In this document: piece by piece, positions 1 to 64,000 of the stretch
How positions within the stretch are numbered: position 1 is the first letter of the stretch
How the letters are laid out: the number at the start of each line of letters is the position of its first letter
Assembly (NCBI RefSeq): GCF_036785885.1
Contig: NC_092312.1
Location: 15,084,001-15,148,000 of the forward strand
DNA from: Coffea arabica
Lineage: Eukaryota > Streptophyta > Magnoliopsida > Gentianales > Rubiaceae
DNA: 64,000 nt
Reading direction: 5' to 3'
Translations under genes and position numbers: made by a program
Notes under the pieces: generated by a model
Seen by the model: only the letters and a program-made list of their open reading frames with translations
What the model was told of the DNA's origin: nothing
Database searches by the model: none

Positions 1-752
1 GTAATGCAAAATTGACAGAGGAAAAATGAAAATTGTAAAGGACTACAGTTAATTGGTCCTCTTATACAAATTCTTGGCCTACTTGGTCTTGGGTAGACAT
101 GACGATACAAGTCGAGCCTTGTGTATCAGATTATGATCTTTCAAAGCTATACGATATGCACAAATCAATTTCAGAGTGAATAGTTGAGGATTGAGCGATT
201 AATCAACACAACTGTAATGCAATAGTTGAAATTGTACAAAAACGTTAGTCATGTACCACATGGACTGGTATATATAGGTGTACCATTATCATATATACTT
301 ATTAGTTTGGGATACAGTTTTATTCTTAAAAATGTCAAAGGCTATTAATTAAATGGAGTATTTTAATTGCCATCTTATCCTATTCTAAATAAATGATTCA
401 AATTTGGCCTCTCATTTTTTGCGGTAAATACTGATATGAAGTTAAAGATGATAAATGTTTTCCGTATATCTTTATGTCATAAGTAATGATGACTAGTCAA
501 GAATGGTAGAAAAAAGCTAATAAGAAAGTAATTGAGGGGAAAAGTTGGTCAAATGAATGGCCAATGTCCAAGAAACTAAGAATGATCTCCTAGAATTTTC
601 CATACTTTCCAATTTTGATCTTCAATTTAACTAATCAATAAAAAAGTGACACATAAATATTATTTTAGGAAATATAGGGAAAACAATCAATTTGGTATAA
701 AGACAAGAAATCATGGTTGTTATATTCACCTGTAAATAAAGTCACCGTTCCC
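1..752. other. 5' flank of the AGAMOUS gene
   Basis: AT-rich sequence upstream of the MADS-box gene TATA box. I see no convincing coding exon or transposon end in it. It probably contains the proximal promoter of the downstream gene, but in this gene class most known control elements lie in the large intron, not here. Confidence 0.5.
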
Positions 753-760
753 TTATAAAT
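753..760 (+). promoter_or_regulatory. TATA box of the AGAMOUS gene
   Basis: TATAAATA lies in a C/T-rich setting. Transcription would start near 785. A probable non-coding first exon then runs to 891, where CACCAG|GTTAGT makes a good splice donor. The leader intron would end at 1013 (TTTTCAG) or at 1212 (GCTGCAG, two bases before the preferred ATG). Confidence 0.6.
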
Positions 761-1214
761 ACTTATTTCCCTCTCCAACTCATTCCTATTTTCTGCATAT
801 CCCGTGCGCAGATTTTGTAGGAAGTTAAGCAAGAGAAGAAAACAGAAACGTCTACTCTTACCTCTTTAATCTTCCTCAGTTTCCTCACCAGGTTAGTAAT
901 GGAGCTGAAAATATTCTACTCAAAGAAATGATTGAACTCAGTTTCTCGCTCAATCCAATTTATTATAATCCGGCATCCAAATATTATACTAACAAATCTT
1001 CAATATTTTTCAGTTTGAATCCTTAGTACAGAGTTGTACTTATGAATGCCTCGATGGGATACTTCTGCATCTTCATTTATTGTTTCAAGAATTAGTTGCT
1101 TAATACAGCATCAAACAACTTTCTTATATACACTGGTTACTGATCATATTTGTACCTTTTCTTGAACATGTTCTGGTGGACCATTTTGATCATTTGACTG
1201 AATCAGCTGCAGCC

Positions 1215-4200
1215 ATGTCATGCCAAAGTGATCCATCCAGAGAGACCTCTCCACAAAGAAAACTGGGTAGGGGGAAAATTGAGATCAAGAGGATTGAAAA
1301 CACCACAAATCGTCAGGTCACCTTCTGCAAGCGCCGCAATGGTTTGCTGAAGAAAGCCTATGAATTATCTGTTCTCTGTGATGCTGAAGTTGCCTTGATC
1401 GTCTTCTCCAACCGTGGCCGTCTTTATGAGTATGCAAATAACAGGTACAAATTTACATCAGCAGAGTTAATCCCAAAGATCTCAACCTTTTCTTCTACTT
1501 CAGCTCTGAAGAGACATTCTTTTTTGAGCTTTTCTTTTTCACTATTTACTTTCTCTTTTTGCTATTTTTGCTTCGGACTTTTTCTTTAATGGGATAAGCA
1601 TTGATCATCATACTTGTTGCCATACAGTAGTAGATTTGGAGTTGTTTGCTTTGTAACCAAAAAAAAAAATTTGACTGGGCTTTCTTGTTTTGTGTTTGGT
1701 TCTTTTTCCGCAATCTGCTTTATGAGTTTTCTATTTTGATGATTGCATTTGAAATCATGGTCGGCTTAGGCACAGATCTGTTGTTAAAGATAGAAAAGGA
1801 AGCAAGCAACATTATGATCTATTGTATGAAATGAGTAGAATCTTGGGAAGGCATTCAGAACTGTGAGATCAGCTTCCTCTTTTCCTCCATTGCTGTCAAG
1901 TTTTTGCTTTTTTCCTTCTACCTTTCTCTCTTGCCACATGTCATTTCTGATGCCTAGCAAGAAAGTTGTCATCTTCCTATTTGCCCATTTCAGATATCAG
2001 TTGATGCATCCTTAATAGCAAGTTGGACGTGATCAATCAAAACCAGGCCGTAGGACAGGTCTAAAGTTGTCATCAGACTCAGCCCTAGGACTCAGAGCAT
2101 TTTTTTGTTGTTTTTTCCATTTCTTTTTGGGTTTCAAATTCACAATTTTTTTTTTCTTTTATCGTTGAAAGGTAAAGGTCATGGTCTAGGAGACTCAGAA
2201 AAATTACTTTCTTTTTCCTTTTTGCCGAGACTTACAAAAATTTTCAACATGCTATTAGCCAGCCATAGTGGAAAACTGGAACGCATGCTCAATGATGCAT
2301 TTCTACTCTTGCCTACCAAAAGTCAATGGTTTCTCAGAAGTAAAAATGTAAAATTCATCTTCATAATCAACATGAATATAATTGGGCTTACTGTAGAACG
2401 CTTGGCAACTGTTCAACAAGTCAAAATGTTTAAATAACCAAATTGAACAAAACTAGGGTTTCAGAAGGGTTTGCACTAAATCTCGTCCAAAATCAAATCA
2501 AAACCTAGTCAATTTTGACATGGGTTATGTTCATATGCCCATTACCAGCTTGCCACTACGTACATTTTGTAGTCTTTTTGGGACATGGATTCTTCTAGCG
2601 TAGTTAGCTTTCAACACCCAGTTAGGTGACTTTTGTTTTGTATTGGTTACAAGAATCTTTTCTCACGTCATACATGATTTTTCCAGTTCTCAAACTTCTG
2701 ACAAAAGAGCGTAATAAGTTACGACACCCTTTTAATTGGTCTTTCCCTCTATCTCTCTATTCATGAAATTTGTCCCTCAGCAATTGTACAAATACAACTT
2801 TTTTCTTTTCTCGTTATTTGACATCTTCTGAAACTGCTAAATAACCTAAACAACAAAGCAACAGAAATGAAACAACTTTAACTTTAGGCAAGCGTATTTA
2901 AGCTCAGCATTTCTTTCAGATTTTGCATAGATATATTTGAGTAAGTCCTTTTTTTTTTTTGGAGAAACTGCCAACCAATGGGAGACTTCTTGTAAGTTGC
3001 ACCTTTTTTGCATGTGTAGGGTTTATAAATGGAGGGCTCGGATGCATTAGACCAAAAATGAGTCAGTACCATAGCCTATAATTACCGATCTTGCAGAATG
3101 GTCTTTTGCTGTAATAAATGTTGTCTGCATTTTAAGTAGTTTTCTTGCAGTTACCTAGCTGAGTAAAAGGGTTTAATCCAATGTGTAAAGGGTTTCTGAC
3201 ACGTGGTAAAAATCTGACCGTAGAAAATGGGGCCAATTACATTGTGGGAAATTGTGCCAGCTTGGCAGCAGCAGCCAATCAGTGTCTCGACGAAATTAAG
3301 GAAACATCTGACTGGGAAATGGGGGTTGATTCTGCACTGTTGGGTATAATTTGCGCACAATATTACATCATGTCATCTTGGGACTTTAATAAACAGGAAA
3401 TGATTCTGACTGACAAATTTTTGTTCATTTTGTATCTTTGCTTTACGTGTTGGGATTGATTAGCTAAGAAAACTAGACAATGTGGAGCTCTGGAAATTGG
3501 ATTTCAGGCAGGTGAACAACAATTATTACTAATTGTTATTAAGCACCCTTTCACCTTATTTGCCATGAATGACCTAGTAGCTTTATTTATTTTGAACCAG
3601 ATTTTGAATGTTGGAACGTACAAGAAGTTGAGATATAGATTAATTAGTAGGTTTTAAAGCAGAAATCAGGTCATGTGGAAGAAATTTCTTAACTATTGCA
3701 CGGATCCCTGTGTACACGTAACCAATATTTTGTTTTTGGAATTAGCTCTATTGATTGGTGGCAACATTTGGCTTGGCTTTTCTTTTCCCCTAGCTAGCAT
3801 ACGTAACTTATCAAAACATTTTTCCTAAAAAGCAAGTAGTGGAGGTTCCAGCGGTTTTTTTTTTTTTTTTTTTTACTAAATGAAAATATCAATTAATGAA
3901 TCTCTTTCTTTCTTTTCAATTTTTTTTAAACATTTTTCTCCCTATTTGTCATAAATTAAATTTTGGAGCCACTAAATTGGAAGAATAGTTTTTCTCCATG
4001 CTGTTATGTTATCATTGAGAACTTTAACAGAAACTAGACATAGAAGTGTTTTTCCCTTTTTGCTATCCAATAAAAGGAAATCCTCATTCATCTGCCATCT
4101 TTTCTTGCCATCATAATAAAGTCATTGTGGCATAATAACAAGAGTTATCAGATCTTGTGAGGTGAAGTAACTTTCACAACATATAGAGTTTTTAGCAACC

Positions 4201-7200
4201 TTTTACAATATTAGTCCTGAATGAATTCTGTCTGACTAATGTTGTGGTTAAGGGGTTTGTTTTTCCTCCTTTTAGATAAGCATTGACCGCATTGCTATTC
4301 CTATTTGAACTTCAAAATTTATCATGGCAGAGATTTTTCTTTAGAATTTGTTAGACTGGTAACTTGGGCTATTTATACTTCACATCACAGCCATATCACT
4401 AGTTACCAGGTGAAGGTAAATAAAGGATAACGGCTATATGCAAATTACCATAGTAGTTATGATTTTGCCCGATGAAAACTGCGGAGGGACAAACAGTACC
4501 TTGAATAGTGTTACATAGCTAAGTCTTATTTACTTAAAATGAGGAGATTATATTTTCAATAGTCTGGAAATATATATAAAAAGAACCTCTTGGGCTTAAT
4601 TTATGTGGATTGGCGCAAAGTCTTAACTTCAGTTATTCATCCTGTCTTTGATGATACGCCCCCCCCCCCCCACCTCACCAAAAAAAAGGGAAAAAAAAAC
4701 TATGCTTTGATGATTTCCTCAAGGTAGATCTTGTCTAATTTTAGGATAATACTCATGAGGTCCTAACTGTATCTTTAACAGCATGGATATAATTGGATAA
4801 ACAATTAATATTTGGGGATTGAAATACAGGAACTGGATCTTTTGGGATATAGACTCATTTCTCTGATTACTCAAGGGGATTTAAATAACAATAGTCTATT
4901 ACTTAACTTCTCTAAATGCCTTGAAAGAAATACTGATATTTTCAGAACTGAAATCACATAAATAAATTCACCTATTGTCCAAGGAACTTGAAATCTCATG
5001 CTTATTCTCTTGTATATGATACAACTTCTTATGATTCTAGTTTAATCTGCAATTTTCACACACGCAATAAAAGGTGGTTGAATAGCTTATGAAATTATGA
5101 TAAGATCAATTTTCTTGCTAAAGATATAATAAAGAACTTGACAAAATAACAAAATTTATTTTCCTACTCAATCCCCAACCCCCCCCCCCCCCCCCCCAAG
5201 TAAATGTTTTTAACCAACAGCAGTTTTCTGTTCTGCTATTTCTTTACTTTTGCTGGTAATACTTGTGGTCAGCTGGGGGAGATTTTTGGTAACTTGGAGG
5301 AAATTGTGAATCCAGCTATTTTCTTAATATCTGATTGATGCAATTTAATACTTAGAATGCACATACTAACAAGTTGATGCCATGTGGTTCAGTGTCAAAG
5401 AGACAATTAAGAGGTACAAAACGGTAAATTCAGATTCTGCGAACACCGGCTCTATTTCAGAAGCCAATGCTCAGGTATGATGTTAGAGATTTAGTCTTCC
5501 AAAGAGGTTTTTCTTGAAAATTCCGTGAGATAGTATAATTTTCTGTCCACATTTGTGGTTCATTTTAAATTATCATCCCATGCATTTCTGAAGAACTCTT
5601 AACGTAACAAATTAGTTTTGAAACATGGGTAAGTATAGATCCATTCTTAACAAACTTGCACCATCAGACCTTTAGACAAGTTAGGCCTTCCAATTTATGG
5701 TGATGCTTCACAATTTTATTTTTTTTTGAATTTTCTTTTAATTAATGAAGCTCCATCTTGCATGCCATAAATGGTACTGTGTTTTCAGCAGCACTGACTT
5801 TACGTTGCATGTCATGACAGCACTACCAACAGGAAGCATCGAAACTGCGTGCACAGATCAGTAATTTGCAGAACTCAAACAGGTGATTTCTGTGGTCAAA
5901 ATTCCTCTATACAGTTATTTCTATGACCTGTTAGATCCACTGTTCAATTAACCCTTTTACTTGATGTCTTTCAGGAACATGCTTGGTGAATCTTTAGGGT
6001 CGTTGAATCTGAGGGAGCTCAAGAATATAGAAAGCAAGGTTGAGAGAGGCATTAGCAGAGTCCGATCCAAAAAGGTACCTGTTATTAAATTTTATTCAAC
6101 TGATTTTTTCCTGGTATTATAGTCTTGCACAGTTTATCTATGCTTCCGAACATAACGTGTCCATTTCTTCCCTCTCTGACATTGCAGAATGAACTTTTGT
6201 TCGCGGAAATTGAGTTCATGCAGAAGAGGGTAAGTTTTGATGAATTAATCTAGACTTCTTGAATGCATCTTATCTGCAAATGAGCCTTGCGAAAAGGAAG
6301 TTGAGAGTACATGAAGTACATAGCACTATAATATGGTTACCCGTTTTATTCAGCATTCATTTTGACATGATTTTCTTTCTTTGTACTTGATAACGAATTA
6401 TGATTTGTAAGAGTAAGAGGTTGGGTTGGAAAAATATGCTAGACTAAAAATTTTAAAGAACAATTGAAAAGTTCGTAAATAGGGGTCATAGATATTTGGG
6501 AGCTGAAACATATTAGAAGCATGATTAAGAGATTTAATAATATGGTATCTGTCAAGGGTGGCAAGCATCATTTTGTACTCATAATCTCCATCTTTTCTAA
6601 CATGTAATAGCTAGGAATTAGGATTCTCAATACAAACAAATTTGACCATGATTTTTCAATATTTGTGTGTGTGTGTGTGTTCTTTTTTTTTTTTTTTTTT
6701 TTTGGTGGTAAAAAGAGGAGAAATATTGTGATGATTTATTTGAACTCATTCTATTGCCAAATAAAAATTTATGACCCTGATGCTTGTCATATCTATTATT
6801 GATCTAAATCCTCCCTCAAGAATTCAGTCAATCCAGTTTGCCGGAAGAGCTATAAAATAAAATTCACTTTCCTGCTTTTAAGAGTTGAGAGACCTAAAGA
6901 AAGCCTTGAAATGTTAGTGCTAAGACAAGAAAATGGCACTGATATGTAAACCTTGTAGCAGTTACACTAGCTTGATCTTGCAAGGCTCCTGTTGCACACT
7001 TACTCAATTTGCCATACATCAATCTTGAATGCAGGAGGTTGATTTACATAACAACAATCAATACCTTCGATCAAAGGTCAGTTCCTCCAAGTGACTCTGT
7101 GTGTGTGTGTGTGTGTGTGTTATTTAACGTATATATGTGTGATTGTGTGTGCGCGAGCATTTGTACACATACACACACACGAATTTATGCAGTTTTCTCT

Positions 7201-7584
7201 TCTAAAGCCTAACCAGAATATTTCATTGTGTTGTTCAAATTTTCTTGTAGATAGCTGAAACTGAAAGAGCCCAGCATGACATGAACTTGGTGCCTGGGAG
7301 CTCTGACTATGAACTAGTGTCAGCTCAGCCATTTGATGCTAGGACTTTCCTCCAAGTTAATGGGCTGCAATTAAATAATCATTACCCTCGCCAGGAACAG
7401 AGGCCTCTTCAACTAGTGTATGATTTCCTCACTTCACTGTTTACAACACACCAATTAACATATATGCTTAGACCTCTCATTATGCATCTCTAGTTTTTCT
7501 GGTTATTTTCCCCACAAAATAATAAAGTTTTTTTTTTCTGGCATATTGGAACTGATTGCATTTCCTCTCATATTTTGCAGCTGA
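1215..7584 (+). CDS. AG: AGAMOUS-type C-class MADS-box transcription factor, 8 coding exons
   Basis: Floral homeotic MIKC MADS protein that acts in the nucleus as a DNA-binding dimer or tetramer to specify stamens, carpels and floral determinacy. Coding exons by splice consensus: 1215-1444, 5393-5474, 5821-5882, 5975-6074, 6188-6229, 7035-7076, 7251-7417 and 7581-7584. Together they encode 242 residues in unbroken phase. MADS domain about 18-76 (starts [11 protein letters not shown]), I region 77-104, K domain about 105-186 (starts [10 protein letters not shown]), then AG motif I ([13 protein letters not shown]) and AG motif II ending LQLV. The last intron splits the terminal Val codon (GT|C), so TGA sits in the last exon. 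I chose ATG 1215 because [10 protein letters not shown] aligns with asterid AG starts; an in-frame ATG at 1176 would add 13 residues. The [10 protein letters not shown] extension and C-terminal motifs favour AG over SHATTERPROOF or SEEDSTICK. No defect seen. Confidence 0.93.
1445..5392 (+). promoter_or_regulatory. large regulatory intron of AGAMOUS
   Basis: A 3.9 kb intron directly after the MADS exon, the position at which Arabidopsis AG carries its long cis-regulatory intron bound by LEAFY, WUSCHEL and others (known for the family). Visible here: LFY-type CCAATGG at 2975-2981, a G-box CACGTG at 3200-3205, and a CCAATCA box at 3275-3281. This cluster lies in a GC-richer island of about 2970-3360, unlike the AT-rich remainder, and contains a chance 92-codon open frame. 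Short open frames at 1646-2437 look non-coding. C-tracts of 13 and 19 bases lie at 4659-4671 and 5179-5197. The regulatory role is inferred. Confidence 0.6.
6665..6703. repeat. (GT)n and T-tract in AG intron
   Basis: A GT dinucleotide run of about 16 bp followed by a T-tract of about 20 bp. It lies in the intron between the fifth and sixth coding exons. Simple sequence and likely length-polymorphic. Confidence 0.8.
7099..7120. repeat. (GT)n microsatellite in AG intron
   Basis: Eleven GT units, followed after 25 bases by a further TG/CA-rich stretch up to 7180. It lies in the intron before the seventh coding exon. Confidence 0.85.
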
Positions 7585-8586
7585 TATTGCTTAATGAGGT
7601 TGAGATTTCTCCATCTCTCATTTCTTGTTTGGAAGTTCTGTCGCTAAGCTTGCCAGCAAGGACTAAATTCTTCAAGAAATCTGGGGATTGATCGGTGTTG
7701 GTGGAGGCGAAGCTTCATTCTTAAAATAAGTATGCTGTTGGACAGAATATATAGTCCATTTTCTTCCAATTTCTATTGATAACATCTTTCTTCTTTACTT
7801 CCCAAATGATTATACTTATAAATGCTTATAACTATTCCTCCACGTTGTTATACTCTTTTGAACTTCTATGGAAGGAATCGAAAGCGTGAAATACTATGTC
7901 TATGTATCATAAGCTGCAGAAAATTAAAATTTGATGGCATGTTATAAGTAAAAGTTCCGTCTCATTTGCCAAGAAAAGATTGCTTGTTTCATATTCACAA
8001 AGACAAGAAAGGTATATAGGAAGTTTAGCCATCAAGCACTTTCCCACTGTAACTTTCCCCACTTTAAGGGACCAAACTCAATAACAAAAAAATGTTTTAA
8101 CGCCTGAATAATTGGATTGCTACAATTACTTAGCCTCGTGATTGTTTAATTTTCTGCATATGCCATTTTCCTAATTTTCTATCTTGCTCGAATTTTAAAT
8201 TTGATATTTGAGGCTCATTTCAGAGCCAAATAGAAGCTCTTGTGCACTGAATGAAGGGCTTCCCAAAAACACTGGCAGATACTATAATCTTATGTTGGGG
8301 GGACTAACTACTTGGTGCCCTTTAGGCTTGATTAATATTTTGTCCTAATTCCTATTGTACAGAAATAAATTTAGCAATTCTCAAACTTGAGATACATATT
8401 TATAATTCCAACACGTTCTAATTCCAAAGAAATCCTAATGATCTTCCCTCACTTCCAATAAAACGGAAAGAACCCTTTATCTTGAAGTGACATCCTTCCA
8501 ATATTTTGCAAGAAAGCCAGCTCAAATTGTGGTTGCAGCACCTCGATTTCTCCAACCTGACTTACATCCTTAACTACATATATTCA
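7585..8586. other. AG 3' UTR and intergenic spacer
   Basis: The first 150-250 bases after the TGA are the probable 3' UTR of AGAMOUS. No unambiguous AATAAA signal is seen, though AT-rich near-matches occur around 7720-7830. The rest is AT-rich spacer with nothing I can assign, up to the end of GDSL remnant A on the other strand. Confidence 0.4.
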
Positions 8587-10282
8587 TTAAAGAACACAAG
8601 TTGCGATCATCTCTGAATATACATCTTTTGGCAATGTTCTGATATCAACTGGGTAACCATCTGAGGGTAAATCAGCAGAATATGCTCTACTTGCAATGAT
8701 CAATGCGGAAGCATCACTGGGATGCAGTGCATCAAAATATTTGTACATTTCTCTGTTTGTACAAATGTATCCATTTGGGCGGCGGAGTCCCATACCTTCC
8801 GAAACATGACTGATAGCAAGGAACTTGTGAAACGTTGAAGCCTATAAAGTTCATCCCAGAAAGAAAGAAGGAAGGAAATATGAGAAACGAGAGGGTTCAT
8901 AAGCAAAAATCATGACTTTCAATTGACCAATGGAAAACAAAATTCCATACTTCTGCCTACAAAAGAAAAGTTGGAAGGAAACTATATATCATGGCACAAT
9001 GTTCCTAAACAGATTAATGTTGTCCATATATATGTTACAAAAGTAACTTTACCATGAGTTCTAAAACATATGTTACAAAAATATTGCAAAAGAAAACAAA
9101 ATGATTTAGTCCTCATGACTTGTAACTTTACCATGAGTTCTAAAACAAATGTTACAAAAGTAGTGCAAGAAAACATATCAAGCAGATGTAGCCTATAAAA
9201 TTATGCAATCAGAGCTGTATGTATAAGCATAATAAGAGAGACAGATTATTTTAATTGATATGTATTTTAATTCTAAACGATCATTCCCCTTCTGATTGTG
9301 CAAGTCAAGAACTCTATGATTACCCAAAAGTTTAAATTGTTAGTTTTCAGGTCTTTACTTACATACTAAGTGTTTTTTTTTTTATCTTCTGAATCAAAAT
9401 AGGATGCAATTTCCTACTCATGAACCTAACAACCTCCTCCTTTATGAGTAGCCCTCACATTGAAAATGAAATCTAATTAATCAAACGAAGTAAAGTAGTT
9501 AAAGTAAGTGAAATATTGTGTACCCTTTAGTGTGCATTTTTAATATCACAAAAATGACACTTTCACAATCCTCAAGTTGTATAAACATATATATATATAT
9601 ATATATATGTTGTATGAACAATATTTTTTTCATTTTCAAGGGATTTTAAACAATTTCAAGACATGTAAATCAATGATGTTCACAAATCTAAATAATTGGT
9701 AAGTCACAGAAGAAGATATTAAGCGAACACATGGGGAAGGAATAAGAGGAAAACTAAAATTTTCAAGAGAAAAGGAAAAGAGAAGAAAGGTAAGAAGGGA
9801 TCACGAGAACTCGGACAAGTTCGTGGCCAGTAGCATCAAGAATTCCAGATCCGCTGGAAGAATAATAATTGACACCTTTCATTATGCTTAGCCTTTTCGT
9901 ATTTGCAAATGGTGGAATGCCACGCTCCAAACCTACAAGCTCAGCTGCACATTAAGTAAACTTTCAGCAAACATCAGAAATTTTCAACTTTAGGAGTGAA
10001 ATAGTAAATCTCTAAACAAATTAGCTATTGGTACATAAGAGATACACAGGCAAATCAATCCAACTCAGGTTTTAATTTTAGAATAATATTGCGACCATTT
10101 GAAAATCTTCCAACCCGACCATCTGGATAATCAACCCCGTAAGGTGGATATTTAGCTTTAAAAGAAGTATTGAGGAAATTGTTATTTCCATTGTGAAGCA
10201 TCGACTCGCCAAATATGAAGAAACATGGCACATGTTGTTTGCAGTAAACTACTTGTTGAAGAAACGAAGTAATATAAACCAA
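8587..10282 (-). pseudogene. GDSL esterase/lipase remnant A (exons 1, 2 and 5 only)
   Basis: A broken member of the GDSL tandem array. Exon 1 homology (10282 down to about 10080) reads PCFFIFGESMLHNGNNN, with Glu replacing Asp in the GDS block but the Ser kept; it ends without a usable splice donor where intact copies read GRxxxDxxG. Exon 2 homology (9944 to about 9818) reads AELVGLERGIPPFAN and GVNYYSSSGSG, so the YGSGGAG oxyanion block is altered. Exons 3 and 4, including the GSND block, are absent between 9818 and 8841. Exon 5 homology (8841-8587) keeps DALHPSDAS (the DxxH block) and YPVDIRTL but needs a frame change near its start. No signal peptide is evident. Almost certainly a pseudogene, probably arising by internal deletion after tandem duplication. 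Confidence 0.85.
9043..9175. repeat. short direct repeat inside GDSL remnant A
   Basis: Two copies of a segment of about 54 bp (9043-9097 and 9122-9175) sharing GTAACTTTACCATGAGTTCT and the following bases, separated by about 25 bp. They occupy the interval where exons 3 and 4 would be expected, so they may mark the rearrangement that removed those exons. Confidence 0.7.
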
Positions 10283-10415
10283 AATAGGAATAAAATAGCA
10301 AACCAGATTGTAGGAAGAAAGTTAAAGCATTTCTTTGGAAATTAGTGAAGTGGGAATAAAAATGAGCTTTAATAGCTATCCAGGAAGAAGAAACTGCAGA
10401 TATTGTACAAGACAA

Positions 10416-11633
10416 GGTGCAGTAAATAGTTATCCACGTTGATTTCCATGTAAAGACAAGGCAATAGTTTGAATTGATTCACCCGTAATAAGTTTCGTTC
10501 TTTTGAAAATTATTTAGCAACTTGAACGATTTTTGTTTAACAGAATCATATTGTTTGCATTTTGCTCTATTTGGGAAATCTTGTCAGCATGTTAGGGTAA
10601 ATTATTTTTCCTAGTCTGATAAATTCTCATTTTGTCGGGCTCTTGGTATGGTTTTCACAGTAAGAGGTGCAGTGGACTCAGGACAATACTTTAGCCTTTT
10701 AGGGGTTAAATGCCCCTCGTATATATATATATATGTACGTATGTATCTAAAGTAATGCTCAAAATTTTTAGACACGTGATCAAAATTGTGCTTTCATCTT
10801 GCATGCACATTTATCTAATGAAAAGGTGAATTCTATTTTACACCTTTCAAATATATCCTGATTCTTATTTTGGTCCCTAAAATTTATAATGAGACATTTT
10901 GATCTCTATCTCTAAACTATACTCTCATTTCAACTTTCGTCTCTAAATTATAAATTGAGACATTTTAGTCAAGTTGAAACTAATTATCGGGCATGGCAAT
11001 TTGCTAAGTCACTTTGTCCTAGTCCTTTATTGATGTAGTGTCGAAGCGAGAGAAGACGAAAAAGTTACACGAACACCCTCTAAAAGAGAAGCTTTACATG
11101 AATGGATCTCAAACATGAATTAAAGATTCATCAATACATGAGAGAACTCAGAACAATTGGTAAGACGGTTTGATATAATAGTTGATAATAGGGTGATAAC
11201 AATAGTTCTAGGGATATGACTATTTATAGTTTAGAAAGTTTTACTCTAATAAGGATACAAAAACAGGTGAAAATACTCTAAAATGAACAAATATCGTATT
11301 TGGATGCCATAAGGATCTGCGCACGGACGCATTGCTCTGAGGGTCGGATCCAACTAGCAGATCCAAGACAGCAGCCCCTAACCGCGATCCGCAGAGGGAT
11401 CCGGGACAAGTAGGTGTGGACCCGGTCATGGATCCTTCATTTAGCAATAATTGCAAATTTTTTCAGTCTTTATATGTTCTTCATGCACCATCATTTATTG
11501 GTACAATAATGACTAATACTAATGTTGTTAAATAAATTAAACAAAAATACTAATAAAAATTTTGAATTCTACCCTAATTAAGAAGCTTAATATGCTTCTT
11601 GAGTAGCTTATTGGATACGGGCCATGGGTTCTT
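10416..11633. other. spacer between GDSL A and B
   Basis: AT-rich spacer with no recognisable gene. It holds an (AT)n run at about 10715-10735. At 10855-10970 is a stretch in which a phrase like TATAATGAGACATTTT recurs, suggesting an old, unclassified repeat. Nothing else assignable. Confidence 0.4.
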
Positions 11634-11650
11634 GAATTTGAGGGTTCCTC

Positions 11651-11824
11651 CTTTTTTTTTTTTTTTTGATGACACAGGGGATATCCAGGCTTTCGGCCTG
11701 ACTAATCTGTCTACAGTCCGGGAGAGGGCGCCCCAACTCACTCTGAGCACGGTAACCACGGGACCCGAATACTGATCAATGGCTTAAAAAAAGACTACAT
11801 GACCGGCCGAACTACCCCGCGGAC
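11651..11824 (-). mobile_element. tRNA-derived SINE, family 1, copy 1
   Basis: On the minus strand this is a full-looking SINE: the head contains a box A-like TAGTTCGGCCGG and a box B-like ATTCGGGTCCCG, the body includes GTTGGGGCGCC, and the end is TGTGTCATC plus an A-tail (plus-strand T-run from 11652). It is flanked by an imperfect target-site duplication of about 17 bp, GAATTTGAGGGTTCCTC (11634-11650) and GAATTTGAAGGTACCTC (11825-11841), 15 of 17 matching. The body and 3' part match two other copies in this window (36215-36374 and 49656-49748), which defines the family internally. Confidence 0.85.
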
Positions 11825-11995
11825 GAATTTGAAGGTACCTCGTTTCATGTCATTTATGAAACCTACAATTTCAGACCTTATGTTAGTGACTGTTTGAAAT
11901 ATTGTTTAAGCGGCAAGGACGTCTTTTAATTTCTGAATTTTGATAATGAAGACGTCTCAACAAATAAAAAAAAAAAGAGAAAAATCTCTTAATTA

Positions 11996-14900
11996 TCATG
12001 ATTCCAGAACGAGGTGGCTGATGTCCGTTGGATAGGCATCCCAAGGTAGCAACTTCTTGTATGCTCTTGCTGCAGTGTACAGGTTCAGAGTTTCACAAGG
12101 ATGAAAATCATCCCAAAACAAGTTAAGAGCTCTAGTAATGCATGGTTTTTGTCCAGGAATGCATAAACCCGTGGTGGATGAAACTTGGCAGCATGGTTGA
12201 TTGAAAATTTGCAATCCTGATAGAAAATAATTACAATAATAATCAAAATGCAAAATTTACATTCTTTTTGTTTTTTGAACTTCAAAATCTACCTATCCGA
12301 CTTAAGGAAAAAGTTATGGTACCAGTATGCTACCTTAGTTTGAAAGTCAAGGGGTAGTGGTGGGATTATTTACTAGATTAATGTTTGACACACACACTCT
12401 ATAAATATATAGACACAAACTTGCAAGATTAAATGTATGCCGAGTTAGCAAAAAAATTAAAAATTTTTATGAAAGTAATGTATTATGTATCCATACTTAT
12501 TAGCGTAAAAAAAAAATGACATGTTGGCAAAATAAAACCATAATTGTAGAAAAATAGAGGCATGGGGGTGATGGGCCACATGGACTATATATTTGCAAAA
12601 TTAGATTGGATAAGCTCCTATATTAAATACCTTCTTGCAATTTTGCTCTAGACCAGGTGCTGGATAAGAGAATTTTTGTTACCACTACGATTAAATGGCA
12701 TTGCCAATGATATCTCATTTAGGAATTGGCATTATTTTTAGTTTCTCAAGCTTAATTTTATCTTCTTCTTCTTCCTTTTATTTTTTGTTGGAAAATTGTT
12801 TTGTTGCTGTTTTTGTCATTGGAAAGAAGCAAAATGCACTGAAACACAACAAGTCCTCAAAACAAAAACAAAAAAAAAATTTGGTTTTCTGTAAATGCTA
12901 AGATAATACATACCAATACTTGCCGGAGCACCAAATTGAATGCTAGAGACATTGATGTAAATTAACTTTGCCTGGCTGAGCCTCGTATTAAGGTCTTCAA
13001 CAAGTTGCTTAAGTCTGTCATTAAATAGTTGAACTGCGTCATTAATTGAGTCAACGCATGTTGGTGTGGGAAACATACTTATCTCAGTTGGGATGCAACC
13101 AAGAGGACCCAATCCAAATAGGACCAATTTTCTTGCTCCATAATTATACAAAGTCTGCAAAAAATTGTCTAGCAGTTATTTCCTTTTACAAAAATATATC
13201 ACAACAATTCAACATTTAACAGCATTAAACGAGGAAAACCACCTAATAAAATACTATGGCAAATGAAGTGTTGCAATTACACTTGAAATTTTCATGGTTG
13301 TTGATTGCTCCTGTGAAGTTCACATAAATTAAAAGAAAACTAAAAAAAAATGTACAAATTTATCTCAAAATAGTTTGACAATGAATTAAACGCAGAGGAA
13401 CAATTCATTTATCTGGACACAATCGACAGCTAGTTCATTTCAATCTAAAGTTACGTGCTAAAAATTCTCTGAATATGATAGATGTTGATTTTGTAAATCA
13501 TGATTACATTAAAAATAGAAAATTATGATCACCTTTTGATTTGATTTAGAGAAAAAATTATGCACGGTTTTTTTTAATCTCATGGAGCATAGAGTAAGAC
13601 ATGTTTCTTGACTTTTTCTTCTGCAAGTGCCAAGTAACTAGGAAGTCTTAAGGCTCTAAAAGGACTCAAAAAAAAAAAAAAAAAAAAACTACGATGTATC
13701 ATATTTTGTAACGTTTGAGGTGTCATATATGTCTCCACTCTATCCTAGACCATACGAGAAATTGGATTTATTAGTGAGACAAATAGTCCAGGGTGTTAAA
13801 TTATAAAATGTATCCTTGAGGGACAACATCAAAACTACATTGAAGTATGGGGAAAGATGATTTTAAGTGTTATAAAAAATGCCAACTAAGCGCAAACAAA
13901 ATATTGATTGAAATACGAACCATTAGTTGATCCAAATATTGTTGAATCAAGGCTGCAGCATATTGATCCGGTGTATATTTGCTACTTGAGTTATAATTTT
14001 GTGGCAAATAATAGTTGTTGATGTAATCATTACTACCGATCATAACACTGTACAGACATTTGCTTAGGTGCTTTCTTGCTGAGGTCTCGTTTCCAATCAA
14101 GGAAGCAATGCGTGAAATTGTTGTTCGATGGTTAAGCATTTGCTTGTTGAAGCTGAGGTTATCACCCTGAGATGAATTTGGGAAAGTGAGCTAGTTAATA
14201 ATAGTCCTTTGCAAATAGTGACTACAAAACTGGAAAATATGAACAAAAATTTGATAAGATGAAAATGGAACAAAGGGTTCACTTGGTCTGTTGTATGACC
14301 ACTCGTTCTCCTAATTTCTTGTATGATATGTCGGTGGCAGATCAAGCCAGCACCCTTGGTTTAGGGGTTAACCTTCAACACATCATATATATGTTGCAAT
14401 AGTAGAGTTAAGCCAAAAGGATGTCCTTAATAAAACACACCTTTTTTTTCTTTGAAATGCACTTTCAAGTCTAAAATTTAGCATAAAGAGTTTAGAAACG
14501 TCAAAAAGATTTAATTTGGATTAGCATTGATAGTTAACTTTAAATAGATCCAGCACTCTCGTGAAGTGTAATAATCATAAACCATTAATTTTTTTTCTTT
14601 CTTTCAGGAGAGGGATGAATGTGGAGAGCAAATATAATTCAAGGGGGGTGGCGGTGGGGTTGGGGGAGGGGAGACAAATAGGAAAGAACTTTAAAAAAAT
14701 TTCAAACGCTTTAAAGCTTAAAAAAGTAATATTCTAAAACTTGATGGGAATGCTCATTCTCTGGTACCCGTTTGGGTTGTCCTATCTGTTGACGACTTTT
14801 AACTCCAAACATGTATGACATCCATTTTTGATATCCTTGAAATAAGATGGGGTCACACTAATAGACCATTTTCACACATAATAGCTTAATTACAATTCTC

Positions 14901-16810
14901 ACAGTTAGTTAAACCTAAACCACACTATATTCTCTGCGTAATTAATTGGTGTAGTAGCTACAATCTCTTGTTGTGAAATTTTAGTTATACTTTTGAACAT
15001 TAGTTGCACCTAGACAACGCTATATTCTCTTGTTTTTTCCCTCACAGGTTGGCAGTACCAAGTTACTTGACTTAGTTTTCCATCTCAATTAAAACTTAAT
15101 ACCCATCATGCATGGTTGGTTTTTACCTGTTCATTCGTCTCTGTTGTCACTTTAAAATAGTTGAGCGTGTGATCAGTTACGTGACCTAGGGCAGCAAGTT
15201 TGTCGGAAATGCACTCCAAACATTAATTTGCGTGAGGCAAAAAACTTTTGCAATATTGGCTGTACTCCTTGGAATTGGAAAGTGGCACTCAAAGAAGATG
15301 ACAGCCAGGTAAGGGATGTATGATCAATTACTTCCAGCTTTCACTCTATCCGTTAGCTTTACTATTTAATACCTTAAAGCATCAAATTATCACACATTTT
15401 CCTATCATATTGGTTATCAACGAATTGTCTCTATTTATTTTGAAATCAAATTTCCTTGGCGCCCTTAATTTGCAACTGTTTATACAGATACTATTATTCG
15501 TCTGCAGCTACTGAAGTATTTTTCTTCAAAAAAAAATAAGTGTTGAAGCTCATTGGTTTTCAACCGATTAGAGGAATGAACTATGGTAGTGTAAGGCACC
15601 TGAATACAACCCTTTGTGAATTAGGAACCGAACCGCGAATCTTTTACAGTTCAAGGATGCAGATTTCTAGTACCCTCACATTTATCATCTCCCTCAACTG
15701 TTTGAACTCCAATAACTACTAGGTGGTTTTTATAATTTGATTCCATTAGCAAATAGGGTTATCTGGGAAGAATATTAACTTGTATCCTATCAGATTAAGT
15801 AGTGTGAACAATCCATCTAACGGAAAATTTTCTGACTTTTTGCTAAAGTGTCCTCAGATGAGAAGTTTAGGGGGAAGATGAAGAATATGGTCGAACTTTC
15901 ATTCTTTATCAGGATTGACTTGCTGCATGAAAAATAGGGTCCAATGGCTGCACTTAATATTTTTCTTGATTAATTGATTTTATGTAGTAAAGTCGGGGGT
16001 AGCTTGAAAGAAATAGAAATTTGTGGTGCATATCTTTCATTCTTTTGTTCTTTTAAATTGGGTCATGTATGTACCTTTCTTATATGCTTCCTTAGTTCAA
16101 CCCCAAAATATCCAATGACAATAGTATGCTAGTGTTGATGCACAAAAGGAGCACACAACTACAAGGTTGTGGGAGAAATTACCCGATGTTTACCAGTCTC
16201 ATCGCGAATTCCAGCTCCTCCTGAACCATAATTTATGCCTTTGATGATTTCTTGACCGCTTGCAGTTGCAAATGGTGGAATGAAATCATTGAATCCAAGG
16301 AGCTGAGCTGCAATAGATTATCAAAAATGGGTTTGTTACCATGTCATGTAAACTGAATGAATAGAACAGGTTAATCATTGTTAAAAAGGACCTCAATAAC
16401 AATAAATTTTGAGAATTAATTGAGAGAGGGTCTTTCTTGCTTTCCAAGCAGAACAAAAGAAATTACCAAAAAAAAATAAGGAATAAAAGCCAAAAGTGCA
16501 GAAGAAATGAATTTAAGGAAACTTATAATTCCAAAGAAAAATCTAGAATAACGAAAGAGAGGATACCAACAATATCGATGATTGTTCTTCCATTTGTGAA
16601 TCTGCCTGTTGGCCCATCAGGAAAATCAATTCCGTAGGGCCGGTAATTGGCCTTGGAAGTTGTATCAAGGTTATTGTTATTGCCATTATCAACTAATGAG
16701 TCCCCAAAGCTAAAGAAACAAGGGATCTCTTGTGCACCTAAAGTTGTTTGCGGGTTGAAAATGATGAAACCTATGAATACCAGAAAACATGTACAGACTT
16801 TAAAAGACAT
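11996..16810 (-). CDS. GDSL esterase/lipase B, intact, 5 exons, 358 aa
   Basis: Predicted secreted Ser hydrolase of the plant GDSL/SGNH family (At1g29670-like type by its motifs); substrate unknown. Exons: 16810-16567, 16307-16183, 14166-13921, 13154-12914, 12216-11996, lengths 244/125/246/241/221 with phases that join cleanly. A hydrophobic signal peptide covers residues 1 to about 25. Block [12 protein letters not shown] (nucleophile Ser38), block II YGSGGAG (108-114), block III IGSNDY (Asn169) and block V WDDFHP (Asp321, His324) are all present. I chose ATG 16810 because it starts the signal peptide; the open frame extends 91 codons further upstream but that part has no family similarity and contains the TATA region. 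Intron 2 is 1.9 kb. No defect seen; likely functional. Confidence 0.92.
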
Positions 16811-16903
16811 AGGAACTGGAGAGAGATGTATATAAAACTGACTAAGAGAAGGATGAAGAGATTCAAGGTTATGGTGCCAAATGGTGGTTGTCGATTTAAT
16901 TGT

Positions 16904-16913
16904 GCATATATAG
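16904..16913 (-). promoter_or_regulatory. TATA box of GDSL gene B
   Basis: Minus-strand CTATATATGC about 95 bp upstream of the ATG. A nearer TTTATATACA at about 16829-16838 is too close to the start codon to be the main TATA element. Confidence 0.5.
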
Positions 16914-17209
16914 TTGCAGCAACTAATTAAAAAACATGAGAATCGACAAACTCTACATGTTGTTAGGCAATTTTTTTTATAGTTTTGAACTACCCTCGGA
17001 CAAAATCTCCGGATTCCCAGGAGTCTATCCGGAGTTCCGGACGAGATGTAAATTGAAGCATTATATAGACGGAAGAAAATCATCTGAAATTAGATAAACT
17101 GTTTAACTCCATCGTTATTTGAATGCTTAGCTACCTTGGAAATTTATTTAATTAGTTGCGCCTGCTCATTGTGAGTGCAACTCTTTTTTTTTCTTCCTTT
17201 TTCTTTTAA

Positions 17210-17683
17210 GGGAAAAATGCAGTTTTGATTCTCAATTTTTACATGATCATCAAATTCAGTGACGAGGTCAGGACCATAAGATTATAAGGGTCAATCTCCA
17301 ATAGCACATGGGATATAGTAGGTTGGCCAATCTCTGCCAGCATATGGAATATAATAACAATAGAGTTAAAGTCAATGATAGTCTATGTAAAATAAACATT
17401 TTTTCTCCAATTTTTCAAAAGTGTGCTTACATTTAGCAGTAAACATCATTCAACTTAAACTTTGAAAACTTGTTCTTGGACTAACACCCATAGGTTCAGC
17501 ACTCTTGTTAGGGATCAATTTCGTCAAATTAACATACTACAAGGACTGCATTTGTTTTGATCGAAAAGATTAACAATCGATTTGGTCAAAATTGAATACT
17601 TTGGAGACTATATGTTTTTAGCTGAAATATTAAGGACTAATTTGGTCCAACCCCCAGCTTTGAAGACTAATAGTGAATTTTCC
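17210..17683. mobile_element. possible small MULE-like element between GDSL C and B
   Basis: The segment starts GGGAAAAATGCAGTTTTGAT and ends with a roughly inverted GAATTTTCC, preceded by TTTGGTCC-type sequence. The left end resembles the terminus of the MULE at 55438 (GGGAAAAATGCACTTTT). I found no clear target-site duplication, so this is a tentative call. Confidence 0.3.
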
Positions 17684-17821
17684 AAATATATGTATCTGAA
17701 CTCTACAGCATTAACGTCATGGTGTTGTATATTAGGACAACTTTATGATCGGAATTCCATACCATCATGTAGGTGATTGCATTTGCTATGAATTTTATTA
17801 CATTAGAGTTTATACATTTCG

Positions 17822-20800
17822 TCATTGTTGAACAAGGTGACGAATGTCCATTGGATAGGCATCAGTAGGTAATAGAGCATTATATGCTCTTGTTGCCGTT
17901 AACACATTGACAGTCTCTGTAGGATGGAAACTATCCCAGAATAGGTATATGGCTCTAAAGGTGCATGGCCTTACTCCAGGTTTGCATAGACCAGTTTCTG
18001 AAACTTTGCAGCATGGTTGGTTGAGAATTTGCAACCCTAAGAGAAACATAATCAGTGTAAAGTTACAATTGGTTAAGTTTTGTATGGTAAGATGCCTAGT
18101 TTCTTCTTCCTCTTCTTCTTCTTTGCATGCAAAAAGGACCAAAATTGATTTTTGAAAGAAATTTATTTATACTTGAGGTGATATCATATGTGTATTTCTT
18201 AGTATAACATTTCTTAGAATATTTTGTACATGCTTAGAGAAAGAATTTGTTTACTTATTATATACGAGTTAATATGCCGCATTCAAAGTCATAAAATGTT
18301 AACAAATAATAGAAGATTTCAGTAACTTGTTCATGCTGAACAATAGTGTAGAGTTAAGTAATTACTATATTTATTAAAACATAGATGGACTGCTGTTCTT
18401 TGTAATTCTAGCTCAAAAGATCATATCAGTTGTCATTTACAAACTTTTCACATAATATTTGATTGATTGACCCCAGAATGCAAAACATTCATTCACATGA
18501 AACTAGGTAGACAAGCTTTAGATGTATCATCATGAAAATAAGGATCAGCATAAAATTTTCCCAAACTTATCTTCCCCATTCCTTTTTCAATTTCTTTTGT
18601 TTAATATGTCATTGGGAAAATGCTGATATTCAAACACCAAGCAAAAAACTGCACATGCCTAAGTTTTGTTAAAACCTACCAATGGTTGCAGGATCTCCCG
18701 ATTGAATGCTAGTGATATTTATGTAGATGAACTTTGCATCTGTGAGTTGTCTGTTGAAGTCATCCACAAGAAATTTGAGCTTATCATTGAATAGTTGAAC
18801 TGCAGCATTAACTGAATCCACACATGTAGTAGTCCGGTATGTGCTTATCTCAGCTGGTGTACAACCAATTGGACCCAGTCCAAATAGGGCTATTTTTCTT
18901 GCTCCATTGTTATACAAAGTCTAGCACGAAACAAACAACAATTAATCTCACTCACCAAAAAATAATATTTATTATTATAATCAAGGAAATCCGTGCTTGA
19001 TAAGGCCAAACTATGGTTGGCATAGTAGAATTATCAGATGACACAATCACGAAAGAAATAAGAGTGATTGTACTAATAACTCAGTTTACCATAAAGAAAG
19101 TAGTGAGGTTTTATACAGGGTGTATCTAAAGTTGTTGCCTTTAGTGGCACAAACTTAAAATGTACGTCATTTTGAATTTTTTGATATTGATACCTCATGG
19201 CAACCTTTGATGGCTTCATAATTCAGCATTTATAATCTCAGATATTAGGGGAATTTTCATCCTTGTAATGTTGTGTTAGAACGTCCTGTAAGAGTTATCT
19301 AGAACCAATCCAAATTTAATTTAGCGGTAACTTATTATTAAATTTGAATTTTATTCCACCAACCGTTTTATTTGTTGAACTTGGATTTTATCTCACACAT
19401 TTAGTGGAATAAAACGCAAACCCAATACTCGTTACTACAATGATTGCACCTTCCTATGTCTCTTATGTCATTATATTCATTTAAATACGTTTGAAAGTGT
19501 CATCAGATAATTCCTTATTCTTTTATAAGCCATTGTGATTGTTTAATTGATATATTGGGGTTATATCATAATTTTCTATAAACTTAACTAGTTCTATACA
19601 GTTTTCTTTTTAGATTTAGTAGATCTTCGAAGGAAAAAATTCGATTGCTAACCACACTGAGAAAAATGAAGGATGGAAATGGAAACGCCAATGGTAACAC
19701 AAACCATTAGTTGTTGAGAATATTGTTGAACCAAGACTTCTGCGTATTGAGCTGGTGTATATAATTTGCTCGTAGGATAGATCTGTGGCATTAAGTAGTT
19801 GTTGATGTAATCATTGCTCCCAATGACAACAGTGTACAGACATCTCCCAAGATACTCGTTTGCTGCAGCCTGGCTTCCAAGTAAAGAAGCAATTTTTGAA
19901 ACTACTTTTTGATGATTTAGCAATTGTTTGTTGAAGCTGATGCGATCACCCTAAGGAAAATTGTAGAAAATTAGTTTGTGATTAAGTAAATAGGAAGAAA
20001 GATCTTGCCCAAAAAAAGGGGCTATGTTTTACATGACTATATGTAGATGATATACGTATTTTGTAGGCAAATAGGGCTCATTTAATTCCTCGAGATGTGA
20101 TACATAGAGATTAATACTCAATTTACAAGCTATACCAGCAACAAAACAAAGAACTAATTAGGGGGCATTGGGTAACGTACCTAGTTTCTAAAATCCCTCT
20201 TATCAAATCTATATTCATTTAGGTAAGTCCCTTATGGATTGCTATCGAGTAACACAACAAATTTTAACTCTTATTACCAAACTTGCTTGTAGGACTAGTT
20301 TAACCATTGGCTGTTTACTACTTAAATTTGTTGAATTGTTCATCAAGAGACATTATACAATGATATTACTAGATAACAACGCAGGGAACTAATATAATGA
20401 AAGTTGTTTTTCAAGAATGAAAAGCTTTCTTTGTTAAGTTCTGAAATTGCAACAAAATACTTCTATAATGCAGGCAAAGAATTTTGAAAAGTTGGGAATT
20501 CTAATTGGTACTGTTGAAATATAAAAAAGAACTTCAAAGATATGAGGATTATAGAACTTGAAAAAAAAAATATTTTGTCACTTTCTCCACCTAATATCAA
20601 CCATTTAGAATTTTACAAAGATTTAAATTTTCAAATAGTGCAAAAGAAAAGTCATCTCTGCTGTACTTGTGGGTAAGAGTGCTTTTGGCAGTTTGTGCAA
20701 AAAAAAAAAAAAAAGATAATCGGAGCGCCATTAAAATTTCCATTTCCGAAACTGCAACTAGTATGATTCCATGCTTGAACTCTTGGTTTCCTTTTGAATG

Positions 20801-22115
20801 CATGCTCACCAAACCAAGGGTAATTTGTCTTCTTATATTGACTATGCTAAGCAGGTTTATTCTGTGACAGATGTTTTCGCAGTGTACTCATTTCGTGCTA
20901 ACTATTTTGCAACCAATTTACGCCCAAAAATCTAATTTTCAATTAAATGAAATGGAATGTCTAATTTCCTTGTGATTTAGGAATAAATAAACTAATAAAC
21001 TCTAGCAGAATCGATCCCCCGAGATAAAATGTAATAGCATACGTTATGAAATCGAAAGATTAAAAACAAGAAACTGCAAACCGCGAGTCAATGACATAGA
21101 TAATAGTTTATCCTTCGCTTGTTTACTTTTACAAGGATTTGGAATAGTAGATACCGTTGAGTTCTATATGATTTTGTATGGTTGTTGTACTTAATAAACT
21201 ATCTATTTTTCACTATTATAATGACATTGTATTATTGTGCACCAAATAATGTAACAAATACAGCAAATTAACAGAAAAATACAGCCTCACTTGACCCAAA
21301 CTCCTGGCAAGTTACATGCATGTATGTATGACCTTTAATCCCATATAGCAAAGACTGCTATCAAGAAAGTACTCACCATTTGTCTGCTAGTCTCATCGCG
21401 AATTCCAGCTGCCCCTGAACCGTAATTGACACCTTTTATGATGTCCTGACTTGTTGCTGTTGCAAATGGAGGAATATAGTTCTCAAATCCTACGAGCTGA
21501 CCTGAAAGATAAATTTGTTCCCATCGTGGGTCAGTAATGTCTAATAAGTTGGAGTGAAAATGAAAGATAAAAGCTAATGTCTTGGCAAGAGGACTTGGTA
21601 ATTAATGTTCAAACAATATCATTTTCAGCTTTTCCAAAGCAGGGTTGCAATCGATTGTTGAAAAAAAGGAGGAAAAAAGAAAGGTGGAACCAGAGAAATT
21701 AAATAGACAAAGAATATTAGAAGAAAGTTGAACTAATCAAATGATGTGTGAATAGCTAAGCAAGATAACCCTTATTGAAACGATCTCCAAGTTTTTTTAT
21801 GCTATTCCCTTCCACAAAAACAACGCCAAATTTTATTAAATTTCCAAGATGTAGGGTTGGGAGATATGTACCTAGGATGTCAAGAATGGTCCGGCCATTG
21901 GTGAATCTGCCTGTGGGACCATCGGGAAAATCGATCCCATAAGGTGGATAATTCACTTTTGCCAAAGTTGATAGGTTGTTGTTATTGCCGTTATCAACTA
22001 ATGAGTCTCCAAAGCTAAAGTAACATGGCACTTGAGGTGCACCCCAAATTGGCTCAATATTGCAAAAGACCAATGCTATTGGCAGTATAAACCATATACA
22101 AAACTTAACAGCCAT
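17822..22115 (-). CDS. GDSL esterase/lipase C, intact, 5 exons, 356 aa
   Basis: Second intact member of the array. Exons: 22115-21872, 21501-21377, 19950-19705, 18920-18680, 18036-17822; the first four match gene B in length and phase. Signal peptide about residues 1-25 (MAVKFCIWFILPIALVFC), then [18 protein letters not shown] with nucleophile Ser38. Block II reads YGSGAAG, block III IGSNDY (Asn169), block V WDSFHP (Asp320, His323). It ends [13 protein letters not shown]. Splice sites are canonical (exon 2 donor GTGAGT, exon 4 donor GTAGGT). Predicted secreted esterase/lipase, probably apoplastic, substrate unknown. Gene B starts its 3' exon about 5.3 kb further left in the same orientation, so B and C are tandem duplicates. 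Confidence 0.92.
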
Positions 22116-22177
22116 AATTGCCCCAGTGACGGCGGAAAGGAGAGGTTTGTTTAGTTTCGTTATCTGGCCAAAGAAGC

Positions 22178-22187
22178 AAATATATAG
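22178..22187 (-). promoter_or_regulatory. TATA box of GDSL gene C
   Basis: Minus-strand CTATATATTT about 65-70 bp upstream of the start codon. Position and sequence suit a core promoter. Confidence 0.55.
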
Positions 22188-24419
22188 ACGTATGTATACG
22201 CACACACCCACGCATACATGTGTATAAAGAAATAGAATGAAAGTAAGGGTACAAATGGTTATTCTAAAGCTAGATTTGGATCTATTTGTGTAATTGAAAT
22301 TGCCTCACCCTCGAGTTTTGGCGTACCAATGAAAACTTTTGAATTTATACCTCTAACTTACACTTCTTCTTCTTGAACCACTCAGTCTATCCCTTCCCGT
22401 ATATAAAAATAGTTTATAAAAAAAAAAGCTTAATTTGAATTCTAAGCATATTAACATCAACATCTAGGCCATTGACACAACATGATAGTATCAATATTTG
22501 TAAGACGATTGACGTAAAAAAAAATGCTAATAATATAGAGTTAGTTCAAGATCCAACTTAGTTGACAGAAAACTAACGAAGTAAATTTTGATGTTTTTAA
22601 CTCAACTTTTGAAACTTCCCATTTTCCCCTTCCATTTTATAACGTTTAGAGTCTATCTGATTTCATTAAAAAATAATAATAATAACGATATCATCCCAAA
22701 AACACGCAAGGAACACGGAATTTTTTTGGCACTACAGGCAGGTGACAACATTGGTAATCTCTGATGGCATGGCAGGTGGCAACTGAACTTTTGTCACGGC
22801 ATTATAGTAGAGCTCAAAAGAGAGCGTACAACTTGACATGCTTACCGGGAAGTCAATGTAAGATTGGTTGGCTAAATGTCAGTGGATGGTTAGGAGGAAG
22901 AAATTGTACAACGAATTAGTAATGGATATATATTTTTTTTTTCAAGTCCAACTTGTGGTTGTAGTAAGGCTTAAATTAATAGAAAGGATCAAGAAGCATT
23001 CCATCGATTCCGATCCAAAATATGCTCCTCGCATCCCATTAATTAAATAACCATCAAGAATGAACAAGCTTTCTTTAGTATGATTTTCGTTTATGTGCCA
23101 TCTAGCCCATCTACAAAAAGTATGCGGGACACACGGGCATAACTACCAAGGAATAAATAATGGGCTTCTGACTTCTCCATAGTTCATACAATTATTGCTT
23201 TTGTCCACTATGTGTGACACCCGGACAACTTAGGCAGCTCACATGAAAACTAAAGGCGTTTTATGATTATGATTTTGATAGTCAAATGATTTTGTTTTTA
23301 GTATAATTCTCGAGTCCATTAATTTAGAGTTCCTGAGCGAACAAAAAAGGAAGTGTGTCAAGGCACTCAATCGATCAAAAGTTCAAAGTTGACAAAATTC
23401 CTGATTGTTAACATCTTAAAGATGGTCTCAAGTGATCCAATATACTTTGCTACGATTTTTAAGTTTTATAGAATATAAAATTGTTGGAATAACTTATAAG
23501 ACTCAACAAGATATTCGGCAGTGTTGTTGATTTGTTTGTGGCTTTATCATATTTTTATGACCACCTGTTTTTTAAATAATTAGTTTTTCAACTCCAACAA
23601 TATTACATTGTTAACAACGCTTGTTTCAGAAAAGAAGGTATGAATAAAAAGTTCAGCCCTGCTTGCTGTCCAATCACTATTCTATGTGCAATTATCATCT
23701 CAACTGCTGTATCATACAATTGGCGAATACCTGCACATAGTCACATACTACATGGAAAGTAGTCATCACATAGAATCATACTGTGTGTTGACTAACGTGA
23801 GAAAGATGAGAGCCCAAATATTAAGATCAAAGCCTTAATATTAGGCTAAGAATTTCCTCTCTTGCAATATTTGCTCCCACACTAAAAGTGATCAAGAAAA
23901 GTTTAAGGGTTGAAATTGTACTTTGGACCCTTAATTTGCAGACGCATTTCCATTTTACTAGTACTTAAGCATTAATCTTAGATACTTTACAATCTAAGGC
24001 ATGAATTTTATCCCACTTTAATTCTAGATACTTTATCCCTTCAAATGTGAAATTAATCTTTAAAATTGTCAAAAATTAAGGTATAAAGTGAATAGATTTC
24101 ATACAAGTGATATTCAAAGTTTAAGATATAAAGTGAATAGATTGCGTAGTTTAGAGGGTGCAAATTGTCCAAAATTGAAGCTTAAAATCAAAGTGGATGG
24201 ATTTCATTCTGTATGAGTTAAAATGTCCAAAATTAAGATTTAATGAGAGCTAAAGTAAGAATACATCTACAATTTAAGGGTCTAAAATTAAATTTAACTA
24301 AAATTTTAAATGGTCCCTCCTTCAACTCATTATTAGTCTATGACTATGGACATACACTCGTATGTACAGTGAGAAGGATAGGTGTATACACTTAGGTTAG
24401 TTTTAAGTGATCCCTCCTC
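22188..24419. other. spacer upstream of GDSL C, downstream of remnant D
   Basis: AT-rich spacer of 2.2 kb in which exons 2-5 of remnant D would be expected but are not found. Around 24000-24290, phrases such as GGTATAAAGTGAATAG recur imperfectly, suggesting a decayed repeat. A GTGACACCCGGAC motif at about 23215 recalls termini of some plant repeats but I could not delimit an element. Confidence 0.35.
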
Positions 24420-24626
24420 AATTTCAACTTCATTCATACTGTCAATTCCATACGGAAATCAATTGGCCTTCGACATTGCATTTAGGTTATTGTTATTGCC
24501 GTTGTCAACTAGAAAGTCACCAAAGCTAATGTAACATGGCGCTTCTTGTGCAGCTAATATTGGCTGTAGGTAGAAAATGACCAATATTATGGACGCTACA
24601 AGCCATGTATTAGCCATAAAAGACAT
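24420..24626 (-). pseudogene. GDSL esterase/lipase remnant D (exon 1 only)
   Basis: Signal-peptide-like start MSFMANTWLVASIILVIFYL followed by AAQEAPCYISFGDFLVDNG. The catalytic GDS serine is replaced by Phe, and an in-frame TGA replaces the Tyr of the conserved [10 protein letters not shown] stretch. Homology stops soon afterwards, with no downstream exons found. This is a dead partial duplicate of an array member. Its upstream sequence near 24885-24910 (TTTTGACTTTTAAGTTGTTT) resembles that of gene F at about 31545, so D and F probably derive from one duplicated block. Confidence 0.85.
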
Positions 24627-25324
24627 GGAACCCCAAAAAGGTAAGAAAATACGTAAGTGCTGATAGACGTTTCTCAAGTTCTTTCCTCCCAAACAAGGAA
24701 AGAATTAACTTATAGGAGGATGGAGGGAATGCAGGTTATGGTTTCGATTTATAACATTCTCAGGAATTCAAGGAATGTAGGTGGGCTATAATTTTTTTTC
24801 TTTTTTCAATGCAGTGCAAAGTCAAGGAATGGCCATTATTTATTATTATGGGCTCTATTTATTTCCAAGGAAGTTATGGGATACAAAATTTTTGACTTTT
24901 AAGTTGTTTATGTTTTTTCTTTTTAATTCCACTACAGTCTGTGCCAAAACAAACCGACAATTCGCATCTTATAGTTTTTACCCATTGAACTGACCTCTAA
25001 AAGGTTAAATCATCTAATCGGCCCTCAAACTATTATCTTTACACGTTTTGGCTCCTCAATCATTTTATTATTAATTAAGATCCTACGCAAGTCGATGTGT
25101 ATGAATCATCCAAAAAAAGCCGTTTAAGCTCATGACAGAAGGGACAGTTTCAGCCCTTCACAAAAGGCAAACCAAGAGGTGAATAATAAATCGTGCAGCC
25201 AGCAGCCATTTTATCTTGAGGGTTGCAACGCTTGGTAACTGTGTAAATTAGTATTATTAACAACATATTTTTGCTAAAGAAAAGAATTGAGGGAGGACAG
25301 AACAACTGCAGTTCTAGTACCAAC

Positions 25325-26943
25325 CTCGAGATAATCGGTGAATCGAGCGATCCGCAGATTCATCTTCCTCATAGATCCTACTTATTGGCTCAGTGGCAGG
25401 GAAGTAGCCGTTGAGGAAATCGTTGCGACCAATGCGAACAGTATGCAAGCATTTTTCTAGATACTCTGTTGCTGTCTGATTTCCAATTAACAATCCAAGG
25501 CTTATAATAATTGTTTCACCATGATCCCATAGCTGCTCCTCAAAGCTGACTTCAGCACGACCCTGAGAAATTGATTGAGGCACGAAAATCAATTTTCGTT
25601 AATTTGTCCATTCTCATCAAGATAACTAACAGCTAAATAATCATTTAAAAACTTTTGTAATTTGTTAGGCTTGATCTAATTAATAGATCAAGGGTTTGTA
25701 TAATTACTGATGAAAGCTGTACCATGCAGAATAGGCTGTAACATAATAAGTGTACACGCTACATCAATAAATATTAAAAAGAAAAAAAATTAACAACATA
25801 ACAAAATGCAACATAACAAAATGTACCAAAAAATTTATTGTAATTTTAGATGTTATTGTGTTGGTATTTACATTTATTATGCTATTGTCTGTACTGTACG
25901 GTACAGTTCTCCGTGGCAATTACCAAAGCCCTTGATGCCACCTATGCCAACGGTCTATTAATGGTGCTCTACGTGGATCAGCCTCAGCCCGTTATATTGT
26001 TCAATCTTCCTTTCTCTTCAGGCAAAAATATACATCTTCTCTTTTGTTTTTGCGCTGTTGAGTACATGATGGATATAGCTGCACCTGTGTATACTGATGG
26101 GGATAAAAGTCAGACACTTATATGATGCAAGGAAATTTATTTCAACTAAATTTTATTTATGAAAGAGATCCTAGAACTTTTTTTCCATAAGAAATTGTGT
26201 TTCTAAAACAAGACCTCAAGGTCCAAACTACCTAAAAAAAAAACCACCCCCCAATAATAATTTAAAGAGTGCACTCATGTTCGGAATATAATAGAGCGAT
26301 TCAAATTTATAATGAGGGCATTGCAGGAAAAAATCTAAATTACTAAACCATCAAATCATCAAACTCAATAGAAATACGGAAATCTCAATTGTACCTACTA
26401 CCATGAGTCCGGTTTGACCATATGAAGAATACTGTATTAGTTTTTTCTTAAATGCATTTGTTAAGTAACCTAGAATACCCGTAATTTGACTTTGATACTC
26501 ACAAAAAAGGAATTAACCTTCAAGAAACTAGAATAGCATGCATCCAATTTTTTGACACGAACATCTGATTGCAAATTGGTGTCTAGGGGTGGCTGTACAG
26601 TGGCTAATAGTAGCGTTATCACTTCCACAAGTTATATTTAGGCAGATACGCTGTAAACATTTTCCCCCAAACTTATCTTACTTGAACCGAGTGGACCAGA
26701 CAATTAAAGATTTGGGAAGACGTGAATTTATAAAACATTGATGGAGAAAACAAAAAAAGAAGGAAAACATTAATGGAGGAAAATATTCCGACCATTAATT
26801 GGTGTATCTTCCAGTTGCGCCATCAGGAAAATCAACCCCATAAGGTGGGTAATTTGCCTTGGCTGTTGTTAGGAGGTTATTGTTATTGCCATTATCAACT
26901 AGAGAATCACCAAAATTAATGTAACACGGCACTTGAGGTACTT
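25325..26943 (-). pseudogene. GDSL esterase/lipase remnant E (exons 1 and 3)
   Basis: Exon 1 homology at about 26943-26795 reads [18 protein letters not shown] and [14 protein letters not shown], followed by an early stop just where intact copies read YTNGRN. The signal peptide is missing: homology is cut at 26943, exactly where a repeat shared with 31566 begins. Exon 3 homology, 25562-25325, keeps an acceptor (CTCAG) and IGRNDFLNGYF (GxND retained), but its 3' part has an in-frame deletion relative to YTPDQYAE. Exons 2, 4 and 5 are not found. Of the three remnants this one keeps the most catalytic residues, yet it cannot make an enzyme. Confidence 0.85.
25850..26125 (+). other. unassigned open frame of 91 codons in remnant E
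   Basis: An open frame with a GC-richer middle (FSVAITKALDATYANG) inside the intron space of remnant E. I do not recognise a family. It may be a captured or inserted fragment, or chance; I see no splice or promoter signals that would make it a gene. Confidence 0.2.
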
Positions 26944-27282
26944 CTGTTAGTGTCCCTCACCTCCTAGACCCTGCCTTCCCCCTCTACCTCCCCTTTCCTC
27001 ATCTACCTGGGCTCCAATCTAGCTACCTCTTTCTTCTCTCCTTCCTCCCTCCTCTTAGTTGGTTTTCACGAACGGTTTGGCCAAATATCAGATTGGTTCA
27101 TAGTTTCTTCAAGGATTTGTTATAACAATGAATTGGAAGATAGGTAACATAAGAAGAAAAATGTTGAGTTCACTAAGAAATGAGAATAATCTTCGATCTA
27201 GGCAATGGGTAAACGAAAGAAGGATATGGGGTTACTTCATACATTTGTATTACCCCACTGTGGTGGAGAAACCAATTTCTTT
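26944..27282 (+). repeat. dispersed repeat R, copy 1
   Basis: Begins CTGTTAGTGTCCCTCACCTC and runs through a C/T-rich part into GGTTTGGCCAAATATCAGAT and CACTGTGGTGGA. It aligns along its length with 31566-31938. It sits directly against exon 1 of GDSL remnant E, while the second copy lies about 700 bp upstream of gene F. It may be the shared upstream region of two duplicated genes or a mobile element; I see no clear terminal repeats. Confidence 0.6.
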
Positions 27283-28139
27283 GATACGAACGGACTACTT
27301 AAGCAGCCTTTACGATATTACAAAATGTGTCATTACTTTTAACCCCTCGTAAAATGTAAAGTATGTCAAATTTGATGTTCAGAAACTCGGTGATAATTTA
27401 AAGAAATAACACTCTATATTTGCTTGCAAATTTGAATTACAATAGGTCTTTTGTCACGAATGCCTTGTTGATTCGCCTCTTGGGCATGATCCAGAAGTAA
27501 CCTCAATCTTTTACAAATAAACGTGAAGGGCGCCTTGAGCACAGCTGATAAGTGTTTGTGGACTTGCTGTTGTTTGGTAATAGTTTATATTTTGCTGATG
27601 GCAATATCTTGCAACCCAATTTGCACATATAGAGTTGAAGTCTCACAAATTGAGTTGTTATCGATTTCAAACCCATTATATAATTCTTACAACATCTTGG
27701 TACAATTTTAGTATAAAACTTGAGTTTATAACTTATTTAACTAAGCTTATACAAAAATTCATGATTATATCAAAATGATACGAGTTCACACCAAATGTTA
27801 TTAGATTTACATAACTAGTTTGAACTGAAACTTATGAGACCCCAAACCCATAAAAGAATATCTTAAATAATTACTCTTTTCTTTTTATTCAAATTTAATC
27901 GAGTGTCCAAACAGAAACTAACAAAGTACAAATAATTCATACTAGCATTTTGCATATGTGCCTGCCTCTAGCGAGGGCAAACTCAGCTTTGTCTCGCCGC
28001 CGCCAGATTCCAGACACCATTATTTCTTTGCATTGAATGAAAAAAAAAAAAAAAAAAAACACACAAGGCACTTGTACCCTGAATAAGTTTGAAACGAGAT
28101 ATGATATGAGTTACATGATCAAATTACTTGAAAACTTCA
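27283..28139. other. spacer downstream of GDSL F
   Basis: AT-rich spacer with an A-tract at about 28041-28059. Short open frames here show no family signature. Nothing else assignable. Confidence 0.35.
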
Positions 28140-30864
28140 TCACAGTTGAGCAAGGTGGCGAATGTCCATTGGATAAGCATCCGAGGGCAGTACTGAATAA
28201 AAGGCTCTGACCGAGTAAGCTTGATACACAGTCTCGGTAGGATGTATGGCATCATAAAACGCGTACTGGGTCCTATTGCAGCACGGGGTACTTCCAGAAA
28301 TGCAGAGTCCAGTTGATGAATCAACTTGGCAGCAGGGTTCAGTGAAAAATTGTATGCCTTATATATAGAAGAGAAAAGTGTTACTATAATTTTCAACAGG
28401 TTTTGTACGTCGTTAGTTGTTACAATTTTTTTTTAAAAAAAATTCTTAATACAAAGTAGAAAATTGTAGAATTTTTGGAAATAAAGTACTTGTGGTATTA
28501 TTGACTAAAACAAGTCCAAAAAATACCTCCAAAATTCTTAAATTAGGTTCATCTTTCTCTCCTTAGAATCTAACCAGTACATCGACTACTCGAGTTTAGT
28601 GGTAAAATTTTGATATTGCTTTTCTTTGATAGAATGTATGTAGCTGAAAATGGTATATAGAATCCACTAGTCCAAAAGGGGGAATTCCAATCAATATTTT
28701 GTTTGCAAAACCATAGAAGACAAAGGGCCTTAATTTTGAATTTCAAGCGGCATAAAATGACTTCTCTTTTTCATCTCACAAGAATTTTTTTCTGTGTACT
28801 AACAATTCACAATTAGAAAGTTAAAGGACCAAGAAAAGATGCTTTCGGAAAGTAATTAGACGATTTTCAAGGATAATTAACCCATGAAAATCCTAGGTGT
28901 AAATAGAAACAGTCCTTACCAAGACTTGTTGGATCTCCTGACTGAATGCTGCTAGTATTTAAATAGATGAACTTTGCGCCCACTAATTGTGAATTAAGGT
29001 CATCTACAAGTGGTTTAAGTCTGCCATTAAATATTTGAACTGCGGCATTGACTGAATCCACGCACGTAGTCCCCCCGGAACTATCTATCACTGCAGGAAT
29101 ACAACCAAGGGCGCCCAATCCAAACAGTGCAATTTTTCTAGCTCCATAATTGTACAAAGTCTAGAATAAGAAGATTAACAAGTCAGTTGTCCTAGTTTTT
29201 CTTTGCAAATATTTCACACGTTAAAATAGAAGAGGAGGGAGAGAATTTTTACAATGAAATTAATATAATATTGGCATGAAAAGAAAAGATAGTATGGTAG
29301 ATAACTTAATGCTTGTTCGAGTTGGTTAAGAAGCATCATGCACTCAATTAAAGTGTAACAAATATGCATTTCAAAATAGTACAAAACTGATCAGCAAATG
29401 GTCAATTAGACCCTGTTTATCAGATGTTCTTAGGCCATGCGGTGTGTATTTGTTGCACTGCAGTACATAAAAGAATATTAATGCTTTGTTGTTATGGAAA
29501 TTAGTATGATATAGAAATGTTAAATAAAGAAAAGTCTATGATGAGGGAGAACAAAATATATGTAATTATGTAATTATAGCACCGACCTTTAGTTGTTGAG
29601 AAAATTGTCGAATCAAAACTTCAGCATATTGATCTGGGGTATAGGTCCTACTTGTTGAATAAATTTGTGGCAGGAAGTAATTGTTGAGGTAATCATTGCT
29701 TCCAATCAGAACAGTATACAAGCATTTGCTTAGATAATCTTTTGCAGAAGTCGGACCTCCGTGTAAGAGACTAATACGTGAAATTGTTCTACCATGATTC
29801 TGCAGCTGTTGGTTAAAGCTGATACGAGCACCCTGTGAAATTAATTGAGTCATTAAGTTGTCCACGCTTAATTATCAAACATAAGAAATTAATCCGAGGG
29901 AGACAATATTTAGATGAAGGACAACATACCGAAAACTTGCATAATCAAATTATTATGGCAGAGGGATGGCTTGAGCAATAGAGGAGAGAAAGAGTACGAG
30001 TGAGAAGTTTCAAATTCGAAACCTCCCGCTTACTATATATATATATATATGTATGTGTATGTGTGGGCGCGAGGCGCAAAAGTTCTTATTCTTTTGCTTT
30101 AAACTGCTAAAGTTGAGTATGGTTTCACAAGATGGAAAATCAATTAATTGACTTCATGTCATGATTTTTTTTTTTTTTTTTTAGAATTTCAAACGTTAGG
30201 AATTCAATGAGATTCTTCAAATCTGCTAGAATTAACCTATATATATTAGCACATAGCCACAACAATTTCGATATGAGTAAATTAGTATAGCCAGCCGGTA
30301 GGGACTTATGGACATGAGCAAACTGGTAAGAATTGTATGCAACAATTTGACGAAATTACCTGCTGAAAACTTGTCTCATCGCGAATTCCAGCTCCACCAG
30401 AACCATAATTTACACCTTTGATAATGTCCTGTCCTCTTGCAGTTGCGTATGGGGGGATAAAATTATCAAATCCGAGGAGCTGAGCTGCAAGAAAATTCAC
30501 CAAAAAGATGATCATGGCAAAAAAACAAAAAACAAAAATGGATTGTGCTTTTCTGCACCATAAGCTAAATTGACAAAGAAAATATGAAGGTTTAATTTGG
30601 TCCTTCAAAAATATAATTACCAATAAAGTCAGGAATGTTTCGACCGTTGGTGTATCTTCCTGTTGAGCCGTCAGGAAAATCAATCCCATAAGGTGGATAA
30701 TTTGCCTTTGCTATTGTTGGGAGGTTATTGTTATTGCCATTATCAGCTATAGAATCACCAAAACTAAAGTAACATGGCACTTGAGGTGCACCAAGAACAA
30801 ACTGCATGTCAAACCTGACCAATCCCATGAACACAAAAATCCATATATTAAACAAAAAACCCAT
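28140..30864 (-). CDS. GDSL esterase/lipase F, intact, 5 exons, 357 aa
   Basis: Third intact array member and the most compact. Exons: 30864-30621, 30484-30360, 29832-29587, 29160-28920, 28357-28140 (244/125/246/241/218). Signal peptide about 1-25, then [18 protein letters not shown] with nucleophile Ser38. Block II YGSGGAG, block III IGSNDY (Asn169), block V YDAIHP (Asp321, His324); Tyr replaces the Trp seen before the catalytic Asp in B, C and G. It ends [12 protein letters not shown] chose ATG 30864 because it opens the signal peptide; the frame stays open further upstream only by running into a MITE. A SINE-like insert lies in intron 2. Predicted secreted esterase/lipase, substrate unknown. 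Confidence 0.92.
29955..30045 (+). mobile_element. SINE-like element, family 2, copy 1 (intron of GDSL F)
   Basis: Contains GGGATGGCTTGAGCAATAGA (box A-like) and AAATTCGAAACCTCC (box B-like), then CGCTTAC and an (AT)n tail. It matches 60800-60900 over its length (shared GGGATGG, AGTGAGA, TTCGA and CTCC.GCTTAC). It lies in intron 2 of gene F, antisense to the gene. No clean target-site duplication was identified. Confidence 0.55.
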
Positions 30865-30956
30865 TTTGAATAAGAAATAATTACGGAATGAATGACAAAG
30901 TGTACTACAGGTTTCTTTCCTTAAGTTTGGTTGTTGCCTTTCGCAAAGGAGGAACA

Positions 30957-30963
30957 ATTTATA
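30957..30963 (-). promoter_or_regulatory. TATA box of GDSL gene F
   Basis: Minus-strand TATAAAT about 93 bp upstream of the ATG. The target-site duplication of a hAT MITE starts three bases beyond it, so everything upstream of the core promoter has been displaced by about 0.46 kb. Confidence 0.6.
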
Positions 30964-30974
30964 GTGTATGGAAT

Positions 30975-31437
30975 TAGGGGTGTTTCGCGAATCGAGCCGC
31001 TCGCGAGCCGGTCGCGAGTGGCTCGAATACGAGCTTGACTCGAGCTCGTCAATATCGAGTTCGAGTCGAGCTCGAGCCAATTAAGTCGATCTCGATCTCG
31101 AGCTCGAGCTCAAAAACATTAAGCTTGTTGGCTCGCGAGCGGCTCACGAGCTCAATTATATATTTATTTTTTATTTTTTATTTGATAGTAAAATTACATA
31201 TATATCCCTAATATTTTATTATTTGTTAAAAAATTATTATTTTATTTATTTTTAAAAATAAATATTTATTTTTTATTTTTTAAAAAATAAAATAATTATA
31301 ATTATTTTTTTATTTTTTAAGCTCGAGTTCGACTCGAATTTGACTCGAGCTCGAGTTTGATATTTTGAGCTCGTCGAGCTCGACCTCGAGATCGAGTTTC
31401 ACAAAATTAACTCGAGTTCGGCTCGTTTGCATCCCTA
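30975..31437. mobile_element. hAT-type MITE (463 bp) at the gene F promoter
   Basis: Ends TAGGGGTG and CATCCCTA form short inverted repeats. It is flanked by an 8 bp target-site duplication, TATGGAAT (30967-30974) and TATGAAAT (31438-31445), 7 of 8 matching; 8 bp is the hAT signature. Both subterminal regions are packed with GAGCTCGAG-like palindromic words and the centre is almost pure A/T. No coding capacity. The same subterminal style occurs in the 1.5 kb element at 45378-46870. Confidence 0.85.
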
Positions 31438-31565
31438 TATGAAATGAGAAAGGAGGTTATGGGCTTAACTTGTAGTTATGAAGCCAGATGAAATATTATT
31501 TCAGAAAGTCAAAGGTATGTGATATTTCTCCGTACACAATGAAATTTTGACTTTTTAAGTTGTTT

Positions 31566-31938
31566 CTGTTAGTATCTTACCTCCTAGACCCAACCTTCCC
31601 TCTCTACCTCCCCTCTCCTCATCTAGCCTTCAGCCTCTCCCCGTTTCTTCTTCCCTTATGTGATCAATACAATCTGGCTATCTCTTTCTTCTCTCCTCCC
31701 TCCCCCCTCTTATTTGGATTTCGTGAATGGTTTGGCCAAATTTCACATTGGTTTAAAGTTTCTTCAAGGATATGTTCTAAAAATGAAGTGGAAGAAAGGT
31801 AACACAAGAAAAAAGATTTGAGTTCACTAAGAAATGAGAATAGTAATCAATCTAGGCAATAGGTAAATGAAAGTAAGGATACAGGGTTTCTTGATACATG
31901 TGTATTGCCCAACTGTGGTGGAATAGCCAATTTTTTCG
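31566..31938 (+). repeat. dispersed repeat R, copy 2
   Basis: Begins CTGTTAGTATCTTACCTCCT and aligns with 26944-27282, including GGTTTGGCCAAATTTCACAT, GAGTTCACTAAGAAATGAGA and CAACTGTGGTGGA. It lies upstream of gene F, just beyond the MITE and about 130 bp of spacer. Confidence 0.6.
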
Positions 31939-33384
31939 TGAAGTTGGAATTGAAGGTTGAGTTGTGGTGGAGTTTCCACGAGCATAAGGGAGAGTTGAAT
32001 GGCTTAACCATTTTATCAGTGAAGTTGGTCGTCCTATTCTCCTAAAAACAAGTATGTGGTTCCAAGTTGTTGTAACTTTAAAAAAAGTTAGTACTACAAA
32101 TTATGATATTGCCATTCTCGTTATATGTAATACGCTTGAGGACATTTTTATCTTATCTTATTTTCCCTAAAGTGAGAATTGGCATCTAGAATTCGTCATT
32201 AGAAGGGAAAAGTCTTTGGATCTTGTTTGAAGATTACACAATCAATAAATTATATTGATTTGTCCCATTGTGAATTTAAAAACAAAAAAGGTTTTTCAAG
32301 CTGTCATTAGAAGGGAACTAGTTAGTAAGCACAAGCTGTCAAGCAAACTCACACCTCATATTTATTGCGGTCCTTCCATTTTAAGACTTGTACGATTTAA
32401 TTTCGCTTTTCCAAACATTCACACTTGGAGACCTTCTTGTTAGACAAACTCTCTTTTTTTTTTTTTATTCTTCCACTCCTCGTCACATCCTCACTATTCT
32501 CAATTGCCAAGTACAGATTTCGTAATCTAACAAAGAAAATTACTTCCCTGACCACTGCAGACAAACCCATTCATGCATAATCATTATCCATAGAAAGATT
32601 TCTTGCAAATTTGCATTCTACAAGTCGGATACCATTACTGACGACGGCACTAGCGTTTACAACATTTCTTTGAAATTAATCTTTTTCAGATCCAGCAAAT
32701 AAGGTATAGCTGAAAATATTCCTAGCTTACCCAGAAATGAAAATGAAACTATTCTGTTAGGGTTCCTAATTTACTGCTCTTCTTCTTCTTGATTTTTTTT
32801 TTTCTTATTTTTTTCCAGAAGAACAATCTTTTTTGTTTCTAGACCATAGGCTTGATTTGTTTAAAACAAAAGATTTGGTCGAATTAACAGGTCGGGTTTT
32901 TTAATTCAACGGCTGCGTATTCAGAGGCTAGTTTCTGTTTTCAACCATAGCTCCAGGACTGGCTACCTTATTTAAATTAATTTGCAGCATTCTGCTGGAG
33001 AAAAGGAGCATTTTCCAGCAATTATGTAATACCTTGTTGTCCATTTCTTTGTTTTGGTTGATTTTATATCGATTATAAAAAATTATCCTGTCTAACTTCG
33101 TTTGAAAATATGTAGCACAATTGAAGCAAGAATCTTGTAAAATCATCTGTACGTTAAGAGGGATGGGTTTGGAATATAGTGAGCTATGGTGAAACAATAT
33201 TAAGAGTTCAATTACGTGTTATAGGCTTACAGCTTGGAATTTTGATTCACAAAGGACGGGATCTGGCTATATTTATTTGCATTATTACAATGAATTTTTA
33301 GTGGTTTTATATGTAGAAAAGGGATTCTGGTCTACTTACCTAGAGAACAATTTGGTGACGTGAAAAAAATCTTAGAAAATGTTT
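31939..33384. other. spacer, no gene seen
   Basis: AT-rich spacer between repeat R and the LINE. It contains homopolymer runs (T-tract at about 32453-32467). I see no coding or structural signal. Confidence 0.35.
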
Positions 33385-34533
33385 TTCTTTTTTTGAGCGA
33401 ATCCATTTTATCATGCCGTATCATGTAATATTCCACTTGACAATTATGAAGGAATTGGCTAGATTTCCATCCCATTCATCAAAAAATATGCTATAAAAAT
33501 TTGATGCATAGACAATCGCCAGACAAAGAACTGGATGATCGATGGAATTCTTAGGCTCCATAACCGTTTCCAAACACTATGTGGAATTGTTGACCCTTGG
33601 GATGGTGAAGATGATGATGGATTCTGACTCTGACGGACAGTAACAGCCAAATGGTATCCCAACTTGACAGAATAAGCCCCGCTTCTTTTGAACTCCCATT
33701 TCATGGGATCCTCTCTTCCATGTTGCGGAATGTAAATTGTAAGAATTTTACAGGCTACCATGGTAGGAAAAAACAGTTTAATCAATGAATCCCTCCGGTG
33801 CCCAGTAGAATCAATCAAATCCGCAGCTGTCATGTTTAGCAGTAGGGGTAAACTGTAAATGCCACGAAGAGGATTTTGACATTCAAGAATCCAATTATCC
33901 TCTAACTTTATTTTTGCTCCATTTACTACTCGCCAATTAAGTCCCAACTTCAGTAAATCTCTTCCCCACAAGATGCTTCGCCATCCCCAAGTGGCATTAG
34001 TTGCACAACGCACACTTAAAAAATCTATTTTCCTGCAATACTTAGATAAGAAGAAGCGGCTAAATAGAGTTTTCGGCTGAGAAAGTATTCGCCAAGCTGA
34101 TTTAACAACTATGGCTCTGTTCATTTCTTCTGTAGATAGCATTCCCAAACCCCCTCTAAATTTGGACATAGTTAGAATAGACCACGATTTCCAATGGATC
34201 CCACGTCCTTCAACATCCCCAGTCCAAATAAATCGAGCTATGTACTTGTCAATTGTTTTGGCTATAGTGCGCGGGATGCGAAACATTGGAAGGGTATACT
34301 ATGACAGGGCACTTAGCACATGCTTTGCTAACACAATCCGTCCCATAACTGAAAGATTGGATGACCTCCATTTCCCAATATGCCTGGAAATTCGTGATTT
34401 GAGTTTAGCAAACATCTGATATTTATTTTCAGAAAAATCATGATTGAACCCAGGTATCTTCCCATTCCTACTACAAATTGAACATTAAATACTCTTGAGA
34501 AGGCCATTCTTATGTTAGTGGAAGTGTTTGGAT

Positions 34534-35735
34534 TAGAGGTGGCAATTTATCCCAAGTCTCAATGGGCTACTCATACCCAAAGGAACTTTGGGCGGAATGG
34601 GTATTATAATTTGATATTGGCTTTAAAATGGGACATATCCCAATTATACCCATTAATTGATGGAAAATGTTGAGAAATACTTGGGTATCCATTGGACCCA
34701 AATATCTCCCCACCCATATTTGGCACCTCTTCATGATGTCAATGAGGAGCCTGTTTGTCCTAGGCCTTTTGTTTTCGATTTTGAGCAGCTATCCTTCACT
34801 GAAGAGAACATCAAGGAGCTTATTTGGCGGGAATCTGTAAAATTTAATCCAGATCCTACTCATTGAGAATGGAACTAATGGTGTATAAACAAGTACTTTG
34901 ACACAACTTCCACTTAATACTTTTTATTGTATCCAGAGTGAAACCCCTAGATAGAATCATGAAATAAAACAATGGAAATGTTGAGGTTAACAAAATTTCG
35001 ACATGGTAGATCTCAGTAGATTTTTCTTCTGTCATTTTCTTTGTATTTTAAATGTTCCAATATTATACAAAGAAATTGAAGCAGCGTTCACATAGGCTTA
35101 ACTTACATCTAGGAATGCCAATTTCTCTTTGGGTGATCAAAGAGAAGGATCCCTTCTTGCTGCGAGCTTATCTTGTAATTTTCTGTTCAATTGCATAGCT
35201 TTAATCAAGTGTTTTATGTTATCGAGTATCAAGGCAGCTAAGTAGTTGTCATAAGAACTTGCATAGTTTGTGATTTTGCAGGTCTGAGGCTTGCTACAAT
35301 TTGACGTTGTAAAAGCACTGTACTATTTCCTCTGTTATGTTGAGACATTTTGACATTTCCCGATAAAGGAGAAGATATGTTCATTCTTATGAAATGTTAT
35401 GCCTTTTTGAAATAACTGTTAATCGTTCTAGAGTGTAAATCATTCTAGAGTGTAAAATGAATTCATGAAAATATAAATTCAAAATAAGACTAAAAGAAAT
35501 TTAATAAATAAAAAATATTAAAGTTATTTAAAAAATAAAAAATGAATTAAAAGAAAAAAATATGTAGTAAATAAATTTGGGTATTGGACGGGATCAATCT
35601 AAACCCATTCTAAAGTGATCCCGCCCAAGCTAGTCCCAAAATACATATGGATAAGATTGAGCCAAAACTCATATGACTTGGTTCCATTTCAAACCCAAGC
35701 AAATCCCACTCATCCCACCCATTTTGCCACCTCTA
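34534..35735. mobile_element. hAT-type element (1202 bp) carrying a MAP-kinase fragment, inserted in the LINE
   Basis: Inverted termini TAGAGGTGGCAA (34534) and TTGCCACCTCTA (ending 35735) match over 12 bases. The flanking 8 bp duplication is GTTTGGAT (34526-34533) and GTTTGGAC (35736-35743), 7 of 8. The LINE reverse-transcriptase reading continues on both sides when one duplication copy is counted, so the insertion boundary is secure. Subterminal regions repeat TGGGTAT and CCCATTC-like words. It has no transposase; inside is host MAP-kinase coding sequence (34711-34866) and probably that gene's 3' flank. Non-autonomous and gene-carrying. Confidence 0.85.
34711..34866 (+). pseudogene. captured C-terminal exon of a MAP kinase (MPK4-type)
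   Basis: The frame reads [36 protein letters not shown], then [15 protein letters not shown] and a TGA. This matches the last part of plant MAP kinases just after the kinase domain, including the acidic common-docking-type stretch and the FDFEQ segment. The kinase core is absent, so it cannot be an active kinase. The coding part is undamaged from His to the stop, which suggests recent capture or chance preservation. An ATG at 34657 could start a 69-residue peptide that begins in transposon sequence. The choice of MPK subgroup is from memory of motif wording and is less certain than the family. Confidence 0.8.
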
Positions 35736-36214
35736 GTTTGGACTAACAACGAAGTTTGACTAAGCAAAATTAATTTCCTGACCCGAAACATCTCGATATG
35801 TGTCAAGCGTATCTTTTAGCTTCCCAGCTGCCTCTATGGTACGCATTTGAAAAATACCATAGTCTCATCCGAAAACATCAAGTGGGATAAAGAAGGGCCA
35901 CCACGACAAACCCGTAAAAGTGGGTATGAATTCGTCTCTGCCAAAGATGTTAAGAGAAAGGACTGAGTTTGTTGATATAGGATGAATGAATAGAGGAATA
36001 ACAGACAACCTTGACGGAGGCCTCAAGTAGGATAAATTGTACGTGAAGATACCCCATTGAAAGAGACCGAAGAGATGTATTGAGAAATGATCCTGATCCA
36101 AGAGTCTAGAAAGCCCATTTTACGAAGTACAGCTATTAAGAATTGTCAAGAACCCTATCACAAGCTTTGCTGATATCGAGCTTTAAGGCAGCCAGATAGG
36201 TTTTCCCCTTCTTC

Positions 36215-36374
36215 TTTTTTTTTTTTTTTTTTGGTCGACACAAGGGTGTCCGGGTCAATCTTTACGGGGCCCAACTAATTCCCTGCAGCCCGGGCCTGGC
36301 GCCCCAACCTGACCCGAACACGTTAAGTGCGCGGAGGAATCCAGCGGAACGGAAATTCGAACTTGTGACCTCAA
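36215..36374 (-). mobile_element. tRNA-derived SINE, family 1, copy 2 (inside the LINE)
   Basis: The minus strand has box B-like AAGTTCGAATTTC, body GGTTGGGGCGCCAGG, then AATTAGTTGGGCC and TTGACCCGGACACCCTTGTG, and an A-tail (plus-strand T-run at 36215-36232). The target-site duplication of about 15 bp is GGTTTTCCCCTTCTTC (36199-36214) and GGTTTCCCCTTCTTC (36375-36389). LINE homology resumes on either side (KAKKG before, YLAALKLD after). Confidence 0.9.
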
Positions 36375-37281
36375 GGTTTCCCCTTCTTCGCCTTCCTTAA
36401 AAACTCTAGCACCTCATATGCTATAAGCACATTGTCAGAAATTGAACTGCAAGGTGTTGACCCATCCCTCTACAGTTCCAACTTAGAATCCTCATAGAGC
36501 ATTAGGCGGTTGTTCTAAGACAACCACCTGCAAACCCATAGTAGAGATATCAGAACGGTCCAGAATAAGATTGCCCAATATAGGGCCAGGTTCCCCAGAC
36601 AGAGAATCTTGTCGTGGTGAAGGCTGATAAATGGTCAACGAAGACCAAATGTCAGGCCAAAGATCCAACCGACGTCGTCGACAACAAGAATTAGATTCTC
36701 CGTCCACTGGAGCTTTCCTCTTCATGCCTCGAAGAGTTGAAACTTTAGTCTGGTGACCAAGCATTTGGAAATTGACATTAGGTGGAAATATGAAACCCAT
36801 AAGGAAGTAAGTTGCATGGTCCCTCTGGTGATGTTGCCTCTTACTAGATCCAGAGACTGATAGCTTGCTTCATGAAAGCTTCCTCAATGGTCCCCGTTGT
36901 GTTACTTTGATCTGTTTTCACAATGCCCCATCACACGAGCCTTGAAAAGCGAGAAGACCCACACTTGTTCATTTACAGAAAAGACGATCAAAACAATCCG
37001 TTAGAGGCCTATCACTAGAAACCAAAACTTGAGATGTTATGAGAAAGAGAAGTGGCTGGGCCAGCTTGCATTATATCCTGCAAATTTTTGGAAGGCGGCC
37101 TAATATTTGGATCCATTAAGAAAGGTAGAAATTGAGAAGGCCCAGAATGAACCAAAGTACCCACCGTTGCCTCCTCCTCATTTAAAGCTACAGTTTCTGA
37201 CTGCTCCGATGAACTCTTTTGAAAAATTTTGACTACAAGAATCGAACTCCCTCCCTGCTGAATGCTGATGCAACCATACTT

Positions 37282-37418
37282 TTTTTTTTTTTCTAACATT
37301 TTCTTGACGAAAGCAAGAATTCGATAAATAAATCTAACTTTTCGAGCAACATTCAAAAGTCGACAACTTTTGAAGGCGCTCAAAAACTTATCTACCCAAC
37401 CCAAACCCCACAAGTACC
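37282..37418 (-). mobile_element. small poly(A) retroposon with perfect 15 bp target duplication
   Basis: A 137 bp insert beginning on the plus strand with a T-run, flanked by identical 15 bp copies of GATGCAACCATACTT (37267-37281 and 37419-37433). The A-tail and long duplication are the marks of LINE-driven retroposition. The body (minus-strand GTACTTGTGGGGTTTGGGTT start) has no tRNA-like boxes that I can see, so it could be a truncated LINE or mRNA end, not a SINE. Confidence 0.8.
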
Positions 37419-37433
37419 GATGCAACCATACTT

Positions 37434-38218
37434 TCGTTTACTCTTCGTTGCAGGCACAGTAAATGATGAACCGATGTTTTCCTTCCCTTTTGTATGTTAA
37501 GTGGGAAGGTAGTCAGTTTGTTTAATGCTCTGTGTCAGGTCATTAAAAGGATGTAGCACACCTCTGTCTTCATCCCACTGACGTGGCTTTCCAATTTCCA
37601 AGCCTTCAATCACGTGGAAGAAAAGGATAATAAATTTTTTTATTCAAAAAGTCATTGACATTATGGTCACCATCAAACGTCAGATTTTATCGGAAGAAAT
37701 CTACACAAATTCATTATCATTGATCTGTAATTGTGATAATTATTGCTATCAAACAAACGGGTGGTTATGGCTAATTTTGTTCTAACGTCATGTTTTTAAT
37801 CAGTCTAGTCATAAAGTAGGTTATCTTTTGGTCTTATTTTGATAAAAATAAATAAATTTAAAAAATACACTATTAAATGGGATGTGGGTATACTAATAAT
37901 ATATACACTATCATTATTAAATACATATTATATTATGCAAGATGTGAATTTTAAATTAAAAGTTTTATTAATTGTCATATATTTAATGATAATAATATGT
38001 ATATTATTAGTATATAAAAGATTAATTCAAAATTAAAATACCATTTTGCAACAATGTTGAAAAAAATGTATAAAATGTTATCTCAACCATACATTTTTTC
38101 TAAACTTAAAATCTGAGCTATCCTACCTGTAAACGTTTCTAGAAAGCCATCAGTTCAGCAACCGTTCCAGTCCGTTATTGTCTCCAGCCTTTAATTCATC
38201 ATCCACAATCTCCTTACA
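37434..38218. other. spacer between LINE and Helitron 1
   Basis: AT-rich spacer. Short AT-rich open frames (for example 37839-38036) are low complexity and non-coding in appearance. Nothing assignable. Confidence 0.4.
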
Positions 38219-40660
38219 TCTATATCTATATAAATTTGAGAAGGGATTTTCAGGAACAAGCCTCCACAACCCTTCCCACTCTCAACTCTATTTTCCTAGC
38301 ATTTTACATTTATCTTATTTCGTAACAAATATCATGGGCCCATTACATCCCCACGTTTCCCTCAAATAAGAAGTTAATTCCAACTAAAACTCCCACGTTC
38401 TCTCAAACAAAAATGTAACTTCCACTTACATTAAAACTCTAACACTCCCACGTTCCCTCAAACAAAAAAATAACTTCCACTTACATTAAAACTCTTCCCA
38501 CTTACAATATAGTTGGTACTTGGCCCCTGATCCAACGGAATTGAGGATTGCACTTGATCTCTTCCCAACTGCCACGGAATATACTTGGTACTACTTTTGG
38601 GAATTACTACTTTTGGGAATTACTCTTACAATTTCACTCCACACCCACATTTCCATTTCAATTAAAACCCTTTCAATCAACTTCCTTCTCGAACCTCTCT
38701 AATTAGCTTCACAATAGAACATGGCCGTTTACAGGCATGTCATCAACACCTGAATTTCAAACTCGCAAGATTGCAACGGAGGAAACATTTGCTAATGAAA
38801 CGAAAAGGACGCCACCACGGTCCCGCACAAGAATTGGAACAGTTCCAACAATTTTGCGCCGACGAAAGAGAAATCTCACATCAACTACGATGGATAAAAT
38901 CTCGACTACATCGACTCAAACGCCGCGCCAATCAAATTAGAAGTTTCGGTACTATTTATTCTTTTAATATTGATATTCTTTTAATATTGAAAACCTGATC
39001 ATATCATGAGTTGTGCTCATGATGTGACTTATGTAGTTTTTACCCCAAACTCTTAATATGGTAACATATTGTAGTACCATCAATTTTGATCACGAAAAAT
39101 AATACTACTATTAATTATGAGTTGTGATCTGTGGAGTTTCTTCATTACTTTGAAATAAGATGTTTAGAAGGTTGACATTAAGAGATTACTACTAGCGGGT
39201 AGGTTTGTTTTTTGTGTTTTGGGTTTTTTTTTTTTTGGCAGATTTTGTGTCTTACTGCATTACATGTCCTTGGGCTATTCAAATCGGGATAAAATCATGT
39301 CGTGCCCAAACTCTCTCCGGATAAAATCTTACATATATATATATATATATTAAAAATTTCGAACTCTGGAAAAAATCCTATATTTCTTAAGCGTCAAATA
39401 AAATGAATCCCCCAACATACTCGAACCTTAGTTATATATTTAGTCGCAAAATTGTCTCAACAGCTTGTGTGTGTGTTGTAGTCGATGGATCCTAGGAATG
39501 AGGTTCTAAAAAAAATTAAAATTCATGTCACATCTTGATTGTGCTATGCATGGGCACAATCCAGAATTAGATGGGTTCCATTGTTTATAAGAATCAAGTT
39601 AGAAGTTTCGCCACTATTTATTCTTTAAATATTGGTATTTTCATTATACTTACAATTATTAATAATATTTCTAATATTATAATATTATTATTGTTTTCAT
39701 TGTTTATAAGAATCAAGCCGGTATTATCTATTCTTTATATATTGCCATTTTCATTATAATTGCAATTATTAATAATATTTTCAATATTATAATATTATTG
39801 CTGTTTCCATTGTTTATAAGAATCAAGTTAGACGTTACAGTACTTATTCTTTAAATATTGGTGTTTCCATTGTTATTTCAATTATTAATAATATTCTCAA
39901 TATTATATTATTATTGTTGTTTTCATTGTTTGTAAGAATCAAGTTAGAAATTTAGGTCTTATGTATTCTTTAAAATTTGGGAATATTATTGGGATTATTA
40001 TTGTACTTCTAAGTATTAATAACATTTCGAATATTATAATATTATTGTTGTTTTCATTGTTTATAAGAATGTGGAAATAGTACCAATTGTTTATAAGCAC
40101 TTTAATAAATGCCACCGCAAGCTCCCCAATGGCTTTGTTAATATGTTACATGTTAACAAATAGTACTAAAAGCTATTATTGCATATGCAGTGGTCAATCC
40201 TAATGAATAGGATCACTACAATCTTATCTAATATCAAAGGTTAACATAAATATATTGTCATTTTTACTACCAAAATTGACAATTTGTTTGAGGCAATAAT
40301 TAACATAATAAAAAATATATTTTACTATTCTAAATGTTTAATTACATATCATAAAAAATATAGTGACTCAAAACTCATATGGTCGAAATCATGCTTCACA
40401 TTTCACATCGAGTTCACCCACTAAATAATGTCTCAAACATAAAATATTATCAACTACTATCAGAAACATTACCAAATTAAGGATAGATTTTCTCAAATCT
40501 TACTATTAAATACACATATTACCATTCATTAATTAAAAAATAATATTTTATAATATTATTTTATAGTAAAATAATATTTTATTATTTTTAAATTCTTCCA
40601 TAGATTGTAATTTTTTTTTAATAATGTAAGCACCGTGCGTAGCACGGGTATTCACACTAG
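38219..40660 (+). mobile_element. Helitron 1, non-autonomous (2442 bp)
   Basis: The 5' end TCTATATCTATATAAATT is preceded by A. The 3' end has a hairpin ACCGTGC-GTA-GCACGGGT followed by ATTCACACTAG and then T. TC at the start, a 3' hairpin about 10 bases before CTAG, and insertion between A and T are the Helitron hallmarks; no target duplication is expected or seen. The 5' part contains repeated phrases such as ACTCCCACGTTC.CTCAAACA. An open frame at 38771-38998 rich in Lys, Arg and Glu (LEQFQQFCADEREISHQ) is unrecognised. No Rep/helicase domain, so mobilised in trans if at all. An AT-rich tandem array fills 39579-40075. Confidence 0.85.
39579..40075 (+). repeat. AT-rich tandem repeat, about 4 units of 110-131 bp
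   Basis: The phrase CATTGTTTATAAGAATCAAG (with small changes) recurs at 39579, 39698, 39808, 39924 and 40055. Each time it is followed by TTATTCTTTAAATATTGG-like sequence and an AATATTATAATATTATT palindromic block. A related half unit occurs upstream at about 38928-38990 (AGAAGTTTCGGTACTATTTA), so the array probably grew from the Helitron's own sequence. Confidence 0.85.
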
Positions 40661-41447
40661 TTATCCTAAACTTCTCGAGAAAGAAAGAAGTTATGCACCT
40701 ACTCACAAAATTAATTGGATGTGGGTTCTTCAACTTGGGTTTAAAGTTTATAGGGCCCTCGTTCAGTTACCAATTGGCTAGATGTGGGTTTCTTATGGAT
40801 TCCCCTTAGATTACTCTTAACTAGTGTGAATGCACGGTGCTAACATTATTGAAAAAATGAAAATAAATGGGTGAATTAAAAAAGATTAAAAAATTATACC
40901 AACACAATTAAAATATAATATTTATCTAACAATAGTTTGAAATATGATAGAATGTGTATATTATTCAAAAATTACTTTTTTTGGAAGATAGATCCTGAAA
41001 AAATAATAGAAATTTATATTAGAAAATGAATTATATATGAATAAAAATGAATGTAATTAAATGTTGTTAACATGAAATACTTACAAATATTATGCATTCG
41101 ATTTGATAATCTTGCATGAAGGTACGAACACTCTTCACACCAATCAATTTTTAGTACAAAAATCAAAATTGGTGATTTAATTAATTCTGTTGAATTTTGT
41201 AGAATGCGTACTACAAATGAAAATGCATGATCTTTGCATGAATTGATTTGTTGGTTAAACAACCTATCACCATTGTCCTGAGAATTAAGTACGTGCGAAA
41301 TTTAAAATTATTGTATTTTGTTTACATAGTTTATAAATAGCATTATAAAAAATAAACGTATATCAAGAAATTCTACCTTCCTTTATAGTTCTCTGAGATA
41401 AGAAGCGTCACAACCAAATACGAATCATGCATGTCTGTCCTGTAGAT

Positions 41448-41598
41448 TAGAGTGTGTTTGGATTGCATTTTTCATGAATTTTTCGTTGGAAAATTACTGT
41501 AGCGATTTGATGTATGTGAGGTAAAAATGTGATAGAGAAATGTGTTCACGAAAAACAAGGCCATTTTTCATCGAAAAATGGCTATCCAAACAAGCCTA
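41448..41598. mobile_element. MITE (151 bp) in Helitron 2
   Basis: Termini TAGAGTGTGTTTGGATTGC and the inverse of GGCTATCCAAACAAGCCTA form an inverted repeat with a few mismatches. The inner part reads GCATTTTTC and its mirror. No convincing target duplication was found, so the superfamily (hAT-like by terminus) is tentative. Confidence 0.6.
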
Positions 41599-42405
41599 AG
41601 ATGCATGTTACTACTGGAATCTTTGATTTGTATGTTAACATTATACCTTTTTGACAAATAAAATGTTATATACAATATAGAAAAATTTGTTCAAATTAAA
41701 GGTACATGAAATTAATTACCTAACAACAGTGTTGACCACGTTATTGCAATGCATACATACTGTTTTTAAAAAATGACCTTCACATAGTTGTCCACAATTT
41801 TTGCATAACTTATAGAACATGTTTTCTATGTTAATGCTCTGAATATAAGTAAGTATTTAAAAATATTTAATCTAGTAAGAATGAAAGAAGGTATTTGTTA
41901 TGATTATAAATTTAAAAAATTTGTGTAGTAATTAAATTAAATAGAGTAAGTTTACCGTATGCATGATTGTATATTCGGATATTCATATTCTTTTTGAATT
42001 TGCTATCAATAATGCTTGTGATGTTGTAAAATTGTTTGACCTCAACCACGTAAATAACTTTCGAGCACATGTATCATTTTCAAACCTACAATTTTTTGAA
42101 ATACATGTTGATTAGAGAATGAAATAACATTAAAAGTTTGATGTAGTGTTACTGATGGAACTCACCAATTATGCAGGTATCGAAAAAAATTTAAATTGTG
42201 ATTGATATACAATTTGCTTGTTCCAATTGTACAAAGTGATGGTCCTGCATAGTATGGTTATATTCGCTAAAAAACTATTAAAATATATAGAATATAAGTA
42301 AAAACATTTGATTTATCTCTGAAATTTCGTACGCAAATATCACATGCTAGTAAAATATTATTTTTTGTAACAAACTAATATTATAGAATTTGTAGTATAC
42401 ACAAT

Positions 42406-43066
42406 AAGGTTCCGTTTGATAAAACTAAATCTGAATTTTGAAGTGTGAATTCTGAAATCTGAATAGTGAAATAATTAATTTGCTAAATTTTAAACACTAA
42501 AAAGAAATATATGAATGTCTGAATTTTAATGCTAAACCTATTTATAATATTTGATAAATATTTATAACTGAATGTTTAATAAATTAAATTTGATAATTTT
42601 GCCCTTATATCTTTTCACCCAAAAAAAAAATAGAACCTATGATTTAATTAGCTAAAAATTAGGTATGAAAATGATAATATTTATTTTTAAATCAAATTAA
42701 TATAAAAGATGAATTATATTATATGAGAAGTATAGAAAAAAAGTGAAAGTCATTCAAAAGAGAGAAAAGATAAATAGAAAATCATTAGATAGAAAATATT
42801 AGATTGTTTAATTATATAAGAATTTTGAACATAATTAATAAACAATAGTAGATTTGGTAGATAAGATAAGGTAAGTGAAATAATTCTATTGATTATTATC
42901 AGAATTAAGTATTCAGTTAGGATTCTTGAGTTGAAAAAAATACACACAAATTCAGCACTACTTAACAAGTTCAGCAAATGAATTTTCATTTATCAAACAC
43001 TCAAAACATCTGAATGTCTGAAAAAATTCAGATTCAGCATTTTTTTATGTTATCAAACAGACCCTA
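42406..43066. mobile_element. MITE-like element (about 660 bp) in Helitron 2
   Basis: Left end AAGGTTCCGTTTGATAA is mirrored by TTATCAAACAGACCCTA at the right; both sides then carry CTGAATTT-type words. No target duplication was identified. A related shorter element lies at 58436-58726. Confidence 0.55.
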
Positions 43067-43424
43067 AGTTGATACTCAAATCGCCGATGGGGCAAAGTTT
43101 GCCTAAATAAGCTTTATAGTGTCCTAATTCCTTGCAAAAAAAAAAAAGCGCTAAATAGTCCTAATTCGCATCGCAAGTTATAGTAACGTGTTAGTGGCAT
43201 CTACGCTTAATTTTTTTGGGTCAAAATCTAGACCTAATTGGTTCTGCTGTTTCTTGATCATGTTGTATGCTTCCGAATTAAAATTGTATTAAAATAGCAT
43301 GTGAATGAGTATTTGTCTTTAATTAAGGAGAAAAAAGGATTTAAAATATAAATAACAAACTATAAACGATTTATGAAGTAGATTATGAGAAAGTTTTAAA
43401 TTTTAAATTTGACTGATGATAGAG

Positions 43425-45134
43425 TGATAGGTTGCAATTTATTCATTTATTTTATTATTAATTCCCCCTATTACCTGACTTGATGTGGATTAATTGCTGG
43501 ATTCTACTCATTTTTCTTAATTTACGTATATTTCAGGGAGTAGAACAAACAGATGATAACAAGTATCAATTTGATAGAAAAGGAGAGCAAGTAGCAGCGC
43601 TTGTCTCAGGGGCAATTTTGGAAATGGCAGAAATCTTTGGGCCCTTTCTTTTGGGCATGGGCTGAACCGAAGAAGGGCTTTGTTCCTTCCCTGGCTGGAG
43701 AGCTGCGGCAGCAGGCAGGAGAAAAGGAGGGGATAAAAACCAAAAAAAAAGAGGGGAGAGGGGACGGCTGGCTTTTTGCTGGGCCCTTCATCCGTAGCTT
43801 AGGAGAAATTTTTGACTTGACTTGACTGGGACTTTTCTTGTTAGTTTTCCTTTGGCTTTTCTCCACGCATGTGAGGAGGAAGCAACTTTCTCTTTTAGCT
43901 TTGACTTTTCCTCCTTGTACCGCTGGTATGGTTTTGCCATACGGATGCTGGGAATAATAAATAGATTCAATTGCAGCTTGAGACTTTCATTTGCGTTCTT
44001 ACTGTTCGACGAATTGCAACTTCCTGAAACGCAGCTAATGGCTGCTGGTTTCTTTCCAATTTCCCGTGGATTTAGTTCATCAATTATGAGCTAATTTTCC
44101 AATCCTAGTCAAGGAGTAACGAAGGCTCTGGCTCGCCTAAAAATTGTGAGATCGATTTAATTTAATCTTTCCCTTTTCTTTATTGGTATTCGTATATTCC
44201 CTGATTACTATGCTTATGGTTATTTAATTAGTTGATTGTCTTGGATCCGGATAATTAATTGATTTGGTAATCTACTATCAATTGGGGTATTAAATTCGTA
44301 ATTGTTTAATTACCTCAAAATAGTGACAACTGGCACGATTAGATTCGTGTCAGGGGGATACGCGGGCTAATCTAAAATAACCCTGGTAGTGTGTTATTTG
44401 GTTAGAATAGGGCTCCTCTAATACGTAAGACAATTGGGGAATTAAATTCTACGGGCGTACCTAGGATTATTTCTCAATTAGAGCAGTGATTAACGGGCGT
44501 ACCTTGATCACCGACACAGTAAGAAGGGGTTGACTGCCATCGTTTGTTTGGTAGTTATAACCTATTTATTGATAAATAATTGGGATTGCCTTGCATCAAT
44601 GATCAATTAGGTGAACCGTTGCTGAATTTACTTCTTGGCTAGATCTTTAGTTAATATTTCCTTGATTGTAGTGGATTGCCATTTGACTTTTAATTGCCTA
44701 CTTTATTTTATTTTTGAATGTTTCCTTGTTTTAATTGATTTAGACCTTTAATTATTGTTATCCTGAGTTCGGTAAATTGTGGTTTAATTTCTAGTTAGTT
44801 GTTTATTTTTATTTTCTCATTGGAATTTAGTTAATTATCGCCGTTCCTACAAAATCACCCCCTGTGTTATTTTGAATTTCTTAAGAAACAAATATACTCA
44901 GTCTCTGTGGATACGACCCTACTTGTCCTGTCTACAAATTCATAATTATTTGTGAAAAGGAATAACCATTCCACTCGGGTATATCGGATCAAGCAAACTC
45001 TTCGGGAACAGGGTGAATCAAGTAACCCATTGCACACCTAGAGTCCCTGCTCCAGTACTTGGAATTGGATTTTGGTCATTTTAACTGACAATTAGGTTTA
45101 ACTTTATTATTGCACAGGTTTCGACAACCTGTTA
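43425..45134. mobile_element. fossil solo LTR, probably Ty3/gypsy type (1.7 kb)
   Basis: The ends TGATAGGTTG and CAACCTGTTA are near-inverted, and the insert is flanked by a 5 bp duplication TAGAG (43420-43424 and 45135-45139). The pre-insertion sequence is visible in the second copy of the host repeat near 47085-47105. No internal retrotransposon region remains, so it is a solo LTR. Assignment to Ty3/gypsy rests on a CTCTGTGGATACGACCCTA phrase that I associate with such LTRs; this is from memory. It is an old relic. Confidence 0.7.
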
Positions 45135-45377
45135 TAGAGTTGGTTATAACCCACTACTTTTTATGCATTAAAATAAATACAAAAATCTATAACCCACTAC
45201 TTGTTCCTTTTTTAGAATTTTTTTTAGGGTTAAATATAGTATATCCCTTAACTTTACATTTAGCTGCACTTCACTCCCTCAACTTTACATTTAGTTGAAC
45301 ATTTGTGATTTTTTTGAAACGTGATTGTAATTTGTAAAGCTCATTTATAGGGGTGATTATAGGGTTAGTGTGGTGAC

Positions 45378-46870
45378 TAGAGCTGTTAATCGAATCGGGT
45401 AGCTCGCGAGCCGAGCTCGACCCGGCTCGATAAGAGCTCGACTCGGCTCGTTTACAGAGAGAAACGAGCCGAGCTCGAGCTCTACTTAATACTCGTTTAT
45501 TAAACGAGCCGAGCACAGCTCGGCTCGTTGAAGCTCGTGAGGCTCGAAGGGTAAGGGTATTGTCGTCATTTCATCGTATATGTGGTACTAAACCTAAGTC
45601 ATCTCCCGTCTGTACTCTGTAGCCCTAATTTTTCTTTCCTCTTTTACTAACCTTTTCCCGCATAGCAGCCATGAGCCATCACCCTCCATTCTCAGTCACA
45701 CGCCTCACGCCGCACGGACCCTCCATTCTCACCGCCAGACGCCATCCCTAACCTCCCCTATTTCCTTTTTCTGTCAACTCTTTTCCAGTTCCACACCCGC
45801 AGCCGCACCCTCCATTCTCACCACTGTCACCGACTCACCATAGGAAGCAGCCGCACCCTCCTTCTCGTGACTCCATGAGCAGCACCATACGGAGCCACCT
45901 CGGTAGAGCCAGGGGCTATGCTCGGAGCACTGGGATGCATCACCCCAGAAGTCCTTGAGAAATATCTTAAAGTGGACTTTAAGGAGCCAGTGCGGTTCAA
46001 AGCCGGAGCACAGATCTTCTCAGAAGGTGGGCTTGACTACTTGGGAAACCCCAACCTTGTCCATGCTCAGAGCATGCTGGCAGTGCTCGGCTTCCAAGTT
46101 GTTCTCATGGGTCTTGTTGAAGGATATAGAATCAATGGTCTTGAAGGCGTCGAAGAGGGCAATGATCTCTACGGTGGCCAGTACTTTGATCCTCTTGGTT
46201 TAGCCGATGACCCTGTTACCTTTGCTGAGCTTAAGGTGAAGGAAATCAAGAATGGAAGGCTTGCAATGTTCTCCGTGTTCGGTTTCTTTGTCCAAGCTAT
46301 TGTCACTGGCAAAGGCCCTCTTGAAAATCTCTTGGACCATCTTGACAACCCAGTTGCTAACAATGCCTGGTCTATGCCACCAAATTTGTCCCCGGATCGT
46401 AAACTTTTCTTGCTTTGTCTGGACTAAAATTTGTGAATGGAAACTTTTTTATTAATTTATATTTATTTTGCCCAAGTATATAAAGCGATTGAGCTCATGT
46501 ACCGTCACAGATCCGCGATAGATGATCTGTTTTGGACATTTTGGTCATTGATGTGTTGTGAAAATGTTGAATTGAAGATGATAAATCAGGGAAAGTTTAT
46601 CTTCTTTTGTTAGGCTAAATACGAGTGTGGCGGGACCTGATGTGGTATCTCCCGTAGACGAGCTCGAGCTCGAGCTTGATGAGCTCGGCTCGATCTCAAA
46701 CTCGAGTTCGAGCCCGAGCTCGAGTTTTCTACCAGTACATCGAGTCGATCTCGAGCGCCTTGTGAAACTCGAATTATTAATCGAGCGAGCTCGAGCTAGC
46801 TCGATTAAAGGTTCGAGTCGATCTCGATTGTTCTATGCTCGAGGTCGACTCGACTCGTTTAACAGCTCTA
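45378..46870. mobile_element. hAT-type element (1493 bp) carrying an Lhcb3 fragment
   Basis: Termini TAGAGCTGTTAATCGAATCG and the inverse of the right end (TAGAGCTGTTAAACGAGTCG) match at 18 of 20 positions. The 8 bp target-site duplication is perfect: GTGGTGAC at 45370-45377 and 46871-46878. Subterminal regions of about 170-215 bp on both sides are dense in GAGCTCGAG/GAGCCGAGC words, as in the MITE at 30975-31437. The centre is host-derived: a C-rich 5'-leader-like stretch and most of a chlorophyll a/b-binding gene with some 3' flank. No transposase. A well-bounded, gene-carrying non-autonomous element, apparently young given the perfect duplication. Confidence 0.9.
45918..46427 (+). pseudogene. 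captured Lhcb3-type chlorophyll a/b-binding protein fragment
   Basis: The open frame begins [20 protein letters not shown], continuing in the donor from the usual RWA just before, and reads without introns through [39 protein letters not shown] and [20 protein letters not shown] to [10 protein letters not shown]. This is the C-terminal two thirds of a light-harvesting complex II protein. ITPEVLEK and VDFKEP wording favours Lhcb3 over Lhcb1/2. A one-base deletion after NNAW replaces the expected [10 protein letters not shown] by an unrelated tail; the original TAA is still visible at about 46401 in the other frame. The N-terminus with transit peptide and first helix is missing. It cannot enter the chloroplast as is. 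Upstream C-rich sequence from about 45650 may also be donor-derived. Confidence 0.85.
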
Positions 46871-47219
46871 GTGGTGACAAATATTTTTAATTATAAAAAT
46901 GTAACGTTGTATTAAAATAACATACGAATGAGCATTTGTCTTTAAAAAAAAGTTGGTAATTTTTTTCCCGAAAAAATAAGTTTTAAATCTATCGAATTTC
47001 TTTTTAAGGAGTAAAAAAGATTTAAAGTATAAATAACAAATTATAAACGGTTTATGAAGTAGATAGTTGAAATATTTGATTGGTGATAGGGTTGGTTATA
47101 ACCCACTACTTTTTATGTATTAAAATAAATATAAAAATCTAGAAAAAAGAATGAGAAGTTTGGAAGCCATTGAGAGGGTCTCTACTAAAAATCTCTTTTG
47201 CAATACATATAGATATAGA

Positions 47220-47756
47220 TTGGGTTCTCCAACTGTTAACCTCCCGAGTGTTTTTAATTTAATTGAGTGTGTGTTTCTATCTCTCGACAGAAAAATACTC
47301 ACAAAATTAATCACTTCACCTTATTTATCCTCCTTTAACCTAAATTTTACAAAACAAAATTAGTCAATGAAGATCAAACAAAAAAAATAATTCAAACATG
47401 AATAAACCAGTATGGAGATGAAAACATCCTCTGACTTCTTTAGTCTTAATCTAGCGTTATTTCCTTTATCAAAACAAGGAAACTAAAAAAGTACTCTTGA
47501 TCTCTACCATGTCAACAGAAAACAAAAAAAAGGTAAATTAAATAGGTCGTCTTATTTTATGTTGACAGAATTCGACAAATTCAAAACAACAGCATCTTAG
47601 ACACATATTTCTGTCCGATATAAGTATTTATTCTAGTTTAAAATTCTTAACTTCTGCTGTGGATGCAATAATTTGAAACCTTCAAACACCCATTGAAACA
47701 AATTAACAAAAAAAAAAAAAAAAAGTACGAACTTCTGTTGCGATGATAATCGATAA
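47220..47756. other. 3' flank of the SDR gene
   Basis: AT-rich sequence between Helitron 2 and the SDR stop codon. An A-tract at about 47707-47724 lies 30 bases past the stop. On the minus strand this region includes the SDR 3' UTR. Nothing else assignable. Confidence 0.4.
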
Positions 47757-48542
47757 TCAAACCGTACATCCGCCGTCAACCACCAGATTATGCCCTGTGA
47801 TAAATGCAGAATCATCAGAGGCAAGGAATAAAGCAGCATCAGCAATATGATTAACTTTCAATACAGTTCCTTTTAAGCAAGAAAGAGGCTGATTCAACTT
47901 CTCAAATTCCTCAGCATCCATCTGAAACGAGCTGCACGTTAGCGGTGTAGCAACAGCAAATGGTGAAACAGCGTTGACCCTAATCCCATGTGGCCCCAGC
48001 TGCTTGCTAGCACATCTCATCAGCCCCAACATAGCATGTTTTGACATGTAATAATCAGTCCAACTCTCTCCACCCGTGGTGGCTGCTAAACTCGCCGTGC
48101 ACACTATGCTACCCTTTACTCCCCTTTCCACCATCGCTTTCGCTGCGTGTTTTACACATGCCGCCGTGCCTCGTACGTTGATGGCCATGATTCGATCAAG
48201 TCCTGCAAAGTCAAGATCGATCACCAATTGTTTTGACTTGCTAAATACTCCTGCGTTGCTGAACATGATATCTAGTTGGCCATAGGCATGGATGGTTGAA
48301 TCGACCAGTTTCTTGACCTGCTCTTCATCAGCTACATCGCAATGGACATAGCTGCAGGTTTCTGAGCCAATTGATTCGGCCACGGTTTGGCCCTCTTCAT
48401 CTTGGATGTCAGCGATCACAACTCTGGCACCATGGTTGGCAAAAAGTCGAGCAGTTGCCTCGCCTATGCCACGGGCACCGCCTGTTATGATGGCAACTTT
48501 GCCTTCCAACTTTTTGGTGATATTGGGAGCTGGTTGTGCCAT
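47757..48542 (-). CDS. short-chain dehydrogenase/reductase, single exon, 261 aa
   Basis: Classical SDR, probably a cytosolic NAD(H)-dependent alcohol dehydrogenase of the plant group that includes secoisolariciresinol, isopiperitenol and xanthoxin dehydrogenases (SDR110C-like). Seen: cofactor loop TGGARGIG (20-27), Asp45 at the end of the second strand (favours NAD over NADP), NAG (96-98), catalytic Ser151 (CTAS), Tyr164 and Lys168 (YYMSK), and RVNAVSP (188-194). The C-terminus ends NLVVDGGCTV. Length 261 is normal. The start MAQPAPNITKKLEGKVAIIT fits the family; no other upstream ATG in frame is needed. No intron or damage is seen. The exact substrate cannot be told from sequence; plausible classes are terpenoid, lignan or apocarotenoid alcohols. 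It stands alone between transposons, not in an obvious pathway cluster. Confidence 0.92.
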   Translation of the reverse strand: MAQPAPNITKKLEGKVAIITGGARGIGEATARLFANHGARVVIADIQDEEGQTVAESIGSETCSYVHCDVADEEQVKKLVDSTIHAYGQLDIMFSNAGVFSKSKQLVIDLDFAGLDRIMAINVRGTAACVKHAAKAMVERGVKGSIVCTASLAATTGGESWTDYYMSKHAMLGLMRCASKQLGPHGIRVNAVSPFAVATPLTCSSFQMDAEEFEKLNQPLSCLKGTVLKVNHIADAALFLASDDSAFITGHNLVVDGGCTV

Positions 48543-48629
48543 CGCTCTTTGAGATAATTTTTTTATCTCAAGAAGCTAGTCCTTCTTTAGGAGAAATTAT
48601 AGTCGTACCATGCGTCGGAGGATTGCTGC

Positions 48630-48635
48630 TTTATA
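48630..48635 (-). promoter_or_regulatory. TATA box of the SDR gene
   Basis: Minus-strand TATAAA about 88 bp upstream of the SDR start codon, in a suitable position for a core promoter. Confidence 0.5.
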
Positions 48636-48639
48636 ATAC

Positions 48640-49640
48640 CACCAATTACTGGAGGTTCCGCCCTTTGCTTAATCATGTGCCCACTGCCCATCCCATGTGC
48701 TGGAGAATTTTTTAGTCAATAATTGGGACTTGGAGTGCAAAGTACTGCATTGCAAACGAGTGCGTCGAATTTTGATTTAATCAAAGTTGAATCTCGACTA
48801 AGTTTGAATTCGATCGAGTTCAAAAAAATAAAAAATAATTATTTTATTTTTTAAAAAATTAAATAAAATAATAATTTTTAGTAAATAATAAAATATTAAT
48901 GATATATATGTATTTTTTTCAGATAAATGACTTGGAGTTATTAATTACCATCTAGAAGACGTCAAAGATTTATATTATTACTTTTTTTTTTAATTTTGTT
49001 TTTGGAAAACCCAGAGGGATTCCAAATGCCTTGTGCTTTCAAATGAGTTGGCAAACAGTACGGACCACCAAGTCAATAATTGAGATTGAGTATGCTGAGA
49101 AATGTATCCATGCTTTATTTTCATACCTTTTAGGTGTCACTCTATTTTTTGAAGGCTGGTAACTCTACTTCTAACTTACATGCATAAATTAATCAGTCGC
49201 TCAAAAACTAGGTGCATTTTTTCTGACAATTCAGATGCCATAGAAGTCCAAAACTGGCAAGGAATTGACAAATGATCTTTCTTCGTATTGTGAGAGTTTC
49301 AAAGGGCAATTACATCAAATCGAATCTTTATGTGGATCTCGGCCATCTTATGCTTCTCGTGAACACGACAATGGTGGAATTAAGTTGGCAACAAAGGAAA
49401 AAAAAAAAAAAAAAAAAAGTCCATTTTGGATGAATCTTAAAGTCATGCCATGATTATAACCAATTAATATCTCCGTGTCTTAAGTTTCAACCTTCAAGTC
49501 TGACTTGGCCCCATATGGACAGAGTACCATACAACAACAACAGAGATTGACAATCGATTCTGCTTCGGTTGTAACAATGCAAACACACTTACAAGTGTAT
49601 TTCGAGAGGCCAAATCTGTTTATCAAATTTCATGTGATTT
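48640..49640. other. spacer upstream of the SDR gene
   Basis: AT-rich spacer with an A-tract at about 49399-49419. At 48775-48850 it contains GAGTTCGA/TCGACTAAG-like words followed by A/T-only sequence, reminiscent of the subterminal and core parts of the hAT MITE family, but I could not delimit an element. Confidence 0.35.
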
Positions 49641-49655
49641 GATATCTTTGTTGCC

Positions 49656-49748
49656 GCGTCGGGCTGGGTCGGAGTGGGATTAGTCGGGCCGCCTTTACGG
49701 ACTTGACCCGGACACCCATTCTGTTGACAAAAAAAAAAAAAAAAAAAA
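49656..49748 (+). mobile_element. tRNA-derived SINE, family 1, copy 3 (5'-truncated)
   Basis: A 93 bp copy with GGGATTAGTCGGGCC, then TTGACCCGGACACCCATTCTG, TTGAC and a 21-base A-tail. It is flanked by a perfect 15 bp duplication, GATATCTTTGTTGCC (49641-49655 and 49749-49763). The body matches the 3' half of copies 1 and 2. The perfect duplication and long A-tail suggest a recent insertion. Confidence 0.92.
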
Positions 49749-49763
49749 GATATCTTTGTTGCC

Positions 49764-52051
49764 AGGAATGACACCAAGTGTAAGGTAGTCTAGGAGAAAA
49801 GAGTCGTCTTACGATCGATGCCAAGTTATTTTCCTAGGCTAGTTATACACTACGGTGGAAAACACTTGATCCGAACAAAGTTCATTCATTCAATTAATAC
49901 ATCATGCAACCATTTTAGATGATGAAGAACTAGAATGATCATAGAACCCTCGTAGATTCAGAGTGCCAAATAGAACCTTGCTTTTGGCATTCTTCACAAT
50001 TTTTTCCTTTTCTTTTTTTTTGTTGTTATTTGGTAATTATCTACAATTTTTGTGTATTTTTTCAGAAGAAAAGATATATCATGTTTTCACCAAGATAATT
50101 CTAGTTAGACATTTTTCTGTCCTTTGTTCTCTCTACCCTTTTGTAATTACTTTATAATCTATTAAATTTAATTGAAGGATCCAGTAGAAAGAGGTATGTT
50201 AAATATAGCAAAATTTACACTATAACAAGAGTGCCAGACATAAATATATGACAGAAGATGATGATGATGTCTTTTGATAACCAACATTAAGTCAAAGATG
50301 CGTCCCACCCAATCCACGGGTGTAATAGGGAAAGTGACATAAAAATTCAAAGATGCTTCAAGGACTTTCAATTTTTGACTAAAGGAATTTTTGTTTCTAC
50401 AATTATGCTTTTTTTTTTTTTCAAATGTTTCCTGTCTGTGGTTTTTTATTTTATCGTAACAGTAATATTTTTAATAATTTAATCTATTCTAATTAAAAAA
50501 AAAAAGAGCCGATAATTTATTTTATCGATGAAAGCTACTTTTAATTTGTGAAGGATTACACGCAACATAAAGTTTCAAAGGAGAAACAATGACATGGACA
50601 CGTGTGATTACTGATTATAGGACCGTGATATATAATAATATAACGTTTGGAAGAGGCGAACTGGGAATCTTCTGATACATGAACTCAAATCCTCCAGTCC
50701 ATCGTCTCAATCTCCGATACCACATTGCTTTAGATTTTATATTGAAAAATTTAAAAAGAAAAAATTTAGTATTTAACTATTAAGTGCAGGGAAAGATCAA
50801 GCTCATTAATTACCGTCACTGATAAGTACAAGCTAGAAAAAAAAAATTATAACTAGTTGCAAGACTCGAGCAAAGATTCAGGAGTCCATGTAAAATCACG
50901 AAATTAGACACACGTTGATGATTGAATTACTGCTTGGATTAAATGATTCACTGACAGTCTCATTTCTCCCATTTCCTCGCTCATTTTCCCCATGACTATC
51001 TCTCTCTCTCGTCATCTTTTCGTCTTCCCGTATTTCTCTTTTCTTTTCCACCTTTGACTTTGAGTGGTAGGGATCACGTGAAAATGCCATGACTGCTAGG
51101 AAGAAGAAATTTTGCATTGCAGTAACATAAAAAATTGCTCATTCTTTGATTCTTCGCAACATCCATCTATATTTATTCAGTTTTCATTTCTTCTAATATA
51201 GACAAATCTATGCAATTTGGGCTAATTTGTGGAGTGTTCCAATTGAACCATATTTGTTGATTCAATAAAGATCAAGAAAATCCTTCTATGTTTCATATTG
51301 CAAATTAGCTAAACCTATTTCTCTACATATCTATCAAAAGATCATACTGTTCTCAGGATGAAAATTTTGAGAATTTGGGATAATATCAGATGCAAGTTGA
51401 GGATTGATTTTCTATTGAATTCCTATATAGAATCTCTTTTTTTTTTTTGACTTGGACTGGGATCTTTTTTGAGAGTTGTTTTCTTTCTTTGCTTCCATGC
51501 TTCAATCCCAACAAACAAAATGTATACGTGTTCTACCACCAACTTCGTCTCCATCACCTCCGCCATCTCCACCACCACTATTATTTTCCTCCACCTCCAT
51601 CCCTGCCACTATTATCGCCTCCATCTCTATCCTCATCATCACTATTGCGCCCATCCCCATTATTTCCATGTCAAATATACCCTCAAAAACAGAAGTTTTT
51701 GGCAGAAAGAAAAAAAAATTCAAAGCAATCGGGCGAAAAATGGAGAAACTAGTTGAATTTAGACGATTGAGATTTTTCACGATTTTTCACGAAATATACG
51801 CCTACGATTTTCGACGCAATATAGGCTCCACCACCTTATTCACAGCCGTCTCTAGCACCGTGAAGAGGACTTGTCTAGCTCCTGCAACTTGCGTATATCT
51901 GTGAGACATATGTAAATTTAAAATTTTAGTGGGTCGAATTTGAGTTCAGTCAAACCAATAAAACACAAAATCACCAAAACCAGAGATTTATGGGGATAAA
52001 CCCCAACCGGTCCAATTCACAGCACTTGACAATCTTGCTAATTACGTGAAA
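49764..52051. other. spacer, no gene seen
   Basis: AT-rich spacer. Segment 51530-51670 is a low-complexity CCA/CAT-rich stretch with open frames on both strands (Pro/Ser/His-rich) that I regard as non-coding. A phrase around 50255-50320 (CACCCAATCCACGGGTGTAA) resembles 52690-52745 and may be an old dispersed repeat. Confidence 0.4.
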
Positions 52052-52062
52052 CTCCTAGCCTC

Positions 52063-52096
52063 GATTTTTTTTTTTTTTTTTTTTTTGGTGGGCAAG
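52063..52096 (-). mobile_element. ultra-short retroposon tail with target duplication
   Basis: A T-run of about 23 bases followed by GGTGGGCAAG, flanked by identical CTCCTAGCCTC (52052-52062 and 52097-52107). On the minus strand this is a poly(A) tail with only about 10 bases of body, the mark of an extremely 5'-truncated LINE-driven insertion. Confidence 0.6.
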
Positions 52097-52107
52097 CTCC
52101 TAGCCTC

Positions 52108-52454
52108 ACATTAAAAGCGTAATTTTCTCATTATTGCGTTTTCCAAATTGGTGTCGTTTTCAAAAAATTAGTACATAATTTTTATTCTTTTGCCACTCCT
52201 ATTCCTTGTCCTTTTTAGAAAGATAATATACACCATTCAAATTTCTTAATGTGGAGGGTGAACTTTGAAAACTCTGTGTAAGTATCACCATTAGGTCATT
52301 ATTGTTAAAATGTTGAGTTGCCCAAAAATGACAAATATTTGGGATGGAGGGATTGATTAGTAAAGTAAACATAGGAAATACAAAGAAAGCAAGAAAGAAG
52401 TGCAAAGAAAATTCATAATGGTAGCTTTCTACACCAATCAGATGTATGTGTATA

Positions 52455-52499
<45 letters not shown>

Positions 52500-53098
52500 T
52501 CTTTATTACTCGTTAGACGTTATATTTTTCATTCCATAAAGTAAGTATACATTAGTATTTTGGGAGTTCACAAACATTGTCACATTTTTAATATTATACT
52601 TCTTTACCCCACATAATAAAGTGACACATGTTCCTTTATTTTACATTAACGATGGCCATGAATCATGTAAGAATAGTCTGTGGATGATATCTTCTAACTA
52701 ATATTAAATTAAAAGGCACATCACGCCCCAATCCATGGTGTAAAAGAGTTTTGGATTCAAATCCTCTTTCTCCATTTTTACTTTTTAAATCTCACACGTC
52801 CCTTGGTAATTTTTTTTTTAAAAAGTTTTATAGGGTAAAAAGGATTTCCAAAAGGCAATAGAAATTTCCAAAATTTCAGATTAAAGTGAAGTAGTGTGTC
52901 CTGAATGATTCACAAAAAAGATTTTCATTGCTTAATCCTTTTCCCCTTTGGATTTCAATCCGCATAACCTGCTTTATATGCTACCACTTAATCAACCCGC
53001 GCTTAATGATTCAAATCCAAAATTCACGCTTCTCAGCTAAACACAGTCCACGCTTTCTCGAAACTATCTTAACCATTCTAAGTCCATTCCGGGCAAGC
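52108..53098. other. spacer with (AT)n microsatellite
   Basis: Holds an (AT)n run of about 35 bp at 52457-52491. The phrase CACGCCCCAATCCATGGTGTAA (start 52716) is followed by a box B-like GGATTCAAATCC near 52751. That may be part of an old tRNA-derived repeat, with a diverged relative near 50270. Confidence 0.4.
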
Positions 53099-53323
53099 AT
53101 GCAGATCTTCGTCATATCCCAAAGCAGCAGGACCATTGTTTTCGAGGTGGAAATTTCCGATACCATCCAAGTCGTCAAGGCCAAGCTTCAGCTGAAAGAT
53201 GGAATCCCTCCTCAGCACCAGAGCCTCGTATTGGCCGGCAAACAACTAGATGAAGATCGCACACTCGAGGATTACGACATCTAGGAGAACTCCACATTAA
53301 TGGCAAGGCCGAGGTACACTGAC
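53099..53323 (+). pseudogene. diverged ubiquitin-like domain, interrupted
   Basis: From ATG 53099 the frame reads [20 protein letters not shown], then [18 protein letters not shown] and [17 protein letters not shown], clearly a ubiquitin fold. It stops in frame where ubiquitin reads NIQKESTLH; the next codons (ENSTL) continue the homology. Lys6, Lys11 and Lys63 are lost; Lys48 (AGKQL) and Lys27/29 (VKAK) remain. No RLRGG is found: a TIR element begins at 53324. Likely a degenerate polyubiquitin or ubiquitin-related copy, not a working modifier. An upstream ATG at 52928 would add 57 unrelated residues. Confidence 0.7.
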
Positions 53324-54844
53324 CAGCGATGTTTTTAAACTTGGACCGGTCAGCGAACCGGAGAGGTGGCCGGTTCGCGGTTCGACCGGTCCAACCGGCC
53401 GGTTCACAGGTTCACTGTTTTGTTTTTTTTGTTTTTACTAAGCAAGTTTCATTACTTGACAGCTAATGTACAATTTAATATAATTATTGATAACTTAAGT
53501 TTCTAAAATGCATTCACCAACATAACTAAATTTAAGTTGAAATAATAATAAATTTCCTAAAAGTTATACATAAAACATGGAATGATAAACATAATTAAAA
53601 TATCATAATTCACCACAAGTTTTCATAAATTCATTATAAACATAAATAGATACAATCCAAATGTTCACCAATTATCACAAATAAAAACACAAAAAATAAC
53701 TAAAATAAATATTGAAATTCTTTTACAATCCTTAAAAAAATCCATAAAAGAGTTCAACTCAAGACAAACCATTTGAATGACAAACTTCCATTAGTGGCAT
53801 GACAAGTAGCAACAACACCACCTTCACAATTTCATCAACTTAACTTGGAAAAGTTAAAATTTTATTATAAAAATATAAATTAATTGCTCAAACTAAAAAA
53901 AACTAAAAAAATTTGAAAAACAAATATACAGCTAAACACATTAAAAATTAATTATTACTAAACATCACTAATTAACATGTTATATTAAATTCAATGATCC
54001 TATACAATTAATTATTTTAAATTCAATGATCAATAGCTTCGATTATATGCCAACTAACATATTTTTTACCAGCCTAATGTTATTATTTGTAAGTCCTACC
54101 CAATTCCTACATGGAGGTGTGCTACTTTTGCAAAAATTTCATCCTTAATTACTCAAATAAAAATAAAACAAAAATTAGGGAAACAGATGAAAATTGGGGG
54201 GGAGGGAAAAAGAAGAAAATGCAAAAAAAAAATCAACTAAAGATAATAATATAGAAAAAAAAGCTTGAAAAGAGAAAAATTAAACTTACCAAAATGATGG
54301 AAAACAAGAAAAGTTGAAATTTCCAACTTGTTTACAATCTGCCAAAGATGATAACCTGATAATAATGGTGAAGACTTGAGAAAATCTTGTTGTGGATATT
54401 TGGGTTTAAAATGGTTATGAAGAAAAAATTGAAAAAAAAAATCAAGAGAAGAACTAGAGAGCGCCGCCTAATGAAGCCGAGAAAGTAATTGATGGAAAGA
54501 AAATTTAGAAAAGTTCATCTGCATTGATGCACTTTGCTTTTTCTGTACCTGATATTTTAATATATTTTTAGTCAAATAGAATTGTCAACAAGCTTAACTA
54601 TGGTCTAGTGGTAAAATTGTCATATGTAAATGTGGAAGCTTAGGTTCGAATCGGAGCTACACCATTTTTGATATTTTGTTGAGGAATTAAAAAAACCGTC
54701 GGTTTACGGTTCGAACGGTTCATCCGGTTTTCAATGGTTTTCATGAACTTCCGGTTTTAGCACTAGATCGGACCGTTGACATGTCCGGTTCGTGGTCCAA
54801 CCGGTTGAACCGACCGGTCCGGTCCGACTCTGAAAACATTGCTG
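53324..54844. mobile_element. hAT-like TIR element (1.5 kb) next to the ubiquitin remnant
   Basis: Termini CAGCGATGTTTT and the inverse of AAAACATTGCTG match at 11 of 12 bases. Both subterminal zones are crowded with GGTTCGACCGGTC/AACCGG words, a style parallel to the GAGCTCG-rich elements in this window. I could not find a convincing 8 bp duplication, so the insertion is older or the ends slightly misplaced. The centre is AT-rich without recognisable coding sequence, except a tRNA-like segment at 54590-54665. Confidence 0.65.
54590..54665 (+). other. tRNA-like segment with pol III box A and box B
   Basis: TGGTCTAGTGG (54601-54611, box A-like) is followed 31 bases later by GGTTCGAATCG (54643-54653, box B-like), normal spacing for a tRNA-derived promoter. 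The acceptor and T stems do not pair well, so it is a tRNA pseudogene or SINE head, not a tRNA gene. It sits inside the TIR element near its right end. Confidence 0.5.
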
Positions 54845-55427
54845 ACAAGAGAAAATTCCATCATATGCAGCCATATGATCCTCCCAATAAACCTCACAAA
54901 AGCACCCTCCCCAAATCTTTGTCGGAAAACAGTCCACAAAAGTACCCGCCCGTGTTTATCATAGTAATCGTTTATTTTTTTGGTTAATTGTACTGCTTCT
55001 TGATGCTAACTATGACAGGTTTCTTGACGTTATTAGATGCCATTTATGTTTTTTTAGCAATGATCAGTTAATTGGAAATCTTTTATCTTGTATTATTGAC
55101 TGGAATTTGAATTCTTGCGGTTAGATTTTATGTTCTTTACTGATTAGCGATACAGAATTAAGCTAATACAGAATTAATTCATCTTGTATTTATGATTGGA
55201 ATTTCTTCATATCAATAAATATAGTATCCCTAGACATTGCACCTTTTACATGGCTTAATTATATAAATAGTTATTGACGAAAAAAAATTATATAAACTGT
55301 TTGGCTAAGTTGTGCACCACTCACTCATTAATAGGGGTTTCAAGTATTAGTTTTTTAGAAAAGTACAAATAACATGGAAAAATGTATAAAAACAAGGACA
55401 TAATAATTGTGATTGTGTGTATCAACA
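54845..55427. other. spacer before the MULE
   Basis: AT-rich spacer. The first part (54850-54960) follows the site of the TIR element and may continue the ubiquitin-related locus, but I recognise no domain. Nothing else assignable. Confidence 0.35.
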
Positions 55428-55437
55428 TAACAAATTA

Positions 55438-57217
55438 GGGAAAAATGCACTTTTCATCCTTAAAGTTTGGGTTGTTAACCAATTTTATTCTCAAAATTTC
55501 ACCCAAAACGCATTTTATCCTCAAAGTTAGTAATTTTGGCCAATTAAGGACAATTGACGGGAATTGGCAAATTTATCGTTAGAACCAACTGTAAACCCAA
55601 CAAAAAATGGGTAAAATCGAATGGAACCGTATTTCACAGCAGACGCTAAAATACAAAGGGATCAGTCACCAAGGTCATGGCCCAGAAAAGTCAGTAGCTC
55701 TCTTTCCTATGTTATTGATCCCTCCTTCTTGGACTTGGGATCGCGAAAAATCTAGATGGGGACAAAGGAAACCCATAACCAGGAGAAGGAGGCACTTAAG
55801 GCCCCGGGCCTAGTATCCCTGATTGAGCCATTGGAGAAAGTGAGAAATTTGGAGTCATTGGAGAAGGGTGCTGAAAACTAGGAGAAAGCAATGGATACGA
55901 TGATCTAGGAGAAAACAAATTTAAGAAACCAGTTGGTGATGGCAAAAGAAACTGAGAAGTTGGGGAAGGCAAAAGTGGATGTGGACCATTTATTCGAGGT
56001 GAAGGAAGAGAGGGTGGAGGACCATTCATCCTAGGAGATGGAAAAGGAGGAGGACCGTTCATCCTAGGAGATGTAAGTGGTGGAGGCATGTTCATTCTTG
56101 GAGATGGGATAGGCGGCATATGCGGATTAGGAAGTAAACCAGAAGCAGATGGCTGAGCTTGATTTGGACCAAGACCCTGAGGTATTAACTAGGGAAAAGG
56201 TTGCCTTGGCCCTGAATCTATGATTGAATTTTGAAGGTATCGCATGTAAGCTGATATAGGAGACTCAGCTGTGTTTGGCCAAGCATCACCAGGAATGAAG
56301 GGTGGCAACATAGTTGGTGATGGTTGGCCATACTGGGGGAGAGGAGGTCTTGTGAAGTTGTTGTTGTATGGAACACTAGCTGGAGGCTGTGCGGGAGCTG
56401 GCACTGGTACAGGAGGTTGAATCGTCATAGGAGGTCGATTTATTGGTGTCAAGGGCGGTGGCTGAATCTTCTGCAACCGCATACTTGCAGGTTTGGGGGG
56501 ATTTTGGGGAGGCCTAGGAGCAGGTGGTTCTTGATTATTCGAAGGTGAACCAGCAAACTGTTGCACTATGTTTCGAAAATCATTTTTATTAATATTATAC
56601 ACCTAAGGCTGAGGTTGCTGCTTGGCAGTTTTAGTAAAATTGGGTCGGTACATTGGACTCTTCTTTATGTTCTTCCCTATCTTATTCACACCCAAATGAT
56701 CCGTATGCCGATTCATCTGCCTATTGGTACTATCCATATCAACACCTTGAACCGACCAACAAATTCAGAATGGTGCAAGCTCAAATTTCTTTTCTTCTTC
56801 AGCTAGTGAATCCAACAATTACCATCTTAAGCATCAAAACACCAACTGATGATCAAACCAAAGTAAAACTCAAAACTTTTGTGTATTGATTTTGATGATG
56901 TTTTTGCAGGGATGAAGATTAAGACAGACACACCTCTTGCCAAGAAGGCACGAGAAAGAGTTATGGAATTTTGCTAATGAATCATCCGTTGGATTGCCCA
57001 ATTTGTGATCAAGGTGGGGAATGTGGCTCCATTCGGTTTTACCCATTTTTTTGTTGGATTTATAGTTGGTTCTAACGATAAATTTGCCAATTCTCGTCAA
57101 TTGTCCTTAATTGGCCGAAATTACGTAATTTTGAGGATGAAATGTGTTTTGGATAAAACTTTGAGGATGAAATTGGTCAACAGCCCAAACTTTAAGGATG
57201 AAAAGTGCATTTTTCCC
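55438..57217. mobile_element. Pack-MULE (1780 bp) carrying a VQ-motif gene
   Basis: Long terminal inverted repeats of about 200 bp: left 55438 to about 55640 (GGGAAAAATGCACTTTTCAT), right about 57013-57217 as its inverse, with scattered mismatches (both include TTAAGGACAATTGACG and AATTTATCGTTAGAACCAAC). The target-site duplication is a perfect 10 bp, TAACAAATTA (55428-55437 and 57218-57227). Long TIRs plus a 9-11 bp duplication are diagnostic of Mutator-like elements. No transposase; the internal 1.3 kb is a host VQ-motif gene in minus orientation. This is a classic Pack-MULE structure. Confidence 0.93.
55712..56737 (-). pseudogene. captured HAIKU1/VQ14-like VQ-motif gene
   Basis: Minus strand from ATG 56737: MDSTNRQMNRHTDHLGVNKI, then GKNIKKSPMYRPNFTK, the VQ motif region VYNINKNDFRNIVQQFAGSP (core FxxxVQxxxG), a Pro-rich middle, ESPISAYMRYLQNS, and Ser/Pro repeats with MAQSGILGPGP near the end. 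Order and wording match plant HAIKU1 (VQ14), a WRKY-partner protein that controls endosperm growth and seed size (known for the family). Damage: in-frame stops at 56603-56605 (just before VYNIN) and after QPFP near 56190, and a frame change after GPGP near 55806; a FAIPSPRRRDQ-like tail ending at 55712 is in another frame. No introns are seen, as in intronless VQ genes. The donor should be elsewhere in the genome. Confidence 0.85.
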
Positions 57218-57227
57218 TAACAAATTA

Positions 57228-57590
57228 AGTAATTTGTGTGTGCTAACTAGTGCTCATTGGATACTGATCACTAGAAAAACCCTTACATAAATCAAGAAAG
57301 ATTAATCTTACCTAATTGCAAAACTAAGGTTACTCATTGACAAAGTATAAATTGTTTTTCTTTTTGGTAATTTTGTAAATTGATTTTTTATTTGTTCATG
57401 AAATAATGTCTTGACTATAAGGAAAAAACAAAATATTGGGCTTAACTTAATTTTAATAATAATTAACATCAAACCGTGATTTTTTACATTGAGGCCATAA
57501 AATCATAGTAATTCATCAGACTTTCAGAGTTTTACAACACACTTTGTTGGGGAAAAAATGGGAAAAAGAATACACAACTGCAAACATAAT
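57228..57590. other. spacer downstream of GDSL G
   Basis: AT-rich sequence between the MULE and the stop codon of gene G; on the minus strand it is the likely 3' UTR and flank of that gene. Nothing else seen. Confidence 0.4.
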
Positions 57591-60500
57591 CTATTGTATC
57601 TCCAGTTTATCACGAGAGTCGGTGTCTCCTAGGCTACCGATACCAAAAGGATAAGCATTAAGTAATGAGGATAATGCAGAGTATGCCAATCTGGAAGATG
57701 CTTCGTACACTATTTCACTGGGATGGAAATCATCCCAGAAATAATATTCGTTTCTGTTGCTGCAGGGAATTTGTCCAGGAATGCATTGTCCAGCACTAAC
57801 TGTTGTAGACACATTGCAGCATGGTGCTTTATCAATTGTAATTTCTGAGATAGATTTAGTGTAAGAATGAATTGAAAAAAGAAAAAAAAAACACAGTATC
57901 AAAGAAAAATGTGGAAGTAGACGTGTAGAAGATAGATGTACAATGACGTTTTTTCTTTTTTTTCTTTTCTTTTCGTTTTTGTTTCTACATAAACTGAAAT
58001 TTCCTAAGTGAACCTTATGTATCCAACTACACATTCAAATGGAAGCATCAATTTTTAGAAAATGGCAAGTGGCAAGATAGGATAATTTTGCTTTTATATT
58101 TACATGTGAAATGCTGAGTAGCTGAAGTGTTTCTAAGTCAATCGTTCCATTAAAACGTTAATTTGCTTCATTGGACTTCGAGTTTATGCAAGTATATATA
58201 CTGATGAATTATCATTCCATATAGTAGCAACCAATATTTCGTGTTCAAATGGTTAAAAGATAAGAAATCTAATTGTTCAAAATGTATTAGACGGTTTAGA
58301 TCATTTTATTAGGAAAGGTATGAAAAATAAGAACCAAAAAAAAAAAATTTTCATAGAAGGGTACAACTTTTGGTAAATAAGGGTATGGGTATTGTTCATT
58401 GATTAAAACAGTTAATAAATTTATTGTTAAATAACTAGATCTTGTTTGATAACCCAATTCAGCACTTAAATTTAATAATTTCATATTTTAACATATTCAG
58501 ACTCGTTTGATAATAAAAAATAAAACATCTAAATTAATTAAGTGACACTGAATTTTCTAAGCAAAATTTGTTCGAAAAATAAGTGATAAGTTATTCATTT
58601 ATTACTTAATATGGTATATACTCAAATATATTAGATTTAGTGCTTAATAATTCAGTAACTTAATGAATTCAAATTTTAGATTTCATATTTGAATTTTCAT
58701 ATTTCAGTTTTATCAAACGCATTCTAAATCACCTTCATAGAATTGTGCACTCTAGTGTATAGGGCATCTACACAAATATTATATTAAGAGATAAACTCTT
58801 TGGTTTATGAGCCTCTTCATTTTGATATTGCATTATCATGATTTTCATAAACTTCAAAAGAAAACAACCCAAGAATGTTAAATGTGGTAACTAACCAAAT
58901 AATTGCCAACTTGCATCTTTTTCAAAGAATGAAATTATTATCCACACATTTTACCTCAGTCTTTATAACAAAAATGTTGTAAAATTAAGTTCAATAAGCT
59001 TATTTTGTAACCAAAACCTTGATATTCTTTTCGATTGCATGAACATCAGGTTTGCCTTCATCACCGTCCTATATTATCTGTGCAGGTTGAGTCTAAATAA
59101 ACACTTTCGGTTTCCATAAAGTAGAAGTTCCAACGTACCTGCAGGCATAGTGCTCAAAGTGATTGCTGTCACATTTACATAGATAAAATGTGCACTGCTT
59201 AACTCGGCATTCAGTTCATCGACCAGTGGCTTGAGCTCCTCATTGAATAACTGAACTTCACTATTTAAAGAATCCACACATGTACCATCTATAGATAACA
59301 AACCAGGCACACAACCAAGGAAACCTAGCCCAAAAATAGCTATTTTTCTTGCCCCCAATCTGTACAATTTCTAGCACCAAAAGGGATACGAGTTAGGTTT
59401 TTTCTTTTTCTTTTTTAAATGTATATTCAACGTGAACATCAAAATTTAATGATGGAAAATGGAAATTTGTTAAAAGAAAATAATTATACGAACCCGTAGT
59501 TGCTGAGAATATTCTTTAATCAACATTCTAGCAAATTGTCTTGGAGTACATAGGCGGCTTGCAGCATAACATTCTGGCAGTAAGTAGCTGTCGATGTAAT
59601 CGTTACTTCCAATTGCAAAAGTATACAAACATTTGGCTAGGTATTCTTTTGTTGCAGCTTCGTTCCCAATTAATCTCACAAGCTGCGAAGTTACTCTTCT
59701 ATGATTTTGCAATTGTTGGTTGAGGCTGACGATATCGCCCTATTAGTAAAAAAGAAAGCAATGTAGTGTGAGTTTTGGCTAGCTTGCCTCCCTCAAGAGG
59801 TCAGTAACAACAAAAAGAAAAGCAAAGCACCAATACTGGATTCTTGAGATTTTGAAATAAATTTTTTAGCATAATTAGGTAATAATGAATGTATCCCATT
59901 AGCTTTCTTTTATTAAGCAATTTTAAAGAAGTGGAAATGTGTATCAGACAAGAAATTGGACAATAAAAGAAAAAATAGGTCAAGTTATGAGTCATGACTA
60001 TTTACATTTCTAATGAGGCCATTGTGGCATTGTGACCAGAATCCATGGTCCGCAGCTGATATGTTCACTACATTATTTGTTCCTTTTTTCATTTTTCATT
60101 TTCCCCCCAAGTATTCTTACCACTTCAGTGTGCCATATGGTTCATTTGTGTTAAAATTGAAGACTAATCCGCCAATTGAAAAATGGAGTTTGATTTTTGT
60201 GCACTAACTTGGAAAAAGTTGATATATTAAATAATAATAGGTGGTCAATAAAACTATAGTAGTGACCAAACAATACTGTTAATGATGCCATGAAAAAAAT
60301 TGGCAAAAAGGGACTAGCAATTAACCGGTATTCTCAGAATTTCATTAGATCTTTTGTTGAAATCGATGCAATTGACAGGTGAAATTTGTATTTAATAAAC
60401 ATTTGGCTGTTTAAAGCATTAAACTATTTTGCAGAAACTATAAGTTTCATTTTGTTATTGGGGTAAACCTCAAGTGAGATAAATGTAACCAACTCAATTT

Positions 60501-63272
60501 ACAAAATGGTAATTTGGGACTTTTAGATATATATATATATATATATTTTTGGTTGGTGCATGCAACACATGATAGCGACTAATGTCTGGGAGTATTTGAT
60601 ATACGTTTTGTCATTCAAGGGGTTTAACTATAATTTTGCAAAACAACAAGGTAGTTTTGTAATTTGGTCAAAACCACAGGGATGATAAATGTAATTAACC
60701 CAAAAAACTATATAAATAATATAAATAAAAATTTTCCATTTGAAATTCTCCTAGATAAGACAATTGTATGAATACTTAGATCTAAAGTCAAAACGGGAAG
60801 AGGAAGGGATGGATTGGACAATATAGAAGGAAAGAATATAAGTGAGAGATTTCAGTTCGAGGTCTCCGCTTACATTATATTAAAAAAAAAAAGAAATAAA
60901 AAGAAGAAGTCAGAACGGAAAGGTCCAATGGAGCCCAAACATTGGCCTTGAACTATAGGCCCCCCAAACAATTCTGTTCCAGTTCAAGGTTAAATGAAAT
61001 TCACTTGAATCAAGGATCCATGCCTCATTAGTCTATTTTAGTCCACTTCAAGTTTAAATGTCTATTTCAAATTTTTGTAAATCCTACTCTAATTTGTTTA
61101 TATTGTATTGAAACTTATGTACATCTCATTCTAACTTGTTTACACTCTAAAGGCCAGCTAATTTGATATGGAACTTGTGACCAGAGAAGAATGTGGATAT
61201 ATGATCATGCCAGTATCCCCTTATTGGACCATTCATAGTACTGGATTTTGGACATAGTTCGAAAACCATGGTGAATAAGTGACTCGAATCGTTGTCAAAA
61301 TAACTAATCAGAATTAAGTGCCCATGCCAACATGTCGTGGTTAAGCGAGGATTAAGGGTCTAAGCTTGAGTCTACTTAACACTTCTAACTGGCAGTATGC
61401 GAGAATGAGCCTACACTTTGATCTACACATAGTGGACAATCACTCTAGATTTCATTGCACACAAAAATTAAAAGAAAATGAAAATCAAGAAGCCAAGTAG
61501 TCTCCTCACTATAATGTGATTTGACCATTTTTGGATTGTCATTTTTTCTCAAAAAAATTTTACCTTTTCATGAATACATTTTTCAATCATCATATATATC
61601 AAATCGTTACATTACATTTTTTTTTTAACAAAGACTTCAGAAAACAATGATCCAAACGGGAGCACATTATAAATTATTTTGGCCAGAAGGAAATTTATTT
61701 GCCAATATTCTAATTCTCAATTCATAAATATTTATAAATGTTAATGCATCTTCTGATTTAGTTAAATTATGTTTAACTCGAGATCTACTGAGTGTAACAC
61801 ATAATAGAACCATGTACAATGTGTGTATAGGTAATTGAAGAAGACCACAAATAATAAACTTGGCATTCATGGACATCCTCATGTCATAGTACTGTACAAG
61901 GTACTATACATTTTCGGTGTCATAAAAAAATTTTCGGTGGGCACATTAATGGCACCTGACTTATTAGGCAGTGACATGTTCTCGTTTTTGAACGTCATAT
62001 AAAAGGTCTGGTACTACAATGCGTCACATTCCAACCCAGCAAAAACGCCTTTCAAGAAACATGGACAAGAGCATGGACAAGAAAATGGCAGAAAAAGAAA
62101 CATGGACAAGAGCAAAATTGAAAAATAGAGACAATTGGAGAGAGAGTTTATGTTAGTCTTGAAATTGAACAGAATTGGATTTCTTGAATATACTGCAATT
62201 GCAAAACAAAGGGCCGTTAAATCAGTTCTTAGCATGTGGATCGATGAACAAAATATAAACTATTTACTTTGCATTGAGATACATATACAGTATCATGTGA
62301 TTTTTTTTTTTTTTTTTTAAAAAAGGTTTAAAATGGCTGAAGTGATTTAGGCAATTTTGTTTTCATTTTGTAAGTGTATTCTAACCAGAGTAATGAGAGA
62401 ATATAGTAACATTGATCTGAAATTTCAAAACTTTTTATTTTTCAAAACAAAAATGTATAATTACCAGCTGGCGACCTGTCTGGTCAAGAATTCCGGATGC
62501 TGCTGATGCATAGTTAACGCCTTCAGTGATGTCCTGGCCTTTGATATTTGCAAATGGAGGCATGTAGCCGGCAAATCCAAGGAGCTCAGCTGCCAGAAAC
62601 AGACGTATACTTTCTTTCTATCATTAAGTAGCACATATCTAAGTGGCAAGCCCTAGCTTGTTTACGAAATTCATCTCTCTTTTTTTTCAGTCCTTAAACT
62701 TCAAGCATCTCTTTACGAGATAGATTTCATATTTTAAGAGTAATGTTCGAAGTTGAAGTTTAAGAACTATAAAGTTGATGCTTTCATATTTTAAGAGTTA
62801 AAAGTGTCCAAGAATAAAAATTAAAAACTCAGCTTGAAATGCTTTTAGGAGTCCAAAGTGGAATATAGTCTTCAATTCATAAAAGAGTCCATACGAATCA
62901 AAAAACTTTTTGAAAGAAATAATGCAATTTAAAAAAAAAAAAAAAAAAAAGAAAGAAGTTTTGTGCTGGATATTGAAAAAGAAAGAGATGGTTACCTATG
63001 AAGTCCGCATGGTTTCGCCCATTGGTGAAGCGACCAGTTGGACCTTCCGGGAAATCAATGCCGTAAGGTGGATAATTTGCCTTGGCGGTAGTGTTCAGGT
63101 CATTGTTGTTGCCATTGTCATCTTGTGAGTCACCGAAAATGAAGTAACAAGGGACCTGTGGATTGCCCAGAGCAAATGGTTGCAAGAAGAAGAAGATGAC
63201 CATTCCTACGACGGGCAAGAGAACCCATTGCTTTGTTACAAAAGTCATGAATGCCGATGAGGAAAGAAGCAA
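57591..63272 (-). CDS. GDSL esterase/lipase G, intact, 5 exons, 377 (or 369) aa
   Basis: Most diverged intact GDSL copy, about 27 kb from gene F. Exons: 63272-62996, 62589-62465, 59739-59494, 59370-59139, 57844-57591; exon 4 is 232 bp, 9 shorter than in B, C and F, and phases join. N-terminal hydrophobic signal (VLLPVVGMVIFFFLQPFALG), then PCYFIFGDSQDDNG with nucleophile Ser49 (from ATG 63272), exon 2 ANIKGQDITEGVNYASAASG (block II changed from YGSGGAG), block III IGSNDYIDSY, block V FWDDFHPSE. It ends with an extra tail, GIGSLGDTDSRDKLEIQ. ATG 63248 (MTFVTKQW) is an alternative start, 8 codons in. Introns 2 (2.7 kb) and 4 (1.3 kb) host a SINE and a MITE. Likely functional secreted esterase/lipase, from a different subgroup than B, C and F. 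Confidence 0.9.
58436..58726. mobile_element. MITE (about 290 bp) in intron 4 of GDSL G
   Basis: Ends TAGATCTTGTTTGATAAC and the inverse of TTTTATCAAACGCATTCTA are imperfect inverted repeats. The internal words (TTCAGCACTTAAATTTAATA and its mirror) continue the symmetry. It resembles 42406-43066. No clear target duplication. Confidence 0.55.
60800..60900 (+). mobile_element. SINE-like element, family 2, copy 2 (intron of GDSL G)
   Basis: GGGATGGATTGGACAATATA (box A-like) and CAGTTCGAGGTCTCC (box B-like), then GCTTACATTATATT and an A-tail of about 12. It aligns with 29955-30045, also in intron 2 of a GDSL gene and in the same relative orientation. Because the two introns are otherwise unlike, independent insertions are more likely than shared descent. 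Confidence 0.55.
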
Positions 63273-64000
63273 GTGATAGGAAAAGCCAGACGCGGAGGTA
63301 CCAAAGTCATTGCCAAAATATAGAAGGCAGAGGAGCTATTGCAGTTGGCTGTAGTGGTGGTCCACCTTGGGAGAGGGCGGAGCCACTCCATCTCCATGTG
63401 CAGCCTGTTAAACCTGACCCGGCAAAGGAGTCGGTGATTGATTCAACTAATGAATTGATTGTTGAATCTGTGGGTCGATCACTAAAAAAATATTTATAAG
63501 GGTAAATTATATTAACTTCCCCTCTTGTTTTTACAAAAGTTAGGGATCTCCACTCTTGATCTCGGAACAAAGAGGACCTCCCCTCTTGTCTGCCAAATAA
63601 CAAGAAAAGCTTCCCTACCTAGCTATGATCAGGGGAGAAATGTTAACTACTTTTGTCATAAACTCAATTCAAAGTCCCCAAACCACCATTTCAATGACAC
63701 AAGTAATTATTTCCAAAAAAAAATTAAGAAAAATAGAGTGGAGTACCGATCACACATAATTTTATTTATAGCCATAAAAGTAAATCCATAATACTTCTTT
63801 TCTATATTAGCTTTGCCACAAAATAAGTTGATGTCTTGAATCATTTATGTAATATTCATGTATATACAAGTTGAAATTTTAAATTGTTAATATATTTGAT
63901 AAATGTACAGTTTGGACACCTCATTTTATTAGAATCCAATTTATTCTTGAAGTAGGTACACATGCAAATCTATTAATTTTGACTGGGAAGAATAAAAATA
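63273..64000. other. upstream region of GDSL G
   Basis: Putative promoter and flank of gene G. A GC-richer stretch at 63290-63480 has open frames on both strands without family similarity. The rest is AT-rich. No TATA box is clear enough to report. Confidence 0.35.

Follow-up and report, generated by a model that had tools for sequence, protein, structure and literature searches.

The window, by which we mean the whole 64,000-nt stretch of Coffea arabica DNA analysed here, harbours at 45378-46870 a non-autonomous hAT-type transposon, a Pack-hAT, that carries a fragment of the light-harvesting gene Lhcb3 in its interior. Its parts, in window coordinates, are as follows.

45378-46870, + strand: whole non-autonomous hAT element (Pack-hAT), 1493 bp
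45370-45377, unstranded: target site duplication, left copy, GTGGTGAC
46871-46878, unstranded: target site duplication, right copy, GTGGTGAC
45378-45397, + strand: left terminal inverted repeat, TAGAGCTGTTAATCGAATCG, 18/20 against the right end
46851-46870, - strand: right terminal inverted repeat, TAGAGCTGTTAAACGAGTCG in inward reading, 18/20 against the left end
45412-45482, unstranded: left GAGCTCG-rich subterminal zone, 6 of the 28 window matches
46659-46793, unstranded: right GAGCTCG-rich subterminal zone, 9 of the 28 window matches
45560-45916, + strand: C-rich leader of the hAT family, cut at the capture point and common to related elements; left border approximate
45913-46516, + strand: captured piece of Lhcb3, spanning 163 donor codons of the last exon (beginning at AMLGALG) and ~118 bp of 3′ flanking sequence
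46169-46174, + strand, approximate place: in-frame 3-bp deletion relative to both donor-like genes, in 7/7 copies
46367-46371, + strand, approximate place: 1-bp deletion relative to both donor-like genes, shifting the Lhcb3 frame, in 7/7 copies
46517-46870, + strand: about 8 nt of no assigned origin, then the element's right internal part and right end

The element starts with TAGAGCTGTTAA at 45378 and finishes with TTAACAGCTCTA at 46870, exactly the borders of the ~1.49 kb element drawn in the initial annotation, and both the perfect 8-bp duplication (GTGGTGAC on either side) and the match of the two 20-bp termini at 18 positions were recovered. The GAGCTCG-rich subterminal zones described there are equally real, with this word counted 28 times in the window where 1.24 occurrences would be expected (at least 28 in none of 100 shuffles), and 15 of the 28 lying inside the element. 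Its hAT-type identity is borne out by these ends, by 8-bp duplications around all seven copies found in the genome and by a hAT transposase frame within the family, both described below. An autonomous element was rejected, because no transposase is encoded: the longest stop-to-stop frame (182 codons) is that of Lhcb3, and the second longest has 98 codons. The window element is a non-autonomous Pack-hAT, retaining both ends and carrying a host-gene fragment, while Lhcb3 genes persist on contigs C9 and C10.

The insertion site was examined by a whole-genome search with a 419-nt query, made of both flanks and a single GTGGTGAC. Among the first 40 of 460 places, 39 crossed the joined junction unbroken at 91-94% identity, over query 1-285 with the junction at 218 and with GTGGTGAC as a single copy; in these places query 286-338 had no match and 339-417 formed a separate matching piece, and the remaining one of the 40 is the window element's own left flank. 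Paralogous empty sites exist for the window copy, and since the empty form is found many times in the genome, the target of the insertion is taken to be one copy of a dispersed repeat. On either side of the element, at 45131-45192 and 47083-47144, lies a 62-nt direct repeat (92%), probably part of the dispersed repeat that hosts the insertion.

The core of the element is Lhcb coding sequence (PF00504, E 2.6e-27), in agreement with the initial annotation, and the Lhcb3 stretch, at element positions 536-1139, matches C9:52027317-52027928 (96%) and C10:47122958-47123576 (94%) contiguously, without an intron-sized gap. The C9 locus comprises three exons of 40, 54 and 169 codons (263 in all, frames read by eye), and the captured part extends from about nucleotide 17 of exon 3 to about 118 bp past the stop codon, a stretch of 612 nt in the C9 gene and 604 in the window copy. 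Therefore, the idea that most of an Lhcb3 gene had been captured stands as to the presence of an Lhcb3 fragment, but not as to its extent, which amounts to 163 of 263 codons, restricted to exon 3, with the frame shifted in every copy. The donor was identified as Lhcb3 because of the chains that the 263-aa donor-like protein matched best, namely 8z9d_33 (537 bits), 5xnl_3 (524) and 7oui_2 (516), the last of which is 'Chlorophyll a-b binding protein 3' and the sole one of the three named protein 3; next came a pair of multi-domain LHCI chains from 9vfj (500 and 450 bits), and the remaining chains among the best 60 of 85 matches scored at most 393 bits.

Relative to both donor-like genes, the seven copies have in common the 3-bp deletion, the frame-shifting 1-bp deletion near the Lhcb3 C-terminus and six substitutions, and three of them (L003-L005) also share an in-frame stop. 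Since the same junctions and lesions recur in all seven, they point to a single Lhcb3 capture. Comparison of the C9 gene with the C10 gene gives dN 0 and dS 0.064, whereas the cargo shows dN 0.014-0.019 and dS 0.046-0.066 against the C9 gene and dS 0.075-0.105 against the C10 gene, a pattern such as would be left by a fragment freed from constraint. Of the 12 sites that distinguish the two genes, nine have the C9 base in the copies, two the C10 base, and one is mixed; in this comparison, made without an outgroup, the donor lineage leans to C9. From these features we infer that the cargo is a decaying coding fragment lacking function, which lies in sense orientation behind the family leader.

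The C-rich part in front of the cargo had been described as a captured, leader-like piece, which did not hold, for it is native to the family. Accordingly, a second captured gene was rejected here, because the same sequence is common to other family members, among them L034, a relative with an intact-looking transposase frame. The last 23 nt of the leader occur in 15 of 48 other loci examined (at most 3 mismatches), L034 included, and in eight of these 15 the sequence runs on to GTAAGT, a good splice donor, which is why the leader is taken as probably the untranslated first exon of a transposase gene. On the opposite side of the cargo, the right internal part matches internal sequence of L025 and the right ends of relatives.

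At the left junction, GGGC is shared by donor and element and constitutes the first 4 nt of the cargo, with L022 reading AGGGGC/CTCTACC, the donor GTGGGC/TATGCTC and the element AGGGGC/TATGCTC. Among 20,000 random junctions, 1.6% had an overlap of at least 4 nt, and a single 4-nt overlap, present at the left junction only, is weak support in itself. At the right junction the donor match stops at GGATCCGC, followed by the ~8 nt and then by the element's own ATCTGTTTTGG. Had the Lhcb3 piece been a processed retrocopy, according to the initial annotation, it should have its own target duplication and poly(A) tail; looked for at the borders, neither was seen: within 60 nt of the 3′ border there is no run of six or more A residues, and the two 50-nt borders have no word of 5-12 nt in common. 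With such borders, and with the element's internal region replaced rather than interrupted, the proposed capture of the Lhcb3 piece by the element is upheld.

The family to which the element belongs is large. A 23-nt terminus pattern, searched genome-wide with one mismatch allowed, matched 359 + 378 = 737 times, a count of ends and not of elements, and the reversed control gave 0. Among 18 related loci (L011-L028), 11 have both ends with a perfect duplication and two a duplication with one mismatch; L026 has no duplication, and four are unpaired within the fetched stretch. The transposase-bearing relative L034 (L034:1732-7511, or C1:14581731-14587510) is 5780 bp long, is flanked by the perfect duplication ATTGTTAT, and contains at 4319-6451 a frame of 711 codons stop-to-stop with hAT-like RNase-H and hAT dimerisation domains (PF14372, 1.6e-26; PF05699, 7.6e-26), the C-terminal 71 residues matching Hermes-group transposase (4.1e-13); no BED-type zinc finger was reported in this frame at E 0.01. 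Its ends are TAGAGCTGTTAATCGAACCGGGC and TAGGCCTGTTAAACGAGCCGAG, the latter differing at two of its first 12 nt; the right end reads TAGGCC against TAGAGC in the window element, and the two elements are 68% identical over the left 444 bp and 86% over the right 207 bp. Judged by its sequence, L034 is likely the type of the autonomous partner and a candidate source of transposase; as its ends are only partly alike and hAT dimerisation-domain matches in the genome number at least 150, another hAT transposase could also have served the window element.

An 8703-bp pair at L029 was passed over in favour of L034 as the transposase member, since its duplication has two mismatches and it has only a 217-codon transposase-like frame. 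A possible 12.6-kb member extends from L030:595 to L031:5710 (C2:9648494-9661109) with a 669-codon transposase-like frame, and also has a retroelement-like frame, perhaps that of a nested retrotransposon. Two short members of 522 bp at L039:8462-9581 share their orientation and are separated by 76 bp, with CTTCTAGT on either side of each; an element may have been duplicated locally together with its flank.

The cargo transposed further after its capture, as seen from seven copies with differing duplications and flanks and from empty sites. In a whole-element genome search, the best 40 of 607 candidates included at least seven full-length cargo-bearing copies, on contigs C3, C4, C9 (two copies), C2, C14 and C19. 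Every one has its own perfect 8-bp duplication, all different (GTGGTGAC, GTGTTTAG, CTTGTACA, CAAATCAC, AAAGCGAT, ATCACAGT and CTCCTAAA); 2 nt are gone from one element end in L002, and pairwise identity among the seven ranges from 96.65 to 99.73%. The two C9 copies, L003 and L004, start ~98 kb apart in opposite orientation, with unlike duplications and flanks. The Lhcb3 regions of C9 and C10 align over 6.2 kb at 96.4%, on which basis the two contigs were considered homeologous, and the homeologous empty-site test covered these two of the seven copies. Neither C10 site is occupied: the 500-nt joined query for L003 aligned end to end at 97% with a single CTTGTACA, and in the L004 query positions 1-300 crossed the junction (at 250) with 99% identity, the remainder being found ~3 kb off. 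The C10 site of L003 is 8 bp longer; an excision footprint was rejected, since the extra bases lie elsewhere and the empty site is clean.

A tree of the seven copies has two supported groups, L003-L005 and L002/L006/L007, and within the former L003 and L004 (C9) and L005 (C2) differ at 4 of 1501 sites in each pair. The figure given in the Arabica genome paper for the allopolyploid founding event is one that we presume to be in thousands of years. It is put at 610, and a rate of 1.3e-8 per site per year was applied in the same paper (PMC11018527). At this rate the divergence of L003, L004 and L005 corresponds to ~0.1 My, with a wide error from only four changes, which is younger than the founding event and suggests that the cargo moved after the allopolyploid origin.

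Relatives with the same kind of ends and other cargo, for which a search had been advised, do occur, namely a sister with a kinase fragment and the GGACT-type L032. Donor searches covered three of the seven listed cargo segments (L011, L015, L021, L024, L027, L028 and L032). The cargo of the sister Pack-hAT is the terminal part of a receptor-like kinase gene (PF07714, 2.4e-6), whose donor-like locus at C4:3577589-3578287 has the splice donor CCAG/GTACGT, an intron of ~1.1 kb and the acceptor TTTTTGCAG/AATATGC; the element contains the last 50-60 nt of this intron, then the exon and 3′ flank. From the 20 places listed in the kinase search, the five copies at 98-100% over the whole query (L044-L048) were examined, and all five have perfect, differing duplications; other matches include C2:56007682 (127 nt, 98%) and C19:8666880 (91%, query 3-551). 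The cargo of L032 is of GGACT type (PF06094, 5.3e-13) and includes both leader and coding sequence of such a gene, its source region C3:170947-171643 aligning at 83% with many gaps and its duplication having one mismatch. The L011 cargo resembles a C14 stretch, in which no clear coding frame was seen and which is longer by 187 bp bounded by the repeated AATTTCGGCCA. Intron loss in the L011 cargo was rejected, because the 187 bp, which contain tRNA-like promoter words, read as a SINE insertion. This SINE-like insertion (L056:347-534 on C14, with AATTTCGGCCA flanks) is absent from the L011 cargo and was gained later.

These captures bear on the nature of the template. A loss of introns had been assumed for the Lhcb3 cargo, which proved mistaken, as the captured stretch is intron-free in both donor-like genes already; the absence of introns therefore says nothing on DNA versus cDNA. 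The comparison with the genomic Lhcb3 locus that had been suggested did reveal a retained 3′ flank, but there is no intron border in this stretch, and from the Lhcb3 cargo by itself DNA and cDNA capture cannot be separated. The kinase sister, retaining 50-60 nt of donor intron, shows that DNA was captured in this hAT family at least once, and by analogy the template of the Lhcb3 capture may also have been chromosomal DNA. The broader reading, that an Arabica Pack-hAT family captured several host genes (light-harvesting, receptor kinase and GGACT) and that captured cargo was still moving after the allopolyploid origin, the family retaining an open transposase frame to this day, is offered tentatively, at slightly less than an even chance.

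Based on these findings, we propose with considerable confidence that the element is a multi-copy Pack-hAT that originated from a single capture of Lhcb3 by template-switch repair, followed by trans-mobilised spread. In this scheme, an ancestor within the TAGAGCTGTTAA family of hAT elements would have lost its internal transposase gene, and a double-strand break in the ancestral element, or left by it, would have been repaired by synthesis. The repair synthesis would most likely then have switched template at the GGGC overlap to chromosomal Lhcb3 DNA, so that part of the last exon and the 3′ flank would have been received in one event. The product, retaining both ends, would have been moved by transposase supplied in trans, probably from relatives like the 5780-bp C1 element, and would have spread by at least six further insertions, each making its own 8-bp duplication. 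Template-switch repair is favoured because there is neither a poly(A) run nor a flanking duplication and because of the GGGC overlap.

Other routes to the same structure have been weighed against capture by repair. Insertion of elements on either side of the Lhcb3 last exon, with aberrant excision by the outer ends and loss of the inner ones, is a model proposed for Pack-TYPE elements including hATs (PMC8903248), and neighbouring insertions do exist, as the C9 cargo copies and the L039 members exemplify. However, the cargo borders lie in internal sequence, that is in the family leader and the right internal part, no further terminus-like 12-mer (at most one mismatch) was found inside 45378-46870, and additional deletions would be required; hence we regard this tandem origin as unlikely. 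A switch of the repair synthesis onto reverse-transcribed mRNA would also yield an Lhcb3 piece of exon and downstream sequence only, but the donor intron in the kinase sister calls for a DNA template at least there, and a cDNA template appears very unlikely. The intron-free cargo, ending in 3′ untranslated or flanking sequence, could likewise have been an mRNA copy of Lhcb3 that a retroelement put into the hAT element and that was later carried along. Such a processed retrocopy was rejected as highly improbable on account of the intron-free donor stretch and of borders lacking an A-run or shared word, and the replacement of the internal region by the cargo, as well as the donor intron in the kinase sister, also speaks against it.

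As to what the captured piece does now, a functional chimeric gene under selection could be read from the sense orientation of the cargo behind the family leader and from dN/dS values of ~0.2 to 0.4 against the C9 gene, in which both branches are counted. However, the frameshift is present in every copy and an in-frame stop in L003-L005, the frame of the window copy has no start before an internal Met and so no transit peptide, and the dN of the cargo contrasts with the 0 between the two donor-like genes; selection for a chimeric product can hardly be entertained. We therefore retain the template-switch capture of an Lhcb3 fragment that has since been decaying.

The capture is of a known kind of gene shuffling, one less often reported, and entails no new mechanism. 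Gene-fragment capture by hATs has already been published for maize and rice (PMC3260210; PMC8903248), and, as the initial annotation had it, is described as rarer than capture by other transposons (PMC8903248; PMC3260210; PMC8277862). The maize Ds2 and Ds-l4 elements resemble the coffee element in being non-autonomous hATs whose internal part is replaced by filler, sometimes a gene fragment, but belong to another plant and have another terminal sequence; introns were retained in the named cases, which establishes DNA capture there, and the donor lay on another chromosome (PMC3260210). That report has two Ds2 and nine Ds-l4 elements with gene fragments, whereas in coffee one capture was amplified to at least seven copies, and the Lhcb3 donor-like genes and a likely transposase source are found in the same genome. 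Maize and rice Pack-hATs share hAT ends, 8-bp duplications, captured coding DNA and multi-copy clusters with the coffee family but differ in species and terminal sequence, and in the main text of that study no word starts with coffea, photosynth, microhomolog or intron (PMC8903248). Pack-hAT-N8_XT and other animal Pack-TIRs are similarly multi-copy, with breakpoint microhomology (at one or more breakpoints in 190, 67.6%) and template-switch models, although in animal hosts (PMC8277862); in coffee two junctions of one capture were examined, with microhomology at one. The whole word hAT is absent from the main text of a 2026 review of plant gene capture (PMC13317346), and no word starting with hAT occurs in the available text of the Arabica genome paper (PMC11018527). 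No published report of a coffee hAT family with this capture was found among those titles and abstract openings that literature searches listed from open-licence papers. The rice pair nDart1/aDart1, a non-autonomous and an autonomous hAT, is alike as a lead only; its ends start with TAGAG and it makes 8-bp duplications.

What the coffee family adds is the full set, comprising seven copies, donor-like genes, a junction, a transposase-bearing relative and sister captures, so that the capture mechanism, in terms of junction overlaps, introns and age relative to polyploidy, becomes testable over several independent captures of one family in one genome. It also explains the presence of a photosynthesis-gene piece at seven places, copies that annotation could mistake for extra Lhcb3 genes.

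Several other features were seen in the window. A further GAGCTCG-rich stretch at 30975-31396, starting near TAGGGGTG, contains the other 13 of the 28 window matches (at 31041-31382) and is 74% identical to the element's left end over 105 columns; it is apparently a different, degraded relative. The gene beside it has, judged by its motif, a GDSL-like reading frame. Similar words recur in four frames, all on the - strand (16526-17089, 21759-22304, 30595-31080 and 62901-63335), probably a group of GDSL-type lipase genes, again judged by motif; a Pfam search of 21759-22304, the one frame of the four searched, returned no family. A MADS-box domain frame lies at 1104-1586 on the + strand (PF00319, 4e-27), and a short-chain dehydrogenase frame at 47760-48575 on the - strand (PF13561, 1.5e-64), ~900 bp from the element.
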